Position numbers and translations under genes: made by a program. This document shows, in pieces, positions 1 through 64,000 of a stretch of 64,000 bases of DNA. The stretch spans positions 62,001-126,000 of the forward strand of contig JAJDDD010000013.1 in the NCBI GenBank assembly GCA_029260495.1. Direction: 5' to 3'. Each line of letters opens with the position of its first letter. The first letter of the stretch is position 1. The notes below the pieces were generated by a model, which searched no databases, was not told the origin of the DNA, and worked only from the letters and a program-made list of their open reading frames with translations. The stretch comes from Phycisphaerales bacterium. Its GTDB lineage: Bacteria; Planctomycetota; Phycisphaerae; Phycisphaerales; UBA1924.

Positions 1-1
1 A

Positions 2-655
2 CCGACCGATGGCAACGACGTCTATCTTGGTTTCAATAATGGGTTTGTCGCGCGGTCGACCAATGCGCTTTCCGCATCGCCTACTTGGACTGTCTCCAGC
101 TCCGGACTGCTTATCGGAGGATGGGTCAGCAGCGTGAATGTCGATCCCGTGAATCCGGAGATCGCCTATTGCACATACTCAAACTTCAATGTGCCGCACG
201 TGTTCCGGACCACGAATGGCGGCGCCACATGGGCTTCGATAGATGGCTTTGGCGCCGGAGCCCTGCCGGATATTCCAGCTCACTGGATTGAGGTTCGTCC
301 GACCAACTCGAATCAGCTGTATCTCGCGACGGAACTGGGCGTATTTGCGTCGGATGACGCCGGCGCGACATGGAACCCCGCGAGTCCGAATCTGCCGACG
401 ACGGTTGTGGAGTCGCTTGATTTCAAGGACAACAACACACTGGTTGCCTTCACCCATGGCCGCGGGGCGTTTCTGGCGTCGTTGGCCGGCTGTGTGGGGG
501 ATCTCAATGGAGATGGCTTTGTCGGGAGCGCCGATCAGGCCCTTCTCCTGGGTCAATGGGGCGGCAGTTCGGGAACTGGGGATATCAACGGCGATGGAAA
601 TGTCGGGAGCGCGGACTTGGCCATGCTGCTCGGTGGTTGGGGCGCCTGCCCATAA
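2..655 (+). CDS. BNR/sortilin-like beta-propeller protein with C-terminal dockerin-like domain (5' end outside window)
   Basis: The reading frame is open from base 2, so the gene begins left of the window and only the last ~217 codons are seen. The visible part has BNR/VPS10-type propeller signatures: repeated W-containing blades with S-x-D-x-G-x-T-W (DDAGATWNPASP) and the phrase LYLATELGVFASDD, typical of secreted sialidase/sortilin-like exo-repeat proteins. From about base 490 it ends in two Ca-loop motifs (DLNGDGFVGSAD, DINGDGNVGSAD), each followed by LLGxWG, framed by Cys at both ends (CVGD ... WGACP-stop). This is the planctomycete dockerin-like C-terminal domain, known on exported proteins. 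Substrate or enzymatic activity cannot be told; it may be a structural surface propeller. A hairpin at 705-753 may end the transcript. Confidence 0.8.
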   Translation, partial: PTDGNDVYLGFNNGFVARSTNALSASPTWTVSSSGLLIGGWVSSVNVDPVNPEIAYCTYSNFNVPHVFRTTNGGATWASIDGFGAGALPDIPAHWIEVRPTNSNQLYLATELGVFASDDAGATWNPASPNLPTTVVESLDFKDNNTLVAFTHGRGAFLASLAGCVGDLNGDGFVGSADQALLLGQWGGSSGTGDINGDGNVGSADLAMLLGGWGACP

Positions 656-704
656 AGGGCCTTTTCTGTATGAGATTGGCGGTAGCAAATGGCTGCGTCT
701 TGCG

Positions 705-753
705 CCTGAGGGCGCCGCTGCGCGTAAGAGCTGGAAGAAAAGGCGCCCTGAGG
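705..753 (+). terminator. Candidate hairpin terminator after the BNR-like gene
   Basis: Arms 705-716 (CCTGAGGGCGCC) and 742-753 (GGCGCCCTGAGG) can pair over 12 positions with one G-G mismatch, leaving a 25-nt loop; a T-rich stretch (GAGTTTATTATT) follows at once. It lies between the stop at 655 and the next start at 922. The long loop and broken T-run make it a moderate call. The two arms also read as near-direct repeats. Confidence 0.45.
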
Positions 754-921
754 GAGTTTATTATTCTGGCAATTTCACTGGTTGTGTATGAGGGATCGTG
801 CGGGCTACGATGGACTATCCGCCCGAGCTGTCGACGCTCGATCAGGTACAGAGTGAACAATCGGCCTGCGACCTTGTCCCGAAGACGCGGCCCTCATAGA
901 TCGCAAGATCGGAGCGAAATC

Positions 922-2379
922 ATGACCCGTTGTTTGACCTCAACGCTTCTTTGTGCCGGCGCCTGTTGTGTCATGGCGCCGACCGCAGCCGCCCAGCCGG
1001 AACTTTTTGCCATCGCATCTCAGTTCTTCCGCGCAGGCGAAAACTTTGGAGAGCGGTTCGGGGCAGCGGTTGCATCCGTTGAAGACGTCAACGGCGATGG
1101 CGTGCGCGAGCCAGTCGCCGGCGCCTTTTTGCATCAGGAGCCAAACACACGCGGCGGCAAGGTCTACGTCATCAATAGCGCGAATGCAATGAATATCGGA
1201 ACCTTCCAAACAGGCGATACCTTAGATTCTGAATGGCTCGGTTTTGCGCTCGCCGGCGGTGACGGCCACCGCCTGGCTAGCGGCGCTCCATGCTTTGACG
1301 GCCCCAGTCAGGGCACGGGACGGGCGTACATTTATGACGCCTCGATTGGTCAGTCCATATTTACACTCGATCCACCTGCTCCCGCCACATTCGATTACGC
1401 CGGCGCTGATGTCGCGATCGTTGATGATGTCACCAATGACGGCATTAAAGACTTCCTGGTCGGCGCTTTCGGAGAACTCGGCGCCGGCGGGCCTGGAAAC
1501 ATCAGCGCCGGGCGCGCACACGCTTACAGCGGAGCCAACGGCTCGCGCATCTGGACATCAACAGGCGAGAACGACGGTGATAAATACGGCAATGCAGTCG
1601 CTGTCATCGGAGACATCACCGGCAATGGCTTTCCGGATGTGGCTGTCGGCGCTCCGGACTTTGACGGCGAAGATGGGGCCGTAGGCGCTGGTAAGGTTTA
1701 TCTTTTTGAAGGCTTCACCTTCTTCCCCATTGACACCATTGCATCAGATGTCGCCGGCGCGGAGTTCGGCTTCACCATTGTCGGGGTTGGCGATATAAAT
1801 CAAGACAAGACCCCGGACTTTGCAGTGGGCGCCCCCGGCGTTGATGAAGTCATTCTCTATTCCGGCGCCGACCTATCAGTCATTCGCACATTGGCTCCTG
1901 GGGCGCCCGGGCGCTTCGGAAGATCAATGGCGCTCGCTGGCGATCTGAACGGCGACGACCTTGAAGAGCTCGCCATCGGCGCCCCCGAGTTTGGAAACAA
2001 CATCGGGCGTGTTTATGTTTATTCCCCGCGCGCCGGCAGCATTTCTTACCTTGTCAATGGCATTCTCGACGAACAAGGCGAGTTTGGCTACGACATCGAG
2101 GGGATCGCTGATTTCAATGGTGATGACCGCCCTGATATTTTCGTCGGCGCTCCCGGAAGCGACTCCAATCGCGGCGTCGCCTATGTCATTGAATCACCAT
2201 TTCTCACATGCGTCGGGGATGTTGACGGCGATCGCTTCGTTAACGCCGTCGATCTCGCGTTGCTCCTGGGTGAATGGGGCGGCAATGGCGGATTGTCAGA
2301 TATCAACGGGGACGGCATCGTCAACGGACTGGACCTGCCGCACCTATTGGGCGCATGGGGCGACTGTCCAGGGGTTTGA
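922..2379 (+). CDS. Secreted FG-GAP repeat (integrin-alpha-like propeller) protein with dockerin-like C terminus
   Basis: Predicted 485-aa exported protein. The ATG at 922 is preceded by GGAG (911-914) and gives a signal peptide ending near ACCVMAPTAAAQP; upstream in-frame codons lack a better start. The body has about seven FG-GAP repeats, each of the form FG-x(n)-GD-[IVL]-[NT]-x-D-G-x-PD-x-x-VGAP (for example GNAVAVIGDITGNGFPDV then AVGAP), which fold as an integrin-like beta-propeller with Ca-binding loops. The second repeat is degenerate, lacking the D-x-N-x-D-G loop. The C terminus carries CVGDVDGDRFVNAVD and SDINGDGIVNGLD loops and ends LLGAWGDCPGV, the dockerin-like domain seen in three other genes here. 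Likely a surface or matrix protein; no catalytic motif is seen. Confidence 0.88.
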   Translation: MTRCLTSTLLCAGACCVMAPTAAAQPELFAIASQFFRAGENFGERFGAAVASVEDVNGDGVREPVAGAFLHQEPNTRGGKVYVINSANAMNIGTFQTGDTLDSEWLGFALAGGDGHRLASGAPCFDGPSQGTGRAYIYDASIGQSIFTLDPPAPATFDYAGADVAIVDDVTNDGIKDFLVGAFGELGAGGPGNISAGRAHAYSGANGSRIWTSTGENDGDKYGNAVAVIGDITGNGFPDVAVGAPDFDGEDGAVGAGKVYLFEGFTFFPIDTIASDVAGAEFGFTIVGVGDINQDKTPDFAVGAPGVDEVILYSGADLSVIRTLAPGAPGRFGRSMALAGDLNGDDLEELAIGAPEFGNNIGRVYVYSPRAGSISYLVNGILDEQGEFGYDIEGIADFNGDDRPDIFVGAPGSDSNRGVAYVIESPFLTCVGDVDGDRFVNAVDLALLLGEWGGNGGLSDINGDGIVNGLDLPHLLGAWGDCPGV

Positions 2380-2453
2380 TGAATATTTAGGCGGCAGGAG
2401 TGAATAGTCGCCGCCTTAAACCCACAACTAGTCAACTAAGGAGGCCAAGCCGG

Positions 2454-4169
2454 TCAGGTCGTGGCGCCTCCGTCGTCTTCGCCATCGTCACTGTCCCCGT
2501 CATCGGGTTTTTCTTGACCTTCCCCATCGGTTTCAGGCGCAGTGTTGCCCTTCTGTTGATTCGCAACATTGACGAGAGCCCGATACTTCGGCGCCATCGC
2601 TGCCGGCTGATCCATGTATTCCAATGCGCCCCATGAGCCAAACCGCCCGGGCTTGCCCACGAAGCTGAACGCCATGAAGTCACTCCCGCCGGCTGCGCGC
2701 CAGACTTCGAAGTAACGCAAGTACAAATCTTCCATGCGCGGATGTCGATTGGCCTCGACCAGCCGTTTGGTCGTCCGGTCGTCAACATGCCCGGGCCCGT
2801 TGAAAACGACCAAATGTTGTCCGCCTTCATACGCCATCAAATCCAACCCTCGTATATCCGCGACTCCCTTGTGCTCGCGAATCGCTCGCTGGGTTGGCCC
2901 GTCAATGTGCTCTTCCATGAGATCAAGAAAATCATCAATGGGAATATCTCGCAGCATCTTCCAATTGCTCCCCAGCCCGTCGAGGGAAAAGTAAGGCGCA
3001 ATCGCGATCGCATCCGCCTCGCCCGGCCCAACCTCTGACAGAATCTGACGCGTCAGCCCCGGATTCACTGCCTGCGTCCCCACAACCCGCACCAGCCTGT
3101 CTGTGCCGCCAAAGACCTCTTCCCAGATCTTGAATATCTCCACGGACCGTCGGCCGATCCACTGCGGATGGCTGAGACCCGCCGCCTGCGCCTGACCATT
3201 CGCGTAGGCCGCCTGCTTGAAGATGAAGTTCCACACCTCGTTGGAATACTCAATGTAGATCTTTCGAGCTGGATCAAGCGTATCGCGCACCAGTATCGCA
3301 AACTGCCGAATATAGTCGTCCGTCGCAGCGTGGGGCATACAGAACCACGGATCTTTGTCCAGCGTGTTGGAAAGTTCGATCGCGTACTCAATCGCTACGC
3401 CCCGATTCGTCCCCTGTGACCGGAACTCTGGCGTAATCCGATCTTCCCAGTGGATGTTGATCGAGTCATTCGTTCGCTGCCAATCCATGAAGCGGAGCGA
3501 TGCAAACGGGCGCAGTCTGGCAAGGAAAACAGGGTGAAACGTTGTTTTCCCTAACAAATCTTCATACTTCGCGGGCACAATCCGAATATTGCGAACATAA
3601 TTATTCGCTTCAGATCGAAGAATACGAATCACAAGCCCAGCATCAGAAGGCACAACATTGAACTCAAACCTCGCTGTCCCGGCGCCGTCAGAGGAATGAG
3701 TTGTTCGGATCGCGTCGAAGTCCATCAGCACGTCGCCGTCGCCCTCATACAGGCAGACATACCGCCCCGGCTCATAATGCCATCCAAAATCGCGACACAT
3801 CAGCGCAGACACGACCTGCCCCCGTTTGAGCCCAATCGGATACCCCGCAGCGTCGAGCAGCGGCGGGCCCAGCTCCTGAGGATCTGACAAATCCCAGTCG
3901 CGGTCGCCTCCAATCTGAGACATCTTGAAGACATCAAGAAACGTCCACGATTCGCTGAAGTAGCTCACCGCGCCGAGGTTCATCCCCAGCGTAAAACCTT
4001 CAGCTTGTTCCGTGTCTTGCTCAGCATTCCCCACCACCGCAGCGGCAGGCCCGCTGAATGGCTCCAACGCAAATAGTGCGAATCCCGCTACAACGACGCT
4101 GAGCACAACTGGGGCAAGCAGACGAAGATAGGGCGCGGCTGTGCCGCAGGACGAACTCTTGGCCAGCAT
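2454..4169 (-). CDS. Secreted glycoside-hydrolase-like TIM-barrel protein with acidic tail
   Basis: 571-aa protein. The ATG at 4169 is preceded by GAGAGG with suitable spacing. Residues ~14-38 form an N-terminal membrane/signal segment. The central part has the phrase IYIEYSNEVWN (around residue 300), where the Glu in SNEVWN sits where clan GH-A enzymes carry the acid/base, and MAYEGGQH further on, whose Glu is a good nucleophile candidate; WEDRITPE lies before them. This pattern matches poorly characterised families annotated as cellulose-binding or GH-like proteins. The last ~35 residues are low-complexity and very acidic (DDGDSDDGEDDGG), unusual for an enzyme terminus and possibly a surface or ion-binding tail. 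Substrate cannot be predicted. It is divergent from hrpA. Confidence 0.7.
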   Translation of the reverse strand: MLAKSSSCGTAAPYLRLLAPVVLSVVVAGFALFALEPFSGPAAAVVGNAEQDTEQAEGFTLGMNLGAVSYFSESWTFLDVFKMSQIGGDRDWDLSDPQELGPPLLDAAGYPIGLKRGQVVSALMCRDFGWHYEPGRYVCLYEGDGDVLMDFDAIRTTHSSDGAGTARFEFNVVPSDAGLVIRILRSEANNYVRNIRIVPAKYEDLLGKTTFHPVFLARLRPFASLRFMDWQRTNDSINIHWEDRITPEFRSQGTNRGVAIEYAIELSNTLDKDPWFCMPHAATDDYIRQFAILVRDTLDPARKIYIEYSNEVWNFIFKQAAYANGQAQAAGLSHPQWIGRRSVEIFKIWEEVFGGTDRLVRVVGTQAVNPGLTRQILSEVGPGEADAIAIAPYFSLDGLGSNWKMLRDIPIDDFLDLMEEHIDGPTQRAIREHKGVADIRGLDLMAYEGGQHLVVFNGPGHVDDRTTKRLVEANRHPRMEDLYLRYFEVWRAAGGSDFMAFSFVGKPGRFGSWGALEYMDQPAAMAPKYRALVNVANQQKGNTAPETDGEGQEKPDDGDSDDGEDDGGATT

Positions 4170-4345
4170 CTACGATCCTCTCAACAAGTCGGACTCTCGG
4201 ACAAATCACGGTCGCCCACTATAACGCCGGCTCGCTTCGCCGATGCCGATAATTGCCTGTCATGACACGCCTTATCGTAAGATCAAGTCGTCGATCTTCT
4301 CTAGGTTAACACTCCGGGTCATTTCGACCGTCAACATGGGAAACA

Positions 4346-7300
4346 GTGACCAAACCACCTCAATCAACTCGCCGGCAACGAGGCGCCGCACACGCTGACA
4401 CAAAGGCCCTGCCGCTTGATCAGTGCATGTTTTTTGATCAAGCCCGCCTGAGATCCCGTGTACGCGGCCTGAAGCGGGCCATGCTTGCTGAACCGAAACG
4501 CAAGCAGATCCTCCACGAAATAGAGCGCGAAGCTCAGCGCTCTCGCGCCCAGCGATCAGCCCGGGCCGCTTCCCTCCCCGATCCATCCTTTGACCCCAAC
4601 CTTCCCATCACCGCCAGGCTTGATGAAATCGGTCGTGCGATGGACCAGCATCAGGTCGTCGTCGTCAGCGGCGAAACCGGCTCTGGAAAATCAACCCAGC
4701 TTCCCAAGTTGTGTCTGCGCATGAAGCGCGGCGTAGGTGGATTGATCGCCCACACTCAGCCCCGGCGCGTCGCCGCCCGCTCCGTCGCTGCCCGCGTCGC
4801 ACAGGAGCTCAACGTTTCGCTCGGCGATCTCGTCGGCTACAAGATTCGATTCAGCGAACGCGCCTCTGACCGCACGCTTGTCAAAGTCATGACCGACGGC
4901 ATGCTTCTGGCTGAAACGCAGGGCGACCGCCAACTTCTTCACTACGACACCATCATCATCGACGAAGCGCACGAGCGCAGTCTCAATATCGATTTTCTCC
5001 TCGGCTACATCAAACGCCTGCTTCCCAAGCGACCCGAACTCAAGGTCATCATCACATCCGCCACCATCGACACGGAGCGATTCAGCCAGCACTTCGCGTC
5101 CAGGGACAGCCTTAATGGGGCGCCGATCATCGAAGTCTCCGGGCGCGGCTACCCCGTCGAGATGCGCTACACACCCCTGACTACGGAGAAGGACATCGAA
5201 GATGTCGACATGCTTGCCGGCATTGTCGGCGCGTGCTTCGAGGTCGCCAGTCTGGATCGCCACGGCGACGCCGGCGACACCTTGATCTTCGTTTCCGGCG
5301 AGCGCGAGATCCGCGAAGCAGCCAAAGCACTTCGAGAGGAGTTCCTTCCGCACCATCCCACCACGGAAGTACTCCCTCTCTACTCGCGACTCTCCGCGAA
5401 AGAGCAGGATCGCGTCTTTGCGCCTCATCGCGGACGCCGGATCGTCATCGCGACCAACGTCGCTGAAACTTCTCTCACTGTTCCCGGCATCCGCTACGTC
5501 GTAGACACCGGCCTGGCGCGCATCAGCAGGTACAGCCCGCGCTCGCGCGTCCAGCGCCTTCCCATCGAAGCAATCTCCCGCGCCTCAGCTGACCAACGCG
5601 CCGGCAGGTGCGGCCGCACCGGACCCGGTGTTTGCGTTCGGCTCTACTCCGAGCAGGATTACAGGAGCCGATCCGACTTCACACCGCCCGAAGTTCTGCG
5701 CACAAATCTCGCCAGCGTCATCCTTCAGATGAAGCTGCTCCACCTCGGCGAGCCGGCTTCCTTCCCATTCGTCGAGCCGCCCGATGGTCGGCTCATTCGT
5801 GATGGCTATGAGACGCTTCGTGAGCTTCAGGCGATCGACGATCATGATCAGCTCACCGATCTGGGCCAGCGTCTGGCCCGCCTTCCTGTTGATCCTCGTT
5901 TGGGTCGGATCGTCCTCGCTGGACACGAGCATCATTGTGCGCGCGAAGCGATGATTATCTCCGCTGGCATTTCTGTGCAGGATCCCCGCGAGCGCCCCAT
6001 CGACCGCGCACAAGACGCGGACGCTGCCCGCGAGCGTTTTCGTGATGAACTCTCCGATTTCATGTCCCTGCTCAACCTCTGGCGGTTCTTTCATGAGCAG
6101 TCAGAGAAGCTCTCTCGGAGCAAGCTGCGCGCCATGTGCCGGACGAACTTTATTTCACATTCGCGCATGCGTGAGTGGATCGATGTTCATCGCCAGCTCC
6201 GCGAATCCGCGATCGAGTTTGGAGTTCGTCTCAACACCCAGCCAGCGGAGTACGAAGCGATTCACAAAGCTGTCCTCGCCGGCCTCATTACCAACGTCGC
6301 CAAGCTCGGAGAGCGTCGTGAATACACCGGCTGCAATGGCGCCGGACTGGCGATTCATCCGGGGTCAGGCATCTTTTCCAAGACGCCAAAGTGGATTGTC
6401 GCTGCTGAGCTTGTGCGCACAACCAAGCTCTACGCGCGCACAAACGCCAAGGTTCAGCCCCGGTGGATCGAAGAAGTCGGCGCTCACCTCTTGCATCGAA
6501 GCTACTCCGAGCCGTTCTGGGATGCGGATTCCGGCCGCGTCGTGGCGCACGAGAAGGTCTCGCTGAGCGGACTTACAATCATCCCCAAGCGCCAAGTGCA
6601 CTACGGCCCCATCGACCCCGAAACCGCCCGCCGAGTATTTATTCATCACATCCTTGTCGAGGGTGAATACAGCGGGAACGCGGCATTTCATGGGCATAAC
6701 AACAGTGTTATCGCAGATGTGCGCGCCATGGAGCACAAGCTTCGCTGCGCCGATCTGCTGGCGGAAAATAGCGCCCGTTTTGGCTTTTTCGATGTACGCA
6801 TTCCTGCGGATATTTATAGCCTCTCCGCCTTCGAGCGCTGGCGCAAGATCGCGGAGCGAGAAGATCCCCGTTTGCTTTTCCTCTCGCGCGAGGATGTGCT
6901 CGAGCAGGCGCCGCCTGAAGACATCGCCGGCCGCTTTCCTGACCGGATCGAAGCTCGCGGCGTTCATCTCCCGCTCAGCTATCTCTTTGAACCCGGCGCG
7001 GACCATGACGGTGTGACGCTCAGTGTTCCCCTTGAGCAGCTCAATCTCGTCGATCCACAGCAGGGCGATTGGCTCACGCCTGGCGCCCTTGAAGAGCGCA
7101 TCGAAGCGCTCATTCGCACACTTCCCAAACAAATGCGCAGAAGTCTTGTCCCAGCGAAAGAGTTTGCTCGAAAATGCGCACAGCGCATCAACTTCGGCGA
7201 CGGGTTTTTCCTCGAGCGCGTCGCGCACGAACTGAGCAGGATGACCGGAGCCACGATTCCGGGGAATAGCTGGCGTCTGGAAGCGCTTCCAGAGCATCTT

Positions 7301-8293
7301 CGCATGACCTATCGCGTGATGGACTCCCAGGAGCGAGAGATTAGCGCCGGTAAGAGCCTGCCGGAGCTCAAGAGCCAGCTGGCCGGTCGGCTTGACACGG
7401 CGCTCGCCCAAATCGATGACGAGCGGTTCAATCGGGAGGGTCTGCGCGTCTGGGATTTTGATGAACTTCCTGAGCGCGTTGAAATTGAAACTCCCACCGG
7501 CGCCGTCATCGCATTTCCAACGCTTGTCGATCACGGGGATTCTGTCGCCATTGCGCTTCGCGCCACCCTTGATGAAGCCAATCGTGAGCTACGCCAGGGG
7601 CTGCGCAGGCTCTTTGCCATTCATCTGCGAAAGGAAATGAAGCATCGCCCGGAGGATGACCCCGCCTACCGGGCGATCGCGACCCATCTCGCGACGATGA
7701 GTTGTGCGCACAAGCCGCAACATCTTCTCACCGACTTTCTGGCTGACCGCATCTTTGCTCTCGATGAGGAGCCGTTCATTCGTTCATGCTCTAGCTTTGA
7801 GTCCCGGTTGGATGAAGGCTGGAACCGTATCGGAGCCGTCACGCGCGAAGCATTCGCCCTGCTCACCAGTATTCTTGACGGCAGGCACATTGTCGTGCTC
7901 AGCCTCGATGAACTCCGGGCTGACTCCGCGGCCGACTCTCGCCGTGACATTGAACTCCAACTCGCAGGTCTGTTCAGTGATCGGTTTCCAACGGACATTC
8001 CTGCGCTGTGGCTGGCTCGCTTTCCTGTTTACTTGCGTGCGATGGCGCTTCGCTTGGAGAAGCTCCTGAATGGCGGCGTTGAGCGCGATTTCGAGCGGAT
8101 GAATGAGGTGCTGCCCTATTGGAGCGTGCTGCGGCAGCTGGAAGCCCGAGATCGGGCTGTGGTTCATCACCAGCATCTGGAGCTTGCCCGGTGGATGGTC
8201 GAGGAGTTGCGAGTTTCGGTTTTTGCTCAGCAACTCGGGACCGCGATGCCCATTTCCCCTCGTCGGGTCGAGGAGCAGCTACGCCGGGTCTGA
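4346..8293 (+). CDS. hrpA: ATP-dependent RNA helicase HrpA (DEAH box)
   Basis: 1315 aa, close to the ~1300 aa of E. coli HrpA. It has Walker A GETGSGKST (~109-117), motif II DEAH (~206-209), motif III SAT (~237), ATNVAETSLTVPG, and motif VI QRAGRCGRTGPG (~417), followed by the helicase-associated region and the long C-terminal DUF3418-type half that separates HrpA from HrpB. HrpA unwinds RNA and in E. coli acts on stalled ribosomes and mRNA processing. The GTG at 4346 is the longest start; there is an internal Met at residue 28 (4427), so the N terminus is uncertain. The frame is intact throughout. A weak promoter-like pair (TTGCCT 4253, TAAGAT 4278) precedes it but has a 19-nt spacer. Confidence 0.95.
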   Translation: MTKPPQSTRRQRGAAHADTKALPLDQCMFFDQARLRSRVRGLKRAMLAEPKRKQILHEIEREAQRSRAQRSARAASLPDPSFDPNLPITARLDEIGRAMDQHQVVVVSGETGSGKSTQLPKLCLRMKRGVGGLIAHTQPRRVAARSVAARVAQELNVSLGDLVGYKIRFSERASDRTLVKVMTDGMLLAETQGDRQLLHYDTIIIDEAHERSLNIDFLLGYIKRLLPKRPELKVIITSATIDTERFSQHFASRDSLNGAPIIEVSGRGYPVEMRYTPLTTEKDIEDVDMLAGIVGACFEVASLDRHGDAGDTLIFVSGEREIREAAKALREEFLPHHPTTEVLPLYSRLSAKEQDRVFAPHRGRRIVIATNVAETSLTVPGIRYVVDTGLARISRYSPRSRVQRLPIEAISRASADQRAGRCGRTGPGVCVRLYSEQDYRSRSDFTPPEVLRTNLASVILQMKLLHLGEPASFPFVEPPDGRLIRDGYETLRELQAIDDHDQLTDLGQRLARLPVDPRLGRIVLAGHEHHCAREAMIISAGISVQDPRERPIDRAQDADAARERFRDELSDFMSLLNLWRFFHEQSEKLSRSKLRAMCRTNFISHSRMREWIDVHRQLRESAIEFGVRLNTQPAEYEAIHKAVLAGLITNVAKLGERREYTGCNGAGLAIHPGSGIFSKTPKWIVAAELVRTTKLYARTNAKVQPRWIEEVGAHLLHRSYSEPFWDADSGRVVAHEKVSLSGLTIIPKRQVHYGPIDPETARRVFIHHILVEGEYSGNAAFHGHNNSVIADVRAMEHKLRCADLLAENSARFGFFDVRIPADIYSLSAFERWRKIAEREDPRLLFLSREDVLEQAPPEDIAGRFPDRIEARGVHLPLSYLFEPGADHDGVTLSVPLEQLNLVDPQQGDWLTPGALEERIEALIRTLPKQMRRSLVPAKEFARKCAQRINFGDGFFLERVAHELSRMTGATIPGNSWRLEALPEHLRMTYRVMDSQEREISAGKSLPELKSQLAGRLDTALAQIDDERFNREGLRVWDFDELPERVEIETPTGAVIAFPTLVDHGDSVAIALRATLDEANRELRQGLRRLFAIHLRKEMKHRPEDDPAYRAIATHLATMSCAHKPQHLLTDFLADRIFALDEEPFIRSCSSFESRLDEGWNRIGAVTREAFALLTSILDGRHIVVLSLDELRADSAADSRRDIELQLAGLFSDRFPTDIPALWLARFPVYLRAMALRLEKLLNGGVERDFERMNEVLPYWSVLRQLEARDRAVVHHQHLELARWMVEELRVSVFAQQLGTAMPISPRRVEEQLRRV

Positions 8294-8391
8294 GCGCTCA
8301 GACCATCGTTGGCGGGCGCTGATGCCGCGATTCTGATCGCAGGTCCGAAAAGGGACCGAAAACAGGTTGGCGGTTCACTACGATGCGCTGG

Positions 8392-8420
8392 TTGACATCC
8401 GCCTTCAAGACGGCTTGAAT
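8392..8420 (+). promoter_or_regulatory. Sigma70-type promoter of tatA with palindrome across the -10
   Basis: A perfect TTGACA (8392-8397) is followed by a 17-nt spacer and TTGAAT (8415-8420), 36 nt before the tatA ATG at 8457. A 6-bp inverted repeat TTCAAG-ACGG-CTTGAA (8404-8419) covers the spacer end and the -10, the position of a repressor operator. The promoter call rests on consensus and spacing only. Confidence 0.6.
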
Positions 8421-8456
8421 CACCCATTCGCCACATGATTGTGGCCAGGAGCAGCC

Positions 8457-8759
8457 ATGCAGACGCTTGCCTTTATTTCAATGCCCGGCGGTTGGGAGTG
8501 GATCATCGTCGGCGTCCTGGGCCTGCTCATCTTTGGGCGCAAGCTTCCGGAAGTGGGCCGCAGCCTCGGCGCCGGGATTGTTGAGTTCAAGAAAGGGCTT
8601 CGCGGCTTGCAGGACGATATCGACGACGCCACTGAGCCCAAGTCCAAGACCAAAGACGCTGACACCCGCACGCAGGCGCAGATTGATGAACGCCCAAGCT
8701 GGGAGGAAGCTGAGCAGAAGAGCGTCGCGGGTCGCGCGACTGACGCCGGCTCAGCCTGA
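8457..8759 (+). CDS. tatA: Sec-independent protein translocase subunit TatA
   Basis: 100-aa TatA/E family protein. The start at 8457 has an ideal AGGAG (8447-8451) five bases upstream; a TTG further up (8439) is in frame but has no such site. It shows the family layout: short N terminus, one membrane helix (WEWIIVGVLGLLIFGRKLPEV), the FGRKLPE hinge, an amphipathic helix (GRSLGAGIVEFKKGLRGL), and a charged tail rich in D, E and K. TatA oligomers form the pore that exports folded, twin-arginine proteins. No tatB or tatC is nearby, which is common in planctomycetes. It has its own promoter (8392-8420) and ends eight bases before the stop of the convergent beta-helix gene. Confidence 0.93.
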   Translation: MQTLAFISMPGGWEWIIVGVLGLLIFGRKLPEVGRSLGAGIVEFKKGLRGLQDDIDDATEPKSKTKDADTRTQAQIDERPSWEEAEQKSVAGRATDAGSA

Positions 8760-8766
8760 GTTGCGC

Positions 8767-10185
8767 TCAAGGCTGAGGGGTGGTGGGCTCTTCCAGTTCA
8801 ACTGGCAGATCGGGAAGATCGTCAGGCAAGAGATCCTCCAGCACTGAAGCCAGCGAAGGGTCTTCGGAGGTGAGCTCGCGCCATTGCACGACACGCCGAA
8901 TGCCCGAATGGGGCGATGAGCCGAACTCATACGCGCCCAGGTCAAAGTCCAAATCGCCGTCACCATCGCCATCTGCCGGTCGCAGGTTGCCTTCGATATC
9001 CAGAAGCGCAGCGCTCGCGTTGTAGCCGACATCAATCGCGGGAGAGCCTGCGAGCAATGAGAAGTCTCCCGACATCGGATTCGCAAAGAGCGGATCCTGA
9101 TCGACGATGAGCCCCGTCGCGGTTGACACAGGCGCCACCAGATTTTGTGTGATGTTGTTTACAAGCAAACCCGAGACGGTTCCACCAGTTGGAAAGACGG
9201 TCGGCCCAAAGTATGATTGGTCCACAATGTTGTTCGTCATCTCAACGGCTGCGCCCGAGGATGAATAGGCGAAGATTGGGTAATAGCAACCGGTGACTGT
9301 GTTATTTGCAATGCGCAGCGTCGAAAAAGCATTCAGCGCAAAGCCATACAGCCCGATGTAGCCGTCAGAACAGATGTTGTTTTCGATGATGATAGTTGAT
9401 CGCGCTGTGCCCCATGACAGCGCAACGACGCCATACTTCCAGCGCGACATGTAGTTTTGCCCCGCGACCAAGGCTGGCAACTGTCCGTCTTTGAATGGAG
9501 TCGAGAGGTAGAGATCGCCCAGCATTGTCATGCGGTTTCGAGTAATGCGGTACTCAGTTTCACCGGCGGTTTGCCACGCGAAGAGAAAAATCGATGCGCC
9601 GGCATTTTCGTCGCGAACAAACAGATTGTCATTAATTGTGATGTTGGCACAGTTGAATGCATACACAGCATAAAGAGGCACGGAGACGAATACACATCCA
9701 TCAATATCAAGCCCGGAGCCGGCCCATGCGAAGACGCCGTATTGCCTTTGGTTCTGGAATGTCAATCCGGTAAGTGACCAGTAGTTGCGCTGCATGAGGT
9801 AGACGCCGAAGTTGTCGGCGTCGGCGCCGTCGATGATGACCTGCCCGGGGGCGTCGCCGGTTTTGCCGCCAGCAAAGTCGCCGACAATGCGGTTGGGTGA
9901 ACCCATGACTCCTGATTGCGCTTGTTCGCCGCCGCCGATCGCACGGCCGATGTTGATCTCTTCGGTGTAGAGCCCGGGGCCGACGTAGATCGTGTGTCCG
10001 GGGCCGTCGCAACTATTGACAGCGCGTTGGATCGTCCGGAACGCTGTCTCCGGTGTCAGCCCGTCGTCGGCGTCGCTACCGGTTGTGCGCACATAGAAGA
10101 TTGGATCTGCCTGCCCGAACGCGCTGGGCGCGAGTGAGAGAGCGATCGCGATCATGACGAGACAACGAATAGCGCGCGTGGGCAT
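8767..10185 (-). CDS. Secreted right-handed beta-helix (pectate-lyase-like) protein
   Basis: 472 aa from the ATG at 10185, chosen because AGGAG lies six bases upstream; an in-frame Met 12 codons earlier lacks a site. A clear signal peptide (CLVMIAIALSLAPSAFGQA) is followed by the DUF1565-like opening of parallel beta-helix proteins: YVRTTGSDADDGLTPETAFR then TIQRAVNSC, IYVGPGLYTEEI. The middle has recurring N-x-I/L-x-x-N turns (NITINDNLFV, TIIIENNICSD, LRIANNTVTG, VEMTNNIVDQ), the PbH1-type rungs of a beta-helix. The end has AIDVGYNAS and GDGDGDLDFDLGAYEFG, the common end-cap seen in choice-of-anchor beta-helix proteins. It may bind or cleave polysaccharide; no catalytic residue can be assigned. 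The remaining C-terminal 45 residues resemble no anchor I know. Confidence 0.82.
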   Translation of the reverse strand: MPTRAIRCLVMIAIALSLAPSAFGQADPIFYVRTTGSDADDGLTPETAFRTIQRAVNSCDGPGHTIYVGPGLYTEEINIGRAIGGGEQAQSGVMGSPNRIVGDFAGGKTGDAPGQVIIDGADADNFGVYLMQRNYWSLTGLTFQNQRQYGVFAWAGSGLDIDGCVFVSVPLYAVYAFNCANITINDNLFVRDENAGASIFLFAWQTAGETEYRITRNRMTMLGDLYLSTPFKDGQLPALVAGQNYMSRWKYGVVALSWGTARSTIIIENNICSDGYIGLYGFALNAFSTLRIANNTVTGCYYPIFAYSSSGAAVEMTNNIVDQSYFGPTVFPTGGTVSGLLVNNITQNLVAPVSTATGLIVDQDPLFANPMSGDFSLLAGSPAIDVGYNASAALLDIEGNLRPADGDGDGDLDFDLGAYEFGSSPHSGIRRVVQWRELTSEDPSLASVLEDLLPDDLPDLPVELEEPTTPQP

Positions 10186-10342
10186 CGCGGGCTCCTCTAA
10201 TAGAGTGGCATGGGTCCTCACCTTCTATCGGCCTGCGGGGGGCGCCGCTGGCTGCAGCTCGTTGCGCGAACTTGGCCTTTCAGGTCGGGCGACCGGCTCA
10301 ATCCTCATCTGGCGCGTCAAAGTTGGGAAAAAATGCGAAAGA

Positions 10343-11263
10343 TCAAGGCCGGGCGAAGAGGGGAAGCTGGCGAGGAGGGGGGGCTGGCGCTGGTTTTCGC
10401 TCTGTCAGTTGCACCGGGAGCCAGGTTGTCGCCTTCTGCTGCGATGAGATCGTCAGCTGATAGGAGCGGCCGGCATGGAATCTCGCTGCGACTCGTGGAT
10501 CATTGCATTCCTGCGAAAGATGGAGCAACACGAGCCGATCGCGCGGGTTGATGAGCCTGGCTGCTTCGGCGCACTGCTGGTTGGAAAGGTGGCCGTATCC
10601 GCCCATGACACGCTGTTTCAAAAACGCCGGCCGGGCTGACGCCGCCTGCATCGTTGGGCAATAGTTCGACTCCAGCGCCAGCACGTCAACATTGCTGAGG
10701 CTGTCGATGAGTTCGGCTTCTGCCCCTCCCAGGTCCGTTGCGAATCCCAGTGAAGCGCCTGCGGAATGAGGCAGGTCGATGCGCAGCGCGATGACGCCGC
10801 TTTGATCATGGGGAGCGACGGTTGGGGTCACATCCAGCGCCGATCCGACGCGGAAGGGGCGGTCGTAGATGGTGAGTTGTCGGCGCAGAACGCCGAGTCT
10901 CCGGGCGTGCTCAGCGTGCATCTCATGCACGAAGATCGGCGCCGCGCCTGGGAGCGCCTGGGGCCAACCCCGGTAAAAGTGGTCTGTGTCGAGGTGAGTC
11001 AGAAAGACGCCGCGCAGCTTGTCCTGGTCGATGCCCATGTTCTGGAAGTCATTGCGAATCCGTCGCGGCGACAACCCGAGGTCGATCAGATAAAAATATT
11101 CCGACCCCGATCGGCGAACCCGCAGGACGGAGGCATTCCCGCGAGAGCCCGACGCGAGCACGCAAAATGAAACTTCAGTTTCAGAAGGGGCGGGCCCGAC
11201 ACTTTTCGGTGAAACCCGGCGGGCGTGCTTATCTGGGCCGGAGGCGCGATTCGGAGGAGGCAT
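10343..11263 (-). CDS. Metallo-beta-lactamase-fold hydrolase, YycJ/VicX-like
   Basis: 306 aa. The core starts at FCVLASGSRGNASVLRV, the typical opening of YycJ-type single-domain metallo-beta-lactamase proteins, followed by LIDLGLSPRRI, the metal loop LTHLDTDHFYRGW, APHD, GFATDLGG and GYGHLSNQQ near the C terminus; the GHLSN end is diagnostic for this family. In the metal loop the usual H-x-H-x-D-H reads H-L-D-T-D-H, so Asp replaces the second His. YycJ relatives are nucleases linked to DNA repair or cell-wall regulation; the role here is inferred only. About 30 N-terminal residues and 25 proline-rich C-terminal residues extend beyond the fold. The start is uncertain: the far upstream ATG at 11263 was kept because no better-sited one is seen. 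Confidence 0.8.
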   Translation of the reverse strand: MPPPNRASGPDKHARRVSPKSVGPAPSETEVSFCVLASGSRGNASVLRVRRSGSEYFYLIDLGLSPRRIRNDFQNMGIDQDKLRGVFLTHLDTDHFYRGWPQALPGAAPIFVHEMHAEHARRLGVLRRQLTIYDRPFRVGSALDVTPTVAPHDQSGVIALRIDLPHSAGASLGFATDLGGAEAELIDSLSNVDVLALESNYCPTMQAASARPAFLKQRVMGGYGHLSNQQCAEAARLINPRDRLVLLHLSQECNDPRVAARFHAGRSYQLTISSQQKATTWLPVQLTERKPAPAPPPRQLPLFARP

Positions 11264-11361
11264 CGGTCAAAAGTACCGCCCCGGGCTGCTGCGGTCGAGT
11301 CAGGGGGCCGATGGTCATCGTGTGTGGTTGAATCATTTCACTTTTATAAGCTTCGGTGGAA

Positions 11362-11880
11362 ATGCGCAACGTTGAGTTTAAGGCTGAGCTTCGGGACCGC
11401 GACCTGGCTGTCGCTGCGTGCAGGAGGCTTGGCGCCGTCCGAATCGGGGCGCTCAAGCAGACGGACACCTACTTCAACGTCGCTGATGGGAAGCTCAAAC
11501 GACGCGAGACAGCCGGCGAGGAGACGGAGTGGATCCTCTACCACCGTCCTGACAAAGCCGGCGTCAGGATCAGTGATTTCACTCTTTACTCCGATGCTGA
11601 AGCGCTCGCTCGCTATGGCGAACGCCCCCTGCCTGTCTGGATTATCGTTCGCAAGACTCGCGATCTTTGGATGCGCGGCGGGGTGCGCATTCATCTTGAT
11701 GATGTCGAAACGCTTGGCGAGTACTTTGAGCTCGAAGCGCTTTTGAGTTCTCGTCAAAATGCCGCGCGGGCCCAGGAGGAAGTTGCATCGCTGCGGGCGC
11801 AATTCCAGCCCGTGCTCGGTGAAACCATCTCCTGCGGGTATAGCGACCTCATCGCATCTGCGATTACCGACGAAGGTTGA
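11362..11880 (+). CDS. CYTH-domain protein (triphosphate tunnel metalloenzyme family)
   Basis: 172 aa from the ATG at 11362 (a GTG two codons earlier is possible; GGTGGA lies just upstream). It opens with NVEFKAEL, the ExExK-like CYTH signature in slightly altered form (VEFKAEL), and continues with KQTDTYFNV, GKLKRRE, EWILYHRPD, WIIVRKTRDLWM, VRIHLDDVETLGEYFELE; these match the order of the charged strands that line the CYTH tunnel. Family members are class IV adenylate cyclases, thiamine-triphosphatases or tripolyphosphatases, all acting on triphosphates with Mg or Mn. The domain order and LGEYFELE resemble CyaB-like proteins. Which substrate is used cannot be told. It is convergent with the MFS gene, 12 nt apart, next to phosphate transport genes. 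Confidence 0.82.
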   Translation: MRNVEFKAELRDRDLAVAACRRLGAVRIGALKQTDTYFNVADGKLKRRETAGEETEWILYHRPDKAGVRISDFTLYSDAEALARYGERPLPVWIIVRKTRDLWMRGGVRIHLDDVETLGEYFELEALLSSRQNAARAQEEVASLRAQFQPVLGETISCGYSDLIASAITDEG

Positions 11881-11892
11881 AGGGTGGCTGGG

Positions 11893-13290
11893 CTAACCCG
11901 TGACCTTCAGGCCGCGCGCTTTCAGGGAGCGTTGCCGGAATATCAGGGCCATCATTGCGAAGCCGCCGAGGAGGCCGAAGCCGGCCATGATCACATACCA
12001 GTAGAAGTAGCCGTGCTCCTCCTGCGTGGCAGCAAGGACTTTACCTGTGATCATTATGGATATCGCAGCGCCGTAGTATTGGAACGAGTCGATTAAGCCG
12101 GCGGCGAAGCCGGCCATCTTTTTCCCGCCGATATCCATCGGCGCCGCAGCGCCGACGAGCGAATGGGTCGAGTTCACCGTCATCGAGATCAAAACGAGGA
12201 TGATGCAGCCGGTCCAGATGCCGGCCGTCGTCGGCCCGACCCATCCCCTGGTGAGGATGACAGCGGCGCCCGCGATGACCAGCGCCTCGAAGAAGTAGAG
12301 GAACATCGCGATCGGAGCGCGTTTACCGGCGGCGAACTTGTCTGACGCGATGCCGGACATGAGCGATCCCAGGAACGCGACGAACGGCATGAGCACGAGC
12401 GTCCACATGGCGATTCTCGGAACATCGTTCGCCATGTCGAAGCCGAGTTGATCCTCGAAGAACAGGATCGACAACTGGTCGACACTGTGCCGCACACCGC
12501 CGGTGCACGCGTACGCCAGCGCGTAGAACCACACGAGCGGGTGAGTGAGAATTGTCTTGAGCGATTTGCTCAGCGGGACGGTGACCCCTTCGGAGTCATC
12601 AATCTCATCGACGACGACATCCTGCGCGAATCCAGCCTGCTCAGGCTCATCTTTCACCGCGAAGACCATGAAGACTGCTGCCGCCGCGGTGAAAAGTGGG
12701 GGAATCTGAAAGAGGGCGCGCCACTCGCCTTGCTTGGCCAGGGTAATTCCAAAGACAACGATGCCAGCAGTCAACATATGCGGGCCGAGGTTGCTGATCG
12801 CCATCTGTCCAAGCTGGATCATCCCGCCGAAGATGCCGGCGAAGACGCCTCGCTCGGTCCGGTGGAACCACGCGGCGTTGATCTTGACCATGCCCGGCGC
12901 CCCGAAGGACTGGAAGTAGCCGTTGAGCAAGGAGAGCAGCGCGAAGGTGGTGAACGTGCTGACCAGTGGGGAGAAACCAAGAATGAGGTTGATCGTGATG
13001 GTGCCGACGGCGCCGATCAGCATGATTCGCTTGCCGCCCGCCCGGTCAGCGAGCAGGCCGTTAATCAACTGACCCGTGCCATAGGCGAGGGCCCAGATGG
13101 CGAGGAGCTTCGTGATCTTCTCGGTGTCGAAGTCGAACTCGTTTCTGAGTCCGGGCGTGGCGAAGCGGAAGTTGTACCGGCACATGTAGTACGACGCGTA
13201 CATCAGCCCGAGGGAGCCCCAGTTCAGGCCGCGACGGCGCCGAAAGCCTGGTGGGTGATGGATAATGAACTGTCGTTTTGAATCACTCAT
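11893..13290 (-). CDS. MFS transporter, organophosphate:phosphate antiporter type (GlpT/UhpT-like)
   Basis: 465 aa with 12 predicted membrane helices. N-terminal MYASYYMCRYNFRFATPGL, followed by LLAIWALAYGTGQLINGLLADRAGGKR (MFS motif between helices 2 and 3) and SFGAPGMVKINAAWF, fit the OPA family (GlpT, UhpT, PgtP), which carry sugar or glycerol phosphates in exchange for inorganic phosphate. The Arg in MCRYNF lies where GlpT has a substrate-phosphate-binding Arg. The cytoplasmic loop (VKDEPEQAGFAQDVVVDEIDD) is longer and more acidic than usual. It lies next to a PhoU-like gene and a Na/Pi cotransporter on the same strand, which supports a phosphate-related role, but the 134-nt gap suggests its own transcript. 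Substrate is an inference. Confidence 0.85.
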   Translation of the reverse strand: MSDSKRQFIIHHPPGFRRRRGLNWGSLGLMYASYYMCRYNFRFATPGLRNEFDFDTEKITKLLAIWALAYGTGQLINGLLADRAGGKRIMLIGAVGTITINLILGFSPLVSTFTTFALLSLLNGYFQSFGAPGMVKINAAWFHRTERGVFAGIFGGMIQLGQMAISNLGPHMLTAGIVVFGITLAKQGEWRALFQIPPLFTAAAAVFMVFAVKDEPEQAGFAQDVVVDEIDDSEGVTVPLSKSLKTILTHPLVWFYALAYACTGGVRHSVDQLSILFFEDQLGFDMANDVPRIAMWTLVLMPFVAFLGSLMSGIASDKFAAGKRAPIAMFLYFFEALVIAGAAVILTRGWVGPTTAGIWTGCIILVLISMTVNSTHSLVGAAAPMDIGGKKMAGFAAGLIDSFQYYGAAISIMITGKVLAATQEEHGYFYWYVIMAGFGLLGGFAMMALIFRQRSLKARGLKVTG

Positions 13291-13424
13291 TCTGAGCTTG
13301 TTCCATGCCCGGCGACGTCATCTTTCGGAGTTCTCATATGAAGCCTAGCCAATTCGATGGACTGGCGGCAGGCTACACGATCAGCCGGGGTGACGTGGGG
13401 ATCGCGGGCCGATCATGCGGCCTG

Positions 13425-14084
13425 CTACGCGAAATCAAGATCTTCAATATTGCCTCCCACGGCGGAAGCGATATTTGCGAGGTGGGCGGCGACACGCTTG
13501 TAGTGGCGCGCCAGGAGTGAATACGCCACGGCCTCGTGTGTGCTGATGCTCGCGACATCGAGCAGCAGTTGCTCGGTGATCATGTCGCACTTGGTCCGGA
13601 TTTTACCCGCGGCCTGCTTCGCATTCCCGGCTTTCTTCGAGTCGGAATCCTTGAAGGCGGCTTTGACCAGTCGGAACACTTCTTCAGTGTCGGCTCGGAT
13701 ATCTTCGAGCGGCTCGTGATAGCGCGGGACGTTGAACTTCTCACGATAGAACTCACCGACCTCGAATACATTCTTGCAATAATCGCCGATGCGCTCAGCG
13801 TCCTTGGCGATGCTCATCAGGGCCATCGAAGCTGCGACGTCCATACCCGGATTGATTGTCAGGTGGCTGATGATTTTCCGCCTGATCGATCGGATCAGAC
13901 GGTTGATGGATTGATCCGTGGTGTAGATTTCTTCTTTTGCTTCCGACGCCGGCGTTTCATGTCGTAGAACTTCATTGGCCCGCTTGAACATCCACTCAGC
14001 GTGATCGATCATCTGCGAGAACTCGGAAAAAGCGTCATCCAATATATCGCTGCCCATCAGAGCTGAGAAAATTTGCTTGAACAT
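13425..14084 (-). CDS. PhoU-domain protein paired with Na/Pi cotransporter
   Basis: 219 aa from the Met at 14084 (MFKQIFSALMG), which has AGGA upstream; a longer frame to 14159 would overlap the preceding gene and lacks a site. All-helical, with two PhoU-like three-helix bundles marked by DAERIGDYCKNVFEVGEF and RHYKRVAAHLANIASAV, the usual metal-cluster motifs (E/DxxRxGDxxxN). It lies 25 nt downstream of the Na/Pi cotransporter gene, so they form one operon. PhoU-like proteins in this setting are fused or linked to NptA-type transporters and are thought to restrain phosphate uptake; that role is inferred from family and context, as no PstSCAB or PhoBR genes are seen here. Confidence 0.85.
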   Translation of the reverse strand: MFKQIFSALMGSDILDDAFSEFSQMIDHAEWMFKRANEVLRHETPASEAKEEIYTTDQSINRLIRSIRRKIISHLTINPGMDVAASMALMSIAKDAERIGDYCKNVFEVGEFYREKFNVPRYHEPLEDIRADTEEVFRLVKAAFKDSDSKKAGNAKQAAGKIRTKCDMITEQLLLDVASISTHEAVAYSLLARHYKRVAAHLANIASAVGGNIEDLDFA

Positions 14085-14109
14085 GAATCGTTTTCCTGGT
14101 TCGCGGCGA

Positions 14110-15336
14110 TTAACGAGTGAAAATTTCGGTGATGACCAATCCGATGATGGGGATGACAACGAACATAGTCAGAAGGAACAAGAAGGCGTAGCGTTTGGAA
14201 CGGGCAGCGATGTTGCCACACTCACGGGCTAAAGAGAGAGGCACAACGCGCAGCGGGTACCAGACAGCCGTTCCAATCAGATTGAAAGCAACGTGAGCGA
14301 TCGCAACGGTCACCGCTGCCGGGACTGGATTGGCGGTAGCTGCGAGGACTCCCGTGACGGTCGTCCCGAGGTTGGCGCCCAGCGTGTAGGGGAACACGCG
14401 CTTGAGCTTCACCGCGCCCGCGCCAGCCAGCGGGACAATGAGGCTCGTCGTCACGGAGCTCGACTGAACAAGCACGGTGGTGATGACGCCAACACAATAC
14501 GCGACAGCGTCATTGCGAAAGAAGAACGTGCGGAAGAGACCCTCGATTCTGCTCAGCAGCGCGCCCTTGAGATTCTTCACGAGGAACATCAGTGAGACGA
14601 AGAGCAGCACAAGCCCGATGACCGCGATAACAATGCCTCCGGCGACCGGGTTGTTGGTAAAGAGGTTGCCGAACCACTTGAAGACCCACACGATCGGATG
14701 AGTCAGCCATTTAATCGGATTGAAAGGCTTGCCGATCTCGCTGGCGGATAGAAAGCCGGCGCCCCACTCCGAGCCTCGCATGAGCCAGCCCTTGCCGGAT
14801 GAGTGCATGGCTCCCGAAACCCACTCAATCGGGAACAGCACGCCGACGGTCAGCCAGTTGAACATGTCATGCACGAGCGCCGCGGAGAACGCCCTGCGAA
14901 ACTGCCGGCGGATCCGCACCTGCCCGAGCGCGACGATCGTGTTCGTGACCGATGTGCCGATGTTGGCGCCCATAATCGCGAAGACCGCGGTCTCCACATC
15001 CATCAGGTCCGACGCGGTGAGCGTGATGATCAGCGCAGTCGTGAACGATGAGCTCTGGACAACCGCGGTGACGAGAATCGATCCCATCAGGGCGACGAAC
15101 GGGTTGTCACCGTGCGCGAGCAGGCGCTCGAGCCAGTCGCTGTTCTTCCCGACTGTCTTGAGCCCGGACCCGATCACATTGATCGCGGAGAGAAACATGT
15201 ACAGCGAGAGCCCCGCCGCAATGCCATGCACCCAGCCCGGTCTGTCCGCATGGCGCCCGTGCTTGAGTCGCTCAACCACATTCGTGGAATCGTTGGAAGC
15301 CGTCTCGTCGTGGGCCCGGGGTGGACTGTCAGGCAT
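14110..15336 (-). CDS. Na/Pi cotransporter family protein (NptA-like)
   Basis: 408 aa with 8-9 predicted membrane helices and two inverted Na_Pi_cotrans (PF02690) repeats, each carrying the QSSS motif: VVQSSSFTTALIITL in the first and LVQSSSVTTSLIVPLAGAG in the second, and each followed by GANIGTSVTNT or GANLGTTVTGV. These paired QSSS loops form the substrate and sodium site in SLC34/NptA transporters. N-terminal ~35 residues are hydrophilic and cytoplasmic. It is the first gene of a two-gene operon with the PhoU-like protein. Probable function: sodium-driven inorganic phosphate uptake in a low-phosphate or marine setting. No Pho box could be confirmed upstream. Confidence 0.92.
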   Translation of the reverse strand: MPDSPPRAHDETASNDSTNVVERLKHGRHADRPGWVHGIAAGLSLYMFLSAINVIGSGLKTVGKNSDWLERLLAHGDNPFVALMGSILVTAVVQSSSFTTALIITLTASDLMDVETAVFAIMGANIGTSVTNTIVALGQVRIRRQFRRAFSAALVHDMFNWLTVGVLFPIEWVSGAMHSSGKGWLMRGSEWGAGFLSASEIGKPFNPIKWLTHPIVWVFKWFGNLFTNNPVAGGIVIAVIGLVLLFVSLMFLVKNLKGALLSRIEGLFRTFFFRNDAVAYCVGVITTVLVQSSSVTTSLIVPLAGAGAVKLKRVFPYTLGANLGTTVTGVLAATANPVPAAVTVAIAHVAFNLIGTAVWYPLRVVPLSLARECGNIAARSKRYAFLFLLTMFVVIPIIGLVITEIFTR

Positions 15337-15918
15337 GATCAGTGAGCCTTGCAGCGAGCTGCCACCTTGATCTCGATTTCCGAGTGATGGAAGACGGGAT
15401 GAGATCGTCAGTCATAGCATTCACGATTGTTGGGGTTGGCGCCGAGTCTCCGATCACTACGAAGTGGCCCGCACGCTTCTCGGATGGTTCGGGCCGGATG
15501 ATACCTTCCGGCAGGACAGAGCGGGGGTGCTTGATGAGCCGGGTTCGATGAGGGAAAGATGTCGAGTCGTCGCGACTACACTGGGGCGGCAGGTAGGCTT
15601 TCGGACACGCCGCCGATCTTTGCATGTCCTGACGCGAACCTCACAGACGACGCGAGCAGGGCGATCACATTCGTGGTGTCATGGGTTTTCGGGCCAGCCG
15701 CTGCCCCCACATTTCGCCTCAGCGAAAGGAATCGATCATGGAATGTGCTTTTTGGCCTGAAAAGGATGTTTGGGAGCCTTCAGTTCGGAGCGAAGTCTTG
15801 TTTGGGAGGCGTCTGGCGACTATCCTGTATCAATTGGGAAGATATGGTTGAATAAGGGACGGCTCAGGACCGTGCACCTTGTTCTTGTGTTGTCTCTCAT
15901 TCTGAGCGAGTGTTCTGC
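15337..15918. other. Divergent intergenic region (about 580 bases) without a convincing gene
   Basis: Short open frames here have no ribosome site, biased codon use or recognisable domain, and I regard them as noise. The region separates the divergent Na/Pi cotransporter and the Cys-motif membrane protein, so it should hold both promoters. I could only place one for the plus strand (15798-15826). A small inverted repeat CGCCTCAGCGAAAGG is present near 15715 but its role is unknown. Confidence 0.6.
15798..15826 (+). promoter_or_regulatory. Candidate promoter for the Cys-motif membrane protein
   Basis: TTGTTT (15798-15803), a 17-nt spacer and TATCCT (15821-15826) lie about 90 nt before the ATG at 15919. 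Four of six bases match at each hexamer. Position and spacing fit; no other support. Confidence 0.4.
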
Positions 15919-16395
15919 ATGAACGAAATGCCGAAGATGCAATCCCTCCTCGACGCCGAGCCGGATGGTGGCGACATCGCATCCTCTGGTCATAGCTCCA
16001 AAGGCTCCAAGCGTCCCTTCAAGGAGACACCCCTCGCGCAGGGGTTGGTTGTTCTCTTCTTTCTCGTCGCGGTGGGCTTTGGAGTCTGGGGCGCCTTGCG
16101 CGGGCTTGGGGGCACAGGCGATGTCTATCCAAGAATCAGAATCATGAACTCGAACACTGGTGAGCTTGCCTGGCATCGACTTGACCAACAAAACACACTA
16201 CTGCCTGAAGGGTTCCATCTGGTCGAGTATTGCTTTGAGAAGCAGTGCGGGCCCGATGGCGGCACGCCGGTCGTATTGAACACATATCTGCACATTCCAG
16301 AGATGACGTATTGCCCCAAGTGCGGATCGGAAGTGTACTCGCACAATCCGCGCCCGCCGCAATACGAAGCGACGAAACCGAAAGATCAACTGTAA
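15919..16395 (+). CDS. Membrane protein of unknown function with a two-CxnC zinc-ribbon-like segment
   Basis: 158 aa from the ATG at 15919 (GTG at 15910 and ATG at 15928 are alternatives; GAGCGAG precedes it). A cytoplasmic stretch of ~38 residues precedes one membrane helix (GLVVLFFLVAVGFGVWGAL), then an external domain. That domain holds CFEKQC and later YCPKCGSEV, four Cys in CxxxxC and CPKC pairs, which could bind zinc or form a ribbon, though the spacing (~40 residues between pairs) is wider than classical rubredoxin-like ribbons. I do not recognise the family. It is followed 50 nt later by a pseudopilin gene, so the two may be co-transcribed, but a link in function is only a guess. Confidence 0.6.
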   Translation: MNEMPKMQSLLDAEPDGGDIASSGHSSKGSKRPFKETPLAQGLVVLFFLVAVGFGVWGALRGLGGTGDVYPRIRIMNSNTGELAWHRLDQQNTLLPEGFHLVEYCFEKQCGPDGGTPVVLNTYLHIPEMTYCPKCGSEVYSHNPRPPQYEATKPKDQL

Positions 16396-16445
16396 GAGTA
16401 TTTCCATGCAGGCTTCCGGACGCCTGCTGACTAGGAGCGAGCACG

Positions 16446-17627
16446 ATGGCAATGAAGATGGGGTCAAGACGCAGGACGCAGTCAAGACAAATGGTTCACG
16501 GCTTTACGCTTGTGGAGCTCCTTGTGGTGATTTCAATCATCGCGCTTTTGCTCGGCTTCCTCCTGCCAGCCCTTGGCAGTGTGCGGGAGTCGGCCCGCGG
16601 CATTGTCTGTGGAGCGAACATCAAGCAGTTTCTCACGGCGATGCAGACCTATGAGGCTGAGAACAAGGGCGAGCTGATCGGTTCACCAGGATCATCCGGT
16701 AAAAAACTTCTTAACGACCCGCGAGCGATGACTATGCCGGCCCTTGAGGTCAACGGTGACGCCTCACAGCCCTTTGACTGGGCCGGTCCAATGGCTTTCG
16801 GGTACATGGGCGACAATCCCAATGCCCCGCGCGAGAGAGATGAGCGATTTGCGCTCACCTCTGGCGGAGGCATCGGCGGAACTGCACGTGACGCGAGCGG
16901 CTCATATGGTGTTTTTGCGTGCCCTACAAATAGTCAGATTTCCGTGCCATTTGACGGAGCGACCCAGCCCAACGGCGTGAGTGGGACTGCTTTTCAGCCG
17001 CAGTTGTCGACAAGTTATACGACTTCGCGCGATATTCTCTGGTTTAGCGGGCCGCAGGACAACGCCTTCGTCCCAAGTTGGGCAACAAATGATGATCAAT
17101 TCTGGGGCAATGACGAAGCTGGCACCTGTTGGATGGGTGGCGGCGTTGCTAATGACGTGACACTGCCCGGCGGCGCCAAAGGCGAGGGTTATCGAGCGCG
17201 AATCGATCGTGTCGGAACCTCTCTTTCGTCCAAAGTGTTCATCGCTGATGGAACACGTTTCCAGCAAGCCGGCTTGAGTTTTATCGATCATGATGTCCAG
17301 GGGACAGGGGCCTTCGGCGGCGCCTTCTCTGATCCAGGACCTTGGAATGTTGGGTTTAGTCGTGCCTATCCATTTGGTAGAAATAACGCCGGCCAAGACA
17401 TGAGTAAGAACAGCTTCCGTCATGGCGGGCGTGAAGTTGAAAAGGGTAATGTCGGCTGGTTCGATGGTCATGTGACAACCGAATCACTTGACGACATGAG
17501 GCGTCCGGAGTTTTTCCTCCCCACCGCGTCCCGCGTGTCAAAGGACGCAATATGGGATGTGATCTTGGAGGAATATGAAGTGAGCGGGGGGCGTTTTGGT
17601 TTCGGTGGTGAAGTGACGGTTGATTGA
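16446..17627 (+). CDS. Type II secretion-like pseudopilin with H...DG motif (planctomycete prepilin family)
   Basis: 393 aa. The N terminus has a basic leader (MAMKMGSRRRTQSRQMVH) and the class III prepilin site G|FTLVELLVVISIIALLLGF, the GFTLxE motif that a prepilin peptidase cleaves and methylates. The rest is a globular head; near the C terminus HGGREVEKGNVGWFDGHV matches the H-x(9)-DG tail of the planctomycete DUF1559-like families, where pseudopilins are greatly expanded. The start at 16446 has GGAGCGAG upstream. Family members are thought to form periplasmic or surface filaments or to be exported; the actual role is unknown. No prepilin peptidase gene lies in this window. Confidence 0.88.
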   Translation: MAMKMGSRRRTQSRQMVHGFTLVELLVVISIIALLLGFLLPALGSVRESARGIVCGANIKQFLTAMQTYEAENKGELIGSPGSSGKKLLNDPRAMTMPALEVNGDASQPFDWAGPMAFGYMGDNPNAPRERDERFALTSGGGIGGTARDASGSYGVFACPTNSQISVPFDGATQPNGVSGTAFQPQLSTSYTTSRDILWFSGPQDNAFVPSWATNDDQFWGNDEAGTCWMGGGVANDVTLPGGAKGEGYRARIDRVGTSLSSKVFIADGTRFQQAGLSFIDHDVQGTGAFGGAFSDPGPWNVGFSRAYPFGRNNAGQDMSKNSFRHGGREVEKGNVGWFDGHVTTESLDDMRRPEFFLPTASRVSKDAIWDVILEEYEVSGGRFGFGGEVTVD

Positions 17628-17814
17628 ACAATACGGTGCGAGTGTTTGCTAGAAAATAGAGAAATGAAAATGTGAATCCTGCGGTGAGCAGCGTTTGTGT
17701 ATTGGTCTTGTGAAGGCCCGAACGTTTCGATGCGGGAGTTTGAAGAGTTTGTGTGTGAGGAACTAGAGAGAGATTTGGCGCCGGCGAAAGTCGGCCCTGG
17801 AGGAGCAATCGAAA

Positions 17815-19995
17815 ATGATGAAGAGAAATGGAATCGCCCTGCTTATCGCAGCGGCAGGCTGTGCAGCGCCCGCATTGGCGCAGGACAGTGTTTCGTCCCT
17901 CGGGACCGGCCTTCCCGGCGATGGCCTTGATCCGTGGGATACTAATCAACAGTGCGTGAGCTATGTGGTCGATCTTTCGCCGATCGTCTCAAGCAAGGGC
18001 GCCAACTTTCAGATGGGCCCGATCATCAAGACGAGCAAGGCAGGCTCAGCGTTCTTTACGAGCCTGACCAGCGCTCAGGCGATGAGCGCGGACATGCTCT
18101 TGAACGTTCCCTACGCCTCAGCTTCATACGATGAGTGGGTCGCGAAGGGTCAGGGCGTGCATCCTACGAACAACGCAGCGCCCGGCCCCCCCAACGTGCC
18201 AGCGGGCATGGCCAATCAGCTCGCCTGCTCCGTTTCGGAGTTCGCGACGAATGACGCCGCTGCGAATGTCACCAACATCATCACCGGCATCATCAACTGG
18301 GACGCTGCCGACCCGAGCAAACTGTTCGTGACGCGCATTATGTCTGCTCACAACAGCTTGGGCATCAACAGCACCGCCAACTCCGCTTCATTCGGCAGCG
18401 GAGGTGTGGATGCGGACGGCAACACGATGTTCCGCGCTGACGACTTCGGCGTCGTGCCGGGCGGCGTTAACGGGAATAACTATTTCCGCGTGGACGCCCT
18501 CGGGCGTGACTGCACCGCGCTCAACCAGATATTGGGGACCGGCGGCAGCGACTCTGCTGCGACGGACCATCTGGTGAACAACTCCGGGACAACGTGGAAC
18601 ACACCGACGACCATTCCCGAGAGTATCGCGGGCCGTCCCGTTGGTGTCGGCACGAACTTCAACGGCAACTATGGGTATGAAGCTGCTGCTCTGGCGGTCT
18701 TCACGGAAGTCGCCACCCATCGCGGGACGGCGCCTGAACATCGCGGCAACTCCTCATTCAGCCCGGCTGTCTTCTTCCCGGGAAGCATTGGCACGATGGG
18801 CACTCTGGCTCGCTCTGTCGTCGGCGCACTGAACAATCAGCTCGCTGTCTGGGGTGTGGATGCGAACGGCAATGTTGTCGGAAATCAGTTGGTTACGCTC
18901 CCCATCCTGGGCCTTGATGATGCCAAGGAGCCGATGGTCAATGGGTTCAGCGGCCCGTTGGACTTCAATAACGACCACGGTCAGGTCTCTTTCCGCGGCG
19001 GCAACGGCCACACTGGCATCGGGCTTGATCAATCAGGCAATCTTATTGTCGCAGCTCAGTTTACTGACTCGACCGGCGCGTTCTTCGGAGGTGACGGTCG
19101 CGATGATCCGTGCAACGGCATCGCTGTGGCGCGCGTCGCTTCACCCGGGGCAGGTGAAGCATGGTCGCTCGCTGCCTGGATTGATTGCGACGCGGCGTTG
19201 GCCGTTCCCAACGGCAAGTCGATCTGTGATGACACAGGCGCCGCGGTTGGCGAGCTGGCGCTCCTCGCGGAAGTCACCGGCGGCGCCCCGCTCGGGCCGT
19301 CTCTCACATGCCCATCCGTCGACTCTGTTGGCAACATCTGGTTCCTTGCAGCGGTTCAGCTTTACAACGGCGCCGGCGATGACGACACCACCGGCGAGGG
19401 AGACGATCGTTTCACCACCGGCCTGATTCGCGCCATCTATAGCCCCGCTACCTTCACCTACAACCTTGAGCTTGTCCTCACCAACGGCATGGTCGTTGAC
19501 GGTCAGAACTCCGCCAATCAGTACCAGCTCCAGTTTCTCGCGATCGCGAATGCCGGCGGGTCCGTCAGTTCAGGCACGTTCTTCTCAGGCAACATGACCA
19601 AGGGCGCCGCCAACGGTGTCGATCCTTCGACGCTCTCAACGGGCGACGCCGCCACCATGGGTGGTCTGGTCATCGCGGCGACGATCGTCTACGACGTCGA
19701 CAAAGATACGGATTTCGAAGATCCGACGGCCGGGATGGGTAATCCCGCAAGCGTAGATGAGTCCTACAACGTGCTGCTCTTCGTTGGCGCTGGCGCTCCG
19801 GCGGCTCCGCCTTGCCCGTGGGATCTCAACGGCGATGGCGTTGTCGGCGCGACCGACCTCGCCTTCCTGGGCGGCTCCTGGGGCAACCCGGGTTGCATGG
19901 GCATGCTGCCTTGCCCGGCGGACTTTGATGGCAACGGCTCGGTCGGTTCGACTGACCAGGCTCAGCTGCTCGGCGCCTGGGGCCCATGCCCGTAA
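17815..19995 (+). CDS. Large secreted protein of unknown family with double dockerin-like C terminus
   Basis: 726 aa from the ATG at 17815 (an adjacent ATG at 17818 is possible); GGAGGAG lies 10 bases upstream. Signal peptide MMKRNGIALLIAAAGCAAPA cleaved near ALAQD. The ~650-residue body starts WDTNQQCVSYVVDLSPIVSS and is rich in Asn, Gly, Ser and Thr, with several D-x-N/D-G stretches (DADGNTMFRADDFG, DANGNVVG). I do not recognise a fold. The C terminus has CPWDLNGDGVVGATD and CPADFDGNGSVGSTD loops followed by LLGAWGPCP-stop, the dockerin-like domain. There are extra Cys pairs (GCMGMLPCP) between the two loops, not seen in the copy ending at 655. A stem-loop terminator follows at 20054. Confidence 0.75.
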   Translation: MMKRNGIALLIAAAGCAAPALAQDSVSSLGTGLPGDGLDPWDTNQQCVSYVVDLSPIVSSKGANFQMGPIIKTSKAGSAFFTSLTSAQAMSADMLLNVPYASASYDEWVAKGQGVHPTNNAAPGPPNVPAGMANQLACSVSEFATNDAAANVTNIITGIINWDAADPSKLFVTRIMSAHNSLGINSTANSASFGSGGVDADGNTMFRADDFGVVPGGVNGNNYFRVDALGRDCTALNQILGTGGSDSAATDHLVNNSGTTWNTPTTIPESIAGRPVGVGTNFNGNYGYEAAALAVFTEVATHRGTAPEHRGNSSFSPAVFFPGSIGTMGTLARSVVGALNNQLAVWGVDANGNVVGNQLVTLPILGLDDAKEPMVNGFSGPLDFNNDHGQVSFRGGNGHTGIGLDQSGNLIVAAQFTDSTGAFFGGDGRDDPCNGIAVARVASPGAGEAWSLAAWIDCDAALAVPNGKSICDDTGAAVGELALLAEVTGGAPLGPSLTCPSVDSVGNIWFLAAVQLYNGAGDDDTTGEGDDRFTTGLIRAIYSPATFTYNLELVLTNGMVVDGQNSANQYQLQFLAIANAGGSVSSGTFFSGNMTKGAANGVDPSTLSTGDAATMGGLVIAATIVYDVDKDTDFEDPTAGMGNPASVDESYNVLLFVGAGAPAAPPCPWDLNGDGVVGATDLAFLGGSWGNPGCMGMLPCPADFDGNGSVGSTDQAQLLGAWGPCP

Positions 19996-20053
19996 TGCGT
20001 GTGCTTCGGTGATGGGCCTTTTCATCATCTGAGCACTCCAGCTTGTGATTTCA

Positions 20054-20086
20054 CAGCCCCTGGTGGATATCTGCCAGGGGCTGTTT
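20054..20086 (+). terminator. Rho-independent-like terminator after the 726-aa secreted protein
   Basis: Perfect 10-bp stem CAGCCCCTGG (20054-20063) and CCAGGGGCTG (20074-20083) with a 10-nt loop, followed by TTTGCGTT. The T-run is short but the stem is strong and lies 58 nt after the stop codon. Confidence 0.7.
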
Positions 20087-20239
20087 GCGTTATCGGCGGA
20101 AAGTTTTTGTGGGCTGGCGCGCTGTCTCGTGATACGATGAGGAGAGCCTGTTCTGGATTGGCGCCTTGGCGAGAGGCATTTGTCTCGGAACACGGCTGAA
20201 TTGAGAGAGCCTTGTTTTCTCGTTTTCTAAGGATTTGGC

Positions 20240-21823
20240 ATGATGAAGCATGTGATATGCGCCGCGATTTTCTGCGCGGCGACGGCGTCGATCGCAATGG
20301 GCCAGTGGGATCCCGCCAACGGGCAGTGGGGCAAGACCGCGGCGACAGACTTTCGCGTGATGACCTGGAACATCCTCGATGGCGTTTGCCGCACCAACGA
20401 CAAGCTCGAGGGCAACAACAACTGGACAGCCCTCGCCCGAATTGTCGCCGCGATGAAGCCGGACGTGCTCATCCTTCAAGAAACCGGAGACAACACCGGC
20501 AACGGCACAGGCAGCGGCGTCGATAGCGTCTCCCAGCTTGAACAGACCTTCGATCTGTTCCTCCACGGCGGGAACGACCAGTTTAATGGCAACACACCGG
20601 TCACAAGCTGGGTTCAGAAGTACGCCCCCGCCTTTGATATGCCCCACGTCTTCGTCAGTTCGCAATCAGACAGCTTCAATAGGAATGTCATCCTCAGCCG
20701 CTTCCCGTTTAGTGATCTGAACGGCGACAACAAATCACTGCTCAGCGACATCTTCGCCTTGGCTGCTGACGAATACGCCCCAGGTGGCAACGGCGGCATC
20801 CGCGGCTTTATGTTTGCAGAGATCAACCTTCCTGAAGCTGACTACGCCGGCGACATCGTTGTGGGAAATGCCCACCTCAAAGCCGGAGGCAGCGGCGGCG
20901 ATCTCGCGCAGCGCCTCACAGCTTCCCAGAACGTCGCCTACTTCATTGACTACTTCTATAACGGCGCCGGCACCGGGACCGTTGATCCGAACAGCAAAAT
21001 TATTGACATCCCCGCTGCCACTTCGATTCTTGATTCCGACACCCCCATCATAATCGGCGGCGACTGGAACGAGGATGAAGGATCCAACGGCCGCAAGGGA
21101 CCAGCCGAGTGGCTCACGCGGGCCGAGTTCACCGGCGGTAGTGACGGCACGGATCGCGATCTCACAGACTCTACCTTTGACGCCGCCGCAGAACCTTTCA
21201 GCGGCAGTCAGGACACGCGGTTCTCCAGCAAGCTCGATTACATTGCCTGGCAGGATTCCATAGCCACCGAGCGCCGCTCATTCATCTTTGACGCCGCCGA
21301 AGCAGGCGCCGGCCCCGCGATGCCGCCGGAAGTTGCAGGAATGCAGTTTGGCGGCATCTTCGCCAACACCGTCGCCTCTGATCACCTTCCTGTCATCTCT
21401 GACTTCATCCTCCCCGGCGGACTCGGCTTCCCCGATTGCAACAACAACGGTGTCGATGACGCCGACGACATCGCGATGGGAACCGACCCCGATTGCGATG
21501 GCAACGGCATTCCCGACTCCTGCGATATCGCCGCCGGAACATTCCCCGATTGCAACGGGAACGGCGTCCCGGACCTCTGCGATATCTCCTCAGGCACAAG
21601 TCCTGACACCAATGGCAACGGCGTGCCCGATGAGTGCGATCCACCGCCACCCTGCCCATGGGATTTTAATGACGACAACTTCGTCAGCTCGCCTGATCTT
21701 GCTCAGGTGCTTGGGTCATGGGGACCGAACCCAGGCGCTGTGGCTGACTTCGACGGTGACGACAATGTCGGATCAAGCGATATGGCGATCCTTCTCGGCG
21801 CCTGGGGACCGTGCCCGAGCTAA
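20240..21823 (+). CDS. Secreted endonuclease/exonuclease/phosphatase-family protein with thrombospondin-3-like and dockerin-like tail
   Basis: 527 aa. Signal peptide MMKHVICAAIFCAATASIAMG; AAGGA about seven bases before the ATG at 20240. Catalytic fold signatures of the EEP superfamily appear in order: FRVMTWNILDG (Asn), PDVLILQETGD (catalytic Glu), NVILSRFPFSD, IIIGGDWNEDEG (Asp-x-Asn), and ASDHLPVISDF near residue 385 (catalytic Asp-His). After it come three Ca-binding thrombospondin-type-3-like repeats (DCNNNGVDDADD, DCDGNGIPDSCD, DCNGNGVPDLCD) and then the dockerin-like pair (CPWDFNDDNFVSSPD, ADFDGDDNVGSSD) ending LLGAWGPCPS. It could be an extracellular DNase or phosphodiesterase, or a sphingomyelinase-like enzyme; the substrate is not decided by the motifs. 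Confidence 0.88.
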   Translation: MMKHVICAAIFCAATASIAMGQWDPANGQWGKTAATDFRVMTWNILDGVCRTNDKLEGNNNWTALARIVAAMKPDVLILQETGDNTGNGTGSGVDSVSQLEQTFDLFLHGGNDQFNGNTPVTSWVQKYAPAFDMPHVFVSSQSDSFNRNVILSRFPFSDLNGDNKSLLSDIFALAADEYAPGGNGGIRGFMFAEINLPEADYAGDIVVGNAHLKAGGSGGDLAQRLTASQNVAYFIDYFYNGAGTGTVDPNSKIIDIPAATSILDSDTPIIIGGDWNEDEGSNGRKGPAEWLTRAEFTGGSDGTDRDLTDSTFDAAAEPFSGSQDTRFSSKLDYIAWQDSIATERRSFIFDAAEAGAGPAMPPEVAGMQFGGIFANTVASDHLPVISDFILPGGLGFPDCNNNGVDDADDIAMGTDPDCDGNGIPDSCDIAAGTFPDCNGNGVPDLCDISSGTSPDTNGNGVPDECDPPPPCPWDFNDDNFVSSPDLAQVLGSWGPNPGAVADFDGDDNVGSSDMAILLGAWGPCPS

Positions 21824-21897
21824 CTCATAGGTTGGCGCAGTAGATTAGATTGAATGTGTCTTAGCAGAGTTCCGCGTTCTTCGGAATGCAACTGCGT

Positions 21898-22443
21898 CTA
21901 CCGCGTTTCACCATCATCATCGACGGCGCCGGAAGTATTGCCTTCCTGCACGGTCTCAAGTTGTTCGCCAGCGCGCTCGAGCTCATTTCGCTCAGCTTCA
22001 TCGAGCTCATCTTGCACAAGATCAGCGCTTTCTGCGATCTGCTCGGCGACTTCAGCCGGCGATTGATCCGCCAGCTTTGCCTCATTCGAATCGTTCAGCG
22101 CGCCAGGCTCTGGAAGCTTCGCAGTTTCGATGTCCGATTCGACAACGGTTTGCGCCTTTCGATCAATTTCGTCTGTCTCTACACGATCAGCAAATACTCC
22201 CGAGCCCGCCGCCACCGCCGGAGGAATTTCTCCGGTGCGCTGGAGCATTGTCTCTGGCGGTTCGGCTATGTCGATAAATGACTCGATGGTGTTGCTGAGC
22301 ACGGGATCGCTCACATTCACACCTGGAGTCTGCTCAACCGGCTCCGCATCCTGAGATCGTGTGATCACAACCACAGCCACCATGCCAATCACAGCAACCG
22401 CGCCAATCGAGATAGCTAGAACCCGACCTTGTCCCTTGGACAT
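21898..22443 (-). CDS. Single-pass membrane protein of unknown function, acidic C-terminal part
   Basis: 181 aa from the Met at 22443 (AAGGGG upstream; an in-frame Met nine codons earlier is poorer). One N-terminal membrane segment (RVLAISIGAVAVIGMVAVVV) anchors a long, strongly acidic, probably disordered or coiled-coil region rich in E, D, A (AEVAEQIAESADLVQDELDE, ELERAGEQLETVQE). I do not recognise a family. Start at the membrane, charge-rich periplasmic part: could be a scaffold. Convergent with the EEP-family gene (74-nt gap). Confidence 0.5.
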   Translation of the reverse strand: MSKGQGRVLAISIGAVAVIGMVAVVVITRSQDAEPVEQTPGVNVSDPVLSNTIESFIDIAEPPETMLQRTGEIPPAVAAGSGVFADRVETDEIDRKAQTVVESDIETAKLPEPGALNDSNEAKLADQSPAEVAEQIAESADLVQDELDEAERNELERAGEQLETVQEGNTSGAVDDDGETR

Positions 22444-22706
22444 GTTTCGCCCCTTCGCAAGAGTGCCCAATCAGCATACCACAAGCTTCATGTCCGTCAT
22501 CACCCAGTCGGCATGAACTTGCCAGATGTCTTAAACAAACTCACGTCCGGTAAAGACCTTGTTCTCGATACTGACGTCTCACTGGGTAGCAAGTTGGCAT
22601 CGCTATGTTCGCAAATCGTTTGCATAATGCCCAGAGCTTACCCCTGCTCGTCTTCATGGAGCTGCTCTTCAACCGCACGTTCGGGCGCTCACTGTGCCGG
22701 ACACCC

Positions 22707-24008
22707 TCAGTCGCCATGGACAGTTTCCATCCATTGCCCTCCGACGCACACACCGGCGATCGCCTCCCGTCCTGCCCCAAACAGAAAAGCGTCAAGCAGC
22801 GTCTCCGGCGTCCATCCCACCAGCGCCTGCGACTCAAGATCAACAACCGCAAAGTCAGCCCAACACCCGGGAGTGATCGCCCCGGCCGCCACTCCCAGTG
22901 ACCGCGCGCCAGCTTCTGTGCCAAATCCCAGCAGCCGCATCCCGCATGCGCCCGCTTCATCCAGAATAACGCCTCGCCGCTCCTCAGTGAGACGCTGCAC
23001 ATACTCCAGCATTCGCAGCTCTTCAGCCATGCACAGTCGGGAGTTGGAATCCGTGCCGATGCAAATGTGAGCGTCATCGGCCAGCATTCCCGGAACATCC
23101 GCGACACCATCACCCAGATTCGCCTCCGTTACCGGGCACAGGCAGACATTGGCGCCCCGCCCAATAAAGAGTTCCATATCCAAAGGGTCCGTGTGTGTGC
23201 AATGCACCGCTGTGAAACGCTCATCAATCTCAAGCCTGTCGAGCAATATTGACATCGGCGGTTGCCCGTACAGTTCCACGCAATCTTCAATCTCGCGTCG
23301 CTGCTCCTCCACATGTATATGAAAGACCACGCCCCGCGCCCGCGATTCCGCGTGCAACTCCGCGATGTCCGCCATCGTCGCCGCCCGGATGCTGTGCGCC
23401 ACGGCTCCGATCGTTTGTGTGCTGGAATCAAGCATCGCAGCGACGCGATCAAACTGCTTCCAATATTCACTCGGTGAAGACGTCGCAAACTGCTTTTGCG
23501 CCGCGTCAAGCGGCTGTCCGATCCCGCCCGTGTTGTAATACACCAACAGCAGCGCCAGGCGAATGCCGGAGTCGCTCGCCGCGCGAACAACCGCTTCATC
23601 CAAAGAAAAATCACCGCATCCCGGCGCATGTCGCACATAGTGAAACTCACCAACACAGGTTATTCCAGCAGCCAGCATTTCCCGAAACGCAAGCAGTGAA
23701 AGCTCATAGATCCGATCCGCGTCAAGCGTCTGCACCAGTGAATACATCTCCTCGCGCCAACTCCAGAATGTGCCAGATGAGGCGCCAAACCGCTCAGTCT
23801 TTCCTCGCAGCCCGCGCTGAAAAGCATGGCTGTGCGCATTGACAAACCCCGGCGTCAGAGCTCGCCCCTGAAGCCTGTGGGTCGTTGGTTTCTTCAACTC
23901 TCCAACTGCGACAATGCGCCCCGAATCATCAACTTCAATCTGCACGCCTGACGCCATCGCGCCGTCAACCCAGGTGAAATCCGCCTCGATAATCTGGGCA
24001 TCGCTCAT
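22707..24008 (-). CDS. hutF: Formimidoylglutamate deiminase HutF
   Basis: 433 aa, amidohydrolase superfamily. The ATG at 24008 has GGAGA seven bases upstream and overlaps the stop of the M20 gene by four bases. Metal-ligand motifs are intact: NAHSHAFQRG (HxH), FHIHVEEQ, HCTHTD, and IGTDSNSR (Asp). The phrase CPVTEANLGDG is characteristic of HutF and separates it from guanine deaminase and 5'-deoxyadenosine deaminase relatives. HutF converts N-formimidoyl-L-glutamate to N-formyl-L-glutamate plus ammonia in the four-carbon branch of histidine degradation. No hutH, hutU or hutI is visible in the window. Downstream partner for the product is usually HutG, which is absent here (see M20 gene). Confidence 0.88.
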   Translation of the reverse strand: MSDAQIIEADFTWVDGAMASGVQIEVDDSGRIVAVGELKKPTTHRLQGRALTPGFVNAHSHAFQRGLRGKTERFGASSGTFWSWREEMYSLVQTLDADRIYELSLLAFREMLAAGITCVGEFHYVRHAPGCGDFSLDEAVVRAASDSGIRLALLLVYYNTGGIGQPLDAAQKQFATSSPSEYWKQFDRVAAMLDSSTQTIGAVAHSIRAATMADIAELHAESRARGVVFHIHVEEQRREIEDCVELYGQPPMSILLDRLEIDERFTAVHCTHTDPLDMELFIGRGANVCLCPVTEANLGDGVADVPGMLADDAHICIGTDSNSRLCMAEELRMLEYVQRLTEERRGVILDEAGACGMRLLGFGTEAGARSLGVAAGAITPGCWADFAVVDLESQALVGWTPETLLDAFLFGAGREAIAGVCVGGQWMETVHGD

Positions 24009-25201
24009 GTGACAGTCTCCGTTGATGAAACCCCACATCGCGCGTATAGAAGTCGGCGCAACAAATCACCCCCGCGGCGCCACTCTGTTTCCGAAATCCA
24101 TTCATTCGCCTGATGAGCCCTCTCAATATTCCCAGGCCCCCACAAGACGCATTCACAACCCAGCCGCTGAAGATGTCCCGCATCTGAAGCAAAGCTCACC
24201 GCATGTGCATCCTGCGTCCCCATCAATCGCATCAGTGATTGGCACACGTTCGTAGATGCTTCACTCAAGAGCGGCGGATTCGAGTTGATCACTTCAACGG
24301 TCACATCAATGTTCTTTTCTCCAGGACTGTGCGCCCTAAGGACTACATCACGAACGCGCCCCACCAACTCGTCCACATTCATCCCAGGCAGCGGCCGTAC
24401 CCCAATTTCAACCACACACTCTGCAGGAATAACGTTGAGCGCTCCGCCTCCGGCAATCCTGCCAATATTCAGCGTGACAAACGGCGTCTCTTGAAAATGA
24501 TCGCTCGTCGCGCAACGCTCAGTCGCAAGCTGATCGCCCAGTTGATTGAGCGCACAGATGATCGGCCCCGCTGGCTCGATCGCGCTCGCTCCCAGATGCG
24601 GATACCCCGAATGCGCCGCTTGCCCCGCCAAACGCACGCGCATCTTGAGATGCCCCTTGTGCATGCGCACGATCCGCAGCGATGTCGGCTCGCCCACGAT
24701 CGCATCTTGTGGCAGGCAATCAGTCTCAGTGAATGTCTCCGCGAGTTGGCCCGCGCCAATCGAACCCCTCTCCTCGCCATACGTAAGCACAATTGCGACC
24801 GGTTTCACCAGCCCATTCGCATGCGCTTCAATCGCAGCGTTGCACGCCAGAGCCACAAATCCTTTCATATCGCACACCCCCCGCGCGACCAGCTTTTCCT
24901 TATCCCGGCCAAGCTCAAACGGGCTGCTTTTCCAGCCGGCCTCATCCGCAGGCACGACATCAAGATGCGCGCTCAGCGTCAGCCCCTCGCGCGAGTTCCC
25001 CCGTCTGTCTTCCTGCTCTCCGAAGATCGCGACGACATTGACAAACTCCCCGTCTTCGGAAGTGTTTTCAATAATCCTCCCGCCGCCCCGCGCCAGATAC
25101 TCCGCAAGAAAGCCTGCAATACCGCGATTGCTCTCGTGCGTCACGGAAGCAAACGCGACAAGTCGCTCAAGAAGTTCGATATCGGGCAGCAGCGTCGGCA
25201 C
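24005..25201 (-). CDS. M20-family deacylase/peptidase (ArgE-like), translationally coupled to hutF
   Basis: 398 aa, M20/ArgE/DapE fold: LSAHLDVVPADE (metal His-x-Asp, catalytic Asp), GVCDMKGF (Asp ligand), VLTYGEERGSIGAG (catalytic Glu pair), GEPT and GCECVLWGPGNIERAHQANEW near the C terminus (His ligand and ArgE-type GPG-x-x-x-x-AH-x-x-xEW). These are typical of acetylornithine deacetylase. Start GTG at 25201; the codon six upstream is an in-frame stop, so this is the earliest start, and no strong site is seen. It ends four bases into hutF, so it is upstream in the same operon. It could be a true ArgE for arginine biosynthesis or act on the HutF product N-formylglutamate; context suggests the latter but motifs favour ArgE. 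Confidence 0.8.
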   Translation of the reverse strand: MPTLLPDIELLERLVAFASVTHESNRGIAGFLAEYLARGGGRIIENTSEDGEFVNVVAIFGEQEDRRGNSREGLTLSAHLDVVPADEAGWKSSPFELGRDKEKLVARGVCDMKGFVALACNAAIEAHANGLVKPVAIVLTYGEERGSIGAGQLAETFTETDCLPQDAIVGEPTSLRIVRMHKGHLKMRVRLAGQAAHSGYPHLGASAIEPAGPIICALNQLGDQLATERCATSDHFQETPFVTLNIGRIAGGGALNVIPAECVVEIGVRPLPGMNVDELVGRVRDVVLRAHSPGEKNIDVTVEVINSNPPLLSEASTNVCQSLMRLMGTQDAHAVSFASDAGHLQRLGCECVLWGPGNIERAHQANEWISETEWRRGGDLLRRLLYARCGVSSTETVT

Positions 25202-25249
25202 AGCGCCCGTATTCTAACGGCGTTCATACAACGAGTTGGAGGATGGATC

Positions 25250-26470
25250 GTGGCACAGCAAAACCTGCATCGTTCAGCAGTCTCGAACCGCCTCGCGCCG
25301 TTCGGGTCAACCATCTTCTCCACGATGACACGGCTCGCTCACGAGCACGGCGCGGTTAATCTGTCACAGGGTTTTCCCGACGAGGATGGCCCCGCTCTCG
25401 CGATCGAAGCGGTACATCGCGCACTGTGCAACAACCACAACCAATACGCCCGCTCATTTGGCGAGCCTGTTCTTAACGAAGCCATCGCCGCCCACTGGTC
25501 TCGATACGGCGCCAATGCCGACCCAACCAGTGAAATCACCGTCACCAGCGGTTGTACCGAAGCGATCGCCGCCACCATGCTCGGTCTTATCAATCCCGGT
25601 GACGAAGTCATCCTCTTCGAGCCCTATTACGACAGCTACCGCGCCACCATCGCGATGGCAGGGGGGACGCCGCGATTTGTCACGCTCCGCGAGCCGAACG
25701 GAGACGAGAATAATGCCAGCCCGACCGCACGACCATACACCTTCAATAAATCCGACCTGCGAGCAGCCTTCACCAGTCGCACCCGCGCCATCATGGTGAA
25801 TACGCCGCACAACCCGACGGGCAAAGTCTTCACGCGTGAAGAGCTGGCGCTAATTGCCTCCCTCTGCCAACAGCACAATGTCATCGCGATCACCGATGAG
25901 GTCTATGAGCGCCTTCTTTACGACGATTCCTCTCGCCCGCATGTTCCCCTCGCAACGCTCCCCGGCATGCGCGAAAGAACAATTACGCTCTCAAGTCTCG
26001 GCAAGACTTTTAGCTTCACTGGCTGGAAAATCGGATGGGCTATCGCCCCGCCTGAGCTTACAGCAGCCGTACGCGCTGCCCATCAGTTCCTCACTTTCGC
26101 CACCGCCACCCCGCTCCAATACGGCGCCGCGGCATTGCTCTCTCAAGGTGAGGAGTTCGTCAAGTCCATGGTGTTGGAGCTGCGCAGCAAACGCGATCTT
26201 CTCGCCGGGGCGCTCGCAGACATCGGCTTTCGTGTCTATTTGCCTGAGGGTTCCTATTTCATCGTTGCGAATCACACCCCGTTCGGTTTCGACACTGATA
26301 TCGCATTCTGCCAACATCTGATCGAACACATCGGCGTCGCTGCGATCCCGACCAGTGTCTTCTATTCCGATCCCGGCCGTGGGCAGCATCTGGTGCGATT
26401 TGCATTTTGCAAGAAGCAGGAAACACTGGATCAAGCCATAGATCGCCTGCGCGCCCTGAGCCCGCGATAA
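25250..26470 (+). CDS. PLP aminotransferase class I (methionine/kynurenine-type)
   Basis: 406 aa from the GTG at 25250, which has a perfect GGAGGA (25238-25243) six bases upstream; the frame runs far upstream without a stop but has no start signal. Motifs: LSQGFPDEDGP (opening of the YbdL/KAT subgroup), TSGCTEAIAA, NTPHNPTGKVF, TDEVYERLLYDD, and SLGKTFSFTGWKIGW with the PLP Lys of SLGKT; the C-terminal Arg occurs in VRFAFCK. This subgroup transaminates Met, Gln, Phe and kynurenine. It is divergent from the M20 gene by 48 nt. Convergent with the histidine kinase gene, seven nt apart. Substrate preference is not settled. Confidence 0.88.
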   Translation: MAQQNLHRSAVSNRLAPFGSTIFSTMTRLAHEHGAVNLSQGFPDEDGPALAIEAVHRALCNNHNQYARSFGEPVLNEAIAAHWSRYGANADPTSEITVTSGCTEAIAATMLGLINPGDEVILFEPYYDSYRATIAMAGGTPRFVTLREPNGDENNASPTARPYTFNKSDLRAAFTSRTRAIMVNTPHNPTGKVFTREELALIASLCQQHNVIAITDEVYERLLYDDSSRPHVPLATLPGMRERTITLSSLGKTFSFTGWKIGWAIAPPELTAAVRAAHQFLTFATATPLQYGAAALLSQGEEFVKSMVLELRSKRDLLAGALADIGFRVYLPEGSYFIVANHTPFGFDTDIAFCQHLIEHIGVAAIPTSVFYSDPGRGQHLVRFAFCKKQETLDQAIDRLRALSPR

Positions 26471-26477
26471 CCCATGT

Positions 26478-27401
26478 CTACAAGTTCGGCTGTTCGCGCT
26501 TCATTGTGTCCTGAATTGGCAGCAGAATTACAAAATCAGTGCCGCGCCCAACTTCAGAATGCACTTCCAGGCGCCCGCCGTGTTCCTCAACAATCCGCCG
26601 TGAGATCGGAAGCCCGAGCCCCGATCCCGCCGGCTTCGTCGTAAAGTACGGCGTGAATATCTTCTTAATGTCTTCGGCGACAATGCCCGGGCCCGTGTCG
26701 ATCACATGAATTACCGCGAGTTCGCTGTCAGATGAACGTTGGGCCTCCGTTTTGAGAATCAACTCCCGCTCGTTCGGGGCATCCTCTGCTGCGCCCGAAG
26801 TTCGCGGCGACATCGCTTGCGCAGCGTTTATCATCATGTTGAGAATAGATTGTTTCAACTTCTGCGCATCAATATTCGCAATGATCGGCGTTGGCGCTTT
26901 GTCAACCCGAAGCTGCACGCCCAGTCGCTGCGCTTGCGGCACAAAAAAGTCACCCAACTCATCAATTAACTCATTCAGATCGGTCGGCGCCCGCGAAAGC
27001 CGCACTTCACCCGCAAAGCTCAGGAACGACTCCAGAATATCTTTGAGACGATCAATCTCGCGCCGAAGCGTCGCGATCCGTCGTTGCAATCGCTCTGCGT
27101 CCTCTTCCGGCGGCTCAAGCTCATCAATCGCTTCACCCAGAAGCTGCGCATTGAGCCCGATGGTCGAAAGCGGATTTTTAATCTCGTGCGCCAGGCCCGC
27201 CGTCATCGCGCCTATTTCCGCGAGTCGCTTTTCCCGCTCGGCGTCGCGTTCCAGTTCAGCAATGCGTGATCGCGCTCGCCGCGCCGTTGACCACGCCGTC
27301 GCCGCTCCAAGAGCAACGCCAGCGACACCGACAGCCAAAGCAATCAGCCCAACAACTCCCCATGACACAGACTGAGCGATGGCGAACACGGAACAAATCA
27401 T
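26478..27401 (-). CDS. Membrane-bound histidine kinase (NtrB/ZraS-like), downstream of the cold-shock gene
   Basis: 307 aa. One N-terminal membrane helix (WGVVGLIALAVGVAGVALGA), then a helical linker, then H-box AGLAHEIKNPLSTIGLNAQL (phospho-His ~72), N-box NMMINAAQAM, D-box DTGPGI, F-box KKIFTPYFTTK and G-box GSGLGLPISRRIVEEHGG. The HEIKNPL sequence is the NtrB/AtoS-type H-box. No sensor domain is present outside the membrane, so the signal is probably internal or protein-borne. No response regulator gene is adjacent. It starts nine nt after the stop of the cold-shock-domain gene and probably shares its promoter. Confidence 0.88.
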   Translation of the reverse strand: MICSVFAIAQSVSWGVVGLIALAVGVAGVALGAATAWSTARRARSRIAELERDAEREKRLAEIGAMTAGLAHEIKNPLSTIGLNAQLLGEAIDELEPPEEDAERLQRRIATLRREIDRLKDILESFLSFAGEVRLSRAPTDLNELIDELGDFFVPQAQRLGVQLRVDKAPTPIIANIDAQKLKQSILNMMINAAQAMSPRTSGAAEDAPNERELILKTEAQRSSDSELAVIHVIDTGPGIVAEDIKKIFTPYFTTKPAGSGLGLPISRRIVEEHGGRLEVHSEVGRGTDFVILLPIQDTMKREQPNL

Positions 27402-27410
27402 CCGTCGCCG

Positions 27411-27701
27411 TCAGGACCGCCGCGGGCTCCGCGCATATCCGCGTTGCGGACGAACTGTGACCTCAGCCTCTTCAGTCCGTTGGATCCGCGTCGCATGCCA
27501 GCCCTTCTCGCTATTGACAGCGTCATAACACACCGACGAGCCGTCCTTCAGTACACGAAACCCATCCCCCTCGATACGAGAGAAGTGCGCGAAGATGTCC
27601 TGACCCTCAGGCCCGACAATAAACCCAAAGCCTTTTCGTGGATCAAACCACTTCACGACGCCGGTGACATTTTCAAGCCGCTCGCCATTTTCGTCGCTCA
27701 T
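27411..27701 (-). CDS. Cold-shock-domain protein with basic tail
   Basis: 96 aa from the Met at 27701, which has GAGGT upstream; the longer open frame to 27896 includes non-conserved sequence. Cold-shock fold signatures: VVKWFDPRKGFGFI (RNP1 KGFGFI), QDIFAHFSRI (RNP2) and a short basic tail (VRPQRGYARSPRRS). It binds single-stranded RNA/DNA and acts as an RNA chaperone. The promoter lies about 200 nt upstream of the ATG (27909-27937), so the mRNA would carry a long 5' leader as in E. coli cspA. It sits downstream of pnp and upstream of the histidine kinase, all on the minus strand. The acidic residues GDGF and EGQD after the RNP motifs are typical. Confidence 0.9.
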   Translation of the reverse strand: MSDENGERLENVTGVVKWFDPRKGFGFIVGPEGQDIFAHFSRIEGDGFRVLKDGSSVCYDAVNSEKGWHATRIQRTEEAEVTVRPQRGYARSPRRS

Positions 27702-28003
27702 GACAGACCTCGGGCGAGAAAGGTCCATGCTGCCTTCTGGACGGCGCTCAAGAGCGCCGGGCGAATCCATTTCGCCAAACAACCCAGTTTTTTCCATGCA
27801 CGGACGCGAGTTCACGAACAGCGCCGATACCAGGAATCCATTCCCCAGCTTCGACACAACCAATTTGTTCAGGCCCGGACTTACCTCAGACCGCAACCGA
27901 TCTATCCTAGATTAACGACCGGGAACAACCGGGTCAACACCCTAGTCGCTTGAACCGACAGGCTTTTCACCCGGTGTTCCCTGTTTCTCACCCAAAACCA
28001 TAC
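27702..28003 (-). other. Leader/intergenic region between pnp and the cold-shock gene (about 300 bases)
   Basis: No gene is supported. The part from about 27902 down to 27702 would be the 5' untranslated leader of the cold-shock mRNA; the rest, 27938-28003, follows the pnp stop and may hold its terminator, although only weak inverted repeats are visible. Confidence 0.5.
27909..27937 (-). promoter_or_regulatory. Sigma70-type promoter of the cold-shock gene
   Basis: On the minus strand TTGACC (27937-27932), a 17-nt spacer and TAATCT (27914-27909). One mismatch at -35 and two at -10. Position predicts a start near 27902 and a leader of about 200 nt before the ATG at 27701. Confidence 0.6.
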
Positions 28004-30154
28004 TCAGACCGCCGCGTCTGCCTTCTCCGCGTCCTTCAGATACGCCTTGTGGCTCAGCTTGATCCGCCCCTGATCATCCACATTGATCACCTTCACCATC
28101 ATCTCATCACCAATTTTCACGATGTCAGCGACTTTGTCCACATACCCCTCCGAAAGCTCGGAGATGTGGCACATCCCATCCGTCCCGGGCGCGAGCTCGA
28201 TGAACGCGCCAAAGTCCTTCGTCGAAACGACCTTCCCCTTGTACACCGTCCCCACCTTGATCTCAGCTGCCAGCGCCTCGACTTCCCCGCGCGCCCCTTC
28301 AATCGAGTTCTGATCCTGGGCCGAGATGCGAACGCTTCCATCATCCTCAACTTCAATCACAACGCCCCAGCGCTCCTGAATCGCGCGGATCGTCTTGCCG
28401 CCCGGCCCGATCAGCTTCCCGATCTTCTCCGGATCGATGAAGAGCTTCTCCAGACGCGGAGCAAACGGGCTGATCTTCTCACGAGGCTCTGGAATGACGG
28501 ACTCCATCGTGTCAATAATTCGCAAACGCGCATCAAGGGCAAGATCAAAGATGTGTGCAATCTCATCCAGCATCAGGCCGCGCGCCTTGAGGTCAAGCTG
28601 CACGCCGGTCACGCCTTCGCGCGTCCCCGACACCTTGAAGTCCATATCGCCGAAGAAATCTTCCTCGCCGATGATGTCGGTGATGTACACCTTGTTGCCC
28701 CCTGCGTCGTCTGTCACACGCCCAACGGAAATGCCGGCGCATGTCCCGAGAATCGGAACGCCCGCGTCCATGAGCGCCAGACATCCGCCACACACAGAGG
28801 CCATCGAACTAGACCCATTGGATTCAGTGATGTCGCTGATCAGCCGGATCGTGTACGGGAAATCTTCGGGCCCCGGAATCACACCCAAAAGCGAACGCTC
28901 CGCCAGCGCCCCGTGACCAATCTCGCGCCGGCCAGGCCCCATGATGCGCCGCGCCTCGCCAACACAGAACGGCGGGAAGTTGTAGTGCAACATGAACTTC
29001 TTCGAGTATTCCGGCGTCAAGCCGTCCACAATCTGCTCATCACGCCCCGTGCCCAGCGTGCAGCTAACAATCGCCTGTGTCTCGCCCCGCTGGAAAAACG
29101 CCGACCCATGCGTGCGATCAAAAAGGCCAACTTGACCCTCAATCGCCCGGATTTCGTCAGGGCCGCGCCGGTCAGCTCGCATGCCTTCCAGGATCAACTT
29201 CCGAGTGATCTTCTTCTCAAGCGACCGAAACGACTCCTTCGCCGCGCCGCGCCGATCAACAGATTCTTTCCACTCACCGTATGTTCCGTCGCTCTTCTCG
29301 GGAAAATGTTTTTCAAGCAAAGCGTCGCGCAGCTCAGAGACACGCTCACTCCGCTCGTCCTTGCCTTCAATTTGCCTCGCCTTGGTGAGATCCTTCTCAC
29401 ATACCTTGCGCACCTGCGCAGCAATGTCTTCTCCTGGCACGTTCAGATTACCTACTCGTTTCTCAACGCCCGCTTTCTTGACGAGTTCATCAATCAAATC
29501 CAGCGTTTCATTGATCGCGCCGAAGCCCGCGTCGATTGCCTCGATCACTTCGTCTTCTGGAAGCTGAGCAGAGCCAATCTCAATCATGTTCATCCCATCG
29601 CGGTGCCCGGATAGAACAAGATCAATATCCGAATATTCAAGCTGCGAAACTGTCGGGTTGATCACACAGACCGGCCCATCGTCCGTGTGAATGCGACCAA
29701 CGCGAACTGTCGCGATCGGCCCATCAAAGGGCGCATCGGAAAGCGCCAGCGCCGCCGACGCCGCCGTCCCCGCCAGAACGTCCGTATCGTTCTCAGTGTC
29801 ATGGCTCATCACCCAGCACTGAATCTGAATCTCATCAAAAAACCCGTCAGGAAAAAGCGGCCGAATCGGACGATCAATCATCCGCATCGTCAGTATTTCT
29901 TTTTCGTTGGGAGCGCCTTCGCGCTTCCGGAATCCACCCGGGAACTTGCCCGCCGCCGCCGTCCGCTCCCGGTAGTCCACCTGCATCGGGAAGAAGTCCA
30001 GCCCAGGTCTTGGGTCAGCCCGAACAACCGTCGCCAAAACCGTGCTCCCGCCATACGTCGCCATAACGCACGAACTTGCCAGCTTCGCCACGCGCCCCGT
30101 CTCCAGCGTCAGCTTGCGACCAGCGATTTCCCGCTCGACTTTGATATAGCCCAT
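28004..30154 (-). CDS. pnp: Polyribonucleotide nucleotidyltransferase (PNPase)
   Basis: 716 aa, usual length. The Met at 30154 (MGYIKVEREIAGRKLTLETG) has AAGGTG upstream; a Met 11 codons earlier is not conserved. Order of domains: first RNase PH domain (~1-210), linker helices, second RNase PH domain (~300-540) with catalytic FMLHYNFPPFC and GRREIGHGAL and SVCGGCLALMDAG, KH domain with GPGGKTIRAIQ, and S1 domain (VGTVYKGKVVSTKDFGAFIE and ISELSEGYVDKVAD). PNPase degrades RNA 3' to 5' with phosphate and can polymerise NDPs; it joins the degradosome. It lies downstream of rpsO (225-nt gap), the standard rpsO-pnp order, where pnp mRNA is usually autoregulated via RNase III. Confidence 0.97.
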   Translation of the reverse strand: MGYIKVEREIAGRKLTLETGRVAKLASSCVMATYGGSTVLATVVRADPRPGLDFFPMQVDYRERTAAAGKFPGGFRKREGAPNEKEILTMRMIDRPIRPLFPDGFFDEIQIQCWVMSHDTENDTDVLAGTAASAALALSDAPFDGPIATVRVGRIHTDDGPVCVINPTVSQLEYSDIDLVLSGHRDGMNMIEIGSAQLPEDEVIEAIDAGFGAINETLDLIDELVKKAGVEKRVGNLNVPGEDIAAQVRKVCEKDLTKARQIEGKDERSERVSELRDALLEKHFPEKSDGTYGEWKESVDRRGAAKESFRSLEKKITRKLILEGMRADRRGPDEIRAIEGQVGLFDRTHGSAFFQRGETQAIVSCTLGTGRDEQIVDGLTPEYSKKFMLHYNFPPFCVGEARRIMGPGRREIGHGALAERSLLGVIPGPEDFPYTIRLISDITESNGSSSMASVCGGCLALMDAGVPILGTCAGISVGRVTDDAGGNKVYITDIIGEEDFFGDMDFKVSGTREGVTGVQLDLKARGLMLDEIAHIFDLALDARLRIIDTMESVIPEPREKISPFAPRLEKLFIDPEKIGKLIGPGGKTIRAIQERWGVVIEVEDDGSVRISAQDQNSIEGARGEVEALAAEIKVGTVYKGKVVSTKDFGAFIELAPGTDGMCHISELSEGYVDKVADIVKIGDEMMVKVINVDDQGRIKLSHKAYLKDAEKADAAV

Positions 30155-30379
30155 GATGTGTTCACCTTCTGCCTGCTCCCCATTCAATGCCGCGATCTCT
30201 TACCTTGAGCGCACGATTCAATAGGGAAGTTTGCTGAAAACGCCGTCCGGTCAGCTTGAGAGAGGCAGAAGGCCGCACGCAGCTTGTGAACTGTGAAGAA
30301 ATCACAACTCTCGCTGCGCAGGGCCCACTGCCACCCGCGTCGTCGGACAGCAGAAAAATGTGCGGACGAATCCGTCCTA

Positions 30380-30649
30380 TTACTTGCGGAGACCAAGACG
30401 CTGAATCAACGCCAGGTACCGCTCTCGTTCAGTTCGTTGAAGATAGCGCAGCAAACGATTCCGTCGGCTCACCATTTGTAGCAAGCCCCGACGGCTTGAG
30501 TGATCGTGCTTGTGCTGCTTGAGATGCCCGGTCAGATCCCGGATGTTCTCTGTCAGCAATGCAATCTGGACTTCAGGCGAGCCCGTATCCTTGTCATGGG
30601 TTTGATAGTCGCCGACGATTGCTTTTCGATGCTCAAGGGCCAGTGCCAT
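30380..30649 (-). CDS. rpsO: 30S ribosomal protein S15
   Basis: 89 aa from the Met at 30649. The sequence [20 protein letters not shown] and [20 protein letters not shown] then [20 protein letters not shown] are textbook S15, which binds 16S rRNA helices 20 to 22 early in 30S assembly. It is the first gene of the rpsO-pnp pair. In E. coli S15 represses its own translation by a pseudoknot; here only an AGCGG sequence precedes the start and no pseudoknot was worked out. Confidence 0.97.
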
Positions 30650-30804
30650 GTTCCGCTGCTCTCTGGTTGCTCGGGGTCTGTGTGAATAGAAGAGGAAAAG
30701 GATATCCGCGTACCCCCCATCCCGGCAAGCGACCCCCTTCGCTATGCCCACTGAATCACTCCCAAGCATGACGCCACCCCCCGCGCCTCGCTACCTTCAC
30801 GCTT

Positions 30805-32055
30805 ATGCAACTTTCCCGCCGTGTCCAGTCCCTGAAGCCAAGCTCCACCCTCGCCATCGCCGCCAGGGCCAAGGCCCTCAAAGCCCAGGGCGTCGATATT
30901 CTCTCCTTCTCCGCCGGCGAGCCTGATTTCGACACCCCCGAGCCCATCAAACAAGCTGCCATCGATGCCCTTCACGCAGGCATGACGCGCTACGTCCCTG
31001 TGCCCGGCGACCCCGAAACCCGAGCCGTCCTCGCTCACAAGCTCACTTCTGAAAACAATCTCCCCGGCCTCACCGCCGACCACGTCATCATCTCCGCCGG
31101 CGGCAAGCACTCCCTCTATCTTGTCATGCAGGCCCTGCTCGAAGCCGCTCCACCCGGCCAGCCGCCTGCTGAGGTTATCTTGCCAACCCCCGCCTGGGTC
31201 AGCTACCCCCCTCAAGTCCAGCTCGCCGGCGCCAGACTCGTTGAAATTGAAACCAACGCCGCCTCGCGCTTCAAAATTACCCCCGATCAGCTCGCCGCAG
31301 CCATCACCGAAAATTCCCGGCTGCTCATCCTCAACTCCCCCTCAAATCCAACCGGCGTTATGTACACCCCCGATGAGCTACGCGCCCTCGCGAAAGTCGT
31401 TGCCGAAGCCGCAGTCAGCAAAGCCCCCGATCTCGTCGTCGTCTCCGACGAGCTTTACGAAAAAATCATCTACAGCGGAATCGAGCACCTCTCCTTCGGC
31501 GCCATCCCCGAAGTCGCCCATCGCACCATTACCATCAACGGCCTGAGCAAGGCCTACGCCATGACTGGCTGGCGCATCGGCTACGCCGCCATGCCCGGCG
31601 AGTTCGGCGCCTCTCTCTGCAAAGCCGTCGCCCGCCTGCAAAGCCAGATGAACAGCCACATCACATCCTTCTGCCTTCCCGCCATCCGCACAGCAGTCCT
31701 CGAATGCAGCGACTACGTCGAGCAGATGCGCCTCGCCTTCGCCAAACGCGCCGAGCTCATCACCAGCCGCATGGCAGAGCTTCCCGGCATGCAGGCTGCC
31801 AAGCCCGATGGCGCCTTCTACGTTTTTCCCGATGTCTCCGCCCACTTCGGCAAACGATCCAAAGCTGGCGCCCCAATCAACTCCGCCAGCGACTTCGCCG
31901 CCGCTCTTATCGACGAAGCACACGTCGCAGTCGTTCCTGGCGAAGACTTCCTCGGCCCCGGCCCGCGCTGCCTCCGATTCAGCTTCGCCTGCTCCGAGGA
32001 GGACATCAATCGCGGCATGACCCGCCTCGGCGAGTTCCTCGATTCACTCACCTGA
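30805..32055 (+). CDS. Aspartate (or aspartate/prephenate) aminotransferase, class I
   Basis: 416 aa. ATG at 30805. Motifs of the Ib aspartate aminotransferase subgroup: [70 protein letters not shown], and [16 protein letters not shown] with the PLP Lys of [10 protein letters not shown]. The C-terminal [14 protein letters not shown] carries the substrate carboxylate Arg. It interconverts aspartate and oxaloacetate, and some members also use prephenate. It overlaps the stop of the convergent queC by eight bases. It is divergent from rpsO. Confidence 0.9.
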
Positions 32056-32761
32056 ACTCCGGCGAATACTGCGTCGGATCTACTACCCCAGCCTCCACAA
32101 ATCCGCGCCTCCGCAGTGCGCACGAATCACACCTCCCGCACGCACGACCCGATTCATCCGGGTCGTAGCAACTGTGCGTCAGCCCAAAATCAACACCCAG
32201 CTCCAGCCCACGCAGAATTATCTCCGCCTTCGTCATCTCGATGAGCGGCGTATGAATCCGAAACGCGCCCCCCTCCGCTCCCGCCTTCGTCGCCAATCCG
32301 GCGCACTGCGCAAACGCCTCAATAAACTCCGGCCTGCAATCGGGGTACCCCGAGTAATCCACCGCATTCACACCCAAAAAAATATCACCCGCCCCGCGCG
32401 ACTCCGCCACGCCCGCAGCGTATGACAGAAAAATCAGATTCCGCGCCGGGACATACGTCACCGGAATCTCCCCCGCCATCACTTCCTCCGCCCGATCCTT
32501 GGGCACCGCAATGTCATCCGTTAATGCCGAGCCGCCAAAAGCGCGAATGTCGATTCGCGCGACAATATGCTCGACCGCTCCCAGCGCCTTCGCCACCCGC
32601 CCCGCCGCCTCCAGCTCCACAATGTGCCGCTGCCCGTACTCAAAGCTCACCGCGACGCATCGGAACCCCGCCGCCCGCGCTTCCGCAAGCGTCACAGCGC
32701 TATCGAGCCCGCCCGAGACCAGCGCCACGCACAATCTGCCTTGTTGTTCACGTCCTTCCAT
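32048..32761 (-). CDS. queC: 7-cyano-7-deazaguanine synthase QueC
   Basis: 237 aa, usual length. PP-loop [13 protein letters not shown] with [10 protein letters not shown], and C-terminal [22 protein letters not shown], whose four Cys form the QueC zinc site. It converts CDG plus ammonia to preQ0 with two ATP in queuosine and archaeosine synthesis. The ORF also contains [19 protein letters not shown] and [13 protein letters not shown], which are QueC landmarks. No queD, queE or queF is visible next to it, and I saw no preQ1 riboswitch in the 130 nt upstream. Its end overlaps the convergent aminotransferase by eight bases. Confidence 0.95.
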
Positions 32762-33113
32762 AGCGCGATGGTGCTCTCAACCCGGCCAATTGTCCAGAAC
32801 TGCCACAAAGTGGGGGGGCCAAGGTCCGAAGATTCGCACATTTTCACTTATCCGGTCGATCCCAACGTCCGATCCTGCTCTTTGACTGGGGCGGTTGACT
32901 CAAGTCCGTCAGCCAACTCGTCCGATAAGGGGCTTCGACGCGGAGCGTCTCCCGCTCGCACTCGCGAGCACAAGTCCCGACATCGTGAACCAGACCCGAG
33001 CGCTCGCGGAGCGATTGCAACGGTCAGAGGCGTTTGTTCCTGTATGTAACGCCTCGCTCTCGGCCCGGAAAACCGAGGGTGACACACGACAGGTCGTGCA
33101 TGGAGGCGCCGCA
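32762..33113. other. Intergenic region between queC and the TolB-like gene (about 350 bases)
   Basis: No gene or RNA feature can be supported. TTGACT-like hexamers occur (near 32883 and 32898) but none has a good -10 at the right distance, and the short in-frame extension 32895-33113 has no ribosome site before its Met. It should hold both the queC and TolB-like promoters. Confidence 0.4.
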
Positions 33114-34385
33114 ATGGCTCGCAGCAATCAAGTTCGCATCACAACAACACTCTTCACCGCCGCTGCATTCAGCCTCGCGCTCTTTGCAGCAACAGGCTGC
33201 TCATGGTTCGGATCCAGCAGCAACAAGAAACTCACCAAAAACAACCAAACCCCCGAGGCCAGCTTCGATGATGTCGTCGCTGACTCTGCAGGCGAATCCT
33301 TCTTCGACCCCTTCGCACCGATGGAAACCGACGACGCCGCCGCCAACGTCCACTTCCAAACCATCGCCGCCACCAATCAGCATTCGCCTCTGACTCGCGC
33401 CAATCTCGGCGGCATCAGTGTCTACGGCGATCTTCACGACGGCCCCCTCACGACAACCCCAGAGTTCGACGGCGCCGAAAATCTCATGCAACTCACTTTC
33501 GGCGCCGAAGGCTCAGACTTCGACCCGGACGTCTCAGACGACGGCAAGATGCTCATCTATTCCAGCACGCGCCACCGCAGAACCGCAGACATCTACGTCA
33601 AGCGGATCGGCTCCCGCGCTGTCACCCAGCTCACCTCCGATCCCGGCAATGATGTCATGCCAACCTTCAGTCCCGACGGCGCCCGCATCGCCTACTCCTC
33701 TGATCGCTCAGGCTCCTGGGATATCTATCTCACCAGCCGCGCCGGCGGACAGTCCGTCCAGATCACCGATGACACCGCCCAGGAACTCCATCCCACATGG
33801 TCCCCCGATGGTGAAATGCTCGCCTACTGCAGGCTCAATCCCATCAGCCAGCGCTGGGAACTCTGGACCGTCGAGGCTGACAACCCCTCCGTCAAGCACT
33901 TCATGGGCTACGGCCTCTTCCCGGAGTGGAGCCCCACACAAAACAAAATCCTCTTCCAGCGCTCCCGCGAGCGCGGCGGACGCCTCTTCTCCGTCTGGAC
34001 CATGGACTACATCAACGGTGAAGGCGTCAACCCCACCGAAATCATCTCGAGCCCCATCGCCGCCGTCGTCAATCCAACATGGGCGCCCGACGGCAAACGC
34101 ATCGCCTTCTCCACCATCCCCTATCCCGAGAACGACTACAACGGCGCCCCCAGCGCCGCAGACCTCTGGATCGTCGCGCTCGACGGCTCCGGCCGCGCCA
34201 ATCTCACCGGCGGACGCTTCGTCAATCTCATGCCTGTCTGGGGCGCACGCAATCAGCTCTTCTTCATCTCCGATCGCAGCGGACGCGACGACATTTGGTC
34301 CTTGATTCCCGAGAAAGCAATCATGGCTGCCTCCGGCCCAATGGCCAACCAAAACCTCGCCAACGTCACAGAAGACGAAAACTGA
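33114..34385 (+). CDS. TolB-like beta-propeller lipoprotein
   Basis: 423 aa. The Met at 33114 has TGGAGG upstream and gives a lipoprotein signal ending LFAATGCSW, with Cys at residue ~29. From residue ~120 it has PD40/WD40-like TolB repeats: FDPDVSDDGKMLIYSSTRHR, MPTFSPDGARIAYSSDRSG, HPTWSPDGEMLAYCRL, FPEWSPTQNKILFQRSRER, NPTWAPDGKRIAFSTIPY and MPVWGARNQLFFISDRSG. Six blades with the SPDG-x-x-I-x-Y/F consensus form a propeller. TolB acts with Pal at the cell envelope in Gram-negative bacteria; no tolQRA or pal occurs here, so it may be a paralogue with a different partner. The next gene is another lipoprotein. Confidence 0.85.
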   Translation: MARSNQVRITTTLFTAAAFSLALFAATGCSWFGSSSNKKLTKNNQTPEASFDDVVADSAGESFFDPFAPMETDDAAANVHFQTIAATNQHSPLTRANLGGISVYGDLHDGPLTTTPEFDGAENLMQLTFGAEGSDFDPDVSDDGKMLIYSSTRHRRTADIYVKRIGSRAVTQLTSDPGNDVMPTFSPDGARIAYSSDRSGSWDIYLTSRAGGQSVQITDDTAQELHPTWSPDGEMLAYCRLNPISQRWELWTVEADNPSVKHFMGYGLFPEWSPTQNKILFQRSRERGGRLFSVWTMDYINGEGVNPTEIISSPIAAVVNPTWAPDGKRIAFSTIPYPENDYNGAPSAADLWIVALDGSGRANLTGGRFVNLMPVWGARNQLFFISDRSGRDDIWSLIPEKAIMAASGPMANQNLANVTEDEN

Positions 34386-34542
34386 CCGACCACAACGTCT
34401 GCGCTCGAAAGAGCGCCGGCGGAGTTTCACATTTCGCTGCACGGACGCAGCCCGGGATCCAGGACGCACGGATGCATTCCTCATGGGTCCCACAAACAAA
34501 ATCCGGCGCGCGGAGGCGCGTCGCAGCAACAGGCAGGACGCC

Positions 34543-35340
34543 ATGACAAGTGAACAGCTCATGCTCGCCAGCCGCCTTCGGTTCTCCCTGAGCCTCGCCG
34601 CGATCCTCTTTCTGATCGCTGCCTTGCCCGGGTGCGCTGGCGAACGATTCAAACAGCCAACAACCCTCGTCGCGCCCTACAACGACGCGCGGGATGGCGA
34701 TCTGCTCTGGGCCGTCGCGCCCCTGCGCAACGAAGCAGGCTCTTCCGCCTTCGATCCCCTCACCATCACCGACGCGCTCACCGCCGAGGTCCATCAAACG
34801 GATGGCCTCTCCGTCGTGCCCGTCAATCGTGTCATCCGCGCCATGCGCGCTCTTGAAATCTACACCATCGAAACTCCCGCCGACGCCGTCGCCGTCGGAA
34901 AGGCGGTCGGCGCCGACGCAATCATCGTCGGAACCGTCACCGCGTGGGATCCCTACCGCCCGCCGAAACTAGGAATGAGTCTCGCTCTCTTCCCCCTCAC
35001 CGAAAGGATGGGCGCCGAAGCTGCTCGCGTCATCGCTGACCCACGCATCCTTCAACGATCCGTCACTGATTACTTCATCACCAAAGGCGCCTGGGCCAAT
35101 CCAAACGATCCCGTCTCCGTCGCATCAGAACATCTCGATGGCGCCAATCACGGCGTGCAGGCGTCACTCCAGCTCTACGACGAAGGCCGCGCCGATGGCA
35201 GATCCGCACTTGGATGGAAAAGGCGACTTGCGAGCATGAGCTTGTTCACTGAGTTCGCAGCTCATCGGTTGACCAGCCGACTGCTCGACGCAGAGCGATC
35301 GCGCCTGGGAAGTCCGGTGGCGACAGCAGACGACCGCTAG
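34543..35340 (+). CDS. Lipoprotein of unknown function
   Basis: 265 aa from the Met at 34543 with GCAGGA upstream. The lipoprotein signal LAAILFLIAALPGCAG puts the Cys at ~31. The rest includes LLWAVAPLRNEAGSSAFDPL, VVPVNRVIRAMRALEIYTI and DAVAVGKAVGADAIIVGTVTAWDPYRPPKLGM, the last resembling the GADxxIxGxVTxWxxYxPP pattern of outer-membrane-assembly/curli-like lipoproteins (CsgG/PEGA-type), but I cannot place the family with certainty. It follows the TolB-like lipoprotein by about 160 nt, probably in one transcript. Confidence 0.55.
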   Translation: MTSEQLMLASRLRFSLSLAAILFLIAALPGCAGERFKQPTTLVAPYNDARDGDLLWAVAPLRNEAGSSAFDPLTITDALTAEVHQTDGLSVVPVNRVIRAMRALEIYTIETPADAVAVGKAVGADAIIVGTVTAWDPYRPPKLGMSLALFPLTERMGAEAARVIADPRILQRSVTDYFITKGAWANPNDPVSVASEHLDGANHGVQASLQLYDEGRADGRSALGWKRRLASMSLFTEFAAHRLTSRLLDAERSRLGSPVATADDR

Positions 35341-35407
35341 CTCCCGCAGCGCTTCTTTCCGAATCGCTTGCCGGGCGCTCGGCGGGCAGAGGAAAGGACC
35401 GCAAGCC

Positions 35408-35647
35408 ATGGACGGCGCGGGACAACTGGAACAGCGCTCAATCGCGCTCGAAAAGGGAAAGCACCGATGGATCCTCACCTGGACCAGGGGGGAGGAAGCG
35501 CATCTCCTGCGCGCCCTCTCCGACCTCGCCCGACGCAGGCAGTCAGGCTTCGAATGGCTCGACGCCGCGCTCGTCTCGCAGCACATCGAGGAAGAGCTCT
35601 CCGCAGAGCTTCTCTCCGTCTCCGTCGTCCATCCGCTTGAGTCATAA
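35408..35647 (+). CDS. Small protein of unknown function (79 aa)
   Basis: Begins ATG at 35408 with GGAAAGGA upstream. Hydrophilic, alternating charged helices (RALSDLARRRQSGFEWLDAAL and SQHIEEELSAELLS). No recognised domain. Codon use and position between the lipoprotein and the recombinase argue for a real gene, but a chance frame cannot be excluded. WILTWTRGEEAHLL may be a short helix with an aromatic patch. Confidence 0.4.
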   Translation: MDGAGQLEQRSIALEKGKHRWILTWTRGEEAHLLRALSDLARRRQSGFEWLDAALVSQHIEEELSAELLSVSVVHPLES

Positions 35648-35706
35648 CACACAGATCACACCAACCGTCGCTTCACGCGGCCCTTGACCCCGGAGCCACC
35701 GCCATC

Positions 35707-36744
35707 ATGACCATGCTTCCCATCATCCAAGCGTTTCAAAGCTATCTCACAGATGAGCGGCATTTCAGCCCCTACACCGCCAAGTGCTACGGCGCTGATC
35801 TGGGCCAATACGTCGCCTATCTCAGCGACGAGCTCAACATCCCCCCCGATCGCGACAAGGAGCAGGAAACGCTTGCCGACCGACGCTCACGCTCAACCAG
35901 CGCACCGGCCAATGGTCAGGCTCTCGCCGTCATCACGCCAGTCACGATCACCGCAGCCATCTGCGACGCTGACCCGGACGCCATCCGCAGTTTCCTCAGT
36001 CATCTCGCGGATCAGCAGTATTCCCCCGCAACCATGGCCCGCAAAATCGCCACCCTGCGCTCCTTCTACAAGTGGGCCGAAAAGGATGGCATCGCCGGCC
36101 AGAACCCCATGACCCTCATCCGCACACCGCGCCAATCAAAACGCCTCCCCAAGGCTGTTTCTGTCGAACAAATTGAAAAACTCCTCTCAGCTCCCAACGA
36201 CAAGGACGTGCTCGGCGCCCGCGATCGCGCCATGCTCGAAACCCTCTACTCCACCGGCATCCGCGTCTCCGAACTCGTCGATCTCAACCTCGACGATCTC
36301 GACGAGACCGGCGAAGCCATGCGCGTCCGCGGCAAGGGCAAAAAGGAACGCCTCGTTCCGCTCGGCTCCCACGCCATCACCGCCCTGCGCCACTACGTCA
36401 ATATGGTCCGCAATGAGCAGCGCTTCTCCGCAGTATGGGCGCCTGAAGTCCAGGAACACATCCTCTTCATCAATAAGCACGGCGGGCGCATCAGCTCCCG
36501 CTCCGTCCGCCGCAAGCTCGACAAGTACCTCAAGCAGGTCGGACTCGATCCCACAATCTCGCCCCACACACTCCGCCACAGCTTCGCGACCCACCTCCTC
36601 GACAACGGCGCCGACCTGCGCAGCGTCCAGGAGCTTCTCGGCCACCAGTCCGCCAGCACGACCCAGGTCTACACCCATCTCACCACCCAGCGCATGCGCG
36701 AAGCCTACGACCAGGCCCACCCCCGCGCCGCAGAAGCAAGCTAA
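35707..36744 (+). CDS. Tyrosine recombinase, XerC/XerD type, with N-terminal-domain insertion
   Basis: 345 aa, longer than the ~295-aa XerC/D. N-terminal SAM-like core-binding domain (LTDERHFSPYTAKCYGADL) is interrupted by about 45 residues (~48-92: DRDKEQETLADRRSRSTSAP and following) not found in standard Xer proteins. The catalytic domain is complete: Arg ~186 in TGIRVSELV, Lys in KGKKERLVPLG, His ~287 and Arg ~290 in HTLRHSFATHLL, His ~313 in ELLGHQ, and Tyr ~322 in TQVYTHL. This points to a dif-site recombinase that resolves chromosome dimers; an integron or phage integrase is less likely, as no attachment site or cargo is seen. A terminator follows at 36782. Confidence 0.88.
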   Translation: MTMLPIIQAFQSYLTDERHFSPYTAKCYGADLGQYVAYLSDELNIPPDRDKEQETLADRRSRSTSAPANGQALAVITPVTITAAICDADPDAIRSFLSHLADQQYSPATMARKIATLRSFYKWAEKDGIAGQNPMTLIRTPRQSKRLPKAVSVEQIEKLLSAPNDKDVLGARDRAMLETLYSTGIRVSELVDLNLDDLDETGEAMRVRGKGKKERLVPLGSHAITALRHYVNMVRNEQRFSAVWAPEVQEHILFINKHGGRISSRSVRRKLDKYLKQVGLDPTISPHTLRHSFATHLLDNGADLRSVQELLGHQSASTTQVYTHLTTQRMREAYDQAHPRAAEAS

Positions 36745-36781
36745 AACCCAAACAGAAACTCAACGATAGTCAGCGATGAAT

Positions 36782-36823
36782 CTGAGGCGGCGTCCCCCCG
36801 ATGTGGCGCCGTTTCTCAGTTTT
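36782..36823 (+). terminator. Terminator between the recombinase and the flagellar operon
   Basis: CTGAG (36782-36786) pairs with CTCAG (36815-36819) and CGGCG pairs with CGCCG inside, separated by an asymmetric internal loop; TTTT follows at 36820. Located 38 nt after the recombinase stop and 156 nt before fliN. Confidence 0.55.
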
Positions 36824-36979
36824 GGACCCGCAGACTCGCGCATATTCTGCGCACATCAAAAGGTGATGCAGGCCAAACGTGCGCGCCGATAGCTGCCCTG
36901 CGAGTCGTACCGCCCATCCGGGCGCGCGCAACTCTTGCGCATTAGGACACAGCGGCCGAGCCGTTGAGTGAGGGACAGG

Positions 36980-37603
36980 ATGCCCGACGAAGAGACGCCA
37001 CAACCCGCCGATCCCGAAGAAGCCGGCGAGCAGCCGGAAGCCGACGCCGCAGATGCCAGCGCGGACGCTTCGGCGCCAGCCGACCCGGATGCCAGCGCCG
37101 AAGCCAGCGATGGTGATGATGACGCCACACCCGCCGCCGAACCGGAAACCGCCGCTGAGGAACTTGCTCAGGACGCGCTCAAGGCAGCCCAGGCGGCCGT
37201 AAGCAGTTTGTCCGGCGCCGCTCTGAGTGATGAAGGTGTCGATGCAGGCGCCGCCCTGAGTGATGAAGGGGTCGGCGCTGACGCCAGTGGCGCGACGCCC
37301 TTCGCTCCCCCGGCCATCACAGCAGCTCAGCAGATTCCGGGCGCTGAGGGGCTCGATCTGCTCTCCGATGTCAACCTGCATGTGCGCATCGAGCTCGGAC
37401 GCACGCGCATGTACGTCGAAGATGTCCTGAAGCTCTCCAACGGCGCCGTCGTCGAGCTCGATAAGCTCGCCGGCGATCCAGTGGATGTGTATGTGAACGA
37501 AAGGCATGTGGCGCGCGGGGAGGTGCTCATTCTCAATGACAACTTTTGCGTGCGCATTAACGAAATCATCTCCGCGAGGCATTTTGAGGTCGCTGCCTCG
37601 TAG
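36980..37603 (+). CDS. fliN: Flagellar motor switch protein FliN with long acidic N-terminal extension
   Basis: 207 aa, larger than the ~100-140 aa of typical FliN. Residues ~125-207 form the SpoA-type C-terminal domain: [40 protein letters not shown] and [13 protein letters not shown], as in FliN C-ring proteins that bind FliH-FliI and CheY. Residues 1-~120 are low-complexity, rich in D, E, A and P, and contain an 11-aa tandem repeat (GAALSDEGV with DA or GA) encoded by a 33-nt duplication at 37214-37279. Start at 36980 has GAGG with a six-base spacer. First gene of the export operon; the preceding bases include GCCGATAG (36885) but no matching -35. Confidence 0.88.
37214..37279 (+). repeat. 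33-nt tandem duplication within fliN
   Basis: Two adjacent 33-nt units (37214-37246 and 37247-37279) differ at only a few positions and each encodes GAALSDEGV plus DA or GA. In frame, inside the acidic extension; suggests recent slippage or replication duplication. Confidence 0.75.
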
Positions 37604-37654
37604 TTTCAACCAGAGCGCAGCGGAGCTGCGCGGCAAAACGCCATGGAAGGCGAC

Positions 37655-38734
37655 ATGTTCAAGCGGTGGGCGGTAAATCGAGTCCTGTTGGGTGCGCTCT
37701 TCGCCCTCGCGTGCGCACAGACTGTGATCGCACAGGAGCGCAAAGGCCCTCCACACTGGCTCCTTCCCGCAGACGCCCCGAAGCAGGATCAGCCGGCGCC
37801 TGACGCTGAAAATCCCACAACCCCACAAACGAACGCGAGCAGACACGACGCTGCGGCCGACGAGCCTCTGTCTGATGGTTCTTCATCCGAAGATGCAGTT
37901 GTCGCCGCTGAGCCGGTTCAAACAAACACACCGATTCGCACAGCGCTTTCTGCTCCGTTGCTCGCTGCGACGGAAACCGCGTCCGAAGCGCCTCCCATCG
38001 CCGCCCCGGAGCCGGAGAACCTGCCGTCCGTCAGTCATGACGCAACGCCTGTCGAACTCCCACTGAGCGAATCGCGCCCTCTTGGAAAGGAGGCGACCGC
38101 GCAAGAAACACCCGAGCATTCGCAGGGACGCGGCGCGACCCCAGGCTCGCTCGGCGCCGGCGCCGTGCGCACCACATTGGCGCTTGTCTTTGTCCTCGGT
38201 CTGATTCTCTTCGCATGGGCGATCTATCGGCGGCTGGCTGCGGGAGCGGGTGGACTCGGCTCCCAGCTCAGCGCCGGCGGGCGCGCGCCCTCCGGCGTGC
38301 TCAATGTGCTCGGCCGATATCCGATCAGCCGGGGCAACACGCTGGTGCTGCTCAAGCTCGATCGTCGTGTGCTGCTGCTGAATCAGACATCGGCTGGATT
38401 TGCAACACTTGCTGAAGTGACGGAGCCCGAAGAGGTCGCGTCGCTGTTGCTGAAAACGCACGATGAAGAGGGGCAAACAATCTCAGGGCGGTTTGGCCAT
38501 CTGCTGCGCTCCATGGAGCGGGATCCAGCGATTGTCGGCGCCGACCTGGTGAATGTGGATGAATCCCCGCGCACCATGCGGGCAGCCTGGTCCGAAATCG
38601 AACATGAAGCTGACGCAACGCATGAGCTCGCGTCAAACGGACAACTGGTGGGCACAGAGTCAGACGGAGAACTCGCCGACGCGGTGACAACGCTTCGCCG
38701 TCGGCTTGAAACGATCAAGGAGGAATGGTCGTGA
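37655..38734 (+). CDS. fliO: Flagellar biosynthesis protein FliO
   Basis: 359 aa, larger than the ~120 aa of E. coli FliO. An N-terminal signal (LLGALFALACAQTVIAQE) is followed by a ~130-residue A/P/E-rich periplasmic part, a single membrane helix (TTLALVFVLGLILFAWAIYRR, ~172-192) and a cytoplasmic domain whose GVLNVLGRYPISRGNTLVLL and KLDRRVLLLNQTSAGF match FliO. FliO aids FliP assembly in the export gate. The Met at 37655 has GGAAGG upstream. Its stop overlaps the fliP start by four bases (GTGA), preceded by AAGGAGG, so fliO and fliP are translationally coupled. Confidence 0.85.
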   Translation: MFKRWAVNRVLLGALFALACAQTVIAQERKGPPHWLLPADAPKQDQPAPDAENPTTPQTNASRHDAAADEPLSDGSSSEDAVVAAEPVQTNTPIRTALSAPLLAATETASEAPPIAAPEPENLPSVSHDATPVELPLSESRPLGKEATAQETPEHSQGRGATPGSLGAGAVRTTLALVFVLGLILFAWAIYRRLAAGAGGLGSQLSAGGRAPSGVLNVLGRYPISRGNTLVLLKLDRRVLLLNQTSAGFATLAEVTEPEEVASLLLKTHDEEGQTISGRFGHLLRSMERDPAIVGADLVNVDESPRTMRAAWSEIEHEADATHELASNGQLVGTESDGELADAVTTLRRRLETIKEEWS

Positions 38735-39609
38735 TTGTGCGCAGCGCCATCATCCTTGTTGTGATGCTCCTCACGCTGACAGCGACCGCGATGGCCCAGC
38801 AAGGCGTCGATCCAGCGGCATCGCTGAACGCAGCATCCATTCCCGGCGCGCCGTCGAATCCCGTAGCGCTCCTCGAAAGCGCATCGGAGGCGCTGCCCGG
38901 CTACGAGGGCGGTCTGTCGGGCGCTCTGAACATCATGGTCCTCTTGACGGTGCTCACGCTGGCGCCGGCGATCATGATTATGACGACGAGCTTTGTGCGC
39001 ATCATCATCGTGCTTGGTTTACTGAAGCAAGCGATGGGAACGCAAAGTCTCCCTCCCGGGCAGGTAATCACCGGGCTCGCGCTGATGATGACGTTCATGG
39101 TGATGAGCCCGACGCTGGATCGGGTCTACAACGAAGCGGTCGTGCCATATCAGCAGGGGGATATCGCCAACCAGCTAGAGATGTGGGATCGCGCCAAGCA
39201 GCCGATGCGCGACTTCATGTTCGATCAGATCGAAGCGACCGGGAACTGGTCGGGCGTCTATCTGATGCTCAACTACAAGGGCGTTGACACATCAGAGCCC
39301 GAGAAGCTCACGCGGGCGGATGTGGACACGATGTCACTCGCAGCAGCGTTCATGCTGAGCGAGCTGAAGGTCGCGTTCATCATGGGTTTCAAGGTGTATC
39401 TGCCGTTTCTCGTCATTGATATGGTGATCGCGAGCCTGCTGATTTCCATGAGCATGATGATGCTCCCGCCGGTGTTGATCAGTTTGCCCTTCAAGATATT
39501 GCTCTTTGTTTTGGTTGATGGCTGGCAGCTTGTGGTTGGCAGCCTGATGTTGAGTTTCGCGCAGCCGGACCTGGCGGCGAGCTTTGTGAACGCCGCGGGC
39601 TCGGGATAG
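38731..39609 (+). CDS. fliP: Flagellar export gate protein FliP
   Basis: 292 aa from GTG at 38731: AAGGAGG (38717-38723) is seven bases before it, while an in-frame ATG at 38725 sits only one base after the site. Signal peptide then three to four membrane helices. Landmarks: LTLAPAIMIMTTSFVRIIIV, SLPPGQVITGLALMMTFMVM, PTLDRVYNEAV, FMLSELKVAFIMGFKVYLPF and SMMMLPPVLISLPFKILLF. FliP, FliQ and FliR build the helical channel of the flagellar type III export gate. Overlaps fliO; fliQ follows after 42 nt. Confidence 0.95.
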   Translation: MIVRSAIILVVMLLTLTATAMAQQGVDPAASLNAASIPGAPSNPVALLESASEALPGYEGGLSGALNIMVLLTVLTLAPAIMIMTTSFVRIIIVLGLLKQAMGTQSLPPGQVITGLALMMTFMVMSPTLDRVYNEAVVPYQQGDIANQLEMWDRAKQPMRDFMFDQIEATGNWSGVYLMLNYKGVDTSEPEKLTRADVDTMSLAAAFMLSELKVAFIMGFKVYLPFLVIDMVIASLLISMSMMMLPPVLISLPFKILLFVLVDGWQLVVGSLMLSFAQPDLAASFVNAAGSG

Positions 39610-39651
39610 ACGCTGCTATGCGCTCGCCAACGTTTCCAAAGGAGGCGCTCT

Positions 39652-39912
39652 GTGCCAATTGATGACGCGCTACTCGGCATTGTGTCGCAGACGCTGATGC
39701 TGACCATCAAGATCGCGACGCCGATTCTCGGAGCGGGTGTCGTGATCGGCCTGGTGATCAGCATCCTGCAGTCGGTGACATCAATTCAGGAGCAGACATT
39801 AACGTTTGTCCCCAAGATTCTCGGCATGATCCTTGTCACCGTGGCGCTCATCTCCTGGATCATCGACGAAATTCTTACGTTCTCCCGGGAGATGTTCTCC
39901 CTCATGCTATAG
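39652..39912 (+). CDS. fliQ: Flagellar export gate protein FliQ
   Basis: 86 aa, two membrane helices, GTG at 39652 with AAAGGAGG upstream. Sequence DALLGIVSQTLMLTIKIATP and VISILQSVTSIQEQTLTFVP then KILGMILVTVALISW matches FliQ. The gene sits in the standard P-Q-R order. Confidence 0.95.
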   Translation: MPIDDALLGIVSQTLMLTIKIATPILGAGVVIGLVISILQSVTSIQEQTLTFVPKILGMILVTVALISWIIDEILTFSREMFSLML

Positions 39913-39926
39913 CGCCTGATTTTTGA

Positions 39927-40760
39927 TTGTTTTGTGTCGTTGTCGTGTTTCTTTACGAGCTTATTTCGAGTCATATGCCAATGTTCGCGGTGGTGCTGGC
40001 GCGCCTGAGCGGCATATTTATGTTTGCGCCAATACTCGGAAGTGTGACCATCCCCCGGCAGGCGAAGGCGCTGCTGATCGCGACGATGACGCTGGTGATC
40101 TATCCCACGATCGACCACGCGCCACTGGCGATGATGAAGCTTGATCTGATCAGCCTGGCGCCGCTGATGCTGCGCGAGGCCTTGATCGGATTTTGCATCG
40201 GTTTCATCGCGAGTATGCCGCTCCTGAGCGTCGAGATGGGCGGGCGAATCATGAGCCAGCAGATGGCGCTGCGCATCGCCGAGGTTTTCAATCCTGCGCT
40301 CGAGACGGAAAGCGACGGCATCGGGCAACTGCTTCTGTACCTGGCGATCGGCTCGTTCATCGCGATGGGCGGGCTGGAATCTATGTTCGTCGCGTTGATG
40401 ACGAGCTTCGCAACCATTCCTCCTGGAGGATTTCTCGCATCCATGGCGCCCCTGGACTTGATTCTCGCGCTGGCAAAATCCGGGCTCGAACTGGCGATGC
40501 GTGTAAGTGCGCCGGTGGTGTGTCTGTTGCTGCTGGAGTCGGTGTTGTCTGGGTTCCTGATGAAGACCGTGCCGCAAATTAACGTGCTGACGTTTGGGTT
40601 TCCCATCAAGATTCTTGCGGGATTGGTGGTGCTGGCTTCGGGGCTGGGAGCGATTCACCATGTGACGCGCGTCGAAGTTGAGGAGTCGATTGAGACGCTG
40701 ACAATCTGGGCGCAGGCGCCGATCGAATCCGCGACAGTGGGGGAGGATCCCGGTGGCTGA
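39927..40760 (+). CDS. fliR: Flagellar export gate protein FliR
   Basis: 277 aa from TTG at 39927; the exact start is unclear because no Shine-Dalgarno is seen, and a GTG at 39945 or Met at 39975 (MPMFAVVLARLSGI) could be used instead. Membrane protein with six predicted helices; landmarks RLSGIFMFAPILGS, LLSVEMGGRIMSQQMALRIA and PQINVLTFGFPIKILAGLVVL are FliR. Ends in a region that overlaps the flhB start by eight bases (40753-40760), preceded by GGGGGAGG, so translational coupling to flhB is likely. Confidence 0.9.
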   Translation: MFCVVVVFLYELISSHMPMFAVVLARLSGIFMFAPILGSVTIPRQAKALLIATMTLVIYPTIDHAPLAMMKLDLISLAPLMLREALIGFCIGFIASMPLLSVEMGGRIMSQQMALRIAEVFNPALETESDGIGQLLLYLAIGSFIAMGGLESMFVALMTSFATIPPGGFLASMAPLDLILALAKSGLELAMRVSAPVVCLLLLESVLSGFLMKTVPQINVLTFGFPIKILAGLVVLASGLGAIHHVTRVEVEESIETLTIWAQAPIESATVGEDPGG

Positions 40761-41823
40761 GGATCTGGGCGAACGCACGGAAGAGGCATCGGGCCGTCGC
40801 ATCTTTGAGGCGCGCCGAAAAGGGCAGGTGGCCCGAAGCGCGAACCTCAGCGCCGTGGTGATCTTGTGCGCAGCCACATTGTTGATCTATCTGTTCGCAG
40901 ATTCATTGCTGCGCGGCGGAGCTGTGATGATGAGGCGGTCGCTGGCGGGGGACCTCTTCGGAGGCGATCAGACGGTTGATTCGCTGGCGCCGTTGGTCGC
41001 GTTCACCGGCGTGGAGATGGGAAAAATCCTCGTGCCGATCATGGTGCTCGTGGCGCTCGTCGCGTTTGTTGAGCAAGTGATGCAGGTGGGATGGCTTATC
41101 AGCCCCGAGGCATTAAGGCCGAAACTCTCGAAGTTTAACCCGGTGCAGGGCGTTAAGCGGTTGTTTTCCACGCGGACGTTGGTGAAGACGATCATGGATT
41201 CGGGAAAGCTTGCGCTGCTCACGCTGATTTCGGTCGTCTTGATTCGGAGAGAGTACGACGAGCTGCTGACACTTCCGTTGCTGTCGGTGCCGGGGGCGGT
41301 GGTGAAGAGCGGCGAGATCATTCTCGATGTGATTTTGTGGTCGCTCATCATATTGCTGGTGATTGGCATTGCTGATCGCATGTATCAAAAATTTCAGCAT
41401 CGGCGCGACCTGCGCATGACGAAGCAGGAAGTGAAAGAAGAACGCAAGGACGTGGACGGCGACCCGCTGATGAAGGGGCGCCGGATGCAGCGCATGCGCG
41501 AAATGCACCTGCAGCGGCTTGGGATCGACGTGCCTCGCGCGGATGTTGTGGTGACCAACCCAACGCATTTTTCAGTGGCGATTCGATATGACTCAGAGGC
41601 GATGTCGGCGCCGCGCGTGGTTGCGAAGGGCGCGGATTACATGGCGATGCGCATCCGAGTGATCGCGGCGCAGCATGGCGTGCCGATCGTTGAGCGCCCG
41701 GCGCTCGCGCGAGCGCTCTATCACAATGTGGATATTGGACAGGAAATTCCAGCAGATCAATTTGAAGCTGTCGCAGAGCTTCTGGCGTATGTCTATCGAC
41801 TTGACGGGAGGATGGCTTCGTAG
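40753..41823 (+). CDS. flhB: Flagellar export apparatus protein FlhB
   Basis: 356 aa. GTG at 40753 with GGGGGAGG upstream. N-terminal AEDLGERTEEASGRRIFEAR and KGQVARSANL, four membrane helices and a cytoplasmic domain with the autocleavage motif NPTH (Asn ~269, Pro ~270) in VVVTNPTHFSVAIRY. Cleavage between N and P switches export specificity from rod/hook to filament proteins, as known for FlhB. GIDVPRADVVV and YMAMRIRVIAAQHGVP are conserved landmarks. Overlaps fliR; flhA starts 13 nt after its stop. Confidence 0.95.
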   Translation: MAEDLGERTEEASGRRIFEARRKGQVARSANLSAVVILCAATLLIYLFADSLLRGGAVMMRRSLAGDLFGGDQTVDSLAPLVAFTGVEMGKILVPIMVLVALVAFVEQVMQVGWLISPEALRPKLSKFNPVQGVKRLFSTRTLVKTIMDSGKLALLTLISVVLIRREYDELLTLPLLSVPGAVVKSGEIILDVILWSLIILLVIGIADRMYQKFQHRRDLRMTKQEVKEERKDVDGDPLMKGRRMQRMREMHLQRLGIDVPRADVVVTNPTHFSVAIRYDSEAMSAPRVVAKGADYMAMRIRVIAAQHGVPIVERPALARALYHNVDIGQEIPADQFEAVAELLAYVYRLDGRMAS

Positions 41824-41836
41824 GCTGAAGTGACGT

Positions 41837-44017
41837 ATGAGTAGGCGCAGCACCAAACCGGTTCCCGCATGGGCGATGATGGTCGCGCGCCATCGGAATC
41901 TGCTTGCGCCCATCGCGTTCATCATGCTGCTCGGTGTGATCGTCGTGCCCTTGCCGCCATTCCTGATGGACGGCCTGATCGCGATGAACATCAGCATCGC
42001 GGTCATCATGCTGATGAGCACGCTCTATCTGGATGATCCGCTGGAGCTGAGCGCGTTTCCGTCGCTGCTCCTTGGAACTACCATGCTGCGCCTTGTGCTG
42101 AACATCGCGACAACGCGCATGATTCTGACCGCAAACGCTGACACACCGGAGCAGGCGGTTGGCGTCGCAGGGAAGGTCATCAGCGCTTTCGGCAGCTTCG
42201 TAGCGGGTGATTCGCTTGTTGTAGGAACGATCATCTTTGCAATTCTGGTGATCGTGCAGTTCGTTGTGATCACCAAGGGATCGACGCGGATCAGTGAGGT
42301 TGCAGCGAGGTTCACGCTTGACGCAATGCCTGGCAAGCAGATGGCGATTGATGCTGATCTCAACGCCGGCGTAATTTCCGAAACAGAGGCGCGCGAAGCG
42401 CGGGAGCGCATTCGCTCAGAAGCGGACTTCTTCGGCGCGATGGATGGCGCCAGCAAGTTTGTGCGCGGCGACGCGGTGGCGGGCATCATCATCACCGGCA
42501 TCAACATCGCGGGCGGCTTTGCAGTCGGAGCAATCGAGAAGGGCTGGGGAATGGCGGAGACGGCAGAGGTCTTCACAAGGCTCACAATCGGCGATGGTCT
42601 TGTCTCGCAGATTCCCTCCTTCATCATCTCGCTGGCAGCAGGTCTAATCGTGACGCGCGCCGGCGCGGGAACATCGCTGGGTGATGAAGTGACGGCGCAG
42701 CTCACCAACAAGCCGGTCGCGCTCGTGGTGACGGGCGGATTCATGGGCCTTCTCGCGCTCACGCCGCTCCCCGCCGCTCCGCTTCTCGCGGCTTCCGCGG
42801 TGATGTTCTCAATCGCATTCTTCATGACCAAACAGGGAAGGATTGTTGCGGAGAAGAAGCAGGCTGACGATGCGAGCGCCGCCCCTGCCGCCGGCCCGCC
42901 AGCCGTCGAAACCCTCCTGAAAGTGGACACTATGGAGCTCGAAGTCGGGTACGGGCTCGTGCAGCTTGTGGATGTCAACCAGGGGGGAGACTTGCTGGAG
43001 CGAATATCAGCGATTCGCCGGCAACTGGCGGTCGAACTCGGGTTTGTCATGCCTCCTGTGCGCATACGAGACAACATGACGCTCGGACCAAACGAGTATC
43101 ACGTCAACATTCGTGGGGCCTCTGTGGCGCAGGGAGAGGTCTACCCCGACAAGAATCTGGCGATGGATTCGGGCGTCGTGACTGGCGAGGTGCAGGGGCT
43201 CAAGACGATCGAGCCGGCCTTCGGACTCGATGCCTGGTGGATCGAGCCGGTGGCGAAGGGCCAGGCCGAAGCAATGAACTACACCGTCGTCGATGCAGCG
43301 AGCGTGCTCGCGACCCATCTGACAGAAATCGTGCGCACTTATGCGGATGAACTCCTGACCCGAGAGGAAGTGAACAATCTGCTCACCCAGCTCAAGGAGA
43401 AGTCTCCGAAACTCGTGGAGGAAGTGACGCCTGGCGTCGTGAAGGTTGGCGAGTTGCAAAAGGTGTTGCAGAACTTACTGCGCGAGCGGGTTTCGATTCG
43501 TGATCTTGAAACAGTTCTGGAGACGCTCTCGGATTGGGCCCCGAAAACTAAGGACCTCGATGTTCTGACGGAGTATGTGCGCAATGGGCTCAAGCGAACG
43601 ATCTGTCAGCAGCACACCGTCGATCCGGAGCAGGCAGCTGACTTGTCGGGAGGAATGTTGACGAGCCAGCGCGGCAAGCGGCGGATCGTATGCGTCACCC
43701 TGGACCCGGGGCTTGAGGATCTCATCAACGCCTACATCGATCGCTCCGGCGCGGGGACGACGGTGAACATGCCAGCCCGGGTGGCGAATCAGGTTGCCGG
43801 GCAGGTCATCGAGGCATTGCAGCCGGTGTTGACCGCGGGGCATCCGCCGGTGGTGGTCTCCTCTCCACAGGTGCGGGCGGTGGTTCGCCAGATTCTGGAG
43901 CCGCACATCCCGACGGTCGCCGTGCTCGGATACAACGAAATTGTCTCGGAAGTGGAGGTTGAGTCGATGGGACTGGTGTCGGCGCCGGAAGAAGCGTCGG
44001 CTGTCTCGGTCGCCTGA
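41837..44017 (+). CDS. flhA: Flagellar export apparatus protein FlhA
   Basis: 726 aa. ATG at 41837. N-terminal 8-helix membrane part holds the FHIPEP signature region (LELSAFPSLLLGTTMLRLVL and NIATTRMIL), FVVITKGSTRISEVAARFTL and GKQMAIDADLNAG; the cytoplasmic part includes VKVGELQKVLQNLLRERVSI and the C-terminal IPTVAVLGYNEI. FlhA is the energising subunit of the export gate and docks substrate-chaperone complexes. Full length, no frameshift. Linker regions such as KQADDASAAPAAGPPAVETL are variable. Confidence 0.96.
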   Translation: MSRRSTKPVPAWAMMVARHRNLLAPIAFIMLLGVIVVPLPPFLMDGLIAMNISIAVIMLMSTLYLDDPLELSAFPSLLLGTTMLRLVLNIATTRMILTANADTPEQAVGVAGKVISAFGSFVAGDSLVVGTIIFAILVIVQFVVITKGSTRISEVAARFTLDAMPGKQMAIDADLNAGVISETEAREARERIRSEADFFGAMDGASKFVRGDAVAGIIITGINIAGGFAVGAIEKGWGMAETAEVFTRLTIGDGLVSQIPSFIISLAAGLIVTRAGAGTSLGDEVTAQLTNKPVALVVTGGFMGLLALTPLPAAPLLAASAVMFSIAFFMTKQGRIVAEKKQADDASAAPAAGPPAVETLLKVDTMELEVGYGLVQLVDVNQGGDLLERISAIRRQLAVELGFVMPPVRIRDNMTLGPNEYHVNIRGASVAQGEVYPDKNLAMDSGVVTGEVQGLKTIEPAFGLDAWWIEPVAKGQAEAMNYTVVDAASVLATHLTEIVRTYADELLTREEVNNLLTQLKEKSPKLVEEVTPGVVKVGELQKVLQNLLRERVSIRDLETVLETLSDWAPKTKDLDVLTEYVRNGLKRTICQQHTVDPEQAADLSGGMLTSQRGKRRIVCVTLDPGLEDLINAYIDRSGAGTTVNMPARVANQVAGQVIEALQPVLTAGHPPVVVSSPQVRAVVRQILEPHIPTVAVLGYNEIVSEVEVESMGLVSAPEEASAVSVA

Positions 44018-44119
44018 TGGATTTCGGGTGAACGTGAGCAAGTATTCTGTTCTGATCAGTGAGAGATATGAAAGCGTTCGCAGGATGCGGGCGCACGAAC
44101 GAGCCATGGAGGGCGTGTG

Positions 44120-45550
44120 GTGGATCTGAAGACGTATCGCGCTTCGTCAATTGCCGAGGCGCTGGGGCAGATCAAGAAGGACCTCGGGCCCGATGCCGTC
44201 GTCCTCCACACACGCACGTTTAAGCGTGGCGGAGTTCTGGGCGTCGGCGCGAGGCAGATTGTCGAGATCACCGCGTCCTCCGGCGATGTCGTCGCCGATT
44301 CACTCAAAAAACGAGCGGGACGGCAGGCGCCGCCGGCGGGGACAACTGCCAACGGCGGGCGCCGGGAACTCCTGCGCAGTGCCTACGCGCGTGCGCAAGG
44401 ATCAGGGCGATCAGAGCGCCCAACGCAGAGATCAATCGCGAAAGTGCCCGTTGAGGCCGCCGCGCCCGCGGAGCATGCAGTCCGGTCAGCTCCCGCGCCG
44501 GCTCCGCGTCAGATGGGCGTGCGTCCCAGTCGCATTGTGACAGGGCCGGCGCTAGAACGAGCGGGTGGTGGCGACGGTGGCGATGCACCCGGAACGCTCA
44601 TCGCACGAAGCGCAGATGTCGGGCACGTCGCGCCCCAGCGCGGGTCGCAGGCGGGGCTGTGGGATGAAATCGCGACTATTAAAAGGCTTGTCGGGCAGGT
44701 GCTGCAGGTGTCGCGGCCTTCGTCGGTTCAGCCGGCGATGCCTGACTCACTGTTCAAGAAATACCTCGCGCTGCTTGAGTCGGAGGTCGCCGCCGAGATT
44801 GCCGATGAGATCATCGGGGCTGTTCGTGATGAGCTCAACGAGCGAGAACTGGCTGACGAGGAGATCGTCCACCGCGCAGTGCTCCGTCGTTTGGCATTAC
44901 TGATTCCCACCGGTGGTCAGGCGCCCATGCCAAGCGACAAGCCTGACGACGGGCGTCCACTCACCGTCGCGCTGGTTGGCCCCACAGGCGTCGGCAAGAC
45001 CACGACCGTCGCCAAGCTCGCAGCGACGTACAAGCTTCGGCAGGGGCGCAAAGTTGGATTGGTGACATGCGACACCTACCGAATCGCAGCGGTCGATCAG
45101 CTGCGCACATATGCGAACATCATCAACGTGCCGCTCAAGGTCGCACTGACGCCCAAAGAAATGACCGCCGCCTGCGAAGGTTTCGCTGAGTGCGACGTCG
45201 TGCTCATTGACACAGCCGGCCGTTCACAGCATGACGCCGATCGTCTGGATGAGCTCTCGCGATTTGTGGTCGCCGCGAACCCCCATGAAACCCATCTTGT
45301 GCTTTCTGGCGCCGCGAGTGAGTCAACCTTGACGCGATCAGCCCAGCGGTTCAGAGTCGTCGGTCCCAACCGCGTGATCTTTACCAAGCTTGATGAAGTC
45401 GTGAACTTCGGTGTGATTCTGAACACCGCAAAAACGGTGGGCGCCAAGTTGAGCTATGTGACGACGGGTCAGGAAGTGCCCGATCACATTGAGCCCGGGC
45501 GCTCGGATCGGCTGGCGCGGCTCGTGCTTGAAGGAGGAAGCCTGGAATGA
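44120..45550 (+). CDS. flhF: Flagellar biosynthesis GTPase FlhF
   Basis: 476 aa. Two GTG candidates, 44117 and 44120; GGAGGG (44108-44113) gives six bases of spacing to 44120, preferred. N-terminal B domain MDLKTYRASSIAEALGQIK, FKRGGVLGVGARQIVEI; a variable basic/Pro-Ala-rich linker; then an SRP54-type NG domain: VGPTGVGKTTTVAKLAA (G1, ~285-297), CDTYRIAAVDQLRTYA (G2), LIDTAGRSQHDADR (G3) and FTKLDE (G4). FlhF places polar flagella with FlhG. flhG begins inside its stop (ATGA overlap, 45547-45550). Confidence 0.93.
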   Translation: MDLKTYRASSIAEALGQIKKDLGPDAVVLHTRTFKRGGVLGVGARQIVEITASSGDVVADSLKKRAGRQAPPAGTTANGGRRELLRSAYARAQGSGRSERPTQRSIAKVPVEAAAPAEHAVRSAPAPAPRQMGVRPSRIVTGPALERAGGGDGGDAPGTLIARSADVGHVAPQRGSQAGLWDEIATIKRLVGQVLQVSRPSSVQPAMPDSLFKKYLALLESEVAAEIADEIIGAVRDELNERELADEEIVHRAVLRRLALLIPTGGQAPMPSDKPDDGRPLTVALVGPTGVGKTTTVAKLAATYKLRQGRKVGLVTCDTYRIAAVDQLRTYANIINVPLKVALTPKEMTAACEGFAECDVVLIDTAGRSQHDADRLDELSRFVVAANPHETHLVLSGAASESTLTRSAQRFRVVGPNRVIFTKLDEVVNFGVILNTAKTVGAKLSYVTTGQEVPDHIEPGRSDRLARLVLEGGSLE

Positions 45551-46620
45551 CTCGGGCAGCCTCCATACCCGCGCCAACGGATCAGGCCTCCGAACTTCGG
45601 CGGCTTGTCGCGGAGATCGAAGCTGGTCCGAAGGCCCTCGCGACCGGCGCCGAGGAGCGACCGATGAGTCCTGCGCCGCTTGAGCCAGCTCGCATGCGCC
45701 GCGCCGCGACAGGTTTGGCGGATTGGGGCAGGCCACAAGCGGGAGCAAAACGGCAAGAGGTTCTCGCGCCGACCAACAGCCAGCGCGACGCCCGCTCAAC
45801 AGCCCGCGTTGTGGCGGTTGCGTCGGGTAAAGGCGGCGTCGGAAAGACAAATGTCTCCGTGAATCTCGCCGCAGCGTTGGCCCAGCGCGGGTGTCGCGTG
45901 CTGCTGCTCGATGGGGACATCGGACTGGCGAACGCCGACGTCCTCTGCGGGCTCAACGCGACAGCTCATATAGGCCATGTCCTCGAAGGGCGCAAGCGCC
46001 TGGATGAGATCATCATCGAAGCGCCCGGCGGATTTCGCCTCGCGCCCGGAGGCGCCGGCGTGGTCCACGCTTTAAGCGCTCCGCCAGCGCAACGGCGCCA
46101 GTTTGTTCGCAGGCTGGTCGGCCTCGAGCGCGATTCGGACATCGTTCTCATTGACTGCGCCGCAGGATTGGGCGCGACCGTGCAGACATTCATCGGCGCC
46201 GCAGACCTCGCCCTGGTCGTCGCAACCCCGGAACCCACCGCGATCGCCGACGCTTACGCCCTTGTGAAAGCAACCTATGGCTCGACGCACAGCCCCGGGA
46301 CGCCGCGCAGAACAGCCCCGTTGGGCCTGGTGGTGAATCAGGCCCGTGATGAGGCAGAAGCCCGGGCGGTATTCATGCGCATCGCAGGCGTCGCGCGGCG
46401 GTTTTTGGGATCAGCGCCGGGCCTCGCTGGCTGGGTTCCACTGGATCGACATGTCCCCGATTCAGTGCGGGCCCGCGAGCCATATCTGATTCGACATCCG
46501 CGTTGCCGGGCTGCTCGGGCGACGCAAGAGCTGGCGCGTGAACTCTGCGAAGGGTTCAAGCTCGAACGCGCGGACGCCGCCGGACGCGGCTCGCTTCTCG
46601 CGCGATTGTTCAGCGGATGA
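45547..46620 (+). CDS. flhG: Flagellar number regulator FlhG (MinD-like ATPase)
   Basis: 357 aa. ATG at 45547 overlaps the end of flhF. A long poorly conserved N-terminal stretch (~85 aa) precedes the P-loop ASGKGGVGKTNVSVNLAAAL (~91-100), DGDIGLANADVLCGL and LIDCAAGLGATVQTFIGAAD, plus ATPEPTAIADAYALVK. It lacks a typical long C-terminal amphipathic MinD-type helix but ends in an Arg/Ala-rich segment. FlhG cooperates with FlhF to limit polar flagellar number. The second Asp-Ala pattern of MinD (DGDIGL) is intact, so ATPase activity is expected. Confidence 0.9.
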   Translation: MTRAASIPAPTDQASELRRLVAEIEAGPKALATGAEERPMSPAPLEPARMRRAATGLADWGRPQAGAKRQEVLAPTNSQRDARSTARVVAVASGKGGVGKTNVSVNLAAALAQRGCRVLLLDGDIGLANADVLCGLNATAHIGHVLEGRKRLDEIIIEAPGGFRLAPGGAGVVHALSAPPAQRRQFVRRLVGLERDSDIVLIDCAAGLGATVQTFIGAADLALVVATPEPTAIADAYALVKATYGSTHSPGTPRRTAPLGLVVNQARDEAEARAVFMRIAGVARRFLGSAPGLAGWVPLDRHVPDSVRAREPYLIRHPRCRAARATQELARELCEGFKLERADAAGRGSLLARLFSG

Positions 46621-46694
46621 CCACCTCGGCAAACTTCAGAACACCGCAACGATTTTCATCAAAAGTTTGAGCCAGCCATTCATGAGCAAGGTCG

Positions 46695-47039
46695 ATGCCG
46701 CCGATAAGTCGTGTGCAGAAGTTCGTACACAAAGAAGGTGGGTCACGAAGTTTGCCACACGGGAGCATCGGCAAAATTTGCGCATCGTGCTGGGCGATGG
46801 GAGCCTTCGCAGTCGCGATCATCGCGGGACTTGCGGCGGATAACCCGGCGAATGTCATTCTCCTGCGCGCAACCCTTGCAATGTTCGCGTGTTACGTCAT
46901 CGGAGCCATTGCCGGCCTTGTCGCTGAATATGCGATTGAAGACGGACTCGCGACCTACAGCCCGACTCTAAAAAGCGCTGACGGCCAAGCGCCAGTTCAA
47001 GCAAATCCATCGCAGGATGAAGATGTAATTCTGGTGTGA
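46695..47039 (+). CDS. Small membrane protein of unknown function between flhG and fliA
   Basis: 114 aa. ATG at 46695 with AAGG upstream. A hydrophilic start (MPPISRVQKFVHKEGGSRSL) is followed by two membrane helices, IGKICASCWAMGAFAVAIIA and LLRATLAMFACYVIGAIAGL, ending in an acidic tail (PSQDEDVILV). The position in the flagellar operon, start-stop layout and helix spacing suggest a real gene; I do not recognise a family. It may be a planctomycete-specific flagellar factor. The first ATG could also be internal (MGAFAVAIIAGL), giving a shorter protein. Confidence 0.6.
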   Translation: MPPISRVQKFVHKEGGSRSLPHGSIGKICASCWAMGAFAVAIIAGLAADNPANVILLRATLAMFACYVIGAIAGLVAEYAIEDGLATYSPTLKSADGQAPVQANPSQDEDVILV

Positions 47040-47063
47040 GTAGTGTTGACAACACGGAGGTTG

Positions 47064-47093
47064 TTGACATGCACACACTGATGGCCCCATAAT
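47064..47093 (+). promoter_or_regulatory. Sigma70-type promoter of fliA
   Basis: Perfect TTGACA (47064-47069), 18-nt spacer, CATAAT (47088-47093, five of six bases). The fliA start at 47199 is about 100 nt downstream. Upstream bases contain TGTTGACAACA, a palindrome, and a second TTGAC (47046-47050), which could form an operator. Independence of fliA from the rest of the operon follows from this. Confidence 0.65.
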
Positions 47094-47198
47094 CCTCTTC
47101 GGCAGCCCATGGATGGGCGCATAAGTGGATAGATGAATAACGCGGCGCTCAATGCACCATTTGTTTGGCGGCGCATCACTCAGGGTCAAGGAGAGACC

Positions 47199-48068
47199 AT
47201 GCCAATCGCCAAGGTCAAGGAAAAGACCACGCGGAAGTCTTCACGACGCGCGGAAGCAAGAGTTCCCGGCAAACACTATTCAAAAGAGAAGATCGAGAGC
47301 ATGCCTCTCACGGACGTGTGGAAGCTCTATCAAGCTGAGTACAACGAATCCATACGAAACTACTTCATGGAGAAGTACCTCCCGCTCGTGCGCTACAACT
47401 CCGAGCGCATCTACGCTCGGCTTCCTGATGAAGTTGATATCGAAGACCTCATGTCCGCCGGCCTCTTTGGGCTGATGGATGCAATTGACGCTTACGATCT
47501 TGATCGAGCGGTGAAGTTCGAAACGTACTGTGCGCCGCGCATTCGCGGAGCAATTCTCGATGAACTGCGATCCATGGACTGGGTGCCGCGACTGGTTCGC
47601 CACCGCAGCGCAAAGATTGATAACGCGCGCAACAGCCTCTCTATGGAGCTCGGTCGCGACCCCACGCCGGCGGAGGTCACCGACAAGCTCGGCGTCGATG
47701 GAGAGGAATACAAGAAGATTCATCGCGATTCCTCCGCTGTCGGCGTGGTTTCGCTCTCGCGCAACTGGCGCCAGTCTGATAGCGGGCGCGAGGTCCGCGA
47801 GATTGATGTCATCAAGGATGACACACAAGCAAACCCACTCACTGAAACCCAACGCAAGGATCTAAAGGAGCTCATCACGCGCGGGCTCAGCCGCGCAGAG
47901 CGCCTCATCGTTGTGCTCTATTACTTTGAAGAGATGACGATGAAGGAGATCGGCGCCACGCTGGATCTCTCAGAGTCGCGCGTCAGCCAGATGCACAGCT
48001 CCATTCTCGCTCGGCTCAAGGCCCAGTTGCAGCATCGGTCCAAGGAGTTCGAACCCGTCGAGAAATAG
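47199..48068 (+). CDS. fliA: RNA polymerase sigma factor FliA (sigma-28)
   Basis: 289 aa from the Met at 47199, which has AAGGAGAG upstream; a Met at 47133 in the same frame has no site. Region 2: YAPRIRGAILDELRSMDW is here AYDLDRAVKFETYCAPRIRG and AILDELRSMDWVPRLVRHRS; region 3 PTPAEVTDKLGVDGEEYKKI; region 4 GLSRAERLIVVLYYFEEMTM and LDLSESRVSQMHSSILARLK. These are the FliA/WhiG subgroup. It transcribes late flagellar genes and is held by FlgM, which is not seen here. N-terminal 30 residues are basic (KEKTTRKSSRRAEARVPGK), longer than in E. coli FliA. Confidence 0.93.
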   Translation: MPIAKVKEKTTRKSSRRAEARVPGKHYSKEKIESMPLTDVWKLYQAEYNESIRNYFMEKYLPLVRYNSERIYARLPDEVDIEDLMSAGLFGLMDAIDAYDLDRAVKFETYCAPRIRGAILDELRSMDWVPRLVRHRSAKIDNARNSLSMELGRDPTPAEVTDKLGVDGEEYKKIHRDSSAVGVVSLSRNWRQSDSGREVREIDVIKDDTQANPLTETQRKDLKELITRGLSRAERLIVVLYYFEEMTMKEIGATLDLSESRVSQMHSSILARLKAQLQHRSKEFEPVEK

Positions 48069-48107
48069 CTTCCATGGCGTCGTTGTCACGGCGGCTACAC
48101 TTCGGCT

Positions 48108-48632
48108 GTGAACGATCAGGCAAGTTCAAGCTGGAATGAAGCGTACATCGCGCTGGGATCGAACTTGGGCGATCGGGCTGCGCTGATAGGCGAAGCGCTG
48201 CGACAACTCGATCGCACCCCCGGCGTGAAGCTCGCGGCAGTATCACAGTTGCACGAGACAAAGGCTCTGGTTGCTGCCGGGGCACAGGCTCAGGGGGCAT
48301 ATCTCAATGCTGCAGCAATGGTGTTGACGCAACTTTCGTCGCGCAGGCTGCTTGACGTGCTCCTTGAGATTGAAACAAAGCTGGGGCGCAAGCGACAGGT
48401 CGGCAAACAGTGGGAGGCGCGAACGATTGATCTTGATCTGCTGCTCTACGGCGAGAAGGTGATTAACGAGCCCCATCTCACGATCCCGCACCCACGGATG
48501 ACTTCGCGCCACTTCGTGCTGGCGCCACTCGCGGAGATCGCGGGAAGTGTTATTCATCCGCTCGAGCGGGCGCCGGTGTCTGAACTCCTCGAACGCCTGA
48601 TCAGTAACTCATCACCCTCGAACCCTGAATAA
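48108..48632 (+). CDS. folK: 2-amino-4-hydroxy-6-hydroxymethyldihydropteridine pyrophosphokinase
   Basis: 174 aa, GTG at 48108. HPPK signatures: AYIALGSNLGDRAALIGEAL, YLNAAAMVLTQLSSRRLLDV, LGRKRQVGKQWEARTIDLDL (catalytic Arg and Asp pair DLDL), LLYGEKVINEPHLTIPHPRM. It transfers pyrophosphate from ATP to 6-hydroxymethyl-dihydropterin in folate synthesis. The usual partners folB and folP are not next to it. Its last 32 bases overlap the convergent gene at 48601. Confidence 0.93.
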   Translation: MNDQASSSWNEAYIALGSNLGDRAALIGEALRQLDRTPGVKLAAVSQLHETKALVAAGAQAQGAYLNAAAMVLTQLSSRRLLDVLLEIETKLGRKRQVGKQWEARTIDLDLLLYGEKVINEPHLTIPHPRMTSRHFVLAPLAEIAGSVIHPLERAPVSELLERLISNSSPSNPE

Positions 48633-49500
48633 GATCCGGCGCCAGGGTTGTATCCAAACCCAGCGCAATTGCCCGGTCGCTCATTTTCGCCACGAAAGCC
48701 GGGCGTCCCTCAGCCTGACCGATCGTCGCGACCAGCAACCATCCATCGGCGGAGCGCGTTCGATGAGCGCGAAGCACTGAGCGAATCAGCAGCGTTCTGA
48801 GCCGATCCGAAGAGCCCACAATGTCGCGCGGCAACGGATCACCCGCAAGCTCCGGCGCCACGGCGTACACCTCCCCAATCAAACGCTGGGCTTCATCAAT
48901 CGCGCCAACTCCAACTTTGGCAATCGCAAGCAGGCGCTTTATGCGCGCATCATCGGGTGATGCGCCAACTGCTTGCTCAAGCAGCTTCACCGATTTTGCA
49001 TACGCGCCGGCGCCCAGCGCAGCCCGAACCGGATCGACAATCACTTCAACTTCTGCAACCGGCGGATGAGGACGCAGGTTTGGATCGGGCGCGATGATCT
49101 GTGGACTTCGTCCGTACACATACGCCGGGCCGAGCGAATCCGGACGACACGACAGACCGCAGGCATACCCCAGACCGAACGACGGCTGAAAGTGGGCGTG
49201 CGAATATCCGATGTGCGCATTGGTTCGCCGAAAGCGCGACGAGTGAAACGCGGAAAACCCGGGTTGATATGCCGGATTCCAGTCAAATGCCTGATGTGGA
49301 TACACAATGACCGGAAGCTGATGCGGTTCGTGGTTCGCAATGACCGGCGAGGTGCGCCGGGCGAGGTCAACCGTGCGAACCGCAGCCCAAGCATTCAATT
49401 TTCCAGCACATTCCGCCGCAACCGCACATGGTGCAAACAACCCAATTGCAGTACCAAAAACAGTGATTCTGAGGCCGAGAAGCTGATTCACTGGATTCAT
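48601..49500 (-). CDS. Secreted protein of unknown function with TPR-like helices
   Basis: 299 aa from the Met at 49500, with AGGAGAGG upstream. Signal-like segment (LGLRITVFGTAIGLFAPCAV) then a Tyr/His/Phe-rich stretch (GFSAFHSSRFRRTNAHIGYS) and an alpha-helical C-terminal half with two TPR-like helix pairs (AALGAGAYAKSVKLLEQAVG, DDARIKRLLAIAKVGVGAID). Family not recognised. It may be a planctomycete-specific envelope protein. It overlaps folK by 32 bases at the 3' end, which is unusual for two unrelated genes but not unique. Confidence 0.6.
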   Translation of the reverse strand: MNPVNQLLGLRITVFGTAIGLFAPCAVAAECAGKLNAWAAVRTVDLARRTSPVIANHEPHQLPVIVYPHQAFDWNPAYQPGFSAFHSSRFRRTNAHIGYSHAHFQPSFGLGYACGLSCRPDSLGPAYVYGRSPQIIAPDPNLRPHPPVAEVEVIVDPVRAALGAGAYAKSVKLLEQAVGASPDDARIKRLLAIAKVGVGAIDEAQRLIGEVYAVAPELAGDPLPRDIVGSSDRLRTLLIRSVLRAHRTRSADGWLLVATIGQAEGRPAFVAKMSDRAIALGLDTTLAPDLIQGSRVMSY

Positions 49501-49756
49501 GGCGTCTGCCTCTCCTATATGGTTTGCGGGCGCCGCGGGCAAAACGACTTTCAAGAAATCATAGGTCGCCCAAGCGTATCGCCCCAGACCTGACTACCCT
49601 TGTCTCCCACTTTTCGGCGGACGACGAGAAAGCGTCCGAGGGGATTCAATACACCACCGCACGGCTGCCAGCAGGAGCGCACGCGAAATATTTCCCGCAC
49701 ACGACCTCGCCACGACGATATCTCTCAAGCTTCAGCGGCGTCCCGGAGTTTCCTGA

Positions 49757-50677
49757 ATGATTATTGACCTGCGTACCCACCTCAGTCCATCTATCGCGGA
49801 CCCACGTTCTCCGGGCCAGATCATCTCCCAGGCTGACCATGCCGACGCGATGGCCTGCGTCGACGCACATGTTGTGTTCGGGTATCGATGCGAAAGATTC
49901 GGCCTGCACATTCCGGTTGAAGCGGTCACCGCGTCCGTCAACGCCGGCGAAGGCGAACGCCTGGGTGTCGCTGGCGTTGATCCCACTTGTGACGCCGCGC
50001 TCGCAAATATTGATAAAGCAGCCGAGGCGGGCCTGCTGGGTGTGACGATCGCGCCTGCAGATCAGGGTCTGCGTGTGACGAGTGAGGCGTGCATGGCGGC
50101 GTTTGAACGCTGCGCGCTGCATGAGCTGCCGGTCTTCATCGCCAACCCGTTGTTGATCCAACCCGAGAGTGTTCTGGAGTTCGCCAACCCCGCGACACTT
50201 GATGAAGCGATGCGCGAGATTCCCAATCTCAAGGTGATCCTTGGTGACATCGGCTTCGGCTGGCTCGAAGAGGCGCTCACCATGTGCGCGAAACACGAGC
50301 GCGTTTACGCAGAGATCAGTTCGGTGGTCGCCAGACCCTGGTCGCTCTTTACAACGTTAATTCGTGCGCACGAGCGCGGCGTGATGTCGAAGTTGTTTTT
50401 CGGCTCCGGTTTCCCCGCGGAGACACCCCAACGCGCCATTGAGCGAATTTACACGCTCGCAGCTCATCGCCCCGGCGGTGCGCTGCCGTCGCTGCCGCGC
50501 GAGGCGCTGCGCCAGCTCGTCGAGCGCAATGTCTTCGCTGAGCTCGGCATCGACCATCTAGTCCCGCGGCGCGGAGCGAGCGCGGAGGAGCCAGCCTTTT
50601 CCCCGGCGCAGAACGTGGTGGTGACATCCTCGACCGGGCTATTCGGTCCGCGACGCCGGGCAAATGCGTCGCAGTGA
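49757..50677 (+). CDS. Amidohydrolase-fold protein that has lost its metal ligands (likely pseudoenzyme)
   Basis: 306 aa. The fold follows the amidohydrolase_2 (PF04909) plan: MIIDLRTHLSPS at strand 1, PVFIANPLLI at strand 5, NLKVILGDIGFGWLEEALTM at strand 6 and LFFGSGFPAETPQRAIERIY at strand 8. In active relatives these read MIIDxHxH, HxG, NLKxxxAHxGGxWLEEA and FGSDxP. Here His becomes Arg (IDLRTH), the strand-5 His position is Asn, the strand-6 His is Asp (GDIG), and the strand-8 Asp is Gly (FGSGFP). With every expected ligand changed it should not be a hydrolase. It precedes nnrE by 45 nt, perhaps in one operon. A binding or regulatory role is a guess. Confidence 0.75.
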   Translation: MIIDLRTHLSPSIADPRSPGQIISQADHADAMACVDAHVVFGYRCERFGLHIPVEAVTASVNAGEGERLGVAGVDPTCDAALANIDKAAEAGLLGVTIAPADQGLRVTSEACMAAFERCALHELPVFIANPLLIQPESVLEFANPATLDEAMREIPNLKVILGDIGFGWLEEALTMCAKHERVYAEISSVVARPWSLFTTLIRAHERGVMSKLFFGSGFPAETPQRAIERIYTLAAHRPGGALPSLPREALRQLVERNVFAELGIDHLVPRRGASAEEPAFSPAQNVVVTSSTGLFGPRRRANASQ

Positions 50678-50722
50678 CGTGCGAAGCGCGCACGGGACCG
50701 CGCTCTTTGTGACAATCAAGCA

Positions 50723-51478
50723 ATGATGTTTGAGATCATCGGACCGTGCCGAAGCAGGGCGAACGATCCGCGTCGCCATCTTGTGTTTTCGCGGGCTGCG
50801 ATGCGCGAAGTTGATCGGGCTGCGATTGAGGAGCACGGAATTCCGGGGATTGTGCTTATGGAGAATGCTGCGACGGCGCTGCTGGCGGGGGCGCTGGAGT
50901 TGCTGGAAGGGGTTGAGCATCCGAGCGCATTGATTTGCTGCGGGCCGGGAAACAATGGGGGCGATGGATTGGCGCTGGCGCGGCGGCTTCAGAACGAGGG
51001 CGTGCGCACAGCATGCCTGCTTTCGCGCACCGCCGAGGCATATACAGGCGACGCTCGGGTGAATCTGCAAATCGCGGAGTCGATGTGTTTGCGCATTTCA
51101 GTGGCGGACGGCGCGGCGCCTGAAGAGACGGCGGCTCAACTGGCGCACGAACTTGGCGGACCGGCGTTGATTGTGGATGCGCTGTTCGGGACGGGGCTCA
51201 CGCGGGCGATCGAGGCGCCGACGGATCGGTTGATTGAGTGGATCAATCGTGCGCGGTCCGGGGGGGCGAAGACGCTGGCGGTGGATATCCCCTCCGGGCT
51301 GGACACAGATTCGGGGGAGCCTTTGGGGCCAGCAGTGCGGGCGGATCTGACGGTGACGCTGGGCGGGATGAAGCAGGGGCTGGCGCGCGAGGGGGCGAGG
51401 GCCTGGACGGGGCGAATCGAGGTGGGAGACATCGGGGCGCCGATCGAACTGCTGGAGGCCCACGGGCGGACGCCGTAG
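50723..51478 (+). CDS. nnrE: NAD(P)H-hydrate epimerase (YjeF N-terminal domain only)
   Basis: 251 aa. FSRAAMREVDRAAIEEHGIP, ENAATALLAGALELL, LICCGPGNNGGDGLALARRL (dinucleotide-binding loop), IVDALFGTGLTRAIEAPTDR and VDIPSGLDTDSGEPLGPAV are all YjeF_N hallmarks. It epimerises damaged S- and R-NADHX so that a dehydratase can repair it. The ADP/ATP-dependent dehydratase domain (NnrD) fused in many bacteria is absent here and not seen nearby. Two ATG codons at 50723 and 50726 are both possible. Confidence 0.92.
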   Translation: MMFEIIGPCRSRANDPRRHLVFSRAAMREVDRAAIEEHGIPGIVLMENAATALLAGALELLEGVEHPSALICCGPGNNGGDGLALARRLQNEGVRTACLLSRTAEAYTGDARVNLQIAESMCLRISVADGAAPEETAAQLAHELGGPALIVDALFGTGLTRAIEAPTDRLIEWINRARSGGAKTLAVDIPSGLDTDSGEPLGPAVRADLTVTLGGMKQGLAREGARAWTGRIEVGDIGAPIELLEAHGRTP

Positions 51479-51596
51479 CGACGGTTCTTCAACACATCGC
51501 CCACGGCGGCTGTCGGTTGCGCACGGGGGGAGGACTGAATGCGTAGGATGGAGTTGAACGCTGTGGAAGCGTTCGCATGGAGGCGCGTTTGCGATC

Positions 51597-53204
51597 GTGA
51601 GCATGGAGGCTGCGACAACCAGCAAGGGTTCGGAGAGCTCACGTTCTCGCAGCCCTGTCGGGCGGCGGGCGCCCATAGAGAGGCTGCTGGAGAAGCGACC
51701 GCCGAATGCGCCTGAGGCTGAGATGTCGCTGCTGGGATCGATATTGATCGATCCGGGTGTGCTGCCTGATGTCATCTCGCTGATCAGCGCGGGCGAAGAC
51801 TTCTACGCCTCAGCTCATGCGCTCATCTACGATGCGCTGGTCGATCTCTATGACCAGCGGCAGTCGGGCGACCTGGTGCAGCTGCTCGACGCGCTGCAAA
51901 CGAAGAATGCACTGGAGAATGTCGGCGGGGCGGATTATCTGGTGCAGCTCGCGGAGAGTGTTCCCTCCGCAGCGAACGCGGTTCACTACGCGCGAATCGT
52001 CGCGGAGAAGGCGCGGCTGCGGCGTCTGATTGAAGCAGCCAGCGAGATTATCCATGAAGCGCACAACACAGGGGATCTTGGCGCCGAGGGTGCGCGGGAG
52101 GTGCTCGACCGCGCCGAGCAACGGATTTTTGATATCGCAGAGCGATCGCAGACCGCGGATGCGCAGAAGCTTCAGGAGCTTCTCCATGAAGCAATGGTTC
52201 TGCTTGAGGCAAATGAAGGCCGGCCCATTACAGGGCTGGCGACGGGGTACATGCGGCTTGATGAGCTGACGACGGGTTTGCAGCCGGGCGAACTCCTTAT
52301 TCTCGCTGCCCGGCCTTCGATGGGAAAGACGGCGCTGGCGCTGAATCTGGCGGAGCATGTCGCGCTGCACGGGGCGCATCATGCGGCGGCGCCGGTGGCA
52401 TTCTTTAGTTTGGAAATGAGCCGCCAGGCGCTGACGCAGCGGATGATGTGCGCGCGAGCGACGGTGGATTCGCATCGGTTCCGCACGAATACGCTCACGG
52501 AAGATGACTATCGGCGGCTTATGAAGGCATGCGGGGATCTCGATCCGGCGCCGCTGTACATTGATGACACGCCGGGGATGACCATCCTTCAGCTTCGGGC
52601 GCGGGCGCGGCGGTTGGTTGCGCAGCACGGCGTGAAGTGCATTTTTATTGATTATCTTCAGCTTCTGACGGCGCCGGGCTCGGCGCGGGAGTCGCGGCAG
52701 GTGGAGGTTTCGGCGATCAGCCGGCAGATTAAGGCGCTGGCGCGGGAGCTCAACATTCCGGTGGTGTGCCTTGCACAGCTGAATCGTGGAGCGGAGCAGC
52801 GCGAGGGGCATCGGCCGCGGATGAGCGATCTGCGTGAGTCGGGGTCGATCGAGCAGGATGCAGATGTCATCATGCTCCTGCACCGCGAGTCCTATTACCA
52901 CCAGGGCGATGAGCAGTGGCTCGAAGAGCACGAGGGCGAGGAGAATCTGGCGGAGGTCATCATTGCGAAGCAGCGAAACGGGCCGACGGGCGTGGCGAAG
53001 CTGACGTGGGACGCGAAGACGACGCGATTTTTGGACTACACAGAGCAGCGGTATCGGGAGCCTGTGTCGTATTCCGCCCCGACGGCGCCCCCGGAAGTGA
53101 CAACCTTCGCGCCGGGGACGAGATCTGGGCCGGCAGAGTCGCACCGGGATGGTGGGGGGCCGGCGAGGCCCTGGGAGGGTGAGGAGTCGGACGCACCGTT
53201 TTGA
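51597..53204 (+). CDS. dnaB: Replicative DNA helicase DnaB
   Basis: 535 aa. GTG at 51597 (ATG at 51603 also possible; GGAGG lies 13 bases before the GTG). N-terminal domain PPNAPEAEMSLLGSILIDPG, linker, and RecA-like ATPase domain: ITGLATGYMRLDELTTGLQP, LAARPSMGKTALALNLAEHV (Walker A), VAFFSLEMSRQALTQRMM, KCIFIDYLQLL (Walker B), AQLNRGAEQREGHRPRMSDL and RESGSIEQDADVIMLLHRE. Full length and continuous. The first 45 residues and the last ~45 residues (Pro/Gly-rich) are variable tails. It unwinds DNA at the replication fork. It directly precedes rplK, an unusual neighbour (usually nusG). Confidence 0.95.
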   Translation: MSMEAATTSKGSESSRSRSPVGRRAPIERLLEKRPPNAPEAEMSLLGSILIDPGVLPDVISLISAGEDFYASAHALIYDALVDLYDQRQSGDLVQLLDALQTKNALENVGGADYLVQLAESVPSAANAVHYARIVAEKARLRRLIEAASEIIHEAHNTGDLGAEGAREVLDRAEQRIFDIAERSQTADAQKLQELLHEAMVLLEANEGRPITGLATGYMRLDELTTGLQPGELLILAARPSMGKTALALNLAEHVALHGAHHAAAPVAFFSLEMSRQALTQRMMCARATVDSHRFRTNTLTEDDYRRLMKACGDLDPAPLYIDDTPGMTILQLRARARRLVAQHGVKCIFIDYLQLLTAPGSARESRQVEVSAISRQIKALARELNIPVVCLAQLNRGAEQREGHRPRMSDLRESGSIEQDADVIMLLHRESYYHQGDEQWLEEHEGEENLAEVIIAKQRNGPTGVAKLTWDAKTTRFLDYTEQRYREPVSYSAPTAPPEVTTFAPGTRSGPAESHRDGGGPARPWEGEESDAPF

Positions 53205-53209
53205 CGGGC

Positions 53210-53237
53210 TTGCGGCGGGCGGGGATCGCGGTACACT
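53210..53237 (+). promoter_or_regulatory. Candidate promoter for the rplK operon
   Basis: TTGCGG (53210-53215), 16-nt spacer and TACACT (53232-53237), about 98 nt before the rplK ATG at 53335 and right after the dnaB stop. Spacing fits but the hexamers are imperfect and the region is GC-rich. Confidence 0.45.
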
Positions 53238-53334
53238 TTCCGGCTCGCTTCGGCGAAGCATTTTTCAACAACTCAACACCGATCGGACCACCATTGCGGC
53301 TTGAAAGCTGCTCGGCGGTGGGAGGTAAGCACTT

Positions 53335-53763
53335 ATGGCGAAGAAAGAAATCGTCACCACATTCAAGGTGACAGCCCCCGGCGGACAGGCGACTCCAGCC
53401 CCGCCGCTCGGCCCGGCCTTGGGCGGCAACGGCGTCAATCCAGGTCAGTTCATCCAGCAGTTCAACGCTGCGACAGGCTCGCTGAATGGCAAGGTTGTCG
53501 GCTGTGTGATCACTGTCTACGGGGATCGCTCGTTCGACTTTGTGATTAAGTCATCGCCAGCGGCGAACTTGATCAGAACGGCGGCGGGGATTGAAAAGGG
53601 CTCGGGCGTGCCTCACACGGAGAAGGTGGGCAAGATCACAAGTGATCAGGTTCGGGCGATCGCGGAGGAGAAACTGGCAGACCTGAACGCAGGCTCGGTT
53701 GATTCAGCGATGCGGATGATCGAAGGCACAGCTCGCTCAATGGGCGTTGTGGTGGAGGGCTGA
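53335..53763 (+). CDS. rplK: 50S ribosomal protein L11
   Basis: 142 aa, standard length. ATG at 53335. TAPGGQATPAPPLGPALGGN, GVNPGQFIQQFNAAT, ASPAANLIRTAAGIEKGSGV reads here SSPAANLIRTAAGIEKGSGV, and DQVRAIAEEKLADLNAGSVD followed by GTARSMGVVV, all L11 landmarks. It binds the GTPase-associated region of 23S rRNA. rplA starts five bases after its stop. No nusG or secE lies upstream; dnaB is the neighbour instead. Confidence 0.97.
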   Translation: MAKKEIVTTFKVTAPGGQATPAPPLGPALGGNGVNPGQFIQQFNAATGSLNGKVVGCVITVYGDRSFDFVIKSSPAANLIRTAAGIEKGSGVPHTEKVGKITSDQVRAIAEEKLADLNAGSVDSAMRMIEGTARSMGVVVEG

Positions 53764-53768
53764 TTCCA

Positions 53769-54482
53769 ATGGCGAAGAAGATAGAAGAAAAGAAGCCTCG
53801 CCGTCTTGGCAAGCGTTCGTGGGACAACATCAAGCTGGCGCCGGCGGAGGCGATCGAGCTTCATGAGGCTGTAAAGGTTCTCAAGAAGTTCAAGGGGCCG
53901 AAGTTTGATCAATCGGTCGAGGTCTGCATGGTGCTGGGGATTGATCCGAAGCAGGCGGATCAGCAGGTGCGCGGGGCCGTCGCGATGCCGAATGGCATTG
54001 GCAAGTCCAAGCGCGTCATAGCGTTCTGCCAGAGCGATGTGGCGAAGGAAGCTTTGGCTGCAGGGGCTGTGAAGGCTGGCGGCGAAGAGCTGGTTGAAGA
54101 AATCGAGAAGGGTTTCGTTGATTTCGATGTCGCCGTCGCGAGCCCGGACATGATGCGCGTGGTGAGCAAGCTTGGGCGTGTGCTTGGTCCCAAGGGGCTG
54201 ATGCCTTCGCCGAAGGCGGGCACGGTGACGCCGAATGTTGCGGAAGCGGTGAAGGAATACTCTGCGGGCAAGGTTGAATACCGCAATGACAAGAGCGGAA
54301 ACATTCATGCGGCGGTGGGAAAGATGAGCTTTTCGGAGAGTGATCTTGCTGAGAATCTGGATTACTTCATCGAGACGATCGCCAAGCTTCGCCCATCGAG
54401 TGTGAAAGGGCGATTCGTTAAGAAGATCAGCATCAGCGGAACAATGACGCCGGGCGTGCAGGTGGCGTACGCAGGCGAGTGA
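53769..54482 (+). CDS. rplA: 50S ribosomal protein L1
   Basis: 237 aa, standard. ATG at 53769. LHEAVKVLKKFKGPKFDQSV, GKSKRVIAFCQSD, SPDMMRVVSKLGRVLGPKGL and MPSPKAGTVTPNV match L1. It binds the L1 stalk and its own mRNA as a translational repressor in E. coli. The operon spacing to rplK is five nt, which supports translational coupling; rplJ follows after 50 nt. Confidence 0.97.
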   Translation: MAKKIEEKKPRRLGKRSWDNIKLAPAEAIELHEAVKVLKKFKGPKFDQSVEVCMVLGIDPKQADQQVRGAVAMPNGIGKSKRVIAFCQSDVAKEALAAGAVKAGGEELVEEIEKGFVDFDVAVASPDMMRVVSKLGRVLGPKGLMPSPKAGTVTPNVAEAVKEYSAGKVEYRNDKSGNIHAAVGKMSFSESDLAENLDYFIETIAKLRPSSVKGRFVKKISISGTMTPGVQVAYAGE

Positions 54483-54532
54483 TAGGGTCGGGCGAGTCCG
54501 ATTCGCCGGAAGATTAAGAAAGAGAAGAACCG

Positions 54533-55078
54533 ATGAGCAAGACCGTCAAAGAGTTCATGATGCGCGACTACAAGTCGCTTTTCGAAGGCGTTGAAGATGC
54601 GCTGCTCGTGAGCGTGCGCGGCGTCGAGGCGAACGACAACAACCGCATGCGTCTGGGTCTTCAGGAGAAGGGCATACGGATTACGGTTGTGCGAAACAAT
54701 CTGGCGAAGCGCGCTTTTGCTGACTCCAGCCTTGAAGGATTGAATGACTTGCTGGATGGGCCGACAGCGCTTGCCTATGGCGGGGAGACAGTTGTTGACG
54801 CTGCCCGCGAGTTGGTGAAGTGGGCCAAAGAGGTTCAGCAGCTCGAACTCAAGGGCGCCATCCTTGATGGCGAGCTCTTCGAAGGTGCAGCGGGTGTTCA
54901 AAGGCTGTCGGACTTCCCGACGCGCGATGAAGCTCAGGCGCAGGTGGTTACGCTCGTTCTGAGCCCGGCGCGCAATCTGGTTGGCGGGATCCTCGGGCCA
55001 GGCTCGTCGCTGGCTTCCATTGTGAAGTCGATCGAAGAGAAGCTGGAAAAGGGAGAGACGATCAGCAAGGCGGGCTGA
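54533..55078 (+). CDS. rplJ: 50S ribosomal protein L10
   Basis: 181 aa. ATG at 54533 preceded by AAAGAGAAG. The N-terminal KEFMMRDYKSLFEGVEDALL, EANDNNRMRLGLQEKGIRIT then VVRNNLAKRAF, and LVGGILGPGSSLASIVKSIE identify L10, which anchors the L12 dimers. No L10 leader hairpin could be resolved in the short (50-nt) gap before it. Confidence 0.95.
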   Translation: MSKTVKEFMMRDYKSLFEGVEDALLVSVRGVEANDNNRMRLGLQEKGIRITVVRNNLAKRAFADSSLEGLNDLLDGPTALAYGGETVVDAARELVKWAKEVQQLELKGAILDGELFEGAAGVQRLSDFPTRDEAQAQVVTLVLSPARNLVGGILGPGSSLASIVKSIEEKLEKGETISKAG

Positions 55079-55255
55079 GGCGTGTGAGCGTCGGAACTGC
55101 CTTGTTGCGATTGATAGATGAGAAAAAACTGACAACATCCGATCCGGACTGGCCCTTGGGTTAAAGGTTGAGCGTTCAGCCCCTCTCTGGATGGTGTTCA
55201 CCGTCAGGCGTGACCAAACGTCGAACGGCGAGATAGAGAAAGTAGAGACGAAATT

Positions 55256-55657
55256 ATGTCCGAAGAAACCAAAACATTTGACGCCAAAATCACCAAGATC
55301 GGTGATGAGCTCGCCGGCCTTACGCTTAAGGAAGCAGTTGATCTCGGTGATTACATGAAAGAGACGTATGGCATTGAGCCGGCTGCTGGCGGCGGCGTGA
55401 TCATGGCGGCTGCTGGCGGCGACGCGGGCGGCGGCGAGGAAGAGAAGACCTCGTTCGACGTGATCCTTACCTCTGCTGGCGATAAGAAGATTCAGGTCAT
55501 TAAGGTCGTGCGGGAGATCACCGGCCTCGGTCTGAAGGAAGCCAAGGATCTTGTCGACGGCGCTCCCAAGGCGGTCAAGGAAGGCCTGAGCAAGGAAGAC
55601 GCCGAGGCTCTCAAGACCAAGCTCGAAGAGGTCGGCGGCGGCGTCGAGATCAAGTAA
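55256..55657 (+). CDS. rplL: 50S ribosomal protein L7/L12
   Basis: 133 aa, ATG at 55256. [20 protein letters not shown] in the N-terminal domain, a Gly/Ala/acidic hinge ([20 protein letters not shown]), and the C-terminal [20 protein letters not shown] and [20 protein letters not shown]. It recruits translation factors to the ribosome. Separated from rplJ by 177 nt, longer than usual, which may hold a regulatory site; none was resolved. Followed by a large stem-loop at 55703-55742. Confidence 0.97.
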
Positions 55658-55702
55658 GAGAACACGAATCGAGCAGACGACCTGCTCGCGGATGAGCAAT
55701 TT

Positions 55703-55742
55703 GGACAAGAGGCGTCCCTCTCAAGAGAGGGGCGCCTTGTCC
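55703..55742 (+). terminator. Strong stem-loop after rplL (attenuator or processing site)
   Basis: GGACAAG (55703-55709) pairs with CTTGTCC (55736-55742), and GGCG-like and CCCTCT (to 55721) pair with AGAGGGGCGC inside, giving about 18 base pairs with a few bulges and a 4-nt loop. There is no U-run directly behind it, so RNase III processing or attenuation fits as well as simple termination. Confidence 0.55.
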
Positions 55743-55852
55743 AGTCGGTGGCCGAGCGGCTGGCAGAAATGGAAAAATTGGGTTGTTTGCCGGGTTTTTT
55801 CGCTTATGGCCATAATTTTGTCTTTTTTTGAAAATCGGTTCCGGTCCGCTTC

Positions 55853-55881
55853 TTGCAGGCGGATGATCGGCGGGCTATGAT
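55853..55881 (+). promoter_or_regulatory. Sigma70-type promoter of rpoB
   Basis: TTGCAG (55853-55858), exactly 17-nt spacer and TATGAT (55876-55881). The rpoB ATG at 55990 is about 100 nt downstream. Five of six bases match at -10; four of six at -35. Confidence 0.65.
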
Positions 55882-55989
55882 GCATGGCTCGGCGTTTTCA
55901 AACGGGTGTGACCACGACTCAACTCTTACTTCATTGGATGGCCTCAAAGTGGGGCCAATCCCTGTAGTTCAACCATCGTGAGGATTTCG

Positions 55990-59802
<3,813 letters not shown>

Positions 59803-59863
59803 TTTTCATACTTCTGGCCAAATAAAGGCGCCAGAGCCAAGGCTGCGTTTGGGAGTGATTTCG

Positions 59864-60463
59864 ATGAAACATCACCAAATCGGTGGAATCAGTTTGGTTG
59901 TCGCGTTGAGTGTTGTTGTGCTTGGTTGCGAGCAAGGCGCCAAGAGCGACTCGACGCCTGATGGTGGAGCGACCAACAACGACGCTGTGGCGACTGGCGC
60001 CGAGCGCAATGGCAAGCCCGCTCCACCTGCTGCAAACTCAACTTCCGATCATTCGACAGACACAGAGAGTCCGGTGAGCCTCGTTCCGCTGAAGGACAGA
60101 ACGCCTGATGAAGCGTTTGAAACCTATATTGAGCGGCTTCGGGTCGGTGATTTCTGGGGCGCTTTGGAGGTGTGCGATCCTGACGCAGAGGGGACACTCG
60201 CGCTTACCGGGTTCGCAGACAACCTCGACAACGTGCGCCGCGACCTTGAGTCTGACCCAAACTCACCAATCTCTTATGAGACCATGATCCATCTTACAAC
60301 GGGCGACTTTAAAGCGTTGACGTGGGCGGTCGTCTCTGAAGGCGCGGACTCAGCGGTCGTTGAGATTACGAAGCCTGATCCTGGGGACACAACGGACGTG
60401 CGCCTTACCTTCCTTGATGGCGCCTGGCGCGTCATCCCGCCTCCCAAGACCGGCATTCCGTAA
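59864..60463 (+). CDS. Lipoprotein of unknown function inserted between rpoB and rpoC
   Basis: 199 aa from the Met at 59864, with GGGAG upstream; the longer frame from 59756 overlaps rpoB in another frame and is a shadow. Lipoprotein signal SLVVALSVVVLGCEQGAKSD puts Cys at ~22, followed by a Thr/Asp/Asn-rich linker and a compact domain: DEAFETYIERLRVGDFWGAL, EVCDPDAEGTLALTGFADNL, HLTTGDFKALTWAVVSEGAD, VRLTFLDGAWRVIPPP. The shape (small alpha-beta domain after a linker, with a final W-R-V-I-P strand) is like NTF2/DUF4878-type lipoprotein folds, but this is not certain. It is co-oriented with rpoB (61-nt gap) and rpoC (102-nt gap). Its leader resembles that of rpoB (both GATTTCGATG at the start). 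Confidence 0.75.
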   Translation: MKHHQIGGISLVVALSVVVLGCEQGAKSDSTPDGGATNNDAVATGAERNGKPAPPAANSTSDHSTDTESPVSLVPLKDRTPDEAFETYIERLRVGDFWGALEVCDPDAEGTLALTGFADNLDNVRRDLESDPNSPISYETMIHLTTGDFKALTWAVVSEGADSAVVEITKPDPGDTTDVRLTFLDGAWRVIPPPKTGIP

Positions 60464-60565
60464 AACGAACAAAACCCTCCAAGCAGCAGTGGCTCGACAG
60501 GAGCCATCACCGACCGAGCCGAATCACACGCGATCGACGCACAAGACTGGAGAGCACAGCTAATC

Positions 60566-64000
<3,435 letters not shown>

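Follow-up and report, generated by a model that had tools for sequence, protein, structure and literature searches.

The rpoB and rpoC genes, coding for the β and β′ subunits of RNA polymerase, form one of the most conserved adjacencies in bacterial genomes. In the stretch of DNA analyzed here (hereinafter the window: 64,000 nucleotides from a member of the Phycisphaerales), the two are separated by an interval of 763 bp (59803–60565) that holds a gene of 199 codons, the forward strand reading rplK–rplA–rplJ–rplL–rpoB–(lipoprotein)–rpoC (Table 1). A preliminary description of the window had reported a lipoprotein gene at this place, on the same strand as its neighbors and with a start signal of its own. 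Both points are confirmed: Pfam domains identify the flanking genes, the encoded protein displays by eye the hydrophobic signal peptide and lipobox cysteine (VVLGC) that characterize bacterial lipoproteins, with Cys22 as the predicted site of lipidation, and a likely Shine–Dalgarno sequence precedes the ATG. The rpoB frame is readable from a GTG at 55978, the ATG at 55990 being its likely start, and the rpoC product has a full length of 1471 aa in the genome.

Table 1. Features in and around the rpoB–rpoC interval (positions in the window)
Feature	Positions	Strand	Remarks
rplK	53335–53763	+	Named by eye; used as control query
rplA	53769–54482	+	Named by eye; used as control query
rplJ	54533–55078	+	Named by eye; used as control query
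rplL	55256–55657	+	Confirmed by Pfam
GATTTCGATG decamer at rpoB start	55983–55992	+	Same decamer as at lipoprotein start
rpoB (β subunit)	55990–59802	+	Pfam RNA_pol_Rpb2 domains
rpoB–lipoprotein spacer	59803–59863	+	61 bp
GGGAG, likely Shine–Dalgarno	59851–59855	+	8 nt before lipoprotein ATG; by eye
GATTTCGATG decamer at lipoprotein start	59857–59866	+	Same decamer as at rpoB start
Lipoprotein gene, family A1	59864–60463	+	199 aa, ATG start
Signal peptide, residues 1–21	59864–59926	+	Lipobox VLG, then Cys22; by eye
Lipobox Cys22 (VVLGC, residues 18–22)	59927–59929	+	By eye
Predicted tether, residues 23–77	59930–60094	+	Mostly disordered, Ser/Thr/Asp-rich; AlphaFold pLDDT
Predicted NTF2-like α+β domain, residues 78–194	60095–60445	+	AlphaFold model and structure matches
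Lipoprotein–rpoC spacer	60464–60565	+	102 bp; GGAG at 60549–60552
rpoC (β′ subunit)	60566–64000	+	RNA_pol_Rpb1 domains; runs past window end

Pattern scans of positions 59700–60700 found no promoter-like site of the sigma-70 type, a pattern that planctomycete promoters may not fit, and no plus-strand terminator-like site in either spacer flanking the lipoprotein gene. Taking both strands together, four terminator-like sites are present, in excess of the mean of 0.8 in shuffled sequences. Two are on the minus strand, one of these in the lipoprotein–rpoC spacer (60497–60479), and two are on the plus strand: one within the lipoprotein gene (60134–60146) and a weak one with 7 pairs at the extreme 3′ end of rpoB (59774–59790), which could result in weaker read-through. 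As both plus-strand candidates lie inside coding sequence, we rejected a terminator isolating the lipoprotein gene; hence, bar the weak site at the rpoB end, the scans revealed neither a promoter nor a terminator that would set the gene apart from rpoBC. With no promoter-like site around the gene and no plus-strand terminator-like site in its spacers, the simplest assumption is that it is transcribed together with rpoBC, which we regard as likely. No Rfam family matched at its gathering score across positions 51000–64000.

The preliminary description had further drawn attention to the decamer common to the leaders of rpoB and the lipoprotein gene. Its positions are as described, with a third window copy at 54120, inside rplA, and three matches are more than shuffling typically yields (mean 0.42; 1 of 100 shuffles with at least three). 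Its conservation did not hold up: GATTTCGATG recurs often in this genome, with 37 copies as against none for the reversed control, and is found in 0 of 13 start regions of other homologues in the family. On these two grounds we discarded it as a regulatory leader signal. Likewise, codon usage gave no sign of very high expression, with the lipoprotein gene showing a middling codon adaptation of 0.61 versus 0.70 for rpoB and ranking below 26 of the 46 long window ORFs, a set including some shadow frames.

Fold, distribution and inheritance of the lipoprotein

Sixteen homologues sharing 19–30% identity with the window protein were aligned (family A1), and an AlphaFold2 model was obtained from this alignment. 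The mean pLDDT of residue blocks is 48–64 up to residue 70 and 91–98 from residue 71 onward. Residues 90–199, for which the preliminary description had proposed a fold prediction, fall mostly in a confidently modeled NTF2-like domain (residues 78–194), with helices (81–93, 97–101, 109–130 and 138–151) packed on a curved β-sheet (strands 153–159, 163–169, 176–184 and 187–191). Foldseek gave a list rich in NTF2-like and cystatin-like proteins, with no match at E below 0.001. In a second structural alignment (VIA), the rows are mostly of the same two kinds; the best match is 3gwr (Z 8.6, 101 residues, 3.2 Å), alongside PBP5 (Z 8.4, 99 residues, 3.6 Å) and AtzH (Z 7.9, 95 residues, 2.7 Å). None of the 16 A1 members matches a Pfam family, the sub-threshold matches being scattered (CaMKII_AD, E 0.049, and TcaA_5th, E 0.1, in one member each), and the best PDB profile match is to ribosomal protein S8 (E 0.006). 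A known family for the lipoprotein was sought in Pfam and PADLOC and found in neither, so that the C-terminal domain is assigned as NTF2-like from a model built on 16 sequences.

A first search with the window protein in 61 relatives matched six genomes, its own included, and in the other five the homologue lies directly upstream of rpoC. A profile search of 163 genomes of the window's family, a planctomycete family whose nearest named records are Phycisphaerales, yielded 20 strong places (E below 1e-10), spread over 19 genomes from 17 genera, together with weak, mostly N-terminal matches; 124 of the 163 genomes have no match at E up to 0.001. Nineteen of the 20 strong places are at rpoB–rpoC, the homologues occupying the same junction in 18 genomes besides that of the window. 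In two of these (G026 and G152), rpoB lies directly upstream of the lipoprotein gene, and in G026 the junction is seen from the rpoB side only, as the contig ends before rpoC. The single strong place away from the junction is a second A1-family lipoprotein in G140 (L373:2190–2876). Across 201 genomes of the order, a set comprising 126 genomes of other families if the draw is the same as in our gap survey of the order, ten matched, all from the window's family, and no homologue was found in the other families. Hence, the lineage-wide arrangement that the preliminary description had considered holds for a part of the family, with no homologue found in the order's other families. The lipobox cysteine is present in 17 of 19 members (14 of the 16 A1 rows plus L183, L202 and L203) and absent from L018 and L019, and a tryptophan, W188, is invariant in the alignment. 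An unsystematic look at relatives noticed no degraded frame.

Two close pairs of lipoprotein genes have dN/dS of about 0.2 (L018–L019, dN 0.239 and dS 1.19; L077–L086, dN 0.412 and dS 2.01) and are under purifying selection, whereas two distant pairs, with values near 0.8–0.9, are uninformative because their sites are saturated. Accordingly, it is hardly credible that the ORF is a long chance frame: only its lack of a database family speaks for this, and it would leave unexplained a related protein at one place in 19 genomes, the low dN/dS of the close pairs and the confident fold. Inheritance is tree-like. Distances between the lipoproteins track those between the corresponding rpoB sequences (Mantel r 0.60, p 0.0001, 16 rows). 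An rpoB tree was built from 149 junctions, parts of it with weak support (open at 55 of 146 inner branches); on it, the 17 rows carrying the gene are explained by 5 changes, a number also obtained in a separate run, as compared to a mean of 16.4 in shuffles, 0 of 500 of which were as low. Insert labels were assigned manually for this tree, 7 of 150 rows being unclear, and the window row falls nearest to L034 and to f4 genomes, a group coded as a different family. We infer that the gene entered the junction early, gain and loss not being separable on such trees.

The rpoB–rpoC junction as a gene slot

An rpoC gene was found in 147 of the 163 family genomes, with 16 lacking a match. After leaving out junctions in which rpoC is cut by a contig end, there were 137 family junctions with both ends read, namely 128 plus L002, L181–L186, L202 and L372; L372 replaces L021, and the stretch L046, from G026, is without rpoB, the same genome being read on the rpoB side as L203. 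Fifty-six of the 137 junctions are at least 200 bp, the longest being 1480 bp. One of these (L072, 378 bp) consists of runs of N and does not enter the tree, and three (L067, L088 and L103) are without a clear gene; most of the long junctions hold a co-directional gene from one of several unrelated families. Automatic clustering of the ORFs from family and order junctions (phmmer) placed the lipoprotein at 17 loci, HEPN together with its small partner gene downstream at 13, a sulfotransferase-type protein at 6 (all in f4), a charged-tail small membrane protein at 5, a methyltransferase at 3 and an FkbM-type methyltransferase at 2, besides pairs of others. This clustering bears out the main families as labeled by hand, but only in part the manual groupings of small proteins, membrane and soluble, and Pfam supports Methyltransf_11, FkbM and Sulfotransfer_1 among the cargo. 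The clustered families are on the rpoBC strand, and minus-strand ORF clusters are read as their antisense shadows. The sulfotransferase-type gene, of about 300 aa, was observed in all six f4 genomes read (L167–L171 and L180), with Pfam applied to L167. Empty junctions are clustered on the rpoB tree (30 changes for 82 rows versus 49.3 in shuffles), so that insertion is unevenly spread, and in one genus, coded g3, seven tree junctions are either empty or carry differing cargo.

Beyond the family, gaps of at least 200 bp were found in 13 of 68 junctions from genomes of the order's other families, among loci with both coordinates in the matches listed. Among named loci, found by a scan with the rpoC N-terminus and overlapping the unnamed set (the methyltransferase of L246 is the same as that of L105), 12 of the 79 with a measured gap reach this length. 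These comprise 11 of 50 Planctomycetota records, four of which (203–236 bp) lack a clear gene, and L267, a bin labeled Alphaproteobacteria that carries a planctomycete GNAT-like insert; the other 28 named records have gaps of 133 bp or less. By eye, a conserved GNAT-like protein of about 150–190 aa is encoded at rpoB–rpoC in L253, L263, L264, L266, L267 and L270.

The junctions immediately upstream were measured in 40 control genomes picked for their long contigs. Gaps at least 200 bp above the median are seen in 0 of 33 rplK–rplA, 0 of 33 rplA–rplJ, 1 of 33 rplJ–rplL and 2 of 37 rplL–rpoB junctions, dnaB–rplK being measured in one genome. In the same genomes, 16 of 40 rpoB–rpoC junctions exceed this mark (median 376), and 29 of 40 are at least 200 bp. 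Since these genomes are richer in rpoB–rpoC inserts than the family, only their neighboring junctions serve as a control. The sole long rplJ–rplL gap (811 bp, L219 in G080) has, by eye, a 175-aa lipoprotein-like ORF. One rplL–rpoB gap of 2752 bp (L227 in G099) holds a 513-aa ORF and, on the opposite strand, a possible antitoxin and PIN-type pair recognized by eye.

Thus, several unrelated gene families turn over between rpoB and rpoC, whereas the neighboring junctions are seldom enlarged, behavior that shows the junction to be a gene slot. A special link between the lipoprotein and RNA polymerase is not supported: in other genera the slot is empty or occupied by unrelated genes, the codon usage is middling and the decamer is unconserved. 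As a resident of a permissive slot, the lipoprotein cannot be taken from its position to act on RNA polymerase, which cautions that operon neighborhood is a poor guide to function even inside rpoBC. The tree-like residence at one place and the lack of a promoter-like site would both fit a gene kept in the rpoBC operon so that its dose tracks growth rate or RNA polymerase, for instance as an envelope-growth factor whose amount is scaled to transcription capacity. We consider this unlikely, though, with the gene undetected in most of the family, unrelated genes in its place elsewhere and codon usage unlike that of a highly expressed gene. The variety of unrelated inserts might alternatively mean that any insert acts in cis as RNA, separating the translation of rpoB and rpoC or adding a point of mRNA processing, such that the protein itself matters little. 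This is very improbable for the lipoprotein in view of the purifying selection in close pairs, the confident fold with its invariant W188 and the spacers, neither of which folds clearly better than shuffled versions (z 0.22 upstream and −1.37 downstream).

HEPN cassettes at rpoB–rpoC and iscS–iscU

The HEPN cargo shows no agreement with the host tree: its distances are uncorrelated with those of rpoB (r −0.02, p 0.55, 12 rows), to which saturation may contribute, and its 13 rows require 12 changes on the rpoB tree, as compared to a mean of 12.7 in shuffles, 145 of 500 of which were as low. The Pfam HEPN model matches L174 with 35.7 bits (cut-off 22) and L057 with 18.6, below the cut-off, and three of four proteins weakly match HEPN_IX in PADLOC (best E 5e-5). 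An RX4–6H motif, looked for as a possible sign of RNase activity, is present in 10 of 12 rows, mostly at alignment position H59, but not at any single conserved position toward the C-terminus. The small partner (L182:239–511 on the minus strand, and others in A3/A4) models as a KH-like α-β-α-β domain; Era, NusA and RbfA are among the nearest folds listed, where no match reaches an E below 0.001.

A profile built from the rpoB–rpoC copies detected, at E up to 1e-8, 16 places in the 163 family genomes: 11 at rpoB–rpoC and five between iscS and iscU (L366 in G118, L367 in G128, L368 in G094, L370 in G010 and L371 in G147). At the latter, the HEPN genes are on the same strand as their flanks and by eye have a small partner-like gene downstream. 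NCBIfam names IscS above the cut-off in all four proteins scanned (NF010611). Of the three IscU scanned, two are named likewise, and L367 scores 190.0 against a cut-off of 192.4; the remaining IscS and IscU, including those of G118, were named by eye. An order-wide search gave 13 places, ten at rpoB–rpoC (one a remnant in G038), two at iscS–iscU and one elsewhere. The G038 remnant (L155, junction of 278 bp) fuses the start of the HEPN gene to the end of the partner, and is a product of cassette decay.

In G147 (L372), two HEPN–partner cassettes lie in tandem between rpoB and rpoC, the second being preceded by 66 nt that repeat the rpoB 3′ end (L372:2358–2423 and 3084–3149, 89% identical), as expected if a stretch carrying its rpoB flank had been recombined in. 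As a general scar of insertion such a duplication was rejected, being found in 1 of 82 junctions tested. This cassette and the exchange of HEPN at the slot invite the view that the lipoprotein is likewise mobile cargo, acquired many times over through recombination within rpoB and rpoC on either side. We hold this to be quite improbable, as the lipoprotein distances track rpoB and only five state changes are needed. Tentatively, and with the odds clearly against it, we also entertain a wider scheme. Here, rpoB–rpoC and, for one cassette, iscS–iscU would in Phycisphaerales be gene slots in essential operons, with recombination between the conserved genes on either side exchanging their cargo; the HEPN and KH-like pair, found almost only there, would be an addiction or guard module whose supply depends on transcription of the essential operon and which is set off by shut-off of rpoBC or iscSU, and the NTF2-like lipoprotein a domesticated vertical resident.

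Synthesis and comparison with known systems

We consider it probable that the window gene encodes an old envelope lipoprotein, a vertically kept operon passenger in a site that accommodates genes. It would be read most likely from the rpoBC transcript using its own ribosome-binding site, its location perhaps giving steady, growth-linked expression. The product would be exported, lipidated on Cys22 and tethered to the membrane by a disordered stretch of about 55 residues, displaying in the periplasm an NTF2-like domain that may bind a ligand or partner protein. The gene would have been inherited vertically in the rpoB–rpoC spacer over a deep part of the family, the junction being a permissive slot that in other lineages is either empty or filled by different genes. 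An old vertical lipoprotein and a HEPN pair indifferent to the tree at the same address allow residents to be separated from visitors, and a clade in which about two-fifths of the junctions hold extra co-directional sequence offers a natural experiment on what an essential operon tolerates and how cargo enters it.

NTF2-like domains of the MecA_N type are found in Enterococcus faecium PBP5 and in PBP2a, where, as in the predicted arrangement of the window lipoprotein, the domain is extracytoplasmic and near the membrane anchor. The window protein differs from PBP5 in its 12% identity and in having no transpeptidase domain, and a common fold does not show a common function. A second likeness is to YbjP of E. 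coli (DUF3828), described in PMC13082787 as a periplasmic lipoprotein that binds TolC and shares its DUF with Tai3. YbjP resembles the window lipoprotein in its N-terminal lipid anchor, lead peptide and compact domain; in the complex with the AcrABZ–TolC pump (9tg4_P) it ranked fifth in Foldseek (E 0.018), and Tai3 is in the list too. However, the TM-scores of the two are low (0.33 and 0.41), none of the 16 members matched DUF3828 at E up to 1 (matches beyond about 0.1 being mostly removed by HMMER's filters), and a TolC-like partner of the window lipoprotein would be hypothetical. The YbjP precedent makes binding of an outer-membrane duct one possible job for such a lipoprotein.

For insertion between rpoB and rpoC, a survey of titles and abstract beginnings in the open-access literature found no report. 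Small gene sets inserted in the wider conserved cluster (tusDCB, bfd–bfr and nrdHEF) are described from Gammaproteobacteria and Bacilli in the portion of PMC8046335 considered here; these lie between operons or between rplL and rsmC, and, unlike the inserts reported here, none of those described there is between rpoB and rpoC. A further parallel is the known model of horizontal-transfer hotspots flanked by core genes that themselves undergo homologous recombination (Oliveira et al. 2017, PMC5635113). The rpoB–rpoC slot shares with such hotspots the fixed core-gene flanks and the turnover of unrelated cargo, and no integrase was noticed among the cargo families identified. It differs in that turnover is seen across genera rather than strains (there being one genome per species), and in lying inside the RNA polymerase operon itself, where most inserts consist of a single co-directional gene or a pair, against four genes in G147.
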